Positions 1 through 64,000 of a stretch of 64,000 nucleotides of DNA are shown in pieces. Source of the stretch: Sistotremastrum niveocremeum HHB9708 (lineage: Eukaryota > Basidiomycota > Agaricomycetes > Sistotremastrales > Sistotremastraceae); assembly GCA_001630475.1 (NCBI GenBank), contig KV419424.1, positions 188,931 through 252,930 of the forward strand, written 5' to 3'. Under the pieces are notes generated by a model that was not told where the DNA came from, did not search any database, and saw only the letters and a program-made list of their open reading frames with translations. Position numbers and translations under genes: made by a program. Each line of letters opens with the position of its first letter. Position 1 is the first letter of the stretch.

Positions 1-653
1 GCACCTCGAAAGCATGCGACTTTAATATCCGTGATATATTCTCGCTCTCACCGCGTCCATCGACGCCGAAAAGACCAACTGTACCCGTCAACCTTGACCC
101 TATTCCCCTCCATCGCTCTTCCTTACGATCCACGTCCACGTCCAGTTCCGAGTCTGACAACGACTCGCTCTTCCACGACGATACCGACTCTGATTTCTAG
201 ATCCACCAGCATTCGCATATTCAGCTTCATCTTCACTTTCAATCTTACCTCATCTTATCGACGCCTCATTTGCATACTCATCATCCTCCACGACCATCGT
301 CTTTTTTTTTCATCAGCTCAACGCATTGCATCGCATCGCACGCACTCGTCCCCGTCGTCCCCGGATCGCATATCACGAATCCACGATTATATCTCAGGCA
401 CTCCATGCATCTCGTCCCTGATCGCCTCCATCTGATTATCTGATTTAACTCTCCAATATTTACCCCGTTTCTTCTTGATTTAACCTTATTCCACTTCATG
501 TACCATCGCATTTGTCATGTACCTGTCATTGTCACTCTGATCCTACAATACATGTACCTCTTCCCATGATTAATATTTTGCGAAAATTTTGAACTCAGAA
601 CGTGACTCTAACGGATAGTCCGTCATGAGTCGACCTTCGCTAGCCACTCTCTC
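1..653. other. 5' flank of SER1, no gene recognised
   Basis: This stretch is rich in C/T and holds open frames on both strands, but none shows a recognisable domain, convincing splice sites or a plausible start context. It most likely contains the SER1 promoter and 5' UTR, and possibly the end of a neighbouring gene that lies outside the window. I see no tRNA and no repeat in it. Confidence 0.4.
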
Positions 654-1902
654 ATGGACCGCCAGCAAGTCGTCAATTTCGGTGCTGGGCCTTCTGCCCT
701 CCCTACCTCTGTCCTCGAAAAGGCGGCCAAGGGCCTCTTAAACTACAATGACAACGGCATCGGGCTCGTCGAGCTCTCGCATCGCTCAAAAGACTTTGCA
801 AAGCTCAACGACGATCTCGAGTCTATCATCCGCACTCAACTCGATGTACCCAGCACGCATCATATTCTCTTCACCCAGGGTGGAGGTTCTGGACAGTTCT
901 CTTCTGTCGTTATGAACCTCCTCGCGAGACATACGCTCTTGCATCCTGACTTGAAACCCGAGGAAAGAGTCATGGATTATATCGTCACAGGCAGCTGGAG
1001 CAAAAAAGCCTACGAAGAAGCCAATCGACTCGCAGGTGGCAAGGCAGTCGCCAATCTCGTCGTCGACGCCCGACGTACCTCCAAAGACGGCAAATCGTTC
1101 GATAACGTGCCCCAGCCATCCGAATGGAAACTCTCTCCTGCGGCCAATACTGCGTTCATTTACTATTGCGAGAATGAGACTGTAGACGGCGTCCAGTTCT
1201 CCGACTCGTCATTCCCTCATCATCTCCTCGAAAACAGCTTCAATCCACCCCTCGTGGCGGACTATTCTTCGTCATTCATGTCCCGTCCCATTCCCCGCAT
1301 CGCAGATCACGCCCTCATATTCGCTGGCGCACAGAAAAATATCGGTCCATCAGGTCTTACTATCCTCATCGTCCGTAACGACGTTCTCGTCGACGTGGAC
1401 GCCGCCTACAAACTTGGGGCGAATCCCGTTCCGCTCACAATGGCCTATAAAACGCTGGCGGACTCAAAGAGTCTGTATAACACCCCTCCCATGTTCGCGA
1501 TGTACGTCTCGTTGTTGGTCCTGCAAGACATCCAGGCAAAGGGTGGCTTGGGGCCGTTGGAAGAAGTCAACAGGCAGAAACAGGCGATCCTGTATGACGT
1601 ATTAGAAGGATACGAAGAGAAGGGTATTTTGAAGTTGAAAGTGCAAAAGGGGAGCAGGAGTTGGATGAATGTCACTTTCGAGTTTGTGGACAAACAAGTC
1701 GAAAAGACATTCTTGGAGTCGGCGGAAAGCAAGGGCTTGAAGCAGCTCAAAGGACACAGATCAGTTGGAGGTGCGTTTCGTTTATTCTTTATGTTCTCGT
1801 TCTGATCAAGTGACAGGTATCCGTGTCTCGTTGTACAACGCCATTACGGAAGAACAAGTAAAATCACTGATTAGTGTACTTCACGCTTCATTAGGAGCCT
1901 AA
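654..1902 (+). CDS. SER1: Phosphoserine aminotransferase
   Basis: This class V aminotransferase converts 3-phosphohydroxypyruvate and glutamate to phosphoserine and 2-oxoglutarate, the second step of serine synthesis, and uses PLP. The protein is about 400 residues, the usual family length. The N-terminus reads VNFGAGPSALP, the family's opening motif. The PLP-lysine motif AGAQKNIGPSG is present with the lysine near residue 228, and GGGSGQF lies near residue 76. One 46-nt intron (1771-1816) splits a glycine codon close to the C-terminus; after it the protein ends in IRVSLYNAITEEQVKSL and a short tail. Without that splice the frame would end in a non-conserved tail at 1805. The stop lies three bases from the stop of the oppositely oriented TRM9, so the two transcripts must overlap at their 3' ends. 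Confidence 0.95.
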
Positions 1903-1905
1903 GAA

Positions 1906-2898
1906 CTAAACCTCCCATAACTTCAACTCGATATAAAAATTCGATCTCTCCCAACTGTCCTGAACGATCTCCACTCCACGTGTATTTCCCTCACCGTCTT
2001 GTGGTGGTGGCCCTATCTGCAACCCTAGCTCTGTTGCAGCCTCGCAAGTCAACTCTTTCAGTTCGCCGGATTCGAAGAAATGGTAGTATCGCTGGTACAC
2101 TTTCGCGCTCCCTGAGGGTTCGCTTTTCTTGCCTGGCTGCTCTGAGAGGACCCATGGGACCAACGCATCCCTGCCTTTTGATATTGACGAGTCTGATGTC
2201 GAGGTTTCTGGGATAGTTCGTTTGGAAAGTTCGTCTTGATCGACGGCCCAGACGTAAATGAGTACTCGGCCATGAGAAGGTGATACGCTTCGCAGAAGAG
2301 CCTGGATAATCATCAGATTGGAGTCTTGTAGTTAGGTGGATAGACATACTTTGATAGCGCGTCGACGTCGTTCGGGCGTTGAGAGATGATGTATCGTCGC
2401 TATCGAAATCGCATAATCCTATTTCTTCGTGAAATCCTGAGTATAATAAGAACCGAGCGAGACTCACGAATGCGCCTTCTCGCCAACATACATCCAATGC
2501 ATCCCCAAGCACAACTTCCCTCCTCACCACCGAGCCAGAGCCAGACGTCGACCCAGCATACCTGGCAAGCTTCAACAACTCCCCACTCCGATCCATCCCA
2601 ATCGTCCATACGCTCCCCGGCCGTTCAACAGGCAGAGGCAGATATTTCCCATTTCCAGTCCCAGAGTCAAGTCCTATAGATCCTGCAGAGAGCGAGGACA
2701 AGAATTGAGAGATGACGGGCCAGGGCTACTATATCCAGAGTCCAAGTTAGAGGTTATTTTTTGATAGAAAAAATGGCGATGTGCCTTGTATCGCGTTTGA
2801 GAGAAATGAGGCGCTATGGCGTCGTAGACTTCGTGTACTGTTGATGCTTCATATGAGGATGCGTCGGCGGGCACTTCGATAGGGATCAGAGCAGGCAT
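1906..2898 (-). CDS. TRM9: tRNA (uracil-5-)-methyltransferase Trm9
   Basis: This SAM-dependent methyltransferase, acting with Trm112, methylates carboxymethyluridine at the tRNA wobble position (mcm5U/mcm5s2U). The spliced protein starts MPALIPIEVPADASSYEAST and carries VYDAIAPHFSQTRYK then PWPVI, the Trm9 family opening. The SAM-binding loop is LDSGTGNGKYL, followed by IATIHHLSTPERR and VWAVDQ, and the C-terminal signature is YQRYYHFFESGELKEL. Three introns are inferred: 2726-2784, 2419-2467 and 2302-2349. The first must use a GC donor (AAG|GCACAT), because only that choice restores the TRYKPWP motif. The gene lies 36 bp downstream of the site-2 protease stop on the same strand and is convergent with SER1. 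Confidence 0.9.
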
Positions 2899-2934
2899 CT
2901 AAGATGACTCGGCGTCTATCTGGGCGATTTCATC

Positions 2935-4920
2935 TTATCGTGTATAGTGCAGTAGAATATTACAGAGGACTGTTATGCTCCCTAATGATATAGTCCCGTA
3001 GCTCAAGATGCCTTGTATTCGCTTCTTCCATCTGCTGCCTTCTCTTTGAACGCTTCTTTCTCCGAGTTCAATGTCGAACTCTTCCTGAGCTCTGTGCTTC
3101 ATGAGCAATTCCAGTAGAGCCTCTACGGCCTGACCACCATCGAGGACTCGTACGGGTAGCATGTTGAAGAAAAATAGAGATAGATTGATAGTAATGAAAT
3201 ATCTGGACGACGTCAATCGTCCCGTCTTACTCGAAGAAGAAATAACTCACCCTTGTAAGATCTCAAAAATTCTAGGAAGCCACACAGGACCAGAAGAGTA
3301 CTTGGGTTGATAGATTCCAACTTGCACTTTGATCGTGGGTTAGCGGAAGGAAAGAAAGGGAAATTGGAAGTAGCCACCTTCTTCAAAGACCTCTGCTCGT
3401 GGACCGTTCCACACAACCACCCTCGACGTTGGCGTCTCGCTCACCCATATGAAGGGCTTTACGCGTATACGCAAGAGCTGTGCTGATGAGTGTGGTACAA
3501 TGCATGTCCCCGATGCACATTCGTCTTGGCTCCAACATCGCAGGGCAGGCTCATTACCGCTCGGAGTAAAAAGAGCCAGAGGATCAACGCAATGCTGAGC
3601 TTTAGCGCCTCTTCCTCGAGTCAGCTCTTCGAAGCAGGATGTCTGAATCTCGGGTGGGGTTGCTTTTAAATTCATAGGAGGGCAACATAACGAAGGTTGA
3701 GCTGAGGCAAGACGATTAGCTTTACCCAGAACAGGGACAATGATCTGACTGCTTACATTCGAACCATGCACTTGGCACACACCATCCTGCTCCACCTCGA
3801 TGAGGACTATCCGACGTCAAGAACGTACTCCAAACGTCATGATTGTTCGGTGTATCCGCTAGGGAGACATCATCGAGATGGGTAATGAGGTCTCTAACCG
3901 GTAGATGAGATTCCAATGCGGAACCCTAGTGATGGATGAGGTCGAGAGTCACAGAATGGGTCATGCAACATTACCTCTGCATGACCAACGATCACCCTCC
4001 CTTCTCCTGAGACATCAGTGTACCCGATCACATCCCATACTAGAGAACCAAGGGGAGACCATGCCCAGAGCGAGATAACACCCCAAATTATCAAATTATG
4101 CCACACTCCTGCACATATGATGCGCAGGCGACCACGTGCAGGTATTAAAGAGAGCGAGGGTGGAAACGACACGAACGCTGACGGGAAAATGACGAAGAGC
4201 GATAGCCCAGCTGATGACAATGAAATGGATTCACTAGACGACATTAATATACATGGTATAAAGATGCTATATATTGTGCTTACGTTGCCGCTGCTATAGC
4301 ATGGCCTGCTTCGTGGAGCACTTGAGAGACGAAAAGGGACAGAAAGATGGGAACAAGGTGGGCGATAGGGACCGTTACTCCAGGGATCTGAGAAAGTGGT
4401 TATAAGAAGTCATCTACAGAAATATTGGAGCGCGCACAATGGCATAGAATCCAAGTTCAGTGCTTTCAGGCACGGACGGCGGAGAAGTGGGCGGAACTGG
4501 CCCTCGTTTCGAGAGGCTCTGAATATGCTCTGGTTGCAAATATTTCGAAAACACCGCGACTAATTCCCAAGAGAGGGTGAACGCATTAAAGGCAAGGAAT
4601 GCTACACAGAGGAGTATGCCTGCTATAGCGAAGAATATGCCGAAATCATAGAAGACCGAGACAATTTGATGGCCTGGTTTGCGGAAGTAAAGCGCAAGTC
4701 CATCATGTACTGAGTTCAGAGCAGTCGTTTCGACTTTCAATGCAAGTCCGTGAAGCTCAACGCGAGTGTCCCGTTCATCGAAGCGCCAAAAGTAGCGCGT
4801 TATGTGGCGAGGAGCAAGTGCCGGGGCGGGCAAGCTTCCTCCATGTCTTTGCCTTGCCCAATGTCGACGAAGTAAATGAATACAGACCCAGGCAAATGGA
4901 ATCAGCAGGAGAACAAGCAT
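2935..4920 (-). CDS. Site-2 protease (M50 intramembrane metalloprotease)
   Basis: This is a multi-pass membrane zinc protease of the MBTPS2/S2P type, which cuts membrane-bound transcription factors such as SREBP inside the bilayer. In basidiomycetes the pathway serves sterol and hypoxia responses. The N-terminal exon (from 4920) begins with a hydrophobic segment and holds further membrane helices. A following exon encodes IPGVTVPIAHLVPIF and then VLHEAGHAIAAA, the HExxH zinc site, at about 4280-4330. The last exon encodes FFFNMLPVRVLDGGQA, which supplies the third zinc ligand in the LDG motif. At least five short introns separate the exons; most were placed from motif continuity rather than traced exactly. 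The start codon faces the septin start 101 bp away, so the promoter is probably shared. Confidence 0.85.
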
Positions 4921-5021
4921 TCCATCATGAAGGTCACTTCGGCCTTGTCCGAACGTCGCGCTCGTGCAAAGGTTGTTATTTGGCCGTATTTGGTCCTAAT
5001 CCAGTCTACCCGTCCTTTCAA
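4921..5021. promoter_or_regulatory. Short divergent promoter of S2P and CDC10
   Basis: Only 101 bp separate the two divergent start codons. The 5' UTR and promoter elements of both genes must lie here or overlap the neighbouring coding sequence. No clear TATA box is visible. Confidence 0.4.
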
Positions 5022-6344
5022 ATGGCTACCGCTCAAGTTGAGGAAATTCGCGCCGCTTCATACGTCGGTTTCGACTCTATCACTCGTCAAATCGAGTACA
5101 AGCTCCTCAAGCGTGGTTTCCAATTCAATGTCATCGTCGTCGGTGCGTCTTGACTCGATCAACCTCCCTTTTCTCGCGTTGGAACTGACGCGGTTCAGGT
5201 CAAACTGGGCTCGGAAAATCGACACTTATTAACACCATCTTCGCCTCCCACTTGATCGACTCGCAAGGACGTCTGCAGGCGGACGAGCCTGTCAGACAGA
5301 CGACGGAAATCCAGACGGTGTCCCACGGTCAGCCAACCCACTTTTCCGCGTTTGACCCTTTTTCTGAGTAGTTGTTCAGTCATCACGGAGAACGGCGTTA
5401 GACTGAGATTGAACATCGTCGACACTCCTGGATATGGAGACCAAATCAACAACGAAAACTGGTGCGTGCTTTCCTACATCACAAGTGCGACCGAATATTA
5501 ACTGTCCATTGAAGCTGGGATCCCATCGTCAAATACATCAAGGTGCGCGAGCCTCTCTTATATTGACGACGAAGCCGAGCTTACTTCTTGTCATAGGATC
5601 AACACAGCGCGTATTTGCGCAAAGAACTCACCGCCATGCGCGACCGTTATATCCAAGATACCCGCATCCACTGCTGCCTCTTCTTCATCAACCCCACTGG
5701 CCACTCCCTCCGTCCTATCGACGTCATCGTCATGAAAAAACTGTCAGAGGTCGTGAACGTCGTTCCCGTCATTGCCAAGGCAGACAGCTTGACACTCGAA
5801 GAACGCGATGCCTTCAAGCAAAAGGTGCGTGATCACCACACCATCCATTGCAGTGCCATAGTAACCTTTGATGTAGATTCGGGAGGAGCTCGTGTACCAC
5901 AACATCCGCTTATACCCTATTGACACTGACGAAAACGACGAGGAGGAAATCCAACTCAACGAGCGGATCAGAGTGAGTGATTGTCCTTATTTGACGCAGC
6001 AGTCTAACGATATTGTCTCCGCTCCAGAGCATGATCCCCTTCGCTGTCGTCGGGTCAGAACGCAACGTGATCATCGACGGTAAACCCGTTCGTGGACGTA
6101 AAAATCGCTGGGGTGTCATCAATGTTGAGGATGAAAAGCACTGTGAATTTGTGTACCTTCGCAATTTCTTGACCAGGTGAGTTGCAGTCTTTTCTTTGTA
6201 TCAACTTGTCCTTACTCTGGTTATTTTAGGACCCACTTGCAAGACCTCATTGAGACCACCGCCCAGATCCACTACGAGGCATTCCGTTCGAAGCAGCTTC
6301 TTGCTTTGAAGGACGCTTCCGCCCGTCCTGCTCAGTCGTCATGA
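5022..6344 (+). CDS. CDC10: Septin, Cdc10 group
   Basis: Septins are GTP-binding proteins that assemble into filaments at the septum and bud neck. The protein starts MATAQVEEIRAASYVGFDSI and contains KLLKRGFQFNVIVVG, then the P-loop GQTGLGKST, the G3 motif VDTPGYGD and the G4 motif AKAD. The septin unique element follows (PFAVVGSERNVIIDGK, then GRKNRWGVINVED). It is about 320 residues and stops shortly after the GTPase domain without a C-terminal coiled coil, which is characteristic of the Cdc10 group. Seven introns are inferred, each restoring family motifs, for example NENC|WDPIVKYIK|DQHSAYLRKEL. The first intron is 5143-5198 and splits the glycine codon in front of the P-loop. Confidence 0.93.
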
Positions 6345-6668
6345 GTCTCTTCCATACAGAGATAGCTCACGCCTTATCGACTTGAACATTCTCTTTAGGC
6401 TGGATTCACACTTTCTTTGTTTTCACTTAGTTCGGACTATCGTCGTTCGTTTAATATACCTTGCAATGATATATTTGATATCGAAAGATATCCCTTTTCT
6501 AACGGGGATAAATATCAATGCTATTATGACCTACGAGAAGGGTGTGCAACTTCAGAAGAAATGGGTGCTACATCGATAGCAGGATTCAGGGATTACTATA
6601 AAATAAGTGCCTAGAGAAACAAGGAGGGAAAACAAGTACAATGAGGTAGAGATTGTATAGTGAAATGA
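6345..6668. other. Convergent 3' region between CDC10 and the flippase gene
   Basis: This A/T-rich gap lies between two convergent stops and presumably holds both 3' UTRs. Nothing else is recognisable. Confidence 0.4.
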
Positions 6669-9600
6669 TCATGAAGGTCGTGTAGGTGTGTCCGGTGGAC
6701 TCGATGTAGATGGGACTTTACTGTGTCGTCGGCGCATTGAGCGCCTAATTGAAGGGAATAAGTGTCTTGATCCGTGTCCGTGTTTACTACTCCATCCATG
6801 TCCGCCGAGTAATCCATGTTTTCTTTCTGATTGTCTTTCCGAGAGATTCGTTTGTATGCGACGCATTGACACGCCCTCTTCCTCAGTCGCAAAGTCGAAT
6901 CCACGGTGGACCGACTGCTGACCCGTCGACATATCAGTTCGACTACCTGCTGCCAAAGGATTTGGCGTGATACGCGAGGGCGGAGGGAACCGGTTGAGAT
7001 CCTCTTCGCTGGTGGCGGCTGAAGTGGCGGCTCCCGCATGCTTATGACGCCCACCGAGGAGAGGGTGATTGAGGATATCAATCTCGGGGTGCGTCTTTCG
7101 CAGCGTTCGAAGAATGTCGATATCGCTAGGTGCGTACAGCGTCTTGGCGGCCTTGAGGACGTAGCGAGGAAGGAGGGAGATGAAGAACGTGAGGATCAAG
7201 CAGAACCAATAGTATGCAGCGCGGAACAGGTAATGATTGTTGCCACTGTGAAAGGGTTTGTTAGATTTGACTCTCTGAGTAGAAGACGCAAATACTCACT
7301 ATACGTCCGTGTAGAACCAGCCGGGTGCAATAGCCGAATAAACAACCGTGAAGAGCCAGACGAGGACAGGGCCAATGAGGACGGCGAACCAAACCCATCC
7401 GCTCCATGCGTATGTGTTGAGGCCGTTGAAGGCGTTGACAACCATGACTGCAGAAATGACCATGGTCTACTCGATTGTCAGCAGATGTCGCAGGACAAAA
7501 CACGAAGCACGTACAGTTGAGAACTCGATGCGCGATACATCATAACCATCTGTACGGGATGAGACGGTATCATATGCATACAACGTGAAGAAGTAGATGA
7601 CAGCAGACTAAAAGAATATCAGGAAGAGCCCTCAGCGAGAGGAAAGAGTACATACCTGATACACCGCATCGAGCATATAGAGCGAAAACAGTTTCGTGCC
7701 AAACCATTTGCCTTCCCTGCCTTCTCGGTATAGTTCCGGGAGAGCCATAAGAATGTCCGCGTCAATCATACGATCGAAGATACCGATGGCGATGACAGTG
7801 GCGAGAGACCAGAAGACATTCCAGAAGAGAAGGTAGGTATAGTCAAACACGCTAGATGACTGTAAGCTTTTGGTCAACAGCGATGAGAAGACGACGCACT
7901 ATTGTGTACTCCATGCGCAGTAGATTTGGAACCACCACAGAACGCCAATACAAACGATGTTCTTGTAGAAGAAATTCAGAATCCTAGATGATGTCAGTAA
8001 ATCTTCGTATTCGGGCAGAAGCGCAAGACATACATGTTTGCATTGCGGGAGTAAGACCAGTGACCGTGAACAAAGAGTAAACGTTTCAGGAAGCGGAACT
8101 GAGCGATCGCATAATCCGACGAGTTGACAGCCTGAAGACCTTCTTCACCAGATATACCAACACCAACGTCGGCAGCCTGGATCATGCTGACGTCGTTCGC
8201 ACCATCACCAATGGCGAGGGTAACAGCACCGATGCCATCTTTGACCAACTTGACGACCAAGGCCTTCTGAAGAGGTGACACACGACAACAGATGACGGCT
8301 TCGCATTGGGTTGAAAGTCGGAGAAGCAGGCCTTTCGTTTCCTCTTCGAGAGCCTAAGACACATCAGCACGAGAACGGACCTTTCATGTAACATCCACTT
8401 ACATCAGTCAACGCAGCTCCATCAATGACGAGGATGAAGCCTCCAGGACGACTGCCATTGCCTTCACCGGCCACAGAAACACCAGTATTGATTCTTCGTA
8501 AAGTGTCCGGTCTTGAACCATACGATTTCTCATGAATGGCCTTGTCGTAAGGTCCTTCAACCAGTAGATTCCTTTCGGGGAAGAACATATCCGCGGCGCG
8601 AGCCAACTGATCATACGCGCTCTGGTCCTTACTTCCTCGAACGACAATGAGATTTGAATCACGAGCAATCAAGTTGGTGCTGTATCCGATGGCTGGATAG
8701 AAGTCAGAAACGTTTGTACAGGTGAATATAATCCAACATACCAATAGCAGTCTCGAGCTTATCACCAGTCGCAACCCAGACTTTGATTCCGGCAATCTTA
8801 AGATCGGCAATGGTTTCAGGAACACCATCTTGTAAACGGTCCTCGATCGCAGTCGCGCCGAGGAGCCGTAAATCCGCTTCCATATCGCTGGAAACAGCTT
8901 CGACCTGAGCATCTCTGTCCTCGAGGGCAACAGACGCTTCATGATAGCGTGTGCTCCAAGCCTCGTATTCCTCCTCGGGAATGACTTTGTATGCCAAGCA
9001 GAGTGTTCGGAGTCCTTGATTGGCAAATTCATCGAGGTGGTTTTCGGTCTTGCGACGAAGTTCATCGTTGCCGGATCGCAATCTCTCAAAAATGACCTGA
9101 AAGAAAATGAGTAAAATCCAGAGGAAAGCTCGACCAATACATACGTTATCAGCACCCTTGCACAGAAGGAACAAACGATGATCCTCGTCGTCCAGTCTGC
9201 GCACGATGACACTCATCCGTTTACGAGCACTGGTGAAATCAAGAACGTTGAGAAGCTCGTACTCCTCGACGTGATCCGAGAAAGGAGTCTGCAAGCGCAT
9301 GATCTCGCGCTCGCGTCCACGGAAGACGAAACCGACGTCCGCAGCAGCTTGAACGAGGGCAGCCTCGTCGGGACTCTGCGCTTTGTATTCAATACCACCG
9401 GTGACAGGATCGACGACAGCCAAGACTGTATGACACAGTGCGAGAACGTTGAAGAATCCATTGAGCATTCGTGCTTGAGACGATGTAGGGCCACCGGCTT
9501 CTGCTCCCTTGGCAGCGTTGAGATCGGCGTTGAGGTCAGTATCGACGAAGTGATGAAGGACGCCTTGAGACAACGCGACTTTCTCGGCAGCCAGTGTAGA

Positions 9601-11381
9601 AGGAACGCCATTCGACGAGTCGTCCGTGGTAGCAGGGAGAGATTCGGGGTACGTAGGATCGCGCTGGGTCTCAGCAGTCTCAGCTTCAGGATCACCCTGA
9701 TATGTCTTGCCGCCAATTGAACAGCCTCTAAAGACCATGGAGTTCTGCAGGTCGTTAGTGCCAATTCAAAGGGAGACAAAAAAAAAGCATACCTGAGTCA
9801 GTGTACCAGTTTTGTCAGAGAACACATATTCGATTTGACCGAGGTCATCCGCCAAATTCCAACTTCTCGCCAGAGTGGCAGTATCAGTTTTGTCATACCA
9901 GATATTCTTGTCGAAATAGATGAAGGCGGCTTGACAAGTTCGCACGACTTCGATGGAAATATACAGAGAAATAGGAATTACGTTTTGGAACGTGATCAGT
10001 GCGTTCGCCCAAGTGACGAGCCCATTAATTTGGGGGTTGTCATCCGAGCGGTTTTCGTCAAATGTCCAGGGAGCGCCGTGGTGAGTTTTGCCTCGGTCAA
10101 TGAAGTACTCTGCGATGGCGCAGGCGACGGCCATAACGGCAAGAAGGGCAAGGTTGATGAGCCTGGGATTTCATTAGAGTTTGAACGGAGTTTGGAGGGG
10201 CATATACATACACTTGGGGGTTCATCAATCTTTCCACCCTACTTCTCTTACTCGGAGTACCACCAGAGTTCATGACGATCTTGGCATCTTCACCGGTGAA
10301 CAGAGCGACTCCAATAACCCATTTCGTATTCCTGAGAATCATTCCACGGAGAAGGGTGGTCTGTAGGTCGACTGGGGAAGGCTGGAGGTGAGGGTCGTTT
10401 GGCACAATTTTCGCGTTGAGCCTGAACATGTTCTCGTCGGGTTTCTCGGCTTCAACTCTGAAGGCAGCAATATTCTTGTCCGCGCAAGCCTGGGGAGTGC
10501 GAAGCGCGGTGAGTGAAGCAACCGCGTTTCTCGATTTCAAATTCGTCTCTCCATCAAGATTCTTTGTCTCCACGAAACAAACATTCTCATCCTCCGAAGT
10601 GGCACAGATGATAAGGTCGGCGGGCACCTGCTCGTTATCATTGACGAGTACGAAGTCACCGACTCGGACATCTTCCCAGATGACCTTCTTCCAATAGGCC
10701 TCGTTAGACTCTTCGCGAATGCTCCCATCAGTACTATCGGCCGGAGAGGATTTCTGTTCACCCTTCTCGATGTCTAGCTCGGCTGGTGCAGGCTTCGATT
10801 TGCGAGGAATGACGCGCCCGACGCCCCTGACAAAAGTCTTGGCTTTGCCGGCGGTGACGTTGTTGTTTTGATAGGAGTCGCCGGCGAGGATCTGGGTGCT
10901 GGCATGGTTGACTCTGCGATCCGACTGGTGACGCTTGATGTCCTCGTAGCCGTCCTTGAGGGCGGTGATGGCCAAGACAGCGATTAGGGGGAGAATGACG
11001 AGACCGGGGGAGATGGTCGAGAATTTTGGGAAGAACTGGAGAATGGCAATGGCAGCGAAGAAACTGGGAGGGCAATCAGTACGTGCGTGTGCGATAAAGT
11101 AGATGCCGGGCTCACACGTTAGCTATTCGGCGGAACTGCTCGAGGAGATTTCTGGGCAGGAAGGTAATTATGGTGTACTTTGACGTTAAGACTTGGTTCG
11201 TGAGGTAGACATGCTCTTTGAGTATCTTGCCCTTCTTTGGGTCGAAGAACGACTCTGGGAGAGGCTGGTTGACGTAGACGGAGCGGGGATGTCGTGGACG
11301 GTGAGACCTTCCGAAGAGCGCCTCGATGGTGAAGCGGTTCAGAAATTTGGCAACGCGCCCTTGGTGGTCGGGGGCGGCCAT
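6669..11381 (-). CDS. P4-type phospholipid flippase (Dnf-like)
   Basis: This aminophospholipid-translocating P-type ATPase normally works with a Cdc50-family subunit at the plasma membrane or endosomes. The start [20 protein letters not shown] leads into [11 protein letters not shown] and the first helices. The actuator domain carries [20 protein letters not shown] and [12 protein letters not shown]. The phosphorylation site is [11 protein letters not shown], the hinge is [15 protein letters not shown], and the P-domain has [17 protein letters not shown] and then [11 protein letters not shown], the P4 signature. C-terminal helices are followed by a basic, disordered tail rich in RRRH and SSP. 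The insertion with basic [12 protein letters not shown] before the actuator resembles the Dnf1/Dnf2 group rather than Drs2. About a dozen introns of 45-60 nt interrupt the gene. Confidence 0.92.
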
Positions 11382-11908
11382 GGTGGTGGTGGGAGGAAGA
11401 GAGAGGCGATAGAGGAGATGGGCTGGGAGTAAAGAGATGGTGAGGATGGAACCCGAGACCGCCCTCGCACGGCCACAGTCTCGGTATGTCTCGCTTAGTC
11501 AGCCGCTCCGTCAGGCTCACTAACGCCCGAACTTTGCTGATCGATTACACGACGGGTGAGCATCTTCTGTCAATATATTATTTATTTGATTTTACTTTTA
11601 TTTCTTTTGCAAAGCATTAGTGCTCTGCTCGACGCCCATGCCACCGACGGCGCACCTCGGAGATGCTGACCGGCCACTCATTGCATGACTTGCCCGTTTC
11701 CCCTTTCGGCGTCCAATGACTCTCAGCTTTTACGTGGTCTGTCCCGACATCGTACTTGAGCCAAAGTCACCCACAGCAAGCGCGGAACGCACCTCTTCTT
11801 GCCCAGCGTTATCTCCATTGTCTCAGATTTATCATCCGACTCTTCCATTTTCCTGGACATCCATCAATTTTAGTATATTCCGCTGACTCGCACTGAGGCA
11901 TTTCTGAC
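11382..11908. other. Flippase promoter / FAN1 3' region
   Basis: About 530 bp between the flippase start and the FAN1 stop, both on the minus strand. It contains a T-rich run near 11575-11610. Open frames here have no recognisable domain. It is probably the flippase promoter. Confidence 0.4.
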
Positions 11909-14900
11909 TCACACTTGATCGACGGCCACACCGTTTTGTCCCGTCTCCTCGTCCTCTGATTCGACGACGATAGGGCTCCCTCGCCCACCCGATTGGTCCG
12001 ACTGGCGCCGCTTAGCAATTCTCTTACTAGTCTCGGAAGACCTTGGAGACTGAGTCGTTCCTGCAGGGTCCTTCTCGACGACCTTGCACACTTCTACGGA
12101 AACATTCGCTCCCAAAAGAACATCGATCCATAACTACTCCGAGAAATGAGCTTCGCAGCTCCGGAATGAAGGGCGCACTTGCCTTCTGGTTCTCTTGAAG
12201 CGTGTCTCCCGGACCCTTGACCTCGACAAACTTGCACTCTTTCTTGTCTGCCCGCCAAATGAACAGGTCAGGGACCCCGCTGCTGCGATGCCCGTGGTCC
12301 TCGCATAACAATTTGCATATCACTGCGAGCGCCTCGCCCCCGAGGCACTGCTTGAGCGTCAATAACCTCGTCCCGTATGTCCGAAAGAAATGATTTACCT
12401 CGACTATTTCAATCAGATCACTCCTTTCAAACATATCCCAGCGCATCCCGATGCACCATGTTCCCTTGGGCCTCTCTCTCTGGTCAACAGCATCCAAAAT
12501 TTCTGCGGCTCGACCTGCTCTCAATTCTGCCAACAAACTCTCAATCTTCTCCTGCCGAGCATAATAAAAAGAATCCTCGTCAATGTCCAAAGGTGCTGTC
12601 TGATAGGCCGTCTCGAAGGCGCCGGGGATCGGAGTAAAGAGTACATCCCAGAAAAGGAGCGAGAAAATGCAGGAGACAATGCTGCCTTCCGAGTGAAATC
12701 TACATGCTTCTTCAGTCGCACTCTCGCCAAGGACACGAGTCACCTACCCTTTGAAACCCAAATTCTCGTAATACTGGAGGGCCAACGTCTCGACATTCAC
12801 TTCTTCGTCGTTTCTTCCGGCCCAAATTGACTTGCCCACCCATTTTTCCGCATCCTCTCTGCCATTCTACAGAAATTCAGGCACGTGATATCTCTTCAGT
12901 CGTGCCACTCACTTCGTTCAAAGACTCCCGTCCTTTCCCTTTCAGATCCAATTTTGCTTCATCCAGGCCCGACTCGGACGAGCTCCGTGAAGGCCGATCA
13001 GCATTTAATGGAGTGAGGCTACTCCTTCTCGGCTCTGCCTTCCGCTTATTATTCCGGATCCGTACACCAGCAATGACCTTGACATCAGGTTTCTTCAACC
13101 AGCCCATGCACTTATGTCGTTTCTCAGGGTCGATCTGTAGTTTATTCTCCAGACGCGAAAGGCGTCGTTCAAGGCCCGGTCGATACACTGTTTTAGGAAA
13201 TACATCACTTCTTTTCAGCAAATTTCGCGCAGTGCATATGGTTAGAGTGACTCACCGATATGAGTCATTGGGTCTTCGAGGCCGGCTAGGACTATTTGTC
13301 GGGCTTTCTCGTAATTTTCTCGAGTCTTGTCGAGGTGGGTCATGTAGATGAGTGCCAGTCGATCGTACCACGCGCTACACGCATGTCAGCCTTGATACAG
13401 CCATCGGTTGACATGGGAAATCGAACCCTCTTCTTCCTCTCCGCCACCGAGTTTGTTTAAGCAATGCCTCGAGAACTTTGATTTCGGTGTCGTATTCCTT
13501 GAGGATGCCTAACGCTTGAACTCCCTTATAGATAACCCTAGTCAAAACATATCCTGCGAAATCATTAGCATACACAACTCCCAGTCAAAGCGATGGAATT
13601 ACCACAGTCAAACCTCTCCAGGCCTTTAGGTCGTTTATCTTCCTGACCTCGAGCGTCGACAAGGCTCAACCAACGTTCCCACTGCTCCTCCCAGATAAGC
13701 CGAACATTCTTTGCATCTTGTATCCTGGTGCTACCACCCATTTCAGGAGTTTTATTCCGGTTAGCTTGTCCCGCCGTCCAATTCTCGCCTAAAATAGATT
13801 CGACTTGGCCCTCTAAGGTGAGAGCCTCTTCGTAAGCTAACAATGCTTCTCGAGAAGGAAAAATCGCAGTCGTTCGAGTTGCTTCGTAAGTCGGATATTG
13901 TCGCTTCCGGGATGCGTTGAGAATAGCAGGAAGAAGGAATGAAATTCCATATGATGTGCTATATATTGTATGCTCCGTTAATACTCGGTAACTGGACTTT
14001 GGAAATCGTACCTTCGGAAATAAATTAGATTGAGTCTCATAAATAAATGGTATATTATGTCGTTAATGCGTATGCACTTGGCTTCGGGGACGTCAATTAC
14101 GGGAAATCTTGAACAAGAAAGACATACACGTGAGCATCAGCACTTGTTGCTTCAGTCTGTGTGCTTGTGTAGCCTTCTTCCCATCCGAGGTATAATTGAT
14201 TCCAAAGAAGGTACCATTTGTGTTCGCAGACGTCTTCGAAGGTGCTTTCACGAACGAAAGTGTAGCTTGGGACGAGCCGTTCGATTTCAATGCCTCCTTG
14301 ATTTTCTCAGACTAATGCAGAGGCTCAATGGGTGGATGTGCACATGAGATATGGAGAGCGTACAGTCATGCCGTTCTTGAGGATCTTGTTCTGCTTCGCG
14401 AGCGTCTTGAGTTGATCGAGATTCAAACAATTGAGGAGTTCATCCGCAGATGCATCGTCTGTGCTTCGTGCGAAGCTCCAAACATTCCCAACGTCTTGTT
14501 TTCTCGGTCCCTTGGACGATTCGCCTTCGCTGCAGAGATCTTCTTCTCGAGCAGGAGCGATGGGACCATTCCGACAGAGTTCATCCATAGCTTCTTGCAC
14601 ATGGCATCCTAATTCTCCTTGATACCTCTTCGAGAGATCTTGATGCGTGAACCAAACACCAGTCTTGCGAAGACAAAGACGAATGAGCAAGTATCTTGCA
14701 TGATCTCAACATTCTATCAGCCATGAAGCTTTCGAATAAACAAGCAGCGCGAACATGACATTGTCTTGTATCTTGAGAATATATCCAGCTCCTCAGATGA
14801 GAATAAGAACGATTCGTGTTCGAGGACCGTGTTCAGCATCTCTGAAGTGAACGTTAGTCTCTGTATTCAAGACATAACGACTGGATCTGACCTTCGAACG

Positions 14901-15027
14901 TCGTCACATACATCGATTCACGAGTTCTACCGTCCATCGCCTTGTCATCCTCCAGATCTTCCTGATTGCCACCTTCAATGCCCCAGAAAACTTCTGCCAC
15001 TTGCTTCGGAGAAATTGTAGCTGCCAT
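11909..15027 (-). CDS. FAN1: Fanconi-associated nuclease 1 (VRR-NUC)
   Basis: This structure-specific 5' flap endonuclease/exonuclease acts in interstrand-crosslink repair. The protein starts MAATISPKQVAEVFWGIEGG and continues with MYVTTFE|EMLNTVLEHESFLFSSEEL and ARYLLIRLCLRKTGVWF, as in FAN1. The middle carries LLNCLNLDQLKTLAKQNKI. The C-terminus holds the VRR-NUC domain: GKGTWCIG-like segment RPKGTWCIGMRWDMF, then CLGGEALAVICKLLCEDHGH, GVPDLFIW and KFVEVKGPGDTLQENQ, which contain the PD and ExK catalytic residues. A disordered tail (KRIAKRRQSDQS, SPIVVESEDEE) ends at 11909. The tail could instead splice further downstream; I prefer the simple stop. Several introns of about 50 nt are present and not all were traced. 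Confidence 0.9.
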
Positions 15028-15383
15028 TGTTCAGGCTGGTCTGATCTTCGTTTTTGAGACGGTTTTCCAACAACAGAATCAAGATGAAAGCTAGATGACG
15101 GGGTATAGTATTAACATTCGCGTCGGAAACCACGATAATGAGTCGAAAGACAAGAACGGGCGCTAAATTGGTTTGGCCTTGTGGACGCGTTCAGGGCTGT
15201 CAAATTTGCAAAATTACATTCAACTGAGAAGGTCAAGGGACAAGGTATATGATACTGTATGCTCTGACGACTGTTGTATCACCAATTCTCTAGTGTTACA
15301 TTTGGACGATCAGTTCGGTAAACAAAATGATACTTTTTTCGATGAGGCCAGTTTGCCAATTTTGGGAACGGCCCCAGCCAGGT
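15028..15383. other. FAN1 promoter region
   Basis: This 356-bp gap lies between the FAN1 start and the stop of the first PEBP gene. No domain-bearing frame or repeat is seen. Confidence 0.4.
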
Positions 15384-16176
15384 TCAGTCATCTTGAGTGC
15401 TCACAGTCAAGAAGTTGCCGCCTAGCGGAGGACCCAGATTATATTTCTCGGCAAAGGCAGTAACGTTGAATTTCGCGTTGCCGGACGAGATCGTCTTGGG
15501 AATATCCTCTGATTGGCGATAGACCAGGAAGACATATCTTGGTAAAGAACAATCAGTCAAATCCGCCAGAAAACCAGTAAAAATTCGCGATACCTGTGAG
15601 GCTTAGATTCGCTTGGAGGAGAAGGCTGCACGTATTCACTCAGAGCCGCCGAAGAGTTATGCAAGAGTGCTCCACGCCAGAGAGTGAAATCGGCACCTAG
15701 AAAATGTCTGAACTGTGCGTTCTTTGGATCCTCTGGCTTTGGAGCATCAGGATCTTGAAACGAGCCCATTGTCAGTGATATTATACACGACTTAGTATCG
15801 TGTGAGACTCACCGATGATGACGGCGACGAAGTTGGCACCTCGAAGCTTGGGAGGTACTCCGAACAAAGCCCACAGCGGGAAGTTCTGGGTTTCTATAGC
15901 TCGTTCAGATAAAATCGCCATTCCAATGGGCTATTTCGCACCATACTTCGCGAACTGGGTGCCTAACACGGCTCGCTTGACATTCGTGTCATACTGATAG
16001 GTGATGTCGACCTCAAGGACAGGATCAAAGGCGGGTATGACATCAGGCACGATGCCTGCATCTTTAAAGGCTTTTCTCGCGGTAGCGGGAGCGGTATCCG
16101 ACTTGAAGGCAACTTGAGTGGCATCGACCAGCTTCGGCGACACCAGCAGCAGAGCAAGGAGCGAGAGAAGATGCAT
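15384..16176 (-). CDS. Secreted PEBP-like protein, copy 1
   Basis: The product belongs to the phosphatidylethanolamine-binding protein (RKIP/TFS1) family, whose members bind phospholipid head groups or anions and often regulate proteases or kinases. The N-terminus MHLLSLLALLLVSPKLVDA is a clear signal peptide. It continues with KAFKDAGIVPDVIPAFDPVL and VDITYQYDTNVKRAVLGTQF. The core motifs are QDPDAPKPEDPKNAQFRHFL and ESKPHRYRE (family DPDAP and GxxHR). The C-terminus is FAEKYNLGPPLGGNF. Introns occur at the same places as in the other four copies. It is the most divergent copy: the usual VAMVG segment reads VAVIIG. The repeat array starts about 140 bp upstream of its start codon. Confidence 0.85.
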
Positions 16177-16318
16177 TACAACAATTGATAGTCGTCGATG
16201 AAGTTGGGTAGGCTGTGACTGAAGAGCAAGGGAGCGGGGTGAGACATTCTGTACAATGAAGCGAACATATGACGAAAGTGGATCAAGGTTAGACGTTAGA
16301 CGCTTTAGTGCTCGCCGC

Positions 16319-17925
16319 CGACACAAAATACGGACATCTCATCCAGGCCCTTGTTCGATGCTTGCAGTGTGATGGTCTGGTATTCTGGTACTCTGAGCGA
16401 CTGCCATTATCTGCAAAGGCGATGTCTTGGATATCTTCTTCTAACTAGTCTAATGGGTCTTCACGTCGGATTCGGGGCTTCGTCCATCACCACCTGCAAT
16501 AGCTTTGGCGAATGCGCACCGGCAGCCATGGTCTTTCATACATCCCGAATCATATGGTCCTTGAGGTCAACGTCATCTCTGCGCTGCTGCTTGTTTAGAG
16601 CTTCTATCTTTGGTACCACTGGCAGATTCGCGGAACATGGTGCGGAAGTCCCTTAGAAGCGGGCAAATATTTCTCAACCAGCCCTTGTTATCGAGAGCTT
16701 CCCTGTGGATCTTGCCAAGGGTGGCGGGTCAGGATGTACTCAGTTGGCTGCAGTAATGGGTGCGTCCTGCGTAACATACGAACGTTTATAATCATACTAA
16801 CACAACTTTTGTGCTCAGCTCATGATATTCCAAATGCAAACGATCATGAAGCTTGTGACTCTGAATCATATAGTTTCTGTATTGTCATGGAATGGTTCGC
16901 CAAAGGATCTGCTACTCGGAGTGACTTATCAATCTGTGCCACCTTGCTCTGCGACCGAGTTCAACCACCGCGAGCCTTACGACCGGGATCGCGTTGCTTA
17001 TTTTGGGATCTTGGCTGACTGTTCCTTGAGGAGGACCTTTCTCTTCTACTTTAGTACTGGCCAGGGTATCTTCCGGAAACGATATCATCGTATGTTTTGG
17101 GAACACATCCGGTTCGTAATGAAACCCCTTGTACCAGACTACCAGTAAGTCTAGCTCTCTCTCTCAGTTCGAAAGGAACCACACTAATATGAGCATTCTA
17201 TCTCTAGGGCATTTTTCTAGCTTCGTTTTTTCTTTCGGTTTTCGTCGCGGAAGTTCCCCTCCTTCCGTGCCCCCTTCAAAGTTCAGACGTCAAACTCCGC
17301 GCATTCAGTTCTCTATCGGAGTGTCAATTACTGTGATTCACATACTTAATACTGCTACCCAGGTAGCAGGTGCTTTCCCCAGTTCTCTCCCGACAGCCCC
17401 ATAAGCCTGACGCCCCCTGGGCTTGACGGTGAAGGCTCGTTGTCCTTCGGGACTAGAAGGGAATGGTAGATGCTATACGCATCGGAACGAGTTGCTCAGC
17501 TCGCCACTGCATCCGCAGTGGTGTCCGGGGCGGTCGACCATTCCTGGAGAGTCGCAGCGAGGGTGCAGGGGCCTGCAGACCCGGCCGGCAGGCGTTTCGT
17601 CCATCTCCACGCATTGCGTGTCAAGACAAGATGAGACCGGTAAGGTGCGGGGCGTCGTAGAGGCGCAGAGAACTAACTGCAAGTGGTTTTTTACCATTGA
17701 TAAGTCGTCTCTTTCTTTCTTTCTTTGTTGTCGTGAAGCTGATTCATATGACAGCTTTCGACTCCATTGGCGTCTCGCAATCGATAAGTCCTTTACTTGT
17801 TTACCTGCCCTCATTTATTGATTATATTCTGTAGCGCTCACCCAATCCGCACTTGAAGCTTATCGTCAAACCTACGTCTTGACAGTCTCATTAGCTTGTC
17901 TAATTTCCCCATTGGCTTCACCGGA
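16319..17925 (+). repeat. Repeat unit A (1.7-kb family)
   Basis: First of two head-to-tail units on the plus strand; the start-to-start distance to unit B is about 1.73 kb. The unit opens at ACACAAAATACG. It contains two intron-like segments: a GTGCGTCC donor with ACTAAC and TGCTCAG near 16760-16820, and GTAAGTCTAG with CACTAAT and CTCTAG near 17145-17210. Then comes the structured core and a T-rich 3' part with the motif ATCGATAAGTC, ending near GCTTCACCG. Open frames within it differ between copies or carry stops in some, so I do not call a protein. Its 3' half is nearly identical to unit D on the other strand. Confidence 0.75.
17409..17690 (+). ncRNA. Structured RNA core of unit A
   Basis: Four short hairpins in a row: GCCC-cct-GGGC, GTCC-ttcg-GGAC (a UUCG tetraloop), GATGC-tatac-GCATC (17469-17483) and CCACTGC-atcc-GCAGTGG. 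Across the five copies the third hairpin changes on both arms at once (GATGC/GCATC, GGTGC/GCACC, GGTGT/ACACC), and the fourth varies only to G-U pairs. That pattern indicates selection on an RNA fold. The function is unknown. I compared it mentally with tRNA, 5S, SRP, U-snRNA, RNase P and self-cleaving ribozymes and found no match. Confidence 0.55.
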
Positions 17926-18044
17926 ATAAAAGATGATCATAGGCACATTACTGTAACTACTAATTTTTCATGCAATTTGAGCGAGACGTCCCAAATACAT
18001 CCGAGACCCTCAAGGACGGGCGCTTCTGTTGTTAACCGATCTCT

Positions 18045-19700
18045 CCTTCCACAAAATACGAATGTCCCAGCCCGGCCCTTGTTTGATGCTTGCCGTGAAA
18101 TGCATGAGTACGATAGTACTCTGAACAACTGCCATTATGTCAAAAGCGATATTCTGCTCATCCTTCCAACTGGTTGCATTCAGGTCGCATGGGTCTTCAC
18201 GTCGGATTCAGGGCTTCCTCCATCACCGTCCGCAGTAGCTTTGACGAATGCTCGCGCGGGCAATCATGGTCGGTCATACATCCCTCAATTATCTGGTCCT
18301 TGCGAACGACGTTATCTCTCAGCTGCAACCTGTTTGAGCTCCTCATTGATACCACAATACCACTGGCAATCTCGCGGAAGATCCTACGAAAGCCCTTAAA
18401 CATGACAAATATCTCTCACCCAGCCATTGTTATCCAGGAGCTCCCATGTGGATCTTGTCAAGAGTGTCGAGTCAGGATGTACTCAGTTGGGTGCGGTCAT
18501 TGGTGCGTCCTGCATAACATGCGATTTTTTTCAGTCAAATTAAGACAACTCTCGTGCTCAGATCATGTTGTTCAAAGGCAACAGATCATGAAGCATACGA
18601 CTTTAAATCACATGTTTTCTGTATTGTCATGGAATGGTTCGCCAAAGGATCTGCTACTCGGAGTGACTTACTATCGATCTGTGCCACCTTGTTCTGCGAG
18701 CGAGTTCAACCACCGCGAGCCTTAAGACCGGGACCCCGCTGGTTATCTTGCGATCTTGGCTGACTGTTCCTCAAGATTATACCTTCATCTTCCAGTCTCT
18801 GTCTGATGTTCTTCCAGAGACAATGGCATTGTATGTTGTGACAACACACCCGGTTCGTAATGAAGCTCCTTGTATTAGTAAGTCTAGCTCTCTCTCTCAG
18901 TTCAACAGGATTCACACCATCATGAGCGTTCTATCTGTTGGATACCCTCCCAGCTTCGTCGATTGTTTCGGTTTTCGTCTTATTGGGTATCAAATTGCGG
19001 AAGTTCCCCTCTTGAGTCTTGACTACCTCTTTCCGTACCCCCTTCAAAATCCAGACCTCAAACTCCGCGCATTCAGTTCTCTATCGGAGTGCCAAATGCT
19101 CGAATCAGATACTTAATACTGCTACCTGCTATAGCAGGTGCTTTCCCCAGTTCCCTCTCATCCGCCACATAGTCACGACGCCCTTTGGGCTTGACGGCTA
19201 AGTCTCGTTGTCCTTCGGGACTAGAAGGGAATGGTAGATGCTATATGCATCGGAACGACTTGCTCAGTGCGCCACTGCACCCGCAGTGGTGTCCGGGGCG
19301 GTCGACCATTCCTGGAGAGTCGCTGCGTGGCTGCGGGAGCCCATATTTCCCGGCCGGCAGGTGTTCCGTCCATCTCTGCGCATTGCGTGCCAAGAGGAGA
19401 TGTGACCGGTAAGCTATGGGGCGTCCTTGAGACGCAGGGAACTCAACGCAAGTCGTTTTTTTATGATTGATAAGTCGCCTCTTTCTCCCTTCGTTTTCAT
19501 CTAGCTGATTTTTATGACAGTCCCTCATTCCATTCTGGCTTCTCACAATCGATAAGTCTTTTACTTGTTTACCTAGCCTCATTTGTTGATTTATTCTTTG
19601 CTCTCACCCAATCCGGCACCTGGAGGCCAATCAAAGCTCATCGTCAAACCCATGCCTTGACTGTCTCATCAGCTTGCCTAGCTTCTCCATTTGCTTCACT
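18045..19700 (+). repeat. Repeat unit B (1.7-kb family)
   Basis: Second plus-strand unit, with the same order of parts as unit A: CACAAAATACGAATG start, GTGCGTCCTG intron-like segment, body, structured core, then the ATCGATAAGTC 3' part ending at GCTTCACTGG. The spacer from unit A (about 120 bp) has AAATACATCCGAGACC, and a similar AAATACACCCGAGACT follows unit B. The repeat therefore includes its spacer, which argues for tandem duplication rather than independent insertions. Confidence 0.75.
19177..19455 (+). ncRNA. Structured RNA core of unit B
   Basis: Same hairpin series as unit A: GCCC-ttt-GGGC, GTCC-ttcg-GGAC, GATGC-tatat-GCATC (19237-19251) and CCACTGC-accc-GCAGTGG. Substitutions relative to A in these hairpins fall in the loops. 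The downstream part of the core is more diverged, and the long open frame seen in A is broken here. Confidence 0.5.
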
Positions 19701-19911
19701 GGGGCGGTATATTCATCAGTATTTTCGTACGGAAATTCAATGAACTCTTACCAAATACACCCGAGACTCTCGATCAAAGAGCTGATCAAAGTCAGAAGCA
19801 CAAGCGTCTAGCCGAAACGGCCGCGGGTGTATTTCATCCGAAAAATAAGCTCGATACATTCAAAATGGTCGTACATGATATGGCTACACAGAAGGGAGAA
19901 GAAAAGACAAA

Positions 19912-21300
19912 CTAGTTGGTAGTCGCATTTGTAAACGGGGTCGAAGCAAAGCCAACGCGGTTATTCGTAGTGTCAAACACAGAATAAAAGCGTTCCAAAA
20001 ACGTCATGCCATTAATGAAATCAAGGCCTTCGCCAGAGTCCGTGCCGAGCTAGAATGACGAGCCAATCAGGTTGGAAAATTAGAACAAGAAAGCTTGGAC
20101 CCACATCACCGACTATCAGGTAAATTGCATCAGCCGTCCCGCCAATATCAGTGTTGAGCGCTCGAGGCCATATTTGTCTGTGGAAGTTTATCGGTGAGTG
20201 CGTTGAGCATCGGATGAATCAGAAGAGAAAGCGTACGCATTTGGAGTCAAAGAGAAGTTCTTTCCGCCGATCAAGAAATCGAGATTTACGAGCGATGAAT
20301 CCGAAGGGACTGTTAATAGTCCCGTAGTCTGGTCCAATGTAGCGCCTGTCGCAGACACATATTGATCGTATGCGTCGGTGGCAAGAAGAACTAGGGTAGT
20401 TCCAGTGTCGACGATTCCCGCGGTCGTTGAAAGAATGGTGGAGGAGCCAATGGAGACTTGTTGATCGATGCCCCAGAATTCACTTGCTGGCGATATTGTA
20501 GTGACGTTGACGAAAGTCAGATCACCAATGAACTTTGACGAATCAACCCCGCCAAAAGTTAGAACGCCGTTCAATGCGGAATCACTGGTAGTTGGCTCGA
20601 ATGAGACGCCAACTACCTCTATTGCGATGGTTCCCTGAGATACAAGGTTATTGGTCACTGTTGGAACGACCGATGAGCCCCCTGGGAAGCTTTGAACAGT
20701 CCCTTCGGTAAGATCGACAGGGCCAAGACCAATAATGCCGTCGACGCCTTCAAATCCTTCAGAAAGAAGTGCAGCTCCGATCGATTGGCTTTTGATCACA
20801 AGATCGGGGCCGAGGGATACAGTATCTGTGCCTGTGTCGATGTTTGAGTCAAGGGATAAACAGAAAAGATATGCATACATACACTCCTCTCCGATGAAAA
20901 ACCCAGAGCCATATTCGACTTCGACGAGCTGACCAGAGCATTGAGTAGTGGATGTCTCCTTGAATCTCTCGCCTGCTCCGACCCAAGTGTTCGAGCTTCC
21001 GGTGTCGACGATGAGAGAGAAGTCGGTGGCAGGAGAGCCAACAGCAACAGTCGCGACGTAAGAGACTGCTTGGTTCTCAACAGTGACGTTTTCACTCGCT
21101 CGTTTTCCCAACTTTGACTTTCTCCCCGCAATCAGGGCGCGTGCACGAGCTTGGTCATGCTCTATGAGCTTCAAGCCACCAGTTTTGAGCCGACGAGAAA
21201 GGGGGAGGTGAACTAGTGGTTCACGAGTCTCGATGACTGGCGATGAGAGTACAAGGGATGTGAGGGCGGCGAAGACAAGCAGGGAGGGAAGCTTTCCCAT
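19912..21300 (-). CDS. Secreted aspartic protease (A1 pepsin-like)
   Basis: This is a pepsin-family endopeptidase. The start MGKLPSLLVFAALTSLVLSS is a signal peptide, chosen over an upstream in-frame start because it follows a TATA box at the right distance. A propeptide ends near KLGKRASENVT, a likely KR processing site. The first active-site motif is LIVDTGSSNTWVGAG, the flap region is YGSGFFIGE, and the second active-site motif is GIVDTGTTLVLL. The C-terminus reads FINGMTFLERFYSVFD, then NNRVGFAST. Three short introns are inferred, one inside the flap region at about 20825-20875. It lies between the two inverted repeat arrays. Confidence 0.92.
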
Positions 21301-21352
21301 GGCTACCGCGGAATTGGGCTCGACGAACAAGCTGAAGCTCCCTTCTTGAAAG

Positions 21353-21359
21353 TTATATA
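21353..21359 (-). promoter_or_regulatory. TATA box of the aspartic protease gene
   Basis: TATATAA on the minus strand, about 55 nt upstream of the start codon. Confidence 0.5.
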
Positions 21360-22139
21360 CGAGCAAGACAGGCTGGTGAGAGGGCGCGGCTGACAATTCT
21401 CCAGCATATCAAGAATAGCACGGCAGTCGGCATGCCGCTTTGTTACTTCTGCACGACTGCGACGCGAAGACGATGTCATGAGGTTCGGCTAATTTTAGAG
21501 GCAAAAGTACTTTACTGACCATAGTGGAATGCCGTAGAATCCCGTTATCTAAACTGGCAGAGTTTGTCCATTGATACACACATGCACGTTTGAAGAAGTC
21601 GGACATATACGTGGTGATCACTGATCAAAGCCTTCGAGATGCTGATCCTTGGTATTCCGGCTGATCCAAAATCTAGTAGTCCGGCACCATAGACAGTAGC
21701 GTGTTGGAACAACTAAGGAGCAAGACATTCCTTGAATGACGCAGTCGAGCGGTGTGGCTGTCAGACTTTGAGACGACTGGCCAGCCTGGCAGCATCGATG
21801 TGTCAGCGGCACGAGAGCGAGAGAAGATAGGCGGTGGATACTGATAGTCGTTGATCACGCAAGGCAGACTGTTATCAGTGAGCAAGAAGCGTAGCCTAGT
21901 GAGACATTCTGTCCAGTATTAATCAGACGGCGAGCTCAGGCTTATCGTGTGGTGGGTCAACGTCGGAAACAAAGGCGCCGGCGCCAAACCCTGAGAGTCT
22001 CAGACTTCTTTATCGCCCTGTCAATCTCGCGGCAAGTTTACATATGCTCTATCAGGCTAATCATATTGCGACAAGGGTGGAATCATCATTGCAAACGAAA
22101 TGTATGATACTGGATATGATGAGCTGGTGAAGTGAAACT
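21360..22139. other. Gap holding a PEBP relic
   Basis: Apart from the PEBP-like fragment annotated separately at 21.7-21.9 kb, no gene or repeat boundary is recognisable here. The right part grades into the 3' sub-repeats of unit C. Confidence 0.35.
21725..21915 (-). pseudogene. Relic of a PEBP gene 5' end
   Basis: The stretch aligns with the promoter and signal-peptide region of PEBP copy 1 (about 16080-16255). Shared anchors in the same order are GAGCGAGAGAAGAT, TGATAGTCGT, GAGCAAG and GTGAGACATTCTGT. The start codon and the rest of the gene are missing. It suggests that a PEBP gene once stood at this side of the array too, so that PEBP gene and repeat units were duplicated together. Confidence 0.45.
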
Positions 22140-23722
22140 ACGTCGTGAAATGAGCCTTGGAATTGGGTCTGGAATATAATCCAGTCAGTGGCAAAATCAC
22201 TAGCTGAAGGTGCATCGCTCGCGACAGCCGGACCCGGCTAGAATTGAGATCAGCTAGACGAAGATGAGGAATGAGATAAAGAACTTATCGATTGTGCAAG
22301 AGCCGGGCTGATATTGGGACCTGATATCTGAATCAGCTGGATGCGAGTGAGGTCAGAGATAAATGACTCATCGATTGTGAAAAGCCAGAGCAAAATAGGG
22401 TTGTGAGCTAGGACAGAATCAGCCAGATAAAAACGAAGAAAGAAAGAGGCGACTTATCAATGGTAAAAAAGCGACTTGCATTGAGTTCCCTGCGCCCCAT
22501 GTAGGGACGCCCTGCAGCTTACCGGTCTCACCTCTTCTTGACACGCAGTGCGTGGAGATGGACGAAACGCCTGCCGGCCGGGCATCACAGGCTCCCTGTA
22601 CCCACGTAAGCGACTCTCCAGGCATGGTCGATCGCCCCGGACACCACCGCGGATGCAGTGGCGCACTGAGCGAGTCGTTCCGGTGCATAGCACCTACCAT
22701 ACCCTTGCAGTCCCGAAGGACAACGAGCCTTAGCCGTCAAGCCCAGGGGGCGTCGTGACTATGCGGAAAGGTTGAGAGGGAACTGGGGAGAGTGCCTGCT
22801 ACCAGGGTAACAGTGTTAAGTATGTGGTTTGAGCATTTGGCAGTCCGATAGAGAACTGAATGTGCGGAGTTTGATGTCTGAATTTTGAAGGGGGCACGGA
22901 AGGAGGGGCCAGGAGGGCAACGCCGCGACTTCCGCGACGAGAACCTCAAACCGACGAGAACCCCAAGAACCAACGAATGCCCTACAGATAGAATGTTCAT
23001 GTTAGTGTGGTTACCCGTGAACTGAGCTGAGAGAGAGCTACACTTACTAGTACGAGTGGTTTCATTACGAATCGGATGTATTGTCACAGCATAGAATGAT
23101 ATCGTCTGGAAGATCATCAGAGCGATACTAGACGAAGAAGATATAGTAACCTTACATATAAGGATCATTCAGTCAGCATCCCAGGATAGCCAACCTAGTC
23201 AATTCAGAGTCGTACACTTCATGTTCTGCCCTTGAGATTTTATGATCTGAGCAAGAAAGTCGTGTTAGTAGACCCGAGACGCTTGCATGTTGTGGAGGAT
23301 GCACTAATGCCCAATTGAATCCATTCTGAAGCGTCACTCTTGACGCGGGTGAGCTCTTGGACAAAGGCGTGTTGCCAGTGAGAGAACTTTGCCATGTTCT
23401 ACAGCTTGCGCACGATCTTCCGCGAGATTGCCAGTGATACCAATGTCAGAAGCACAAAGCAAATAGTAGCTGAGAGACAACGTCGGTCCAGATAACTGGG
23501 GGATGTTTGACAGAGCATGACTGCCGGTGCACGCATTCCACAAAAGTCATTGGTGGAGGAAGCACCGAATGCGACCTGAAGACCCATGCGACCCAGATTT
23601 CCTCTTTGACATAATGGCGGTCGGTCAGAGTACCAGCGTACATGTACTATTCCATCATACCTCAAGCATCAAGCAAGGAAGGGCCGGGCTGAAAAGTTCG
23701 TATTTTGTGTCGGTGAGAAGCG
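22140..23722 (-). repeat. Repeat unit C (1.7-kb family)
   Basis: Minus-strand unit, head-to-tail with unit D. Its 5' end ACACAAAATACGAAC is at about 23700-23722. An intron-like segment (GTGCATCC, CTACTAAC, TGCTCAG) lies near 23240-23310. The core is followed by an enlarged 3' part (22140-22460) with at least three copies of an 80-90-bp sub-repeat marked by GACTCATCGATTGTG or ACTTATCGATTG and TCAGCT(A/G)GA. The unit's 5' end begins about 120 bp downstream of unit D's 3' end. Confidence 0.7.
22472..22754 (-). ncRNA. Structured RNA core of unit C
   Basis: Hairpins as in unit A, but the third reads GGTGC-tat-GCACC (22682-22694): the second base pair changed from A-T to G-C on both arms. The fourth reads CCACTGC-atcc-GCGGTGG, with one pair turned into a G-U wobble. 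The UUCG hairpin is unchanged. Confidence 0.55.
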
Positions 23723-23842
23723 ACTGAAGCGACTCGCACCCCAAGCGCCCATCTTTCAGTCTCGGATGTATTGGCGAATGGCTCATTGCATTTCCGTACA
23801 AAATCACTAATATACATATACATAGTCATCTTCCGACAACGG

Positions 23843-25290
23843 TGAAGCTAATGCACAAATTAGGCAAGTTATTGAGACAGTCAAGAGTCGAGACATGGGT
23901 TTGACGATCAGTTTTGTTTCGTCTGCCAGTGCAGATTGAGTGAGCGCTACAGAATATGATTAATAAATGAGGGTAGGCGAACAAGTAAAGGACTTATCGA
24001 TTGCGAGACGCCAATGGAGTCAAAAGCTAACATATGAATCAGCTTCACGACAACAAAGAAAGAAAGAAAGAGACGACTTATCAATGGTAAAAAACCGACT
24101 TGCAGTTAGTTCTCTGCGCCTCTACGACGCCCCGCACCTTACCGGTCTCATCTAGTCTTGACACGCAATGCGTGGAGATGGACGAAACGCCTGCCGGCCG
24201 GGTCTGCAGGCCCCTGCACCCTCGCTGCGACTCTCCAGGAATGGTCGACCGCCCCGGACACCACTGCGGATGCAGTGGCGAGCTGAGCAACTCGTTCCGA
24301 TGCGTATAGCATCTACCATTCCCTTCTAGTCCCGAAGGACAACGAGCCTTCACCATCAAGCCCAGGGGGCGTCAGGCTTATGGGGCTGTCGGGAGAGAAC
24401 TGGGGAAAGCACCTGCTACCTGGGTAGCAGTATTAAGTATGTGAATCACAGTGATTGACACTCCGATAGAGAATTGAATGCGCGGAGTTCGACGTCTGAA
24501 CTTTGAAGGGGGTACGGAAGGAGGGGAACTTTCGCGACGAAAACCGAAAGAAAAAACGAAGCTAGAAAAATGCCCTAGAGATAGAATGCTCATGTTAGTG
24601 TGGTTCCTTTCGAACTGAGAGAGAGCTAGACTTACTGGTAGTCTGGTACAAGGGGTTTCATTACGAACCGGATGTGTTCCCAAAACATACGATGATGTCG
24701 TTTCCGGAAGTTACCCTGGCCAATACTACAGTAGAAGAGAAAGGTCCTCCTCAATGAACAGCGAGCCAAGATCCCAAGATAAGCAGCCGAGTCCTGGTCC
24801 TAAGGCTCGCGGTGGTTGAACTCGCTCGCAGAACAAGGTGGCACAGATCGATAAGTCACTCCGAGTAGCAGATCCTTTGGCGAACCATTCCATGACAATA
24901 CAGAAAACATAGGATTTAAAGTCGTACGCTTCATGATCTGTTGCCTTTGAATAACATGATCTGAGCACGAGAGTTGTCTTAGTATGATTATAAACATTCG
25001 CATGTTATGCAGGACGCACCAATGACCGCACCCAACTGAGTACATCCTGACGCGACACTCTCGACAAGATCCACAGGGAAAGCTCCTGGATAAACATGGC
25101 TGGCTGAGAGATATTTGCCGTGTTCTACGGCTTCCGCAGGATGTTCCGCGAGATTGCCAGTGGTACCAATTATAGGAGATGAAAGCAAGTGTTAGCAGAG
25201 ACACCGGTGCACCATGTTAGCCTCAAGGACCGGGTGGATGTACGACCGACCAAAACTGACGGTAGGCGCATTCATCCAAAATGCTGAAAG
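23843..25290 (-). repeat. Repeat unit D (1.7-kb family)
   Basis: Minus-strand unit whose core and 3' half are almost identical to unit A, including the CTTTCTTTCTTTCTTTG tract. A and D therefore form a long inverted repeat with about 6 kb between their 3' ends. Intron-like signals are conserved near 24590-24640 and 24965-25020. The 5' end cannot be followed beyond about 25290, so the unit is shortened or diverged there. Confidence 0.7.
24095..24373 (-). ncRNA. Structured RNA core of unit D
   Basis: Same hairpins as unit A (third hairpin GATGC-tatac-GCATC at 24299-24313), with only a few scattered differences. This is consistent with a recent duplication. Confidence 0.5.
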
Positions 25291-25712
25291 TGATGGTGGT
25301 GGTGAATGACCTGATTCCGACGTGCGCTGCAACGTCAACGATCTGAACATATACACAATATCATCATTGGCATACGTCACCATTCTGATGAAATCACTCG
25401 GCGATACAATATTTCGAAGTCAACCTGTGAACTTGATCGGTGAAACCAATTGGGTGAAACTGTGGAAAGATGTTCAATGATACATAATACGATCAAGGAT
25501 ACAATACGGTGATACAGTTCTACAAGATATAAAAATGTGGATGTGTGTTACAATGCGGATAGTCGTGCAGAAATAAATCAGGGAATACCGAGGAATTTGA
25601 AAGGGACGGGATCATTACCGAGAAAAGGGCTACAGACAAGGACACCCGGGCTTGACATCAAACCGGAACGACACCATATTGGAAAGGAGTTGAAGGAAAA
25701 ACAGGACGTATA
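25291..25712. other. Gap between unit D and the RNase III-like gene
   Basis: A/T-rich sequence with repeated GATACAAT-like words (25405-25520). No coding or RNA signal is recognised. Confidence 0.35.
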
Positions 25713-27173
25713 TCAGAGTAATGACCAATGCTGACATCGTGATTCATCAGTACAAACAACGGGTGTCCATTCTGACTGAAGCACGTACAAATCTTTCCAA
25801 CCCACAACAATATTGGCAGCTAGGACTATCATCTCGAATAATGGTTCCAATGAGCTCAGGCGCTTGTTGTTGTTTTGTTCGAAGTGGCCACATGCGCATA
25901 TCATTGCCTGGCACATTTCCCACTCATCAGGCTCGCACCGAGACTTCTCGCTGAGAAAGAAATCATGGAGACGCAGTTCTGTTGCAAAAGCACTCAGAAC
26001 AGCTGGCGAAAGGATCAATTTTATGAGATTCTATACGTAAACAGAATCACTGTCAGCAGCACATAGGAAACAAAAACAGATTCTCACAGTCAAATAGTTG
26101 GGGATCCTTTCGCCGTCTTTGTGAAAATATAAATAATAACGTGAGCGCATGAAAGCACAGAAAATCTGCAGTTTGAGGAAAGCCTCTCCTGAGGACAGTT
26201 TGCGCGAATGAGGGGCATCGAGAGTGTTCTTGCCGACAAAGGACATGAACGAAGTAGTGTTTAGAACTTTCCGCAAAGAGGCGCCGGCATGTTCAATGGA
26301 GTCTGAATTCTTCACGGCAAAGCTGCGCATGAAAGATACGGCTTCCTTGTCTTTGCCATTCTTCCAGTTCGACTTTACATAGGGTGGTTCCTGAGTCGTC
26401 GCGTTTGCAAAGTGAGGGTTGGTTGCGTTGGGGTGGAGCGCTCGCAGGAGGGGTTCAAACCAATCATAAACGGCACGCGTACCGTGCCTCAATCGCATGG
26501 CACCCATAAGGGCCTCGAAAAGGTTGGCGATCACTTTGGGAGGTGGCTGGGCGCGACTTTCAGGGGTTCGCTTCCATATCCATACAGCTACGGCGTCCTT
26601 CGGTTTGAAACAGAGATGAGGGTTCTCGAGGAGGCCCATATGGAAGGCTAAATGGGCCATGAATACGTTGCGCGTGAATAACGAGGCCATGTTCTCAACA
26701 AGAGAAAGGAAGTCAGGCGAGGTCGACTTAAACTCGACGCATATAGTACTCACCGCTTGATCTGCGGGGTTCTTCGTGACGCTTTCACACCATCTCCGGA
26801 CAACGAATTCAACCACGAGGTCTCCGTCAAACTCCAGTAGTTTGTTGGACACGGAGGAAGCTGACATGGCAATCGCAGAGTCAGCCAAGGACCTTCGAGA
26901 TGATCTTAACTCACGAGATTCTTTGCTATAGTTACCAACGATGGCAGCGACTTCGTCCTCGGTCAAATTTCCGGCAAGTCGAAGTTCGGCCCATGATCGC
27001 TCTTCTGTCTCGTGACAGTGAAAAACAAGGTCGCGGAGCTTTTCCGGGAGGTCTTTGAGTCCGGGGAGACCGTCAAGCGCCCCTAATTCCTTGATAAGCA
27101 AAGTCTCCAAGCAGTTCGATTTCTCTTGGGGGATCGGGTCTTTGTTCTTTTGGAACTTCTGCTTCCACCCCAT
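25713..27173 (-). CDS. RNase III-domain-like protein
   Basis: The segment KLLEFDGDLVVEFVV matches the RNase III signature (LEFLGDxVL), with the first Glu and Asp of the metal site kept. Further on, FTRNVFMAHLAFHMGL and KVIANLFEALMGAM match the second half of the fold. There the family's Asp in xxADxFEALxGA is Asn, while the Glu is kept. Three in-frame or phase-compatible introns are likely: 54 nt before the signature, about 63 nt after PADQA, and 26031-26087. The last gives PNYLT|NLIKLILSPAVLSAF and the C-terminal exon ending at 25713. No dsRNA-binding domain is seen. The Asn suggests reduced or lost catalysis, as in mitochondrial ribosomal mL44-type relatives. Exact family and function are not known. 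It neighbours the structured-RNA repeats. Confidence 0.7.
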
Positions 27174-27748
27174 AGGATGTAGTAGTGTATGGTACAGGAG
27201 AAATGATTGTGTTCAGCAAACGGTGTAGGAGCTTGCAAGGGAGCCACTGGCACTCAGAGTCGCTTCAGCTGAAGTAAGTCTTAGGGTAAAGAAAATGAAC
27301 TGGATGACGGACGTGGACTCGTGGAGTGAGCGGAGAGCCCTCGAAAGCCCCAATGTAGGCGCGAAATAATGATACTAGTACATAGACATGGATGATGGAC
27401 GAGTTCAAGAAGGCATTGAGATTCCAACTCCGATCCTAGCCTGTTTGACCGTCTCTTTGGCCATCATAATATAAACATCGAGTTGGCTGCCCATGGACGC
27501 ACTGAACACAAGGATGTTTTTGTTTCATTTTTCAGCTGATCAAGAACCAGTACACAGAAAAGTCAAGCTCGACGCGCTCCTGTTGGATTTACCGCTGAGC
27601 CATATATGGCACTCTATGTGCCATATACGCATATAGAGACCTACGTCAGTCATGAGCTCGCTTATACCCGCTACCAGAAAGTGTCTCTTGCCCACCACAG
27701 TCACAAATCGCCTCCCAGTACTACCCGCTCACTACTACTACTACTACT
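27174..27748. other. Divergent promoter region
   Basis: 575 bp between two divergent starts. It contains the perfect inverted repeat listed separately and a CTA microsatellite just before the 27749 start codon (27729-27747). Confidence 0.4.
27603..27627. promoter_or_regulatory. 10-bp perfect inverted repeat
   Basis: TATATGGCAC and GTGCCATATA are separated by five bases. The dyad lies about 120 bp upstream of the 27749 start and could be an operator-like site or simply an A/T-rich cruciform. Confidence 0.35.
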
Positions 27749-28658
27749 ATGTCACAAGAGTTGTTGATTGCAAGAGCGAGAGCAGCTGCCATTTCCCAGA
27801 CCATCTCCTCCACCGCCCCAGATGTAAGTACCCCTAGCGCGACGTTTTTCGGCGAAATTGAACGTATACTCATAGGGCTCAATGCTCTTTTCCCCGCCTC
27901 ACGCCGGTCCCTCCTCTCTCGAAATTCGCGCGACACCGACACCGACAATACGATTGGCTTCATCCGACCCCATGTCTCGAAAAGCTCCTACCAATCTTCC
28001 CTTTATAACCCTGGCTCGCGCGTTCGTCGAAGCGAAAGAAGGAACATCGTCTTTCTTCCGCAGACTGACAATGTTCACAAAGACCGAATTGGGATTGCCT
28101 CCTAAAGATGCCTCCAAAGCTCGGAAAACCGCAAAGAAGAGATTCAAGCTCAACAAGCTCTGGCATGCTAGGCTGGCACCGGGATCGAGTGCGAACATCA
28201 ACTTGAAGGCTCTCACAAAGTATAATGGGTCTATATATGCGAGGGAACAACCTCAATCGAGATCCAACTCCTTCGTTACGAAACTACATCCCCTTGCCTC
28301 CGGGAGATACGCCACCAGGATAGAAGAAGCATCAGAGGTGGGTTTCCCCCTACCGGTGTGTTTCTCTGCTAATCTCAACACAAAGCGAGAGCTTCTGGAC
28401 ATCACCACCATGATTCAAATGAAAGTATCCCGAGGAGAGTTTCTCGAATCGGATTATGGACGACCACCGACGAGACCCGCATCCGAAGTGACATCTCTAT
28501 TCGAAGATCCTGACTTTCTCAGAATGTTCGAGGAGTTTTTGGGCGAGCCGATCTCAGCAATTGGTACCCCGGTGCAGCCAATGTCCTTTGATGACACTGT
28601 CGAATTCCCTCGAGAATCTCTGGGCGCCATTCAAAGATCCATTCTTTCTCAGCTATAA
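27749..28658 (+). CDS. Hypothetical protein
   Basis: No family recognised. A 52-nt intron at 27824-27875 (GTAAGT to CATAG) joins MSQELLIARARAAAISQTIS to GSMLFSPPHAGPSSL, giving about 285 residues. The middle is strongly basic (KDASKARKTAKKRFKLNKLW), so nuclear or nucleic-acid-linked localisation is possible. The C-terminal third is acidic and phenylalanine-rich (SLFEDPDFLRMFEEFL). There is no signal peptide or membrane segment. The long open second exon and good splice sites support a real gene. Confidence 0.6.
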
Positions 28659-28999
28659 ACCATGAAATACCAGTGCTATCAGGCCATTTGTCTCTTTTTT
28701 ACGCAACGGACCGCAGCACATGTATCGTTTGCCTATTTGTATAAACTATGACAGAGCACGGCGATCTTCAGCTTCTACAAATCAGGTGTCATTGAGCCTT
28801 ATGAGTCTTACACGCCGAGCACCTTCTGGTTCCACTGCTAGTTATGCTGATTGGTGTGGGTTCGGTGTTATGAGAAAGTAACGACGCGATGGAAGGTATA
28901 TTAGCTATGCTAGACAATCCTGGCCGTGGATAAGGATGGCAGCATCATTGGGTGTCGATTATGAGATGCGTCCTATTGATATATGGCTGGAAGAACCTG
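28659..28999. other. 3' flank, nothing recognised
   Basis: No coding or structured signal; it leads into the 3' sub-repeats of repeat fragment E. Confidence 0.35.
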
Positions 29000-29740
29000 G
29001 AGTCAGAATTAGTTGCATGAAGGCAAGAAAGAGATCAATAACTCATCTACTGCGCAATAGTCCGGCCGGAATTAGGGCCTAGAATCGAGATCAGCTAGAT
29101 GAAGGTGAACGAAGAGCTGAACGACTCATCAATTGTAGTAAACCAGAATGGGATCGCGACCTGAATTGAGATCAGTTAGATGAAAACGACGAACGCGGAA
29201 ATAAAAGACTCATCAATCGTAAAACACCCAGACACGGGAGTCCCCTGCGCTTCGAATCGAAGACGCCCAGCACCTTACCGGTCGCATCTCTTCTTGACAC
29301 GCAATGCGCAGAGATGGACGAATCGCCTGCCGGCCGGGTATGCGGACTCCCTATTCACGTAGCGACTCTCCAGGCATGGTCGATCACCCCGGACACCACT
29401 ACGGATGCAGTGGCGCACTGAGCAAGTCGTTCCGGTGTATGACACCTACCATACCCTTGCAGCCCCGAAGGACAGCGAGCCTTAGCCATCAAGCCCAAAG
29501 GGCGTCGTGCTATGTGACGGTTGAGAAAGGAACTGGGGAAAACACTGCCACCAGATGGCAGGCTCAGGTATTGTGTGAAACCATGTTTTGAGTCTCCGAC
29601 GCAGAAGCAGTCATAGTCAAGGGAGCGGAGTTTCATACTGGTGAGGGAGCGAGCAAGCCGAGAAACACAAGGAGAGACACTTGGGCTGTTCTTCATCCTG
29701 AACTTATTTCACATTAGAATGTTCCAGAAAGAACCTGACG
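29000..29740 (-). repeat. Repeat fragment E (3' half of the 1.7-kb family)
   Basis: Only the structured core and the 3' sub-repeats are present; the intron-bearing body is missing. Sub-repeats carry GACTCATCAATCG, GACTCATCAATTG and a third weaker copy, each followed by ATCAG(C/T)TAGATGAA. This is the most diverged copy and the key one for seeing compensatory changes. Confidence 0.65.
29237..29506 (-). ncRNA. Structured RNA core of fragment E
   Basis: Third hairpin GGTGT-cat-ACACC (29434-29446) differs from unit A at two base pairs, both compensated. UUCG hairpin GTCC-ttcg-GGGC and fourth hairpin CCACTGC-atcc-GTAGTGG each carry one change that keeps a G-U pair. Hairpin GCCC-ttt-GGGC is intact. 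Confidence 0.55.
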
Positions 29741-29842
29741 ACGGCCATTGATCCACAGGCTGGAAGCAGAGTTTGTTGCGATATTTATTGTGGTTTCAAA
29801 GCGCCGACATAGCAGATTGAGTAAAATAATTCAAACTTGTAT

Positions 29843-30650
29843 TCACGACGTACTATTAGTAGTCTTATTAGCAGCTATGTGGACAAAGTTGCCCGCTAAT
29901 GGAGGTCCGAGTTTATACTGCTCCGCAAATGCCGAGATGTTGAACAACCTCAGGGAGGCGGGAACACTCGTCGGGAATTCTGGCGACTGCTCATATAATA
30001 GGAACGTATATCTGATTCATGAATTAGAACGAGCGACGAACACTCTTCTCAGCATACGCACCTATGAGGATCTGAGCCATTCGGAGGCGTGGGTTGGAAA
30101 TATTCACTAAGCGCAGCTGTGGTGTTCACTAAGGTTTGACGCTGCAGCTTAAATCCTCCGCCCAAGAAATGCCGAATTTGAGAAATATTAGGGTTTTGAG
30201 GAGTCGGATCGTCGGGGTCTAGAAAAGGTAGTAAGGAAAGAAAGTTAGCAATAGCCATGAGGCGTCAATTGACCGTACTCACCAACCATGGCTACCACAA
30301 AGGTTTTATTCGCATACTTGGGAGAAATGTCAGGTATCGTCCATGTCGGTCTATTCGCAGTGTCTATCGATCGTTCAGCAATGTATGCTCACGACTTATG
30401 AGTAGGACTAACCTGCTCTGGGGACCAGTTTCCCCAATTCAGCTTGCACTTTATGTCCATCAAAGTGCCAAGTCGCTCCAAGAGTGAATATCGGATTAAA
30501 GGAAGACAAGATGTCTGGAACAAGCTTCCACTGAATGAAGGCTTCTTTGGCTCGCTCAGGCCCTACGAAGCTTGGGATAAGGAAAGCCGAAACGCTGGCT
30601 AGGTGGAGAGCAGCAGCGATCGCGAGATAGAGCCAAGATCGAGGAGACAT
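29843..30650 (-). CDS. Secreted PEBP-like protein, copy 2
   Basis: The signal peptide MSPRSWLYLAIAAALHLASV is followed by FVGPERAKEAFIQWKLVPDI and FNPIFTLGATWHFDGHKVQA. Later exons give the segment TFVVAMVG, DPTPQNPNISQIRHFLGGGF, TAALSEYFQPTPPNGSDPHR and the C-terminal FNISAFAEQYKLGPPLAGNF. It has three introns placed as in the other copies. A TATA box lies about 55 nt upstream of the start. It is closest in sequence to the split copy at 31.5/37.6 kb. Phosphate- or lipid-head-group binding is inferred from the family; the physiological role is unknown. Confidence 0.85.
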
Positions 30651-30704
30651 GGTGCTTGAGGAGGTAATTGCGAAACTGTCGACATGGCGTTGTAGAAGCT
30701 CTCC

Positions 30705-30712
30705 CTTATATA
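30705..30712 (-). promoter_or_regulatory. TATA box of PEBP copy 2
   Basis: TATATAAG on the minus strand, 55 nt upstream of the start codon. Similar boxes precede the split copy (38022-38028), copy 4 and copy 5. Confidence 0.5.
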
Positions 30713-31528
30713 TTGGAGCGAGAAGAAGGACGTTCGACAGTTCTCAGAATGTGCGATGCATGTGCAAGAGCACCCGCTAAGCTGTAGCCGATACATGATC
30801 ACGGTGAACGAAAGGATATCGGAATATGACGTCGTGATGCATTTGTCATGCCATTGACCAGAGACCCCAACGGAAGCGCATGAATGAAGCAGATAAGATT
30901 GCCTTGCAGATCCGGAAATCTTAAAGCTTTGCCGACAGCCACGTTCTCGATCAGATTAACCTTCCAGTCGCTCCGAATGATTAGCAGTCTTAGCATTTTG
31001 ACCACAGACCAAGGCATTGTCTTTGACCTTGGGACGCGACGAAAACGTCTTCGGCGTCATTGAGAAAGCTTCTTTCCGCAGTGAAAGATGATTATGATCC
31101 CGGACAGAAGTACTTGAGCAGCGCCATGTTGGTTCTTCGACAGATTCACCATTGAGCGGGTTGGCTGAAAGGAGATGCATTCCAGATGCAGCAAGTCGCC
31201 CATATAACTAGACGTTGTCAGGCATCAGTAGTGGAGTTCAGTGCAAGCGAGGCCCCCAATGACGAAGAACATTGTGGTTCCGAGTAGCGTTTCATTTTAA
31301 GCGCTCGTCGGGTTTGCTCGATCATCTTTTGCGGTAGCATTTTATTCGCCATGTGAGCTTACTGGCATGTTCCAGCTGCTTCAGCCCATTCATTTTAAAG
31401 CCATATTTTATTGCAAAGGCAGGCAAGATGACCATGCCATTTATTATGAAAACTTCTTCTGCGCCCCACACTACTTCAAATCGAATGGAGAAATGCTTAC
31501 TACCCCCATCCATCCGGCAATGGCGCGA
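30713..31528. other. Gap between PEBP copies 2 and 3
   Basis: About 800 bp with only unconserved open frames. No repeat family, RNA or gene is recognised. Confidence 0.35.
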
Positions 31529-31967
31529 CTACGACGTTGTCTTATTGGCACTGACGGTGATGAAATTTCCGGCCAGTGGGGGTCCAAATTTAAACTGCTC
31601 GGCAAATGCAGAAATATTGAATCCAGAGATAGGTGTCGTTAGGGAGGTGGGAAAGTCTGTCGGTTGCTCGAACAGCAAAAAAGTGTATCTTAATCGGAGG
31701 TAGGTTAGCTCGGGCCTAACATCCGTCATAGGATGACACTAACCTGTGAGGGTCAGAGCCATCGGGGGGTGTCGGCTGTAGATAATTGCTCAATGCGGCT
31801 GTGGTGTTTACTAGTACACCGTTCTCCAATTTGAAGCCGCCTCCCAAGAAATGCCGGATCTGGGCAACGGTGGGGTCTTGAGGAGTAGGAGCGTCGGGGT
31901 CTTTAGAGGTCTCGTCATCGATCGCCAAAGTGAAACCATACAAATTTACTCACCGACCATTGCAACC
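31529..31967 (-). pseudogene. PEBP copy 3, 3' half (cut off by the element)
   Basis: Exons encode DPDAPTPQDPTVAQIRHFLG, TAALSNYLQPTPPDGSDPHR and the C-terminal FNISAFAEQFKFGPPLAGNF, ending in a stop at 31529. Upstream it breaks off within the exon that normally reads VVAMVG: only GCAATGGTCG and the GTGAGT donor remain before element sequence begins at 31968. The missing 5' half lies at 37603-37972 on the same strand. Confidence 0.85.
31959..31967. repeat. Left target-site duplication
   Basis: ATTGCAACC, the same nine bases as at 37603-37611. On the minus strand it reads GGTTGCAAT and belongs to the PEBP codons Val-Ala-Met. Confidence 0.85.
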
Positions 31968-31997
31968 CATTCTCCTACCCAGAGCTTGTACCTCCGC
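31968..31997 (+). repeat. Left terminal inverted repeat
   Basis: Starts CATTCTCCTACCCAGAGC and pairs with the reverse complement of 37573-37602. Confidence 0.85.
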
Positions 31998-32115
31998 ATT
32001 CGCCTCGTTCGAAACTCCTACCGCAGGGAGAGGGCAGAGGGCATATGACGAGAATGTAATTACATCAGCGAATATATCCGAAGTTTAAGCGAACGAAGAG
32101 GCGAGCGTCGGTACA

Positions 32116-32140
32116 AACCTCTGGCGGAAAACACCTCCGG
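32116..32140 (+). repeat. Left inner inverted repeat (25 bp)
   Basis: Perfect reverse complement of 37438-37462; core GGCGGAAAACACC. Similarity extends outward with mismatches to a CGAACG word on both sides. It lies about 60 bp before the helicase start codon, so it may double as transposase-binding site and promoter element. Confidence 0.85.
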
Positions 32141-32201
32141 ATTGCGATCCGAGTCCGAAGCGCTCGTCGATTCCTTTCTTCAGCGTGACACGGTCTATTC
32201 A

Positions 32202-34586
32202 ATGGACAAGGGCAAAGCAACAGGCGCGTCCTCGACGCAGCAAGATATTATTTCGGACGAAGATATCACTGACATCAAAATATCCGAAAAGACCGAAAAA
32301 ATTCTGGGCCAAAAACCGTGTAAATGGCAGATTGCAGCGTGTCAAGCTCAGCTGCAGCAAAAGAATGCCATCGTCGTCGCAGCAACAGGCGCGGGCAAGA
32401 CACTCCCGATGTGGATGCCCCTCCTCTTCGAAAAGAACACCATTATTCTGGTCATCTCGCCCTTGACTATTCTGTCTCAACAGCATCAGAAAGCTCTCGA
32501 AAAGCTGGGCAATAAATCTATTTCACTTACGCGTCCTCAGTGCAAAGCCGGTATGGAACAGGCGCGTCATTCGACTTGATTTGATGCCTCTACCATACTG
32601 AAGATCCATTAGAAGCTCTTAAATTATCAGGTGATCGTGACCTCACCGGAAATTGCACTCAAGGAGGTTTTGATGCTGAAGTACTGGGAGAAGCTCAAAG
32701 TTGCAAAGGGACGACCTCGAATTCGAGTTGTTGTTGACGAAGCTCACTGTCTAGAATCCTGGAGAGTCTTTCGAGAAGATTACGGTCAGCTCAGACAACT
32801 TCAGCACCGTTTACCGGAGCGCACGACCTGGTACCTGACATCGGCGACTTTGCCATTACCTGCTCGAGAACGGTTATGTAGTCTTCTTGGTCTTCGAAAG
32901 AACCGGACTGTCTCCATTATCCGGTCAAATGATCGCCGCAATATCTATTATGTCGTCAAGAGAATGGAACACACTATGACATCAAAAAACGATCTCACCT
33001 TCCTCGTACCACCGAACGTCACAAACGAGAGCCCGCCTCCTCCAAAATTCATTGCTTTCTTTAGATCTCGGAAAGAAGCAGAGGAAGGGCTCGAGAAATT
33101 GCGACAGCTGGTTGGTGAGACGTGGCGAGCAAAGATCCGCCTGGTCCATGCTGGTCTGACACAAGGCTATCGAGAGAGATCAATCGCAAAGGCAGATGAG
33201 GGCGAGATTTGGGGCATAACAGCAACTGTGGCGGCGAGTATGGTCAGTACCAGACTAGCCATGATGTTGGAAACGACTCAACGAAAGGCAGGGGGTGGAC
33301 ATGAAGGGGATTACTCAGGTCCTAATTTATCGGCCGCCCGATGATATCAACACGATATATCAAGAACTCGGTCGTGCGGCTCGGAATCCGAACGAGCAGG
33401 CGGTAGGGATGTTGATGGTGGAAAAGGAATTGTTTGAGGAGTATCGAGACACGAAAGCAGCAGAGGCGTTGGCAAAGGCAGCCGAGAAAGAAGCGAAGAG
33501 GTTGGCGGAGGAGGCCACTTCGACGACCAAGCGGAAGGCCCAGGAAGATAAGGAGAATATGCCGCCGCCGGAGGTGGTACCGTTGAAGAAAGCACGCATT
33601 GGGGCAACGAAGTCGACAAGTGTAGCAGTGCCAAAGAGCTCAGGACGTGCTAAGGGTCCGGCGGCGCTTGCGGCTAGTAACCCAGGTGCAAAGGATCCCA
33701 CGTACGACACGTTGATCAACGCAGGCTACAAAGGTCGAGAGAAGTGTCTACGCAAGATTTTCAAGAGTTGGTTTGATATATTGCTCAGTGAGTCGATCAT
33801 CTCATCATTTGTTTCCGCTCCTGACGTAATGTTTATGAATTTGCTTCCTCTTTTCTAGCTGCAATGCCTCCGTGCTGCAAACGATGCGAGCCTGACGCTC
33901 CTGTTCACTGCTGCCAAAACTGCGATCCAGACTACTACAATGTCCTGTTCCCAAACGGACTTCATTGCAACAACCCACCTTCCAACCACGCCGCCGTCCC
34001 CGGGAAATTCAAACTGGACTCGACGTACATCATGTCCGACGCCGAGAAGAAACTGTTTCGTCAGATCCTGAAGTGGAGAGACTGTTTAGAAAGAGAGGTA
34101 TTAGGTTTGAGGGCTGGAATGGCAGGCGGGGGGCTGATATTGCCAACAAATTCGGTGCGCCGGATTGTTGATCTACTACACTACAAGAAGGTTTCGAGTT
34201 TGGAGCAACTAAAGGCACAAGTCACCTGGGTTTACTGGAACGAGTATGGTCAGCGTCTCGTGGACGAACAACTCCGGCAACACCTCATCCCCCCAACTCC
34301 TGCCACACCAAATCGCCGTGTCCTAGCCGAGAAGGGCAATGCATCGGGCAGTACGTCTCAGGGCACTCCAAAAGTAATGAAGTGCGGACAATGTCAAGGA
34401 TTGGGGCACACCAGTGAGTGATTAGTTTGCAATAATTTTTATCATGATCTTGTCCTCTCATGCATATCTATTGCAGAGGCGAGTCGTCTCTGCCCAAAAT
34501 ATGATGCTACGACACCACGGCGAAAATGCCCTATGGGACCCCCTGGAACCCCAGCTACCCCAACACCCTCCGCCCACCAGTTGTAG
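32202..34586 (+). pseudogene. Element-borne RecQ-type DNA helicase
   Basis: This is a superfamily 2 3'-5' helicase. After the start MDKGKATGASSTQQD come PCKWQIAACQAQ, the Walker A AATGAGKT, ISPLTILSQQ, the DEAH box VVDEAHCLESW, the TSATLP motif, and FIAFFRSRKEAEEGL. An intron at 33243-33291 joins ATVAASM to GVDMKGITQVLIYRPPDD and QELGRAARNP, the motif V/VI region. Two further introns follow (about 33790-33857 and 34414-34473). A cysteine-rich part (PPCCKRCEPDAPVHCCQNC) comes next, and a zinc knuckle CGQCQGLGHTKASRLC is near the end. In-frame stops TGA (32577) and TAG (32610) lie between motifs Ia and II. No splice pair of matching phase removes them, so this copy is probably defective unless read through. 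Confidence 0.8.
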
Positions 34587-34654
34587 AGGCAAGTCGGCAC
34601 TTAAATAAAGTGAGGCATCTTATTTGCGCGTCTATACAACTAATGTCTTGTCAT

Positions 34655-37360
34655 TCAGATATTTATATCTATCTCTTGAACCTCCTTTGTCCCAGAGGAT
34701 CCCTCATCATCTCTGTCAGAGACTGCAATCACTCCCACATGCTCCGCCAAACACAGTTCAGCACCCGTCTCCCACCCATTAATAATCTGTGGACCCGTGC
34801 GGCCTGGAATGAACTCGAATACCTTGTCTTCGATGTATTGTTGCGTCAATATAGCCGTGTTCTTCGCAGTGGACGGTCTCGCGTGCCGCATGTTTTTTCG
34901 GGTGATATTGAAGTTCTTCTCAATGATAGTGTGACATTCCCGAAGAAGCTCAATCAGTGGTGAACGCTTGATCAATGTCTCAATGGTGTTGTTTGATCCA
35001 TCGCCTGAATATATCCGTTTGATGGCCAAATTGTTCCGCTCAACAAGCCAATCAACTCCACGGAAGCCATCAGGCTTGCCGCTTGGATTGACTAGCCAGG
35101 AACGCCGGACGGTGTTTGCCAAATCTGTTGAGCACCCATGGTGAAGGAAAGCAAGATGTTGAAGACAATGGGACGCATATTTGTGTTTTCCGCAAGCCTT
35201 GAAGAGGTATGCCATGGGGAGCATGGTGTCCTCAATCCTGCCAACATCGCCATGTTTGCCGGCATGATAATGTTCAAGATACAGAAGCAGTTCTCGAAAC
35301 CAGAGTTGGGCGTTTTCGAAAATATAATCCCTCTCGTCGTCTGGTGCTGATGCTCGGTTGGTGCTGAAATCCCCGTTCGGCAGGAATGTATCCAAGCACT
35401 CGTCTGCAATTGCGACTATATCCTCCCACTCGGGTTTGGTCTTGGCCCACTGTGCCAAACTCTCTATTGTGGGATGGTGACGTTGCACAATAGTCAACAT
35501 GGCCAGAGAAAACCGTGCCTCCGCATCTTGAGCTATCACGTCGTGCATTCGACGAGTCCCGGGTCCACTGGGTGTGTTGAATCGACTCTGATCCTTCGGG
35601 CGCAAGACACCAACGACATCATATATAGAGCCCTCAAATCCAATCTTTGAGACCCTCTCAATGAATATGCGATAGAGTGCGTCACCCAGGGCCATGAACA
35701 AGTGAAATGTGCCCATGAACATCAAAGCATGTTGCATGCGATCGGTATCCATGTTTTCCGGATCATCTTCAACAGATCGACTGCTTTGGGCGGATTCATA
35801 CTTCTCCACAGTGCCGAGGTCACCATGAAAGAGATAAACCCGCCCTTCAACGTGTTCCGGTGATTTGGCTGCCTGTCCGAGGAGATTGTCTATCACTTCA
35901 ATATTCCCCGCGGTAGATGATTCCTTGATATCCATCAATACAGCAGGATGTTGCGTGGTAGCGGCCACTTTCAATTTATGCTCGGTCTCCAATGGTTCTC
36001 CCAAGAACTGCTCGTATGAGCGAAAATCTTGATGAGTCCGAACTAAATTGGCCAGCAGGTGCCAACGAAATCGAGAACGGAGGCGATCCCACTGCTCTGG
36101 TCCAATTGTGGCATCGGAAAGCTCAACTCGCAGCTTTGGTTTCGTTCTGACACCATGTTTATTGTTCGGATTCGTCTCCCAAAGCTCCTTCGAGCATCTG
36201 AGGACCTCAGGATCCAGGCTCGGCATCTCGATGAAGGTTCCGGACGTCATACTGTGGAACGAGCCCTGTTTTGCGGCTGTAGGCTCTGGCGTCGGCATAG
36301 CAAAGTCCACATTGTCATAGGCAATGATAAATTGATCACTGGCACAAGCCTGGATCAGATTCTCTTTACTCTCTCTTGACAGAGCATCAATAATATTGTC
36401 TGCGGAAGAATCCGATGCAGAGAGGCCTGCATGTGCTGCCCAATGGTGGACACGCTCTGCAGCATTCACAGAAGTCAAGAACAGCGAGTTGATCATCTGG
36501 AATGCATTGCATTTGTGATTCATGCTATTCATGCCGATACTGATCACGGTGACCATTTTCTGATGAAGGCGAGCGGTTAGTAAATTGGTTTTGTTTGTTT
36601 GTTGACCAAGCGGACATACCAGTCTGACAATCCCATCTCTTCTCATTTTTAACTTGAGCAATCGCTTCCGAATCTCACGTTCGGCTGGAACCTTGACTTG
36701 CGAGGGCGGAGTCGGATCAACCTCCCCAGCCTCCGGGGTAGCAGTGGCACGCTCCTCGGCAGCTGCCTGATCCAGCATGGCCTCAAGCATGGAGTCTTCT
36801 TCATATTCGTCGTCCTCGCCGTTCTCCGCACTTGGTGTAGAGGTAAAAACAAAGTCTTTCTTGTTTTTTTCGGCGCTTTTGAGGAGCTCTAGGACCGTGG
36901 TGTTTTCGGTCGGGGGTTCGTACGAGGGGTCGCCGGTCATCAAGGCTCCCATCATTCTCCAAGCGGTAGGTGCCCCAGAACGATATTTTTTGGACACGTC
37001 TTCAATGTCGAAGCCCCGGACTTGTGCTTGAGATATGCGGCTAGCAGGGTAGTGGAAGCCACTGGCTATATTTGAGAGGTCGCTGATCTCTCGAGTAATG
37101 GATTTGATTGTCTCGTCTGCCATAGCTTTTTTGACAGGTCGAATACTGTCCTTGTATTCAAATTCCATGAGTGCCATGGTATCCGTCATGATATCTTTGA
37201 AGGAGCGAATGTAAGACTCCCTGAGTAGGAGTAGCCGAGAGTCGCTTGCGTAGAGGACGGCTCGTATCAATGACTTCATATCCAGCTTATTCTCCTTGAA
37301 GAAGTCTGCTATCGAGTCTGTCTGGGACTGCATTTGAGGGCCTCTGGACGATGCTGTCAT
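34655..37360 (-). CDS. Putative transposase of the 5.6-kb element (DUF6589-like)
   Basis: One long open frame contains a 60-nt intron (36560-36619, GTATGT donor, CTAAC branch, CAG acceptor), giving about 881 residues. The N-terminal 200 residues hold a charged, acidic linker (GEDDEYEEDSMLEAM). The central part has FIIAYDNVDFAM (Asp near 329 and 332), then HGDLGTVEKYE (Asp near 494), ALMFMGTFHLFMALGDAL, and toward the end GVDWLVERNNLAIKR (Glu near 754). This order of conserved acids resembles an RNase H-fold DDE transposase with a large insertion. I believe it matches the fungal DUF6589 family, from memory only. Being encoded inside the terminal repeats, it is the best transposase candidate. 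Its start lies about 80 bp inside the inner repeat. Confidence 0.7.
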   Translation of the reverse strand: MTASSRGPQMQSQTDSIADFFKENKLDMKSLIRAVLYASDSRLLLLRESYIRSFKDIMTDTMALMEFEYKDSIRPVKKAMADETIKSITREISDLSNIASGFHYPASRISQAQVRGFDIEDVSKKYRSGAPTAWRMMGALMTGDPSYEPPTENTTVLELLKSAEKNKKDFVFTSTPSAENGEDDEYEEDSMLEAMLDQAAAEERATATPEAGEVDPTPPSQVKVPAEREIRKRLLKLKMRRDGIVRLVCPLGQQTNKTNLLTARLHQKMVTVISIGMNSMNHKCNAFQMINSLFLTSVNAAERVHHWAAHAGLSASDSSADNIIDALSRESKENLIQACASDQFIIAYDNVDFAMPTPEPTAAKQGSFHSMTSGTFIEMPSLDPEVLRCSKELWETNPNNKHGVRTKPKLRVELSDATIGPEQWDRLRSRFRWHLLANLVRTHQDFRSYEQFLGEPLETEHKLKVAATTQHPAVLMDIKESSTAGNIEVIDNLLGQAAKSPEHVEGRVYLFHGDLGTVEKYESAQSSRSVEDDPENMDTDRMQHALMFMGTFHLFMALGDALYRIFIERVSKIGFEGSIYDVVGVLRPKDQSRFNTPSGPGTRRMHDVIAQDAEARFSLAMLTIVQRHHPTIESLAQWAKTKPEWEDIVAIADECLDTFLPNGDFSTNRASAPDDERDYIFENAQLWFRELLLYLEHYHAGKHGDVGRIEDTMLPMAYLFKACGKHKYASHCLQHLAFLHHGCSTDLANTVRRSWLVNPSGKPDGFRGVDWLVERNNLAIKRIYSGDGSNNTIETLIKRSPLIELLRECHTIIEKNFNITRKNMRHARPSTAKNTAILTQQYIEDKVFEFIPGRTGPQIINGWETGAELCLAEHVGVIAVSDRDDEGSSGTKEVQEIDINI

Positions 37361-37437
37361 TTTTTCGTCTGTAATTACAACGTGACACTATGTGACAATG
37401 GCATGGAGCGCGGAGCGCGGATTCCTCGGGTCGGAAA

Positions 37438-37462
37438 CCGGAGGTGTTTTCCGCCAGAGGTT
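37438..37462 (-). repeat. Right inner inverted repeat (25 bp)
   Basis: Perfect partner of 32116-32140, 140 bp from the right end and 78 bp upstream of the transposase-like start codon. Confidence 0.85.
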
Positions 37463-37572
37463 CATACAGTCGCTCCTCCATTGCGTTCGGCTAAGCTCCT
37501 GTTATCTCCGCCCGCCCATATCACCTCCGCCCTTGTCCTCCCCGCCCTCGGATTGATAACGCTTTGGAGCGA

Positions 37573-37602
37573 GCGACTGTAGAACCTCTGGGAAGGAGAT
37601 TG
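37573..37602 (-). repeat. Right terminal inverted repeat
   Basis: Its reverse complement begins CAATCTCCTTCCCAGAGG, matching the left end apart from symmetrical A/T and C/G swaps. Confidence 0.85.
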
Positions 37603-37611
37603 ATTGCAACC
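37603..37611. repeat. Right target-site duplication
   Basis: ATTGCAACC, identical to the left copy at 31959-31967. Confidence 0.85.
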
Positions 37612-37972
37612 ACGAACGTCTTTTTCTCAAAGCCAGGAGAAACATCGGAGACTGACCACGTCGGTCTATTCGCCGTCTCTGTCAGGAATATAAGAATGGC
37701 TGTCACCACAGAGTACTGATACGGTCAATCTGACCTGATCTTGGGATATTCGTTCCGAGGTTTCCTTCGCGTGTAAGTCCATCGAAATGGAAGGTCACTC
37801 CGAGAGTGAATATCGGGTTGAATGAGGACAGAACATCTGGAACCAGCTTGGCACGAATGAAAGCAGCTTTGGCTTGCGCAGGAGTTCCTCTGAATCTAGG
37901 TACAAGCGCGGACACGCAGACTGCGTTGAGAGCAAGGGCGCCAGCGAGACACAACAAAAGTCGATGAAGCAT
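37603..37972 (-). pseudogene. PEBP copy 3, 5' half (cut off by the element)
   Basis: The signal peptide MLHRLLLCLAGALALNAVCV is followed by GTPAQAKAAFIRAKLVPDVL and FNPIFTLGVTFHFDG. After an intron come ANRPTWSVSDVSPGFEKKTF and the codons for Val-Val-Ala, where the element begins. Removing the element and one target copy gives KTFVVAMVG, as in copy 2. The host gene was therefore intact at the moment of insertion. A TATA-like ATATAAGA lies about 50 nt upstream. This half may still be transcribed into the element. Confidence 0.85.
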
Positions 37973-38402
37973 GTTTCTCGAGGACGTTACAGTGAGAGCA
38001 TCGTGCCAGCGATCAAGCAGTCTTATATGTCGAGCCGGAAAGAAGACTCTTGGCCACCATCCGCCAGAACCACAACATGAGAAAAAGCAGCCGAGACATA
38101 TGGTCTCGGGATGAGTAGCAATTTCGGTTAATGACATCTTCACGGAGGCGTCATAATGCTTGAGAAATTCATAACAAGTTCCCAGCGAGAACGGCTGGGT
38201 CGCATACTGTGCTCCAACCAGCTGAGCGTGGTCTCTTGAAAATGTGAGTTGGCCGGTCAGGATGAGCTTCGGTGCCGAATTCGATGCCGAGACTCCCGCG
38301 CTTGAACTCAAAGAGGTTGAAGCAACAAAAATATATTCCGCACAGGCTTGTGCGCAATCTCAGAATGACCAACATTAAGAAGCATCACTACGTATCAGTC
38401 GC
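37973..38402. other. PEBP intergenic region
   Basis: Contains the TATA-like site of copy 3 and the 3' end of copy 4; nothing else is recognisable. Confidence 0.35.
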
Positions 38403-39191
38403 TCACGCCTGTACCAACATGAAGTTCCCTGCTAGAGGTGGACCCAAATCTACTTGCTTCGCGTACACCGAAACATTAAAATTGGCAATTGAAGTTGTGA
38501 ACGGCGTCGTTGGGAAATTTTTGGGTTGAAGAAACAAGAAAGTCGGATATCTGTTGGTATTCTCTCAGGAATTTCACATTATCTGATAAGACAACTGACC
38601 TGTGAGGAGGAGAGCCGACTGGGGGTCCTGGCGAGAGATACTCGCTCAGGGCGGGTGTTGTATTTCGCAAGGTAGTTCCTTCTAGCTTGAATCCGCCCCC
38701 AATGAAGTGACGGATTTGTGCGAAGGTTGTATTTGTGGGACTAGGGGCATCCGGATCTGCATAGACCGTTTCAGGATGAAACTAAATGGCATATCTTCCA
38801 CATTTGACATTTACCTATCATGGCTATAACGAAAGATTTCTTAGAGAATCGAGGTGCCAATTTGATATCCGGAATAGACCATAATGGTCTGTTGGCACTT
38901 TCTGCGTAAAAACCTCCGTTTAGCGAGTGAGATGCGACAAACAAAGAATGAACGGTTACCCGGTATTGTGAGGTCGTTTCCGAGATGTACTTTGAGCGCG
39001 GTCCCATTGACATGATAAGTGATGCCAAGTGTCAGTATGGGATTGAATTTGGTGAACACGTCGGGGACGAGCTTTGATCGAATAAACGCTTCTCTAGCTT
39101 GAGCGGGCGTTCCAAAACCATGGGACGCGGAAACTGCCATTACAGCAGTCACAAAAAAGAGAGAACACAAGACAAGACATTTGGGGGACAT
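38403..39191 (-). CDS. Secreted PEBP-like protein, copy 4
   Basis: The signal peptide MSPKCLVLCSLFFVTAVMAV is followed by GTPAQAREAFIRSKLVPDVF and FNPILTLGITYHVNGTALKV. Later exons give KSFVIAMIG, a DPDAPSP-type segment, FAQIRHFIGGGFKLEGTTL, TPALSEYLSPGPPVGSPPHR, and the end FNVSVYAKQVDLGPPLAGNF with a short tail. Three introns are placed as in copy 5, to which it is clearly the closest. A TATATAA box lies about 50 nt upstream. All family ligand-pocket motifs are kept. Confidence 0.85.
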
Positions 39192-39240
39192 TCTGGTTAG
39201 CAGACCCCTCGCGTCGACAGCTGAGCAGGAGAGACAACCA

Positions 39241-39247
39241 TTATATA
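39241..39247 (-). promoter_or_regulatory. TATA box of PEBP copy 4
   Basis: TATATAA on the minus strand, about 50 nt upstream of the start codon. Confidence 0.5.
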
Positions 39248-39826
39248 GCAGAGAAAGACACAGATCATCGAAGCTTGACGGGTACCTGACATAGCTCTCC
39301 TATCAGCCATAATGCGTGGCACATGTTCATCATGAGTAGAGTGGAAATAAAGAGATGAGGAACGTTTTCCTTAAGATGAAGCTGCTATTGCCGCATTGCA
39401 AGCCAGCGCTGCGCCACTGGCTCAGGTGAGTCATAACACTCTGGCCCATAGGCCCTTCATTCGTGTCAAAGAAGTTATAGCACTCGTGCGCTCCGCGAGT
39501 TAGTGCGTCGACAGGTATCAATAGGGTAGGTGAGCGCGTGGACGACAAGGAAGTACTTGAGTTCCTGATAGTTCCTGAGCACGATGGTCGAACGCATCGC
39601 AATTGGGTCAAAAGATGATCAGAAGTCCTTGGAGGGCGTAGCAAGGTGCAGGGAGGTGCGCTCGATCCGAGTCCACCCACGCCGCTCAATCATGCAACTT
39701 GATCTGGAAACAAAAGGCCAGGCACACTCGGATAACCTTTTTGGAAGTGAATTGCATTAATTGGCAGACACAGCTACAAATTGAGATGATGCAGATAAAC
39801 TGAGTTGAGGTCTTCCCCTAGGTACA
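39248..39826. other. PEBP intergenic region
   Basis: No recognisable gene or repeat. An open frame on the minus strand (39330-39689) has no conserved feature and no splice support. Confidence 0.35.
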
Positions 39827-40638
39827 TTAGCTCGGGGCAGGGCCAACCATAATGAAATTTCCGGCCACGGGTAGACCCATCTTAACTTGCTCTGCAAATG
39901 AGGAAAGATTAAAGTTGAGAATAGACGTTGTGAATGGGGTGGTCGGGAAATCCTTGGGTTGAAGGAAGAGGAATGTAGCATATCTGCGGGAAACGTGGTG
40001 AGGCTGGGATTTACGTGATCACAAAATTGCTGACCTGTGGGGAGGGGATCCAGGCAAAGGTCCCGGCCCGAGGTAGTCGCTCAGAGCCGGGGTCGTATTT
40101 CGCAATACGGTTCCCTCAAGCTTGAAACCGCCACCAATGAAATGACGAACTTGGGAGGCAGACCTGTTTGTGGGGCTGGGCGCATCAGGATCTAAATAAT
40201 TAGTGTGGAGAGTCAATGAATAAATTCTGATCGAAGCAAAACAACGAGGCCACTTGCCGACCATGCCGACGACAAATGTCTTTCTTTCAAACTCTCGTTT
40301 GAAGTCGATATCAGGGATAGACCATACAGGCCTGTTGGCAGTGTCTGTAATTCAGTCAATCTGTGGGTTAGTAAGAATATCCACGGAAGAAAAATTCAAG
40401 TCTGACCTGCCGGAGTAAGATTTGTTCCTAGGTTACCCTTGAGAGCTGTTCCATTGACGTGGTATGTTATACCAAGAGTCAACCTTGGGTCGAACTTGGG
40501 AAACACGTCGGGAATGAGCTTGACGCGAATCAAAGCCGCTTTCGCTTGAGCGGGCGTCCCAAAGACAGGAAAACCAAGGGCGGGATGCACAAAGATTGTA
40601 CATATCAATGCATAGAGATATAGCGAAGCTTGAAGCAT
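39827..40638 (-). CDS. Secreted PEBP-like protein, copy 5
   Basis: The signal peptide MLQASLYLYALICTIFVHPA is followed by GTPAQAKAALIRVKLIPDVF and FDPRLTLGITYHVNGTALKG. The middle exons give TFVVGMVG, DPDAPSPTNRSASQVRHFIG and TPALSDYLGPGPLPGSPPHR. The C-terminus is FAEQVKMGLPVAGNFIMVG, where the usual GPP reads GLP. It forms a tandem pair with copy 4. A TATATA box lies 40 nt upstream. Its promoter region is shared divergently with AHA1. Confidence 0.85.
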
Positions 40639-40675
40639 GTTGACAGTGCAGGCAAGTGGGTGGACCTCAGTGCAG

Positions 40676-40684
40676 AATATATAG
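40676..40684 (-). promoter_or_regulatory. TATA box of PEBP copy 5
   Basis: CTATATATT on the minus strand, about 40 nt upstream of the start codon. Confidence 0.45.
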
Positions 40685-40728
40685 CAGCAGCCAAGGAGCG
40701 CCCAGCGGCCATCACAGGTGATTCAAAT

Positions 40729-40747
40729 GATATGTGGGGCACATATC
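40729..40747. promoter_or_regulatory. 8-bp palindrome in the PEBP5/AHA1 divergent promoter
   Basis: GATATGTG and CACATATC are separated by GGG. The 335-bp divergent region also has AGTGG-atatg-CCACT (40776-40790) and a TATATA box near 40917 for AHA1. It may be a transcription-factor site; no factor can be named. Confidence 0.35.
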
Positions 40748-40973
40748 AAGAGTTATGGGCGCACATATAAGTGGATATGCCACTCATAACGTGTGCCGTT
40801 AGCAATCAACGCTTTCGTAGCTAAAGCAGCGTCCAGGACTCAGAACGGTTGAAAAAAGTATCCGGCTTCCGATAAACTTTCTAGTGAATTCTGTAAGCGC
40901 CAACCCAATCGCGATCATATATAGGCCTCTTTGCTTTCCAGTGCTTTCTTGCTCTCTTACTTACTTCTAAACG

Positions 40974-42566
40974 ATGTCTTCTCCTAACTGGCACTGGAAA
41001 TCCAAGCACGTACGTTCTTACCACTTTTCGTCGTTGTCGTCCACGATCTCATCCATTCCAGGTCACCCCATGGGCGAAATCTTGGTTCGAACGCGAGCTG
41101 ACCACTATAATCATCGAAGGTTACTATGCCCTTTGCTCACAACGTTCAGCAATTAATGACCGATCTTCTCACAGAGGGCGATGAGAAAGTCTCAGTGGCT
41201 CAAGTGACTGACGTGGACGGCGATGTTGAGCTCGGCCAAAGAAAGTCAAAGTATGTATCCGCTGCTTTCACGTGCACTTCTGATCATTCATATCTAGTTA
41301 AGATTAATTACTATTTACGATTGCAAAGTCGTCCTTGAGTGGGTTGGCACCGCATCTGATGGCTCCGAAGTCAAAGGAACCCTGAGTGAGATCATGCCTC
41401 ACGCCTGTCGTGTGTATTGCTGATCCATGCATCCAGCTATCCCTGAAGTCTCCCATGAAATTACCCTTGATGGTCTTTCAGATTACGTCGTACGCCACCC
41501 CTTTCCAGCCATGAGATCTATCTCGCTAATTTGGTCCCCAGTATGAATGGGCGTTAACCACAGCATCATCTCCTGCCGTCGACGCAGTCTACTCTCTCGC
41601 GAAGAAACGTCTTCCTGCCGCACTCGAAACAAAATTTGCCGAGTTCCCTGTTGTACTCACTGATACCCATGGCAAAGACATCACCGTCTCCACCGCCAAC
41701 TCGACCGAACCCAGCCGAGTTTCAACTCCCTCCATCCCATCCGGCGTCAAGCCAGCCGTCCCAGCCGTCAAAAAAGTCGAGAAAGCCATCAATACTGCCA
41801 CCATCAAGGTTGAATGTAGCTTCATGGCCAGTGCTGATGATCTCTTCAGCCTCCTGACAGACGAGAAAAGGATTCCTTCGTGGACTCGTGCGCCTGCTCA
41901 GGTGTGTATTTCTCTGTGGCAGACCCTTATGGCGCGTAGCTGATTTCAGGCTAGTCGAACCCAACACCTGGTGCCAAATTCTCACTGTTCGGCGGAGGCG
42001 TAATTGGGACCTACAAGTCTCTTCAGTCCCCTAAAGAATTCGTTCAGACTTGGGCACTCAGTAATCCCAACTGGCCAAGCGGTAAGCCATTCTCTCTCTG
42101 CGCTTGCTCTTTCTAAACATAAATCCAGGTCATGACGCGATCCTCACAACGACCTTGGACCAATCATCCGACTCCACGAAAATTACTTGGAATTTGGTTG
42201 GCGTTCCCAAAGGACAAGAGGATGAAACCGAACGCAATATCCAAGGATACTAGTATGTCTCTTGTTGATCCATTCGATCTCGTGTTATTGACCATTCTCT
42301 AGTGTTGGAGGGCTGAAGTCGATCGGGTATGTACCAGTCTTCATCGAAACTCGCTCTACACCCTCGTCACGCCCCTCGCCGCCATCAAAGCCTGCCCCGG
42401 ACTTCTCCCGACAGCTGGTTGCAGGCTTGGTTGCGTTGATGGCATTGGTGGCGGCGGTAATCATACCTTATTTCTCTATCTAAATGTGAAATCGGTAATA
42501 TGGAACATTGGAACTGATTGTTTATTCGTATGTTTCCCATTTAACAGGTTGGCTTCGGCGCTATAG
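40974..42566 (+). CDS. AHA1: Activator of Hsp90 ATPase
   Basis: Aha1 binds Hsp90 and stimulates its ATPase. The N-terminal domain reads MSSPNWHWKSKH|VTPWAKSWFERELTTIIIEG, then DEKVSVAQVTDVDGDVELGQ and KVVLEWVGTASDGSEVKG, then IPEVSHEITLDGLSDYV. A linker follows, rich in Ser, Pro and Lys. The C-terminal AHSA1 domain is IKVECSFMASADDLFSLLTD, FSLFGGGVIGTYKSLQ and DDSTKITWNLVGVPKGQEDE-like sequence ending in VGGLKSIG. There are several introns of 50-70 nt. Two 3' ends are possible. Splicing a 221-nt intron (42327-42547) gives SIGLASAL and a stop at 42566. Reading into that intron adds about 50 residues ending in a hydrophobic segment before a stop at 42481. Confidence 0.9.
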
Positions 42567-42776
42567 AACGTTGCTAGATATACCATCGCAAATGTCTCTG
42601 GTCGAGCTTAGCCGTGAAGTTGGATTGTTTGGGGGTACTGGAATAGAAGTTTACAAAAATGTTTTGAAATCATCATTGTGAAGACACGATTGAAGCAAAG
42701 TGCATTGTTTAGTGAAAGTTGTTCGTACTGATACAAATTAATTCTGTTTCGGCTATTCGAGTCTTGTCCAATGCAT

Positions 42777-44053
42777 CTACTCGTCGGAATCGCCTTCCTT
42801 CCTCTTCTGAACTCTTACATACGCGTCGCCCTCTTCGCCAGTTGAAACGCTCTCAACATCACCATAAGTCTCTCCTTGATTTTCGGCGTGCAATTTCCTT
42901 CGCTCGGCGCGGATAACCTCGAGGTTATGGTGGACTGGGCTGTGGCCACCGACAGGACCAAGGAAAGAAGCTCCAGCAACAGTTCCGATCATGCTACAAT
43001 ATCTTAGCATTCACATTGAAAAATCAACGTAGAGGACATACCAAGTGCCGATGAGGATAGACAAGTAGAAGCGATATTGGCTGAACCATCTTGGTGCTAT
43101 GTCCCGTAAGTTAGATTAATCCAATAATCGTGGACAGTAAAACATACCCCATCCCGCAGTCGTGGTCTTTTGGTCGGCCCACCAAAGGCCGGTGAATCCA
43201 ACCCATTGTGCCAAAAGGGCCGCAGGAGGCGATAGAGCCAATGTAGGCCAAGCAATAAGGACGGGCGTGAGACCTAGGAGAAGTCGAGGATAGCCTTGTC
43301 GTCCGCCATAGCTATAAAATAGGTCAGTAAATGCGCCCTTCTCTGCATGCTTCAGAATCTTACCCAGCAAATTCCAGGCCCCAGTGGAGAGCGCCAAGGA
43401 ACGAGAGTAAAACGGCGCCATAGGTGACTTGAATATGCAAGCAGTCATTGAGAATTGCAATAGCGAGATTCGGGTCAACACCGGGCGTTCCGCCTATCAA
43501 ACCGTTCAACGCCGAAATGATAACCAAAGAGCATGGTGACGTACCGGAGGCGGCGATGCCAGCCTGACGCGCGAGATAAATGGATGAAATCGAGGTCCCT
43601 AGGTACGGGAGTGCGCCTGCAAGACCAAGGACCATGACGGGCTGGGGAACTTGAGAAGCAATGGCACCGGTAATATTAGTCTAGTGGAAATAAAAAGGAA
43701 TCAGATTGGAGGGCGACTAGCAAGATATGCTATACGCACAAAAGAGGCCTCGCTCGGGGTCGCGTCTTGAGCCATGTTGGACCCAGCAATTGTTTTCGCT
43801 ACATCAGAGGCGGTATTTCCAGCCTCTTCTCTGGCGTTGGTCACTGCATGACCGAGACTTTGCGAGCCTGGTCTGAGCAAGACATAAGTATGATGTCATT
43901 GAGGGCAATGTCGTCAACGTACTTTCCGGAAACGGTAGAGGCGACTGTTCGAATACGGATGGAATTAAAGGAGGGCGCGGCTGCTCTGAGAGCGTTGTTG
44001 TAGAGAGGCAAGGGAGCTCGACGAAGAGCAAGTGGTCTGACAAGAGAGAACAT
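42777..44053 (-). CDS. TMEM69/DUF3429 mitochondrial membrane protein
   Basis: The N-terminus MFSLVRPLALRRAPLPLYNN is arginine-rich without acidic residues, as in mitochondrial presequences. After short introns the protein continues with QVPQPVMVLGLAGALPYLGT, and several hydrophobic segments follow: ILNDCLHIQVTYGAVLLSFL, GALHWGLEFAG, YGGRQGYPRLLLGLTPVLIA and QWVGFTGLWWADQKTTTAGW. These are the DUF3429 family hallmarks (VxYGAvxLSFLGaxHWG). The C-terminal tail is charged (ERRKLHAENQGETYGDVESV). Function is poorly known; inner-membrane location is inferred. The start was set at the ATG in front of the presequence. Confidence 0.85.
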
Positions 44054-44340
44054 GGTGGGTGATGAAAAGGAACCGATACTCAAGTGGCTCTTATGGTGTT
44101 CAAACAGCCGATGATGTCATACACGCAATAGCATACACACGCTTCCATTTAACTGCCCAACTACAACCACTTTGTAGAAGAAAATATCTAGATAAGGAGA
44201 TAAAAATGGCAAGGGTATATTGACGACATAGATCGTCTGAACAACGCGTCCCAGCCGAGAAGAAAAGAATGTACGTGGGGGAGAAAATGCAAAAGCAAAG
44301 CAGAAATGGATACACCGACCCAACCCGATGATAACACTGA

Positions 44341-45603
44341 TCAATAACCGCCATGCGTGTTGATCCCGGCGTAAAGACTGGATGCACGGGACGTCCTCAT
44401 AGGGCCATGGACGGCTTGAGTAACAAAATCTCTACCGAACCCTCCGTTGTTATCTGTATCAACCTGAAGACATTCGCGGGGAACAACTCCTTGCTCTCCG
44501 CGGCCATTGACGCACAAACACCATCCATCATCGTAAGAACTGAGAAGCTCAACGATTTCGCCGTTCGCGATGGGAAGCTCGTCCGGAAGGGTTGGAATGA
44601 ATCCTCGGCGTACCGTTGCCATCTCTCTGCTGGCGGCGCTCAAGGCGGCCAACGTTGGAGGCGCGCCGGGAGGACTGGGAGTTCTGCTCATGGGTTGATA
44701 AGACGAAAGACCGGGGTTATTGATAGTGTTAGGCGGGGGAGCGGGCATGTAAGTTTGACTGTTAGGAAGATCGCGGGGTTCAGGCAAGGGTTTGAAAGCA
44801 TCGTACGGCTGAGAGGCGGGAAGCCTCTCGTTTGCAGCATTCTGGGCATCAGCAGCAGACTGTCGCTTCTCCTCCAAGGCAGGGTACAGTCCTGCACCCC
44901 AAGTGTTTCGGCGAAGCTGACGTTTACGGATCATTCGCTTTCGAACGAAGAAGGAAGCGACAGCGATAATAGCAATCGCGACGAATCCTAATGTAACGCC
45001 TACTGCGACTCCAGAAACATGAGATCCGGAGGACGCGCTGGACGTGGTCGGAGTCTGACTAGCAGATGTAGAGGTTGAGGAAGAGGTGGTATGGTGAGTA
45101 GTTTCAAGGACGGTCGTTGTGAGCGTTGACGAAGATGAAAGCGTGGAAGAGGTCGTCGTGCTCGTGGATGTAGTTGAAGGGATGCTGGAGGAAGTTGTGG
45201 TGGAAAGGGTAGTCGATGAAGTTGGAATGGTCGAATGCAAAGTCGTTGAGGCTACAGGCACTGTAGCGACAGGAGACTTGACAGCTGGGGATGTGACCAC
45301 TGGAGGCTTGGGGGGTGGGATGGTCGTCGGCAATACATGCCCGGGCGTTTCGACGACAGGCGGGATAACTCTGGGGGGCGGGATTGTGGAAATAGGCGGA
45401 ACAGGTGTTTTTTCAGCGGGCGGAACGAGTGGCGTAGTTGGCTCTACAGCATTGATCACATCATGGAACAGAGCTGGGTCCTGTAGACGGGTCAGGATGC
45501 AGAGATGTGCTAGCAGAACAGAGCGTACCTGGCGAACTACCAGCCGTTTGCTGTGGTGACGAGCGAATGCCCGCGCAGCAGGCGAGTTCTGGGAAGAGAC
45601 CAT
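44341..45603 (-). CDS. Single-pass membrane protein with SH3 domain (1)
   Basis: After MVSSQNSPAARAFARHHSKR an intron of 48 nt leads to DPALFHDVINAVEPTTPLVP. A proline-rich stretch is followed by an extracellular Ser/Thr mucin-like region of about 100 residues. One transmembrane segment of about 23 residues starts at GVAVGVTLGFVAIAII and ends before RKRMIRKRQLRRN (stop-transfer). The cytoplasmic part ends in an SH3 domain: ELPIANGEIVELLSSYDDGW, CLCVNGRGEQGVVPRECLQ. The layout resembles fungal Fus1-like or wall-sensor proteins that recruit polarity or MAPK factors; that role is inference. The 45119-45559 open frame on the other strand is a shadow of the Ser/Thr repeat. Confidence 0.8.
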   Translation of the reverse strand: MVSSQNSPAARAFARHHSKRLVVRQVRSVLLAHLCILTRLQDPALFHDVINAVEPTTPLVPPAEKTPVPPISTIPPPRVIPPVVETPGHVLPTTIPPPKPPVVTSPAVKSPVATVPVASTTLHSTIPTSSTTLSTTTSSSIPSTTSTSTTTSSTLSSSSTLTTTVLETTHHTTSSSTSTSASQTPTTSSASSGSHVSGVAVGVTLGFVAIAIIAVASFFVRKRMIRKRQLRRNTWGAGLYPALEEKRQSAADAQNAANERLPASQPYDAFKPLPEPRDLPNSQTYMPAPPPNTINNPGLSSYQPMSRTPSPPGAPPTLAALSAASREMATVRRGFIPTLPDELPIANGEIVELLSSYDDGWCLCVNGRGEQGVVPRECLQVDTDNNGGFGRDFVTQAVHGPMRTSRASSLYAGINTHGGY

Positions 45604-45779
45604 AAAATGCGTAGACAAGACCTAAAGAGTGGAATGCCGCAGTGAGCAGCGAGAAAGAGAGACAGCTATGGTACGGGATAACAAGGGCTGAAAATACAAT
45701 AATATTCCCAAGACACGCGATACATGCGGCATTTCAGTCTCCGATTCAGTCTCCGCTAATATCCTTAACAACAGCCACT

Positions 45780-46687
45780 CACAGCATTAAGGCGCTTGGT
45801 AAAAGCCCCCGACCAGACTCCGATCCCTGCACCTATTCGTAGAGTAGTCGGACCAGATTGTGTTATATAATCAAAACGAGTTAGCCAGCGATCCGTGTAA
45901 CTGTTTCGGAGCGAATCGGCCCACCAATTATAGAAGGTAATCGGAGTTGTGAGTAAGGGGCGACTACATGTGCTAGCTGCTTCCGATCAGCCTACGACTA
46001 CATCCTGCACGATCTCTGCCCTCCCTAGCTGTCGTCCCGCTTCTGTAAAGCCAGCTTTTGGCTTTCTTGCCTCGAGAAAATATGTCGACCCGGTCCAATA
46101 CCCGATATCCGTCCTCCATGCGTTGATCAAGCTCATCAAGTCATCGTCTTCAAGTCAATGCTTCGAGTTGTCTCCAAATTCCAGCTACTTAACGCGTCAT
46201 CTAAAGCCATGGTGGATCACTGACTCTCCGGATGCCTCAGAATATGGAGCCCAAAAGAATTCTCGCGCGGATGGTGGTGTAGGGGGGAGGTCACTGGGTT
46301 ATGGGTGTTGGACATGAGGGAAGACTTGTGCCGTCGAGAGGATCTGAGTCGGCGCCTATCGATGACAGACGTCGCTCGGATTTCCGGCATCGCATAGCCG
46401 GGAACGATTACTCTCAGAATGGGTCTACTAATCGGACTGTAGTTGGACCCCTGCAACTACTGTGTATAATTGTCTCCAACTACATACGATCAGATGGAGG
46501 AATTAACAGCTGACTGAATTAGCGACTACACTATCGAATCGGAGCCTCGATTACATCCCCTGACAGCGCCTAGTTGCAAGATAATCACTTGTCCGACTAG
46601 CAAGTCTGATCAAAATACCAACAAACTGTTATGACATTAGCTGGTCGGACCTAATCGGCTCCAATTTGCAAGCGCCTTAATGCTGTG
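45780..46687. mobile_element. 908-bp MITE (non-autonomous TIR element)
   Basis: Both ends carry the 19-base inverted repeat CACAGCATTAAGGCGCTTG without mismatch, and ACT lies on each side (45777-45779 and 46688-46690) as a three-base target duplication. Inside, short words of the type ATCGG(A)NCC and TAGTCGGACC recur in both orientations, especially near the ends, as subterminal repeats do. There is no transposase-like frame. Three-base duplications and a CAC start fit the CACTA/CMC group, but that assignment is a guess. It separates the SH3 gene start from the SNF2 gene stop, only 18 bp from the latter. Confidence 0.8.
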
Positions 46688-46704
46688 ACTCTTAGCGACC
46701 GTAA

Positions 46705-49700
46705 TCACCGCAACTGCTCTTTCTCCTCGGCAAACCTCACAACTGCCGTCCTTTTCTTCCTCGGGGGCTCGGCTAAAATGTCGGCACCCACTTCATTTTC
46801 CTCGTCCTTGATAACGACCCCATCTGACCACTCAGTCGGTAATTTGGACATCAAGGGACACAGCTCGTCGCTTGCAAAGACATCCTGCTTTTCCAAAAAT
46901 CGGGGATTCTGTGTCTTTTTCAGTAATGCAATTGTTCATCATCGAGAAGCGACTCGCCTTGATGAACGCACGCATGCCCGGCTCGTCCGTCAACGCTTTT
47001 GTCGTATGACCCTGCGCATGTCCGCTCCGGTCCCGCGTGACCATCACTTCCTCAAAAGAGGACCTGATTGCAAGAGTTTGGACTGGTACCATATTAGCCG
47101 TAATCAGCTATCAGACGAGTAAATATGCCGAGGATCACATACCAATGACTGGCTTCGTCTGTCCAATACGATGCACACGCTGTTGACCAGTTAACATGCT
47201 TCCTAGACATATTTATCATGAACAGCCTCACTTTGATAGCCTGACTTTCAACATCGGCGTGCCAGACAGGCTCGCAAAAAATCACACGAGAGGCCGAGGT
47301 GAGATTGAGACCACGAGCACCATGCTTGAGCTCCATCAAGAATGCTCGAAGCCGATCGCTCGTTTCAAAAGACGTAGGCAAGTGTTCTCGGGCTTTTCGG
47401 TGAGTCGCCGAACTGAACAAAAGATGGGGAATTCCAACAACGTCCAATCCTTCAGCCACATGAGCCAATGTCAAAGGCGAAGCCGAGAATATGAGAAATT
47501 TCTCAGTCGGGTAGGCAAGGACCTGTCACTGAGGTCATTCTCGAAAATTTCCCAGAAATGAGCGAACATACCTCACGAAGAATCCAGTTCAGCTTTGAAG
47601 AAATAGGCCGAGAAACACTGGTCTGCTCCAGGAGGGTCTCGTCGTGTTGACCTAAAGCAGGGATAACGGGGCGTTGCGGTGAAGTCACCTCGGCCACTTT
47701 CTGAACGACTTTTGCTTTGTTCTTCTCGATTTCCAATTCATCTCGTTTCCGCTTTCCGTTCTTCTTGCGCTTCTCCAGCTCCTGAAGATAATGCTCCCTA
47801 GCAATATCTTCTTCAACAGCTTTCTGTCCGTCTTGGATGAGGTTTTCGAGTGAACCGGAGAATAATGATGCGCTTCGACGTAAACGCAACAAGCGATCAG
47901 GTCGTAGATAATGATATTGCCTTAGGTCCTCGTTCTGTGATAACCCATCAGCTGAGAAATGAGACCAAGCCTGCGCCACTGGTTCTGGGAGGCCAGTGAC
48001 TTGATAAGGCACTTCTTCACGACAAAGTACCTCTCGCCAGAAAATATCAGATGATGCCGATTTCCTGCCCTAACATGTAAGAAATTGTAAAAGTGTGCTG
48101 AGGGTAACTGACAGCCAATAGATAGAGTCGTGCAGGAGGTTGATGTCATCGGATGACATCCCACGGTCAATGGCACGCTGTAACGAACTTGTTGCATTTT
48201 TCAGCGCGTCGTCAACTTTGAGTGCATTTGGGTCAATATGCCAGAAAAGGGTTCTAATTTTGCATTCAGTCGAAAATCAATGGAACCGAGAGAGAATATC
48301 ATACTGAGATATGCTGGCCATAAGTCGTAACAAAGCACCAGAGTTCTGGAATGCCCTTTAGACTAAATGGCAGTCAAACAAAAGAATTGAACAGACCGAT
48401 GGATGAAAGAGATAATCCTACACGTAGAGAATCTTAGCTCAGTTGATAGTACGCAGCAGAAGTTACACACTATATCCTTCCTTTCTGAATCGATTGCGTT
48501 CACAGCAATAGAACTCTGTAAAACGTTGTACGTTTTCTGACTGATCATGTCAAGATCCAGTGACACCACGCGCTTCTGCAAAGGAGGTAGTTGGACTTCA
48601 GCTTCAATTTCTCGAACTCTGGGAGACTTTCAGTAAACAGATATTGATCACCTATAGAACGTACGAATGCCGGATCATGAACTGCTCCATCACTTGCTTC
48701 AAGATCGTGACTGAACCGAATCCATTACCACTCTTGCGAAGAAGAGGCTCTACTACGATGCTCAAAAAGGATTTGGGCTCAGCAGAAAATTGGGGTAATT
48801 TGAGAAAATGTGTCATCATCGATGCCAGCTTCCGAAGATCGACGCGGTGCAGTGACGACCACTTTTCTTCTTGCGACGCCGTATTCGCATCATAGACATC
48901 TGATGGAGTTGAGGCAGATGGTTCTCCGGCCTCGTCTGATGGATATGCCCTTGGGTCTAATCCAAGATCGAGTAGATCGGAGGAAGGTTCGTCCAGCTCT
49001 TCGTCTTCTTTCCCTTCTTTCCCGAAGTTGAGACCAAGGAGATTGGTGGTCGGAGTCCCTGTTACTATCCATCTGCTCTCGACGCTCAATACACTCGCGA
49101 GTGTAGCCAGATTTGCGGAACTATTGGCGACTATGTGGCCTTCGTCCACGACCAAACGCTTCCAGCGTATTTGGAGAAGAGGCGATACGTTTGGATGAGA
49201 GTTGCATGTGCAATTTGGTATTCGGATGGGAGTTTCGGGGGCCCGGCAGCGGCAAGTCGCAAAGGATGCAACCTTTTGTAGATCGTTGCGCTCAACTTCA
49301 GAGGCAAATCCTGTTCAAGAATATTCAACTTCGTGATTAGGGCGCAGCCAAATAAATGCCTACGGGTATGAGTCATGAGCACTATCTAAGACCGGTGCAT
49401 TAGGCAACGTACCGAATGCTGGTTGAATCACGTACATCATAGCTGCTAGCCAAAATCGAAGCAGATGGGAGGGTACCACTAGTCCTGACAGTTAATACAC
49501 TTAGCGCCTCTTGATCACAATGCTTATTTATTTCGGAAGTCCATTGAATAAGGAGGTGGGAAGGAACAAGAATGAGAGTGGCAGTGGTCAGATAAACTCT
49601 TCTAATGCCCGATTTCGCGCCTTTCGATCTGGCTCGTTCACCGCCAGTCAAGCCCCAGGCGTCATTGTGATGATAGTACGGTGTGTTCCAGAGTAGGGGC

Positions 49701-50971
49701 TTCCATAAATTGCGTCGCTTTAGTTCTTCCCTGCAAGCTGATGTGAAATGCAATCGAGGCATGATTCTCATATTATGGAGAATAGTTTCGACCAGTGTGG
49801 GCAATCTCGATTTCGAGCTATCCACGAGAGCTAAGGGAGGGCGAAGCTGAGCACGGCTCTTGACGTATTCTTCTCCGTGAAACAATGAATGTGATATCGG
49901 GGTGAGGATAGGCCTGCTCTCTAGCAGGCTCTCTTCAGGCTGAGAGAGCGCACCTTTGGTAGCAAGAATCAGACCTTTGCAGAGCGTAAGCATCACCAGA
50001 GACGGATCCAAGACGACAGTATGACACACCAAGAAGCATACAAGTTTTTCCAGTCCCCAACTCTTCGGCCAGAATGCCCCCACGTCCTTGCGCCATCAGC
50101 GGCGGCTCCATTGTCACCTCTAACAAAATAGGCTGAAGGTAAAAGGACCTTCCGGTCTCTGGGCTATTGAGCTTCAGGAAGAGGGGATTCACTGCAACTC
50201 GATTATCGGACTCCAGCTCGACCATTTTCGCTACGGTCTCCCTCTGATATTTGTAAAGCTGCGATCGCATTCCAGTGGGGCTCGAACAAGAGAGTGTAGA
50301 GTTAATGGTCTCCGCAACCATCTCTGGAGCCTTTTCTAACGGTCCAAGACGCCAGGAAGTAAGATCACTGAATACGTCTGCAAGGCCGCGGGAATCCTAG
50401 AGGAGAGTCAATGACTGCACTAGCAGCTATCGAGTTGACTCACGAAGTGTTCCTCTGAAACTTCCCCAAAAGAATCTCTTGCAAAAGATCCATCAGGCTG
50501 GGTGATGCCTTCCCATGACTCTTTGGATATGACCAGATTCTTGAAGAGAATGGTCGAAAACGTTCGGATCGCACGCTTTGAGAATAATTTGCTGTGGTCT
50601 ATGTCGAGATCCAGAGGACCAAACGGCACCAAGTATATTCTGATGACAAGTGCAGTGGATGAACAGAGCTTGCATTTTGCAACAATGCGGCCAAGTCGTA
50701 TAAGAGCAGCGAGAGTATCCAAGAAGTGATCCTCAATGAAAGGGACACTGGAACATGTTCTCAACAGTTCAACGTCAAACGAGGTCCAGTCCGCTGTCGT
50801 TGTTATGGCTGAGGGGTCATTAGGAATTGCCACGAGGACGCCCACGCCTACAGGCTCTCCTGGACGGCGGAAAGCCATGTTTTGGATCTTCGGCTCAAGA
50901 AGACACTGACTCTGTATTAGACGCCCGACGGAGTCCGAAGTCCGGCTTGAATTTCCATCATCCTGAACCAT
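46705..50971 (-). CDS. SNF2-family DNA-dependent ATPase
   Basis: A large Swi2/Snf2 ATPase of uncertain subfamily. The N-terminal third holds MAFRRPGEPVGVGVLVAIPN and DLDIDHSKLFSKRAIRTFST. The ATPase begins at QLYKYQRETVAKMVELE, with RGGILAEELGTGKTCM (Walker A GTGKT), then LILVPSHLLIQW, VVDEGHIVANSSANLATL (a DEGH box), and SRWIVTGTPTTNLLGL. The C-terminal lobe has GARGLNLTSASRVIFCEPVW and QAIK|RVHRIGQTKPV, where the intron is needed for motif VI. A lysine-rich insert (EKRKKNGKRKRDELEIEKNK) lies between the lobes. No RING finger was found. Many introns are present and several boundaries are approximate; the first exon may lie upstream of 50971. The C-terminal PPRKKRTAVVRF looks like a nuclear signal. 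Confidence 0.8.
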
Positions 50972-52107
50972 TTCGCTTTGGTAGCCTTGAGCCCATCCCC
51001 TTCGAAATGACTACTCTGTGTCGACAGCAGAGGTCAAACTTACGTTCATTGTTGAACCATGCACCTTGTCGGCATAACTCCTCGACTGCAACACTGGCTG
51101 ATGCTTCGTTGACTTGGCCGGAATATCTGGCCATTCGTCGCGCTAAAAGGCGTTGGGAATTGGTGAGGGCTCCTCTATGTTATCAATCGTGTCTGGCTGA
51201 TTTGTTTATGGCAAGGCCACCACGATCCCTGCTACAATACTTGGTTTTGGTCTTGGAGCGGCTTACTTTGGCTCCTTGGAAGGCGACACAACCAAGCCTA
51301 TAATGGCACGTGCCACTGTTTCGCATCATGTCCTATTTTCTGACGAGTATCATAGGGAATTGATCCATTATGGGTGTATAGCGGAGCCACATTAGCTTGT
51401 GGAGGTGTGTCTATGCCCTCCCGGACTGCAGCGGAACCTAATTTCTTTCAGGATTTGGCTATTTGATCGGGCCCACGATTGGTTCTTCCATCTGGAGACT
51501 CACACATAGAAGGACGATGACATTGATCGACGCACGCGACCGCGAATTCCATCGGCGGATAGTGAAAAACAGAGTGGACCCTAGAAGCCAGAGCGCGACG
51601 AATCCTGTGCCAGATTTTTACGGTGCGTCACGGTATCAATATGCATAGCGTGCTTTGTCTGACGTATGGCAAAGGCGAGAAAATTGGCTCTTTACACCAA
51701 TACCGACAATGGCTCCGTGACCAAGCACGATACAGACGGAAGGCAGCTTGGCCAGAAGATTAACCACTGTGCACTCTTGCTAGTGATTGCTCTGATAGCT
51801 TATGGTTTCATATCCATTATTGTACGGCAAGGCTACGATCTTTGACGAATAAAACAAGCTACAATCCCAACTACAGCAATAACGTCCCGGGACATGATCC
51901 GCTGCAAAATAAACGAAGTAGTACAAAAAGTAGGAATGAGATATAAAATCTCCTAAAGTGAAAGACGTGTTGCACATCATCCGAATCTGAGAGTGCAGTT
52001 TCGCGGTAAAAAAGGGGAAGAGATCAAGGAGCGACGCGAAAAAGAAAGACGAAAGAGGGAATATAACTGAGTCGCATCCTGACGAAAGGGAACGATAATA
52101 AATAGGA
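50972..52107. other. 1.1-kb gap upstream of the SNF2 gene
   Basis: It may include the SNF2 promoter or an additional first exon and the 3' UTR of the second SH3 gene. An open frame on + (50827-51303) runs antisense to the SNF2 5' exon and shows no domain. No repeats or RNA genes are seen. Confidence 0.35.
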
Positions 52108-53439
52108 TCAAGACTGAGTCAAATAAGGGTGTTGGATGTGATTGATTCCGATAACGAGACTGCCTCGACGTGCGCCTCGACGAGGAGCCAGGGGCTCAGT
52201 CGATTTGACCGTTGGGATGCTAGAGGTCGAGGCAGAGGCTTTGTGAGAGGGACGCCGATTATTACGAGTTGAAGGCGGCCTGGAGTCTTCAGAAGACTTC
52301 CTGGGAGGAAGTTGAGCGGGTTGCCTTTCGATCAAGCAGCAACGAGGAACAGCGCCTTTCTCAGCGTCCGCGCGCCCGACTCGCTGGCACAATGTCCAAC
52401 CATCCTGATACTCCTGCAACAGCCTGACAGTTTCGCCCACACGAACATGCAGTTCGTCATGCAGCGAAACTTTGAAGGGCTGCTTGACGGTCATGAGGCG
52501 AGGCAGTTTGTTACCATCAGAAGGTTTGACATCGGGTTTGGGAGAGAGGGAGGCACTTCGAAGGGGGCTGGGGACGGGAGGGACGCTATCCTCTTGCTCG
52601 GGGATAATCAAGAGCTTCTGCATGTTACTGATTGGGCGAGAAGGTAACGCCTTCGTAGGGGCGGGAGCAGGGGGTGGCAATTTGCGTTCGTCTCTCACAG
52701 GTTGATCGAGAGGAGGCGAGGTAGATTGCAACGAAGAGGGCGGGGTTGGGGTAGTGACTGTGATGACACGATAATTTGGTGGTGGGGATGTCTTCTCCGT
52801 GAAAGCCATGTTAAGTGTAAGTTTCTCAGTGCTTTCGCTGGCGCTATGTTTAGTTTTCGCGGCCGGAGGACGAGCCGGGAGCGAAGCGCGAAGGGACTGC
52901 CTGATTTTGGCAGGCACCCATCTCGTAGCAGTGTCGGTAGCAATGGAGGGAAACAAGACTGCGGGACGAGGATATCGTCCAGAGGAACTGCGGTTGATAT
53001 CAAAGGCATGGTCGGATATAGGAGACCAAAGCCCTCGATTAGACGATGATTCTTTCTCGTTTAACTTTCGTTTCAGCCTCCACAAATAGAATCTCCAAGA
53101 AGAAATACCTAGTACTATGAGAGACTGGCTTCCTCGATGGCAATGAACAGACTTACAAAGTATTATGATCCCCAGAAAAACAACTACTCCAATCAAAGCT
53201 GCTGTCGTGCCAGGCGGCTTCTGGATGGTAGTGCCTATTGGGCTGGAAGGGGTCGCAACACTTGTATCCGTAGGAGACGCAGCAAGGATCTCATCTTCTG
53301 GTACAGCGCGAATGACAGAGTCGGGAACATAAAAGTCCCTCACAATGACAGGTCTATCGCCTTCCTGAGGCACGGCCCGCTCGAAAATCTGAGCGGACCT
53401 GCGCTCAGTCTGTGGCAAAGGGAGAGCAGCCGGAGACAT
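52108..53439 (-). CDS. Single-pass membrane protein with SH3 domain (2)
   Basis: Begins MSPAALPLPQTERRSAQIFE, with an N-terminal region bearing no clear signal peptide. One hydrophobic segment follows (TTAALIGVVVFLGIIIL), then a 51-nt intron and a basic stop-transfer region (WRFYLWRLKRKLNEKE). The cytoplasmic part is long and disordered, with proline-rich SH3-ligand-like stretches (RKLPPPAPAPTKALPSRP). A C-terminal SH3 domain reads VSLHDELHVRVGETVRLLQE, YQDGWTLCQRVGR and KGAVPRCCLIE. The architecture matches the SH3 gene at 44.3-45.6 kb, so the two may be old paralogues. An upstream non-ATG extension to 53571 was not used. Basic tail RRGARRGSLVIGINHI ends the protein. Confidence 0.8.
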   Translation of the reverse strand: MSPAALPLPQTERRSAQIFERAVPQEGDRPVIVRDFYVPDSVIRAVPEDEILAASPTDTSVATPSSPIGTTIQKPPGTTAALIGVVVFLGIIILCKSVHCHRGSQSLIVLGISSWRFYLWRLKRKLNEKESSSNRGLWSPISDHAFDINRSSSGRYPRPAVLFPSIATDTATRWVPAKIRQSLRASLPARPPAAKTKHSASESTEKLTLNMAFTEKTSPPPNYRVITVTTPTPPSSLQSTSPPLDQPVRDERKLPPPAPAPTKALPSRPISNMQKLLIIPEQEDSVPPVPSPLRSASLSPKPDVKPSDGNKLPRLMTVKQPFKVSLHDELHVRVGETVRLLQEYQDGWTLCQRVGRADAEKGAVPRCCLIERQPAQLPPRKSSEDSRPPSTRNNRRPSHKASASTSSIPTVKSTEPLAPRRGARRGSLVIGINHIQHPYLTQS

Positions 53440-54260
53440 AGGGGAAAGAAAGGGAAAGAGGAAAGAAAGAGCCTTGGCGACTTTGGGCCTGGTGGGACTA
53501 CTTAAGATGGATGGTTCATCATTGATCTTGCAGGAATTGATGGTCGCAGGATGATGGGACTGTAACTCCAATATTTCACGGAGAGAGACCGAGGATCGCC
53601 CTTAAGGTGAACATCACGAGGATTTATACAGCGAGGGCACGAATGCAGGAGCTCGGTCCTCTGAAGACGCAGCTTCAGGTTTGGTGGCACAAGTAAGGAC
53701 CATCTGAAAATATTTTTATCGCCGATTCAACCGACCAATTGACAGAGTGCGCGTATATTCATCAGGTAACATGGAGACATGGATTAGCGGATCACCAGTA
53801 GCACTTAACGGTAAGTACGGCGACGGTGATGGGTACCAGGGGACCCAGAGCCAGACAGATGTCGAGTACGCAGCTGAACTGACGATCTTAGCAGTGAGAA
53901 GACCAGAGAGCTTCTTCAAATATTCAAAGGACTATATCCATATAATCCGGGAGGCAGTGAGCAGTGGGCCAGACTTTGAGAGCGATCAAGATGTGATGGT
54001 GGCAAACAACGCGCTTTGTGGGTCCGTGTTTGCTTGTTCGCTCTCTATTATAGCATCAAATGCAGTCGTCGCCGTCGAGCTATGGGTGTTCCTGATCCTC
54101 CTTGGCTGATAAAGAGTAAGTCAATGCAGAACATATCTTGAGTATATCCTGACCTGCGACAGCGAGACCATGTCCCTTCTTTCAGCAAGGTCGCTGCATT
54201 TTTGACCACAAATGCAACTTTGTCCATTCTATTCGTTCACCGCTCACAATACGCGTCCCT
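53440..54260. other. Divergent region between SH3 gene 2 and the AAA+ gene
   Basis: Holds promoters and probably the unresolved first exon of the AAA+ gene. A 120-codon frame on + (53747-54109) has no recognised domain and is left uncalled. Confidence 0.35.
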
Positions 54261-57200
54261 TTGGGATATGAACTTGATATCACTCTCTCCGACGTCGCAT
54301 CACCCTCTCCATCTCCAGCGGGACAATATTTGCAACCCCACGCCGTCTCCAGGCAGGCATCACCCCCAACGAAGCCAGCTGACACACCCAGAACTAGTGC
54401 CTCAGATGCTTCAGCTCCTTTCCGTCCAAAGCCTGCGAAGCCAATTTTGGGGACTGCATCTTTCCGTGCTGCACTAGAGGAGAAGCTGAAAGTGAGGCAG
54501 GGACTCATCTACAAGCACGTCTCGCAGCCTCCCAGTCCGCCAGATCTAGAGCCAGAGGAGTTCACGTTTGAGCATATTGAAACTCCCACAACCCCTCCTG
54601 AACACAACGAAGAATTTGAACCCACTTTCAATAACATTATCACTTCCAGTACACCCAATCGCTATGGTCAACAGTCTAGCTTTAGCCCGGAGTTCTCATC
54701 CATCCACTCACCAGACGTTCGCGACGTCGATACCGAACTATCTAATCCCACACTGACATACAAATCTCCTGCTGTCTTCACGCGTCACAACCCGTCTGCT
54801 CTTCCTTCGCCGTCTACTCAAGTTCCTCTAAGTAACGCAGGTTCCCCCATCCCATTCAGCTATGATGTTCCTATACGACGATCTCTCGAGCATTCGCCAA
54901 CTCTTTCCACAGTTCGAGCACCTATCCATTCTCTTCCCGAGAACGATTTCCGACAGTCACTTGGTCATCCTCTCGCGCCCGATGATCTGGAGCCAAATGA
55001 CGAACCCTTATCCGATGATGAAGACGAAGACGACGTTACTGCGCGAATTGCTACTGTCAAGGGTCCCTTACGGATACTATCTCCTCCTCGAATTCAGTCT
55101 TCACCCGTATCGCCCGCGTCCCGTGACATTGAGGTGTATGAGGCAGACATGGCGATAAATCCTTCTCAACCCTCTCCACAACCCTCTCCACAACCCTCTC
55201 CACAACTATCTCCTCAGCATTCTCCTCAACCCTCGCCTCGACAGTCTCTTCGACAGTCTCCTCAATATACTCTTCGGCATTCTCTTCGGCATTCTCTTCA
55301 GCATTCCCCAGAACATTCTCCTCAACAGGTTCGTCGTGCAGAAAGCATCGACCTGTTGGAGGAAACTGCGCCAGCAGAAGGATTTTTCAAAGTCGATGAG
55401 AACTTCGCCACTCTATCTCCCCGGCACTCAGATGCTTCTCTGTCATCGGACGGCTCGGACGATGATCACTCCCATCCTCCGGCTTCATACCAAATCGAAG
55501 CTTTCGAGACCCAGAAAAACATCGTGGTATCGCCACCGCCGCCGCCTCCCCCCGAAAATCCAGAACCTACTATGAGTACCCGGCCTTGGCTGAAACAACT
55601 TCGTTTGGTCCGTGTGTTCCTACCCGAGATGACTTCTTCGCTCATTTCTACTGTTGTAGCCCAGCTTATTTGACCCTCAGTCGACGAGCCACCGTTCCTC
55701 TATTTTTATCGCTTCGACCCAGTCCGGCCGCACGGGAACCATCTCGTTACTGGAGAACATCACAATTACTCCCTCACAACCTATCCTTGACGTCCCTGAA
55801 GACTCCGAAAGTCCTACTGATATTGTAAATTTGGCCGATCGCCCGCAACTTGTAAGGTGATAAACATTACATTGTTAACTGCGACTTACCCATGGTTAGC
55901 TTTCTCCTCCGATCGGACCAGTCGAGACCACTCAACCAACATCCTCAATCAGTCCGCTCCTTTCATACTCACCCGAGCCTACTTATTTAACCTCACCGCC
56001 CAATAAGCAATCACGGTTTCCTATGAGACCTCCCCTATCTGCATCATCTAGTGCCCCAGATCTCCATTCATCTCCTTTTTATCCTTCAGCATCTGCTGGT
56101 CCCCGAAGTGCCACTTTACCTAGTTATGAAACCCAGTGGAATCAACCGGGCTCTCCTTCCTCTTCGCAATTCCGCGATGCTCCTTCTACTATAAAATCGA
56201 GTTTACAGAGTTTCAGCATCGACCATCGGTCGCCGCCTCGCTCGCGTTCTGGGTCTGCTTTATCAGTGACATCATCGACATCCGGGATCGTCAACTCACA
56301 ACTATACTTCGCAATTGCTAGCGATCGACCGTCGGAAGTTCAAAGACTTCTAGAAACTGGCGAAGTGTCTCCCAATGATGGGAGTGGGCCTCAGAATCCA
56401 CTGGTGTTTGCTGCTAGTAACGAGCATCTGGAACATAGGAGCGAGATCGTTCGGACGCTGCTTGCTCATGGAGCGGATCCATCAGTTCTGGATAAACATG
56501 AACAACCCGAGACTATTACAGAGAGCCAAGATCCACAGCGGAATTCGCTCAAGGCCTATGACCCCAGCGTTCGGTCGGTACCTTTTCTATCCGTTTCTTA
56601 TGATAGCTTACCAGCAGATAGATACTATCTTTCGCAAGCCATGAACTATAAGGATCATAAGCCTTCCGCTGCGATTAGATCTGTGCCAAAATTTGCACCT
56701 CTTGCAAGGCTACGTTTCAAGCTTATCGGACAAACGCTTGTCCTCGATGAATTCTACCGTGCGCTGAGTATTCAAGCATTGAGAGGGGACAATGTACCAC
56801 TTGTAGTCCTTTTTTGTGGTCAGTGATTTTCATGACTTCTTTCCCCCGGTTGAAGATTTGACATTGCCATGAAGGGCCCTCTGGCCATGGAAAGTCGTTG
56901 ATGTCGAGGCAAGGTATGTCACTTCGACCGCTTTGAAAGGAGTATTTGACACATCCCTCCTGTAGTTGGCGACCTGCTGGGGTGTCCAATACGATTCGTC
57001 AACATGACCACTCTCTCGTCAACACAAGACGTCTGGGATGCAAGGTCGCAGAGCCCCACGACTGTGAGTAGAACCATTTCGAAATGAATCATAGTCTCAT
57101 TTGTTCCGAAGGACGTGATCCAAAGCCTCGGTGACTTTATGTGCGAGAATGAGGGCAAGCGCTGTATCGTTGTCCTTGACGTACGTATTTATCACGATTC

Positions 57201-57823
57201 TGATGCTGCGTGCCGTTGAATGTCGTCGATCTAGGAAATCGAGAAGACATTGAACCCTCGAGTATTGTGGGCCCTATTAGTGCCATGGGAGCTAGGTACA
57301 GCATATCCCAAGAACCTTCGAACTACCCGACTGATGTCATGCAGGTTATTGTACGTTAAGTTCCGGACGCCAAGTAAATACCAAGGAGGTGATCTGGATC
57401 GGTATATCGAACCTGGGTCAAAGTATGGTGCTCGAAGCATCAAGCTTGACGGAACCTGCGGCAGGTCTGTCGGTCGGGGCGTACCGTGAATTGATGTCTC
57501 GTGTACGGGAGAAGCTGTCGGACGAGCTTGGGGTGAGTCAATTGTTTCTGCCAGTCATGAATCGGCCGATGACGCCGAATTCAACTTCCTAGTCTTCATT
57601 ACTCTCTCGAGTGACAGCGGTGCTTCCTTTCACTCCTTTCAGCCAGGAGGAGCTAGAGGCGCTAGCGTATGATGCGGTTGTCGCCACCGTGACCCAACGC
57701 CAGACGCCATTGACGGAAGAAGATATGGCAAAAGTCGTCGGGGAAGCTGTGCGGAATTATCTTCCAAAAGAAGGGGCTCGCTCGCTGTTTCGAGCCGTCG
57801 CGGAGCAAATGTTAGATCTTTGA
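54261..57823 (+). CDS. AAA+ ATPase of Clp type with ankyrin-like region
   Basis: The 5' end is unresolved: the frame is open from before 54261 but has no ATG there, so the first exon lies upstream. About 600 residues are disordered (Ser/Pro/His-rich, SPQPSPQ repeats). They precede an ankyrin-like block: LYFAIASDRPSEVQRLLETG, NPLVFAASNEHLEHRSEIVR, TLLAHGADPSVLDKHEQP. Then comes the AAA+ module: VLFC|GPSGHGKSLMSRQ (Walker A), RFVNMTTLSSTQDVWDARSQ, RCIVVLD|EIEKTLNPRVLWAL (Walker B), VNTKEVIWIGISNLG (sensor 1). The C-terminus is LPFTPFSQEELEALAYDAVV and YLPKEGARSLFRAVAEQML. The order ankyrin then Clp-type ATPase recalls mitochondrial CLPB/Skd3, but the long tail and lack of a presequence differ. 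At least seven introns are inferred from motif continuity. Confidence 0.8.
55160..55335 (+). repeat. Coding minisatellite (Ser-Pro-Gln repeats)
   Basis: About a dozen degenerate 12- to 15-bp units of the type CCCTCTCCACAA or CATTCTCCTCAA encode QPSPQ and then LRHSLQHSP-like repeats. The first units (CAACCCTCTCCA three times) are identical, indicating recent slippage; later ones are older. The reading frame stays open. Confidence 0.75.
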
Positions 57824-58224
57824 CACTTAATTTCTAGGAGGCATGGGCTGGACTTGGGTGCAACAGGCACGTGTATCGCATTATTGGACAGGGGATTTTG
57901 TTGCATTTGGATACCTTCATTTTTTACCCGTAAATTTCATTCTTGCATTAATGGATGTATATTACAGCACATATTTATTCCACAACTGTTGCATACGTAT
58001 GTGAGATCCAGCTGCGCCTTGGACGCTGTTGCGAATAAGAGCGAAGACGAGGTACCTGACAGAGCTCCTGACAGGTGCTATCGGAGCGGAAACCGGAAGA
58101 TCGATTGAGTGCCACTGCGTCATGTGTTCTCTGGATGATCGTCGAACCTGCTCTCTACTGCGCGTGTTTCTGGTATAAATGAAAGGGATGGAGTTCTTCC
58201 CAGTCTCCGCCCACCACCACCACC
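57824..58224. promoter_or_regulatory. Opsin promoter region
   Basis: 400 bp between the AAA+ gene stop and the opsin start. TATAAAT at 58174-58180 lies 45 nt upstream of the ATG. A CACCACCACCACC run directly precedes the start codon. No other gene is seen. Confidence 0.5.
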
Positions 58225-59430
58225 ATGTTCTCAGACACCGTTCTCGACTTGGCTGCTCAATTTGACGTTCCACCTGTTGTACCTCCTCCAGGCAGTCCAC
58301 CAACCATCCCGCACCCAAGGCCCATACCTTATTTTTCACGCATTGGTTAGTTCATTTCAAGTTAGGGGTAGTGATCCCAATACTGATGAAACTGTAGGCC
58401 ATGCGGGACATACTGCTCAATGGGTCGTCTTCGTGATCTTCCTAGTGAGCGCGCTGGGGTTCCTTGGCTTGGGATCCAGAGTCGCCAAAAAGCACAGAGC
58501 GTTCCACGCCATCAACGTAGCCATTACTGGGATAGCTTGCGTAAGCCTTTCCTACTTTCACCCCATGTCTTCTATTCACTTCAATGTAGCTGAGCTACTT
58601 CGCTATGGCTACTCGAACCGGTTCCACTTTCATATATCAAGGCCATAAGATCGTTCAAGGAAAAGAGGTCGCCGTTTTGAGACAAGTATATTGGGCACGT
58701 TATGTAGACTGGGCCTTGACGACACCTATGCTTCTCCTTGACCTTGGTCTTCTTGCTGGCTTGCCCTGGTTCGACATCATCTGTCTCTTGGCCGTCGATG
58801 AGGGTATGATCATTACAGGCTTGATCTCTGCATTCCTCAAAGAATCCGCGTTAGTGCTCTCTCCTAATCTTTGAACGCCATCTGACTTTTAGTATAGCGT
58901 CAAGTGGGGATGGTATGCTTTCGCCTGCATTTTCCTCGTCTACATCCTCTACACCTTGTTGTGGACCGGCAGACAATGTATGCGCTCTAGTATTTGTATT
59001 TTCATGTTTCTGACTGGTACTAGCTGCCCGAATCCAAAGCAGCCAGGTCTTCCGCCTGTTTAACATGCTGACACTCTGGACTGTCCTTCTCTGGATAGCC
59101 TATCCTATTATATTTGCCCTCAGTGAAGGCACAGGAATGATTAGGTACGTCTCGTATATTGTCGATGACCTGTACTCATTCGGTGCCCAGCCCTTCCGCC
59201 GAAGCAATCGCTTACGCCGTTGTTGATGTCCTCGCCAAATCAGCCTTTGGTTACTGGCTGGTTCTTCATCGCACTTATGCTGATGATGAGTACTCTGTTG
59301 TTACGCTCCCACAAAGCTGGGTCGAACCTCGTGGTCAAACTAATGGAATCATTCACCTACCTGTCAGTTCTGATATTCCTTCGAGATCAATTACCGACTT
59401 ACGAGTTTCCAATTGCAGGGCGATGAATAA
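58225..59430 (+). CDS. Microbial (type I) rhodopsin, proton-pump-like
   Basis: A seven-helix retinal protein of the fungal opsin family. The start MFSDTVLDLAAQFDVPPVVP leads into GHAGHTAQWVVFVIFLVSAL (helix A) and HAINVAITGIAC|(V)SYFAMA (helix B). Helix C reads VYWARYVDWALTTPMLLLDL: the Arg, the acceptor Asp (RYVDW) and the donor-position Asp (LLLDL) of bacteriorhodopsin are all present. Helix F is TLWTVLLWIAYPIIFALSEG. Helix G carries VDVLAKSAFGYWL with the retinal-binding Lys. A last intron (59363-59418) gives the short end IIHLPGDE and a stop at 59428, preferred over a longer read-through to 59440. Having Lys and both Asp residues, it is unlike the HSP30-type proteins that lack Lys. Light-driven proton pumping is inferred. 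About six introns. Confidence 0.9.
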
Positions 59431-59612
59431 TTCGTCGTAAAAATATCTTTCTTGAACCAGATTGATTGTCATTCACGAAGCACAAATATCTAGCATTTGT
59501 ATTACTACTAGTCACAAACTGACCGCTTGTACGATGTTCCTATAAAATGTATCTGACCTCGTCCAACTCGGATTCCCGGATAAACTCGGCCCGGAACCTG
59601 TTCTAATGCTTG

Positions 59613-62600
59613 ATGTCTGCGAGAGGAGAGTCGATCCCGCCATACGGACGCGCCAGGTCTTCAACTGTTTCGTCGATACAACAACATAGAATATCTCCTC
59701 CTCTCCCTGTTGGAGCCACCAAAACTTTACAAGCCTGGATTCACCCCGACTCATCGCCCAATGTCTTGCTCAACCCGAACGTGTGGTCAGGCGTTGCGGA
59801 TGGCGACTTGATACAAGTCAGCCCAGTATCAGAATCTAACAAGGGGCCTGACGCACCGAATTTCTTATTCTTTGCAAAATTGGAGGATGACAGTCGTCAA
59901 GCTCGCCTGCAGGTGTGCAATGACAGCCTCAATTATATTGCAATTATGAACTGACAACGTCAAGATATCTATACCTAAGAGCATTGGAGAGACGTTCTCA
60001 ATTAACTCTCATAACGAGGTCAAATGCACGAAGGTACGTTGTTTCTTTCGTGACTGGTGCCACCTTCTGAGACAATGCACAGGTGGATAAGAACGAGTAT
60101 GCTGCCGACTCAATCGAGATTTCGTTCAAGGATCAATATTTGGGACGGTCTGAGATGTGGCGCTTTCTGAGGTTTCTACAGGGACAATGTGTCCATGTCA
60201 ATCAGGAGATAGCGTTCCTTGGTGCTGTGACTGCCAATATCCAAGAGATCTACATCGGAGGACGAAAGGTATGGCATTTGGGACGCATGAACCCACCATT
60301 CTTACTGCGGTATAGGTGACCTCAGCTCATGTTACATCAAAGACGAAGAGTATATTTCGATCGTTGTCTGCCAAAATGACCATCTTCATCCAAGTGTGTG
60401 AAGAGCTTTGGCAGTTCGCGTCGGATGGGGAGAGATACAATGAGAAGATCGTTCATTCCTTCCTCCCAGCATTGGTTCAAAGATGGCGCACGGCAGGGAC
60501 GAATCACACCGTGACCTTGGTCCTCATATCGCGTGTCTTTTACGACGAAAGTGAGCTGGAGTACGCAGCCGGTCCATTGAGAAGAGAAGACTCGTTTGGA
60601 CACCGTTGGTACAAGGATTTCTACAAGGTCATTACTGATCTTGAAGTTGTCCACGATTGGAAACCCACCCTAGCGAGCTTGAAGGATTCTTTCTGGGCTT
60701 TCCAGCGAGACATCCTCCTGACCCATCATTACCACCGAGCTGCTCAAATGCGAGAGCAGGGCCCTACTCGACCAGAGACCGTTCGTCTCGTGGGCAAACT
60801 CTCGTATGCCCATGACGGACCGGTCTTGGAAGCACTCAATCTAGCGCTCAATTCATTGGAGACCCACTACATAGATCGTTCCCTATCACTTACCGGCATG
60901 TCTAATATCCTGATCACACCGGGCACTGGTTATTTCCAAGTCTCAAAGACACTGTTGAAATTAACAACGACACGATTATTGGATCAGGGATTTGGTCTTG
61001 ATCTTGTCTCTCTGGCGAAGCCGCCTCTGCATCGTACCCCCATTTTTTCGTTCCAAGGTGCGCCCGTTGAAAATAACCCCGAGAGGAGAGTGTATGGTAC
61101 AGACGGTCGCGCAAATGATCCGCTCTGGGGTGGAAACGACGAATCTGTTGCGAACAAGACGACCTATTGGTGGGAACCTTTTTGGGTTCTCATAACGTTT
61201 TGGGATCGACAAATGGATCTTCCGTTCCGCAGCGACAGGTATGTCCAAGTCCGTATTCTCTACCTATCTTACGCTGACTTGCTGGTAGATTCGTAGCCAG
61301 ATGCAAGATGCATGAAATAGAAACCCTAGGGTTACTAGAGCATGGCATCTACGCTCCTTTTGCAATTCCTTGGATGCAAACATCGACAGACATCGAGACC
61401 CCCAAAGACGGAGAAGTTGCCAACCCTTTCGAAGCACGGAGGGCCGAAGCAGATCAATACGACAACGATGTGTTTGCACTGGCGAAGCCAGCTTCATTAT
61501 CAGGCCCTCGTATGATGGGATCTTTCACTTCCTCTACTTCTAGCCGTGGAAGTGGAGGTGCATCATCTCCTAGAATGTCATTTGAACAGGATCACCCTAT
61601 CAGTGGCAAGAGGATTGCCGATATGCGGGTCTCCAGCATCCATTCGATAGAGGAGAAACCATCTAGAGAGACATCGCCGGCAAGATCGCGACCTCAAGAC
61701 ATTCCAACTCCATCACGCCCCCTCAGCATTCGGTCAAAGGTTGACGAGAAAAGTCTTGCCACACCTTCAGACTCGATACTCAGTACGTCACCTTCTCAAC
61801 GCTCCATTCGGTCTACGAAATCCATCTCGACAAGCTCGACAAGGAGTGGGAAAGAGGGCCGAAGTTCGGAACATGGAAGCTCAAGTAAATTTGCCCCTAC
61901 TGCTTGGCTGCTCAACGCTTTCCGCTCGGTTCCGAATCCTATTGCGCCCCAGGCTACCATTGTCTCGGCCACAGGGATATCTTCCACTCCCAAGGTATCG
62001 CGAGATCAGCCACCGAACCCGATGCCACGCCCTTCGAGTACGAGACCTATTCCAGCTGTAAGCTCGGTGTCCCGGAGAGCACGAGCATCGCCGGATGATT
62101 CGAGTGCAAGGCTACCCAACAGACTCTCAGTCTTGCGCAATTCACCCGTTGGACTCTCCGCCTCACCTCCCCGAGAAGATGGTTCGTTTGGTTCTCGACG
62201 GTCCACAGTTACCTCCTTGGGAAATCCTACGAATCCGAGACCTCCTGTCAACCCATGTAGGCTGGGAGGCCCGATTCCCTACACACAATCCTCTTTGGCC
62301 AAACGATGGCAGCATAATTTACCCGAGCCAACCTTCACTCACCAAATCAAGTGGAAGTCGTTGGTCACTCCTTGCTGTTTGCCCTTAACGGTCGAATACC
62401 TACCTTCTCAGAACGAACTTGATACCTCATATGATGTGGCTTCATACGATTTTTTCCTTGACCCGTCGGAAACATCGTCTTTCTTAGTCAGACCACCGGC
62501 CGGAGGAATGAAAGGCGACGGAGAGGAAAGTAGAGAGGCCTGGGCCCTCGTCATTTTGAGAGGAATGGCATCACTCCGCCTCGCTCAAGGCTTCCAGTTT

Positions 62601-64000
62601 ATCGTTCGCCCATCCAAAGATGCAGTTCGAGAAACATCCAAGGAACTCGTCGACAGGACATTTACGAGGCGGCCATCATCCTACCAGGTTCTAGGCGGCT
62701 TCGAGGGTGAGCAAGCGCCTACATGTAAAGGTGCTGCCGATGTTCTCGTTGATATCCATCAGCCCGTCTATCTGAGCATGAGTAATGAGATCCATCGTCT
62801 GGCTTACACCGGGCAGGGTATTCAGGTCAAACGGTATTTCCGCCGTTCTCCCGTTAGTGCCTTCGAGTACAAATGTTTGGTTTGGCCGAAACTCGGTGAT
62901 GGATACAAGGTCTCTGAAATAATATTTCCGGGCGGAGGTATGGAGGACTACGGTTGGAATAGGTCAGTCGTCCTAACAAGCTGTACCATCGAGTCGCCTA
63001 ATTGACCGGGAGCTTAGGAATGACATGCTGGTGGCAGGTTACGATCGTTCATTGAGTGAAAACTTGAAATACTGGAGGACACGGTTCATCGTCCTCCCCG
63101 CATATGAACCGCAGGAATCTACTGCTATCTCCTCTGCAAACGGTCAATCCAGCGACAAGTTATCTCCTGAAGAAATCCGCTTGCTGGGTATCGATAAACT
63201 TGCCGAGCTCTTCGGCAAGAACAGATGGATGAATCCGAACGACAAAGATAAACCACATTTTCCTCCTCGCATCTTACCCACGTGGCTTGGACCTGCAGAT
63301 TGTGTGTTGGACGAGACTCTAGTGAACCAACTCAATCAGCTTCACGAGGCAGGACCTCTTCGAAAGAAGGCCAAGTCTGAGAAAATGATTGCCGAATCTT
63401 CTCCAGCAAGCATTGCAAAAGCCTTACACGAAGAGGATCCACCGCTAATCAAGCACAATCGTTGGAATGGCAGGTCTTACGCGTCTTCATTCACAGGCTA
63501 CGACCTAGTCTCTTGGCTTGTGCGAGAATTCAAAGACATCTCTTCCAGAGAAGAAGCCACTACAAAGGGGAAAGAACTGATGGAGCTCGGCTTGTTTGAA
63601 CACGTCAAGGGATTACATGGCTTTCTCGACGGGTGACCCAAATCTATATTCACTGTCTTCGTGAGGCTAACATTTTTCACAGCCATTATTTCTATCGCCT
63701 GAAAGGCGAGCATGCGGTTCCGAGTACTCCTCGCGCGAGATGGTGGGACCGAGGCCGTTATGCACCTGAGGAGCGTCCTCCGAATAATGAAATGGGCTAT
63801 CAAAGGAAGACGAAAAGGATCATTCTTACTCAGCAAATGATCCTTGATGTAGATCAGACGGTTCGCAAGAGTGATCAAGCCGAGGTTTGAAAACAATTCT
63901 TATCAATCCAATGTTCTTCTGATTATTTCTGCAGACTGTTGTTATGCATTACGACGTCATCCATAACGCAAACAATGCGTTCCACTTCGAACTTCAGTGG
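59613..64000 (+). CDS. IML1: IML1/DEPDC5, GATOR1 (SEACIT) subunit, partial
   Basis: Iml1 is the Rag-binding GAP-complex subunit that restrains TORC1 on amino-acid starvation. The start MSARGESIPPYGRARSSTVS is followed by LQAWIHPDSSPNVLLNPNVW and DGDLIQVSPV. Then come FKDQYLGRSEMWRFLRFLQG and VTSAHVTSKTKSIFRSLSAK, TIFIQVCEELWQFASDGERY and FLPALVQRWRTAGTNHTVTL, all strongly Iml1-like. After a disordered Ser-rich insert (61500-62200) the protein continues with YDFFLDPSETSSFLVRPPA. A DEP domain lies at 63450-63640 (NGRSYASSFTGYDLVSWLVR), and a following exon has HYFYRLKGEHAVPSTPRARW. The coding region runs past the right edge of the window. Introns are about 50 nt; the one at 63637-63682 interrupts the DEP domain's end. 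Confidence 0.9.

Follow-up and report, generated by a model that had tools for sequence, protein, structure and literature searches.

A probable AcademH-type DNA transposon with a RecQ-type helicase gene, inserted in the exon of a host gene that is probably PEBP-like

Results and Discussion

The element and its limits

The 64-kb window (that is, the whole stretch of DNA analysed here) contains an element of 5,635 bp, spanning positions 31968-37602, with a G+C content of 0.50 against 0.49 for the window as a whole. It holds two convergent genes with 68 bp between them: a gene for a RecQ-type helicase on the plus strand, and a gene on the minus strand for a protein that matches the Pfam family DUF6589. 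The features of the element and of its immediate borders are the following:

31959-31967, no strand: target site duplication, left copy, ATTGCAACC
31968-31984, plus strand: left terminal inverted repeat, CATTCTCCTACCCAGAG
32116-32140, plus strand: left copy of the perfect 25-bp inner inverted repeat, AACCTCTGGCGGAAAACACCTCCGG
32202-34586, plus strand: helicase gene with five proposed exons (32202-32550, 32631-33242, 33292-33787, 33859-34413 and 34477-34586), matching Pfam DEAD and RecQ family models
34655-37360, minus strand: DUF6589 protein, putative DDD/E transposase, 901 aa unspliced
37438-37462, minus strand: right copy of the perfect 25-bp inner inverted repeat
37586-37602, minus strand: right terminal inverted repeat, CAATCTCCTTCCCAGAG
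37603-37611, no strand: target site duplication, right copy, ATTGCAACC

Between the two 17-bp ends, 15 of the 17 positions are identical, and the 9-bp copies on the two flanks match perfectly. The inner repeats begin 148 and 140 bp from the element ends and lie within longer inverted arms of 51 nt, which are 86% complementary and contain the 25 identical bases. The initial annotation had described the inverted ends, the nine-base flanks, the inner pair and the two convergent genes, and all of these were recovered in our analysis; what it observed is real, and the element is a complete-looking DNA transposon. The window holds no second copy of it.

A search of the window with the end consensus given in the initial annotation, allowing up to 3 mismatches, returned two matches, both of them the ends of the element. 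In shuffled sequence the same search gave a mean of 0.51 matches, and 12 of the 100 shuffles held two or more, so that the 17-bp ends taken alone are weak evidence. We also searched for pairs of 17-bp inverted ends (up to 4 mismatches in the pair, spacing of 1-20 kb) that are immediately bordered by a 9-bp direct repeat. The window has one such combination, with 2 mismatches, as against 2 matches in total over 30 mononucleotide shuffles, a comparison that is partly post hoc because the length of 17 bp came from the finding itself.

The helicase gene and the DUF6589 protein

The exon borders of the helicase gene were set by eye from GT-AG signals. Joined in frame, exons 2-5 give 590 codons with a single stop, which is terminal. 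Pfam DEAD scores above its cut-off of 26 bits in the first two pieces of the protein (45 and 27 bits), while Helicase_C stays below its cut-off of 23.5 (18.1 and 16.2). The pieces from exon 2 and exon 1 match the RecQ family model TIGR00614 with E-values of 3.1e-15 and 7.5e-07, respectively; neither score reaches the cut-off set for whole proteins, as pieces of a protein may well fail to do. Against the PDB, the exon 2 piece matches 37 sequences at E up to 1 (best 1.4e-06), nearly all of them RecQ, BLM, WRN, RecQ1 or RecQ5 chains, and by these matches the plus-strand gene has a RecQ-type helicase core. The exon 1 piece by itself is ambiguous as to RecQ: its best NCBIfam row is the non-RecQ DEXH helicase TIGR04121 (1e-08), ahead of RecQ, and among the 43 PDB sequences that it matches with E-values up to 1 the order is DDX47 (0.00034), a DeaD-type helicase (0.004) and, third, RecQ5 (0.0086). 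For exon 3 the PDB yields 12 sequences with E-values between 0.28 and 0.97, of which 11 are WRN. Exon 4, with its cysteine-rich stretches, gives one Pfam row below cut-off and nothing in NCBIfam with an E-value of 0.1 or less.

At the junction of exons 1 and 2 (32540-32640) no tested GT-AG pair keeps both the reading frame and the conserved TSPE region. The search, which covered GT or GC donors at 32460-32600, acceptors up to 32720 and introns of at least 40 bp, yielded 32 in-frame junctions, 3 with a GT donor and 29 with a GC donor. The three GT-donor junctions all use the acceptor at 32701, with which the TSPE region is lost; it is kept by 9 of the 29 GC-donor junctions. The gene may have an unusual splicing or an extra small exon, or it may be out of frame here, and it may or may not be functional in this copy.

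The minus-strand reading frame is open throughout. Pfam DUF6589 covers its residues 419-826 with an E-value of 1.2e-85, and the only other Pfam row, a phage tail family, is below cut-off. Removal of an in-frame GT-AG intron of 60 bp (36560-36619) shortens the 901-aa product to 881 aa, in agreement with the size given in the initial annotation. Candidate acidic positions, picked by eye, are D329, D494 and E754 (881-aa numbering), the first of which falls outside the DUF6589 domain. The 901-aa product gave no match in the PDB with phmmer at E up to 10, and a single-sequence AlphaFold2 model of it was of no use, with a mean pLDDT of 34.3 and every one of its 901 residues below 50. Pfam lists DUF6589 as a family without known function. 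Its occurrence here places this uncharacterised family inside a helicase-carrying transposon, and the DUF6589 protein is therefore most likely a transposase.

The interrupted host gene

On the minus strand, the flanks at about 31500-31958 and 37612-37973 make up an interrupted host gene, which probably encodes a secreted PEBP-like protein. When the flanks are joined with one copy of the 9-bp repeat, 44 residues are open around the junction; this frame stops at ...GFEKKTFVVAMV, directly followed by a GTGAGT donor, and the exon beyond the short intron, read by eye, encodes DPDAPTPQDP. The DPDAPTPQ motif and the splice of that intron were assigned by eye. Among four flank pieces compared with Pfam, the downstream one matches PBP (E 0.0094, below the gathering score), and its best match among solved PEBPs has an E-value of 0.02. 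The other three gave no Pfam match, and one of them, the signal-peptide piece, gave none in a further search either. The PEBP call stands on modest evidence, and the element most likely sits within an exon of a PEBP-like host gene. With both flanks most likely belonging to one gene, the 9-bp repeat is to be read as a target duplication; the open frame alone cannot tell one copy of the repeat from two, since nine bases are three codons.

Foldback structure of the ends

In each end, the terminal repeat and the inner repeat of that same end are predicted to form an imperfect foldback, a feature that the initial annotation had missed:

31979-32124, plus strand: left-end foldback, outer arm 31979-32016, inner arm 32082-32124, 33 predicted pairs
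37454-37591, minus strand: right-end foldback, outer arm 37558-37591, inner arm 37454-37487, 31 predicted pairs

As single-stranded DNA, the 186 nt at the left end fold with -33.8 kcal/mol (z -3.54) and the 178 nt at the right end with -41.6 kcal/mol (z -4.92), and for either end none of 200 shuffles folded as well. The minimum-energy folds make up a very small share of their ensembles (0.0008 left, 0.0053 right); the centroid folds, counted in the same way, likewise have 33 and 31 stem pairs. The local-alignment scores of the arms, 28 on the left and 46 on the right, exceed the best of 1000 mononucleotide shuffles (24 and 26), and sliding windows outside the element reach 28 in none of 5,802 cases, the best scoring 24. 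They also exceed the four scores obtained across ends (13, 16, 26 and 27), for the left end by a margin of one point.

A CCAGAG base is common to all four arms, and the inner arms of both ends are mutually related. Ordinary inverted transposase sites would explain these shared bases and fit the end-specific parts less well. For the foldbacks themselves, seen here in a single copy, two readings fit: the ends may have been selected as a folded structure, or the arms may have been homogenised within an end. There are hints, from this one copy, that the ends work as hairpins. Were that so, the terminal repeat would pair with the inner repeat in each end, the intervening sequence, partly different between the ends and complementary within each, would prolong the stem, and folding would set an 11-base tip beside the conserved inner box CGGAAAACACCTCCGG, so as to make one composite site. 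That the ends act as DNA hairpins, with the element's own RecQ-type helicase extruding or resolving the foldbacks, is a tentative idea to which we give a low chance of being right. Foldback ends could explain, again on the strength of one copy, why a helicase is carried; if the idea is true, hairpin ends would account for the element carrying any helicase at all, and they offer a concrete and testable reason for a RecQ-type helicase in a cut-and-paste element. The literature searched (titles and the beginnings of abstracts, the defining paper lying outside that set) mentions no foldback ends for the AcademH class. We make no claim of novelty for them, and they are the part of the element most worth following.

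Class of the element

Elements of the Academ superfamily have terminal inverted repeats, as has the present one. The AcademH class was reportedly described by Kojima in 2020 (Mob DNA 11:15), a paper that is cited by PMC8290104 and PMC12210899. According to PMC10045372, duplications are 9 or 10 bp long in AcademH and 3 or 4 bp in AcademX, and these lengths are related to the encoded enzyme, a helicase in AcademH and a nuclease in AcademX. AcademH elements are found at low copy number in Basidiomycota, Ascomycota and Mucoromycota (PMC10799480). The present element carries a helicase gene (DEAD above cut-off, with RecQ family matches) and a perfect duplication of 9 bp within the published range. 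AcademH hosts are animals or fungi, and the short GT-AG introns together with the Pfam matches to Iml1 and SH3 in the window fit a fungus. AcademX would belong to the same superfamily as the element if the AcademH assignment holds, and differs from it in having a nuclease and a 3- or 4-bp duplication. The AcademH assignment is probable, and it is drawn from the helicase and the duplication length.

Quite probably the locus holds a transposon of a known kind, AcademH, which is autonomous in type and has inserted into the exon of a host gene that is itself probably PEBP-like. The initial annotation was right in seeing a DNA transposon that combines a helicase of RecQ type with a large putative transposase, matching ends and a duplication of 9 bp; its further claim that the layout is not a standard one is not supported, as AcademH and KolobokH elements are both described in published work. 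In this copy both ends are present, the duplication is clean and the disruption of a host gene is visible. That such elements may be a source of fungal helicase genes has already been proposed in PMC10799480, where TE-derived helicase domains are described as common in fungal host-TE fusions and where the authors also state that helicase domains are not exclusively TE-derived. As to mechanism, the DUF6589 protein would bind the terminal and inner repeats and cut and join the ends at a stagger of 9 bp. Host repair would fill this stagger to give the target duplication, and the RecQ-type helicase may open or remodel the ends or the strand-transfer intermediate. Transposition may thus be helicase-assisted, as the initial annotation suggested.

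Three other explanations were weighed. A separate, unnamed superfamily of DUF6589 elements, resembling AcademH in helicase and duplication length, would agree with the family being of unknown function in Pfam and with the term DUF6589 being absent from the literature searched; we consider it unlikely, since a helicase together with a 9-bp duplication is the very combination published for AcademH in PMC10045372.

Very unlikely is a KolobokH-like element, in which a Kolobok DDD/E transposase is combined with a RecQ helicase. Kolobok elements target TTAA, whereas the present element is flanked by the 9-bp ATTGCAACC. A RecQ-type helicase is present here as in KolobokH, which is known only from fungi (PMC9587614), and in both it lies in a DDD/E transposon, putatively so in our element. 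In KolobokH, by the same source, RecQ lies downstream of the transposase domain, whereas here the helicase is on the plus strand and the DUF6589 protein on the minus strand. This strand argument is not excluding by itself: Kolobok-1_CCri, from a rhodophyte, also has RecQ on the complementary strand (PMC9587614), so that an opposite-strand RecQ is not peculiar to our element.

An arrangement by chance, in which fortuitous repeats happen to enclose an ordinary RecQ-like gene of the host and a gene unrelated to it, is scarcely credible: 17-bp ends alone are not rare in the shuffles, but against it speak the 9-bp repeat and inverted ends taken jointly, the inner 51-nt arms, the foldbacks in both ends and the open frame across the joined flanks.

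A Helitron was also considered and rejected: five ORFs compared with Pfam at E-values up to 1 show no Helitron domain, and the 9-bp duplication is present. Helitrons are not known to make a target duplication. They resemble the element as helicase-encoding transposons, and differ in that the helicase is encoded with an HUH/Y1 transposase (PMC12730594), in contrast to the inverted ends and target duplication found here. KDZ elements, treated in the same paper, are likewise DNA transposons of basidiomycetes; their duplications are 8 bp (Zisupton) and 7 bp (Kyakuja) rather than 9 bp, and the protein of our element matches DUF6589.

Relatives outside the window and other contents of the window

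Searches for relatives covered collections that are viral, prokaryotic or plasmid, and misses in them therefore carry little weight. For the DUF6589 ORF, 1 pattern stretch in viral contigs and 17 in the genome contigs collection were found and none was confirmed, and phages gave no match at an E limit of 1e-5. Helicase pieces returned 3 and 109 pattern stretches in viral contigs, with no relative among them, and the 24-base inner repeat had 0 matches there. PF20231 was found neither in the 1 record nor in any of 14 control genomes, counts that are no proof of absence. The terminal pattern occurs in four stretches elsewhere with one match each; tblastn with the DUF6589 protein against the records of all four gave two weak pieces, both in one record (E 0.051 and 1.2), and the four are therefore taken as chance.

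The Pfam scan of the window covered 10 of the 27 listed ORFs, of which 7 matched at E up to 0.01. An Iml1 N-terminal domain (E 3.3e-88) is encoded at 60316-61296. Together with an aspartyl protease (20188-21396) and, near the start of the window, a class-V aminotransferase (654-1805), it fits an ordinary gene-bearing eukaryotic region. Two separate minus-strand ORFs, 44341-45618 and 52108-53571, each have an SH3 domain in the C-terminal part. The only tandem array reported in the window lies at 55165-55327 and consists of 13.6 copies of a 12-bp unit with 76% matches.
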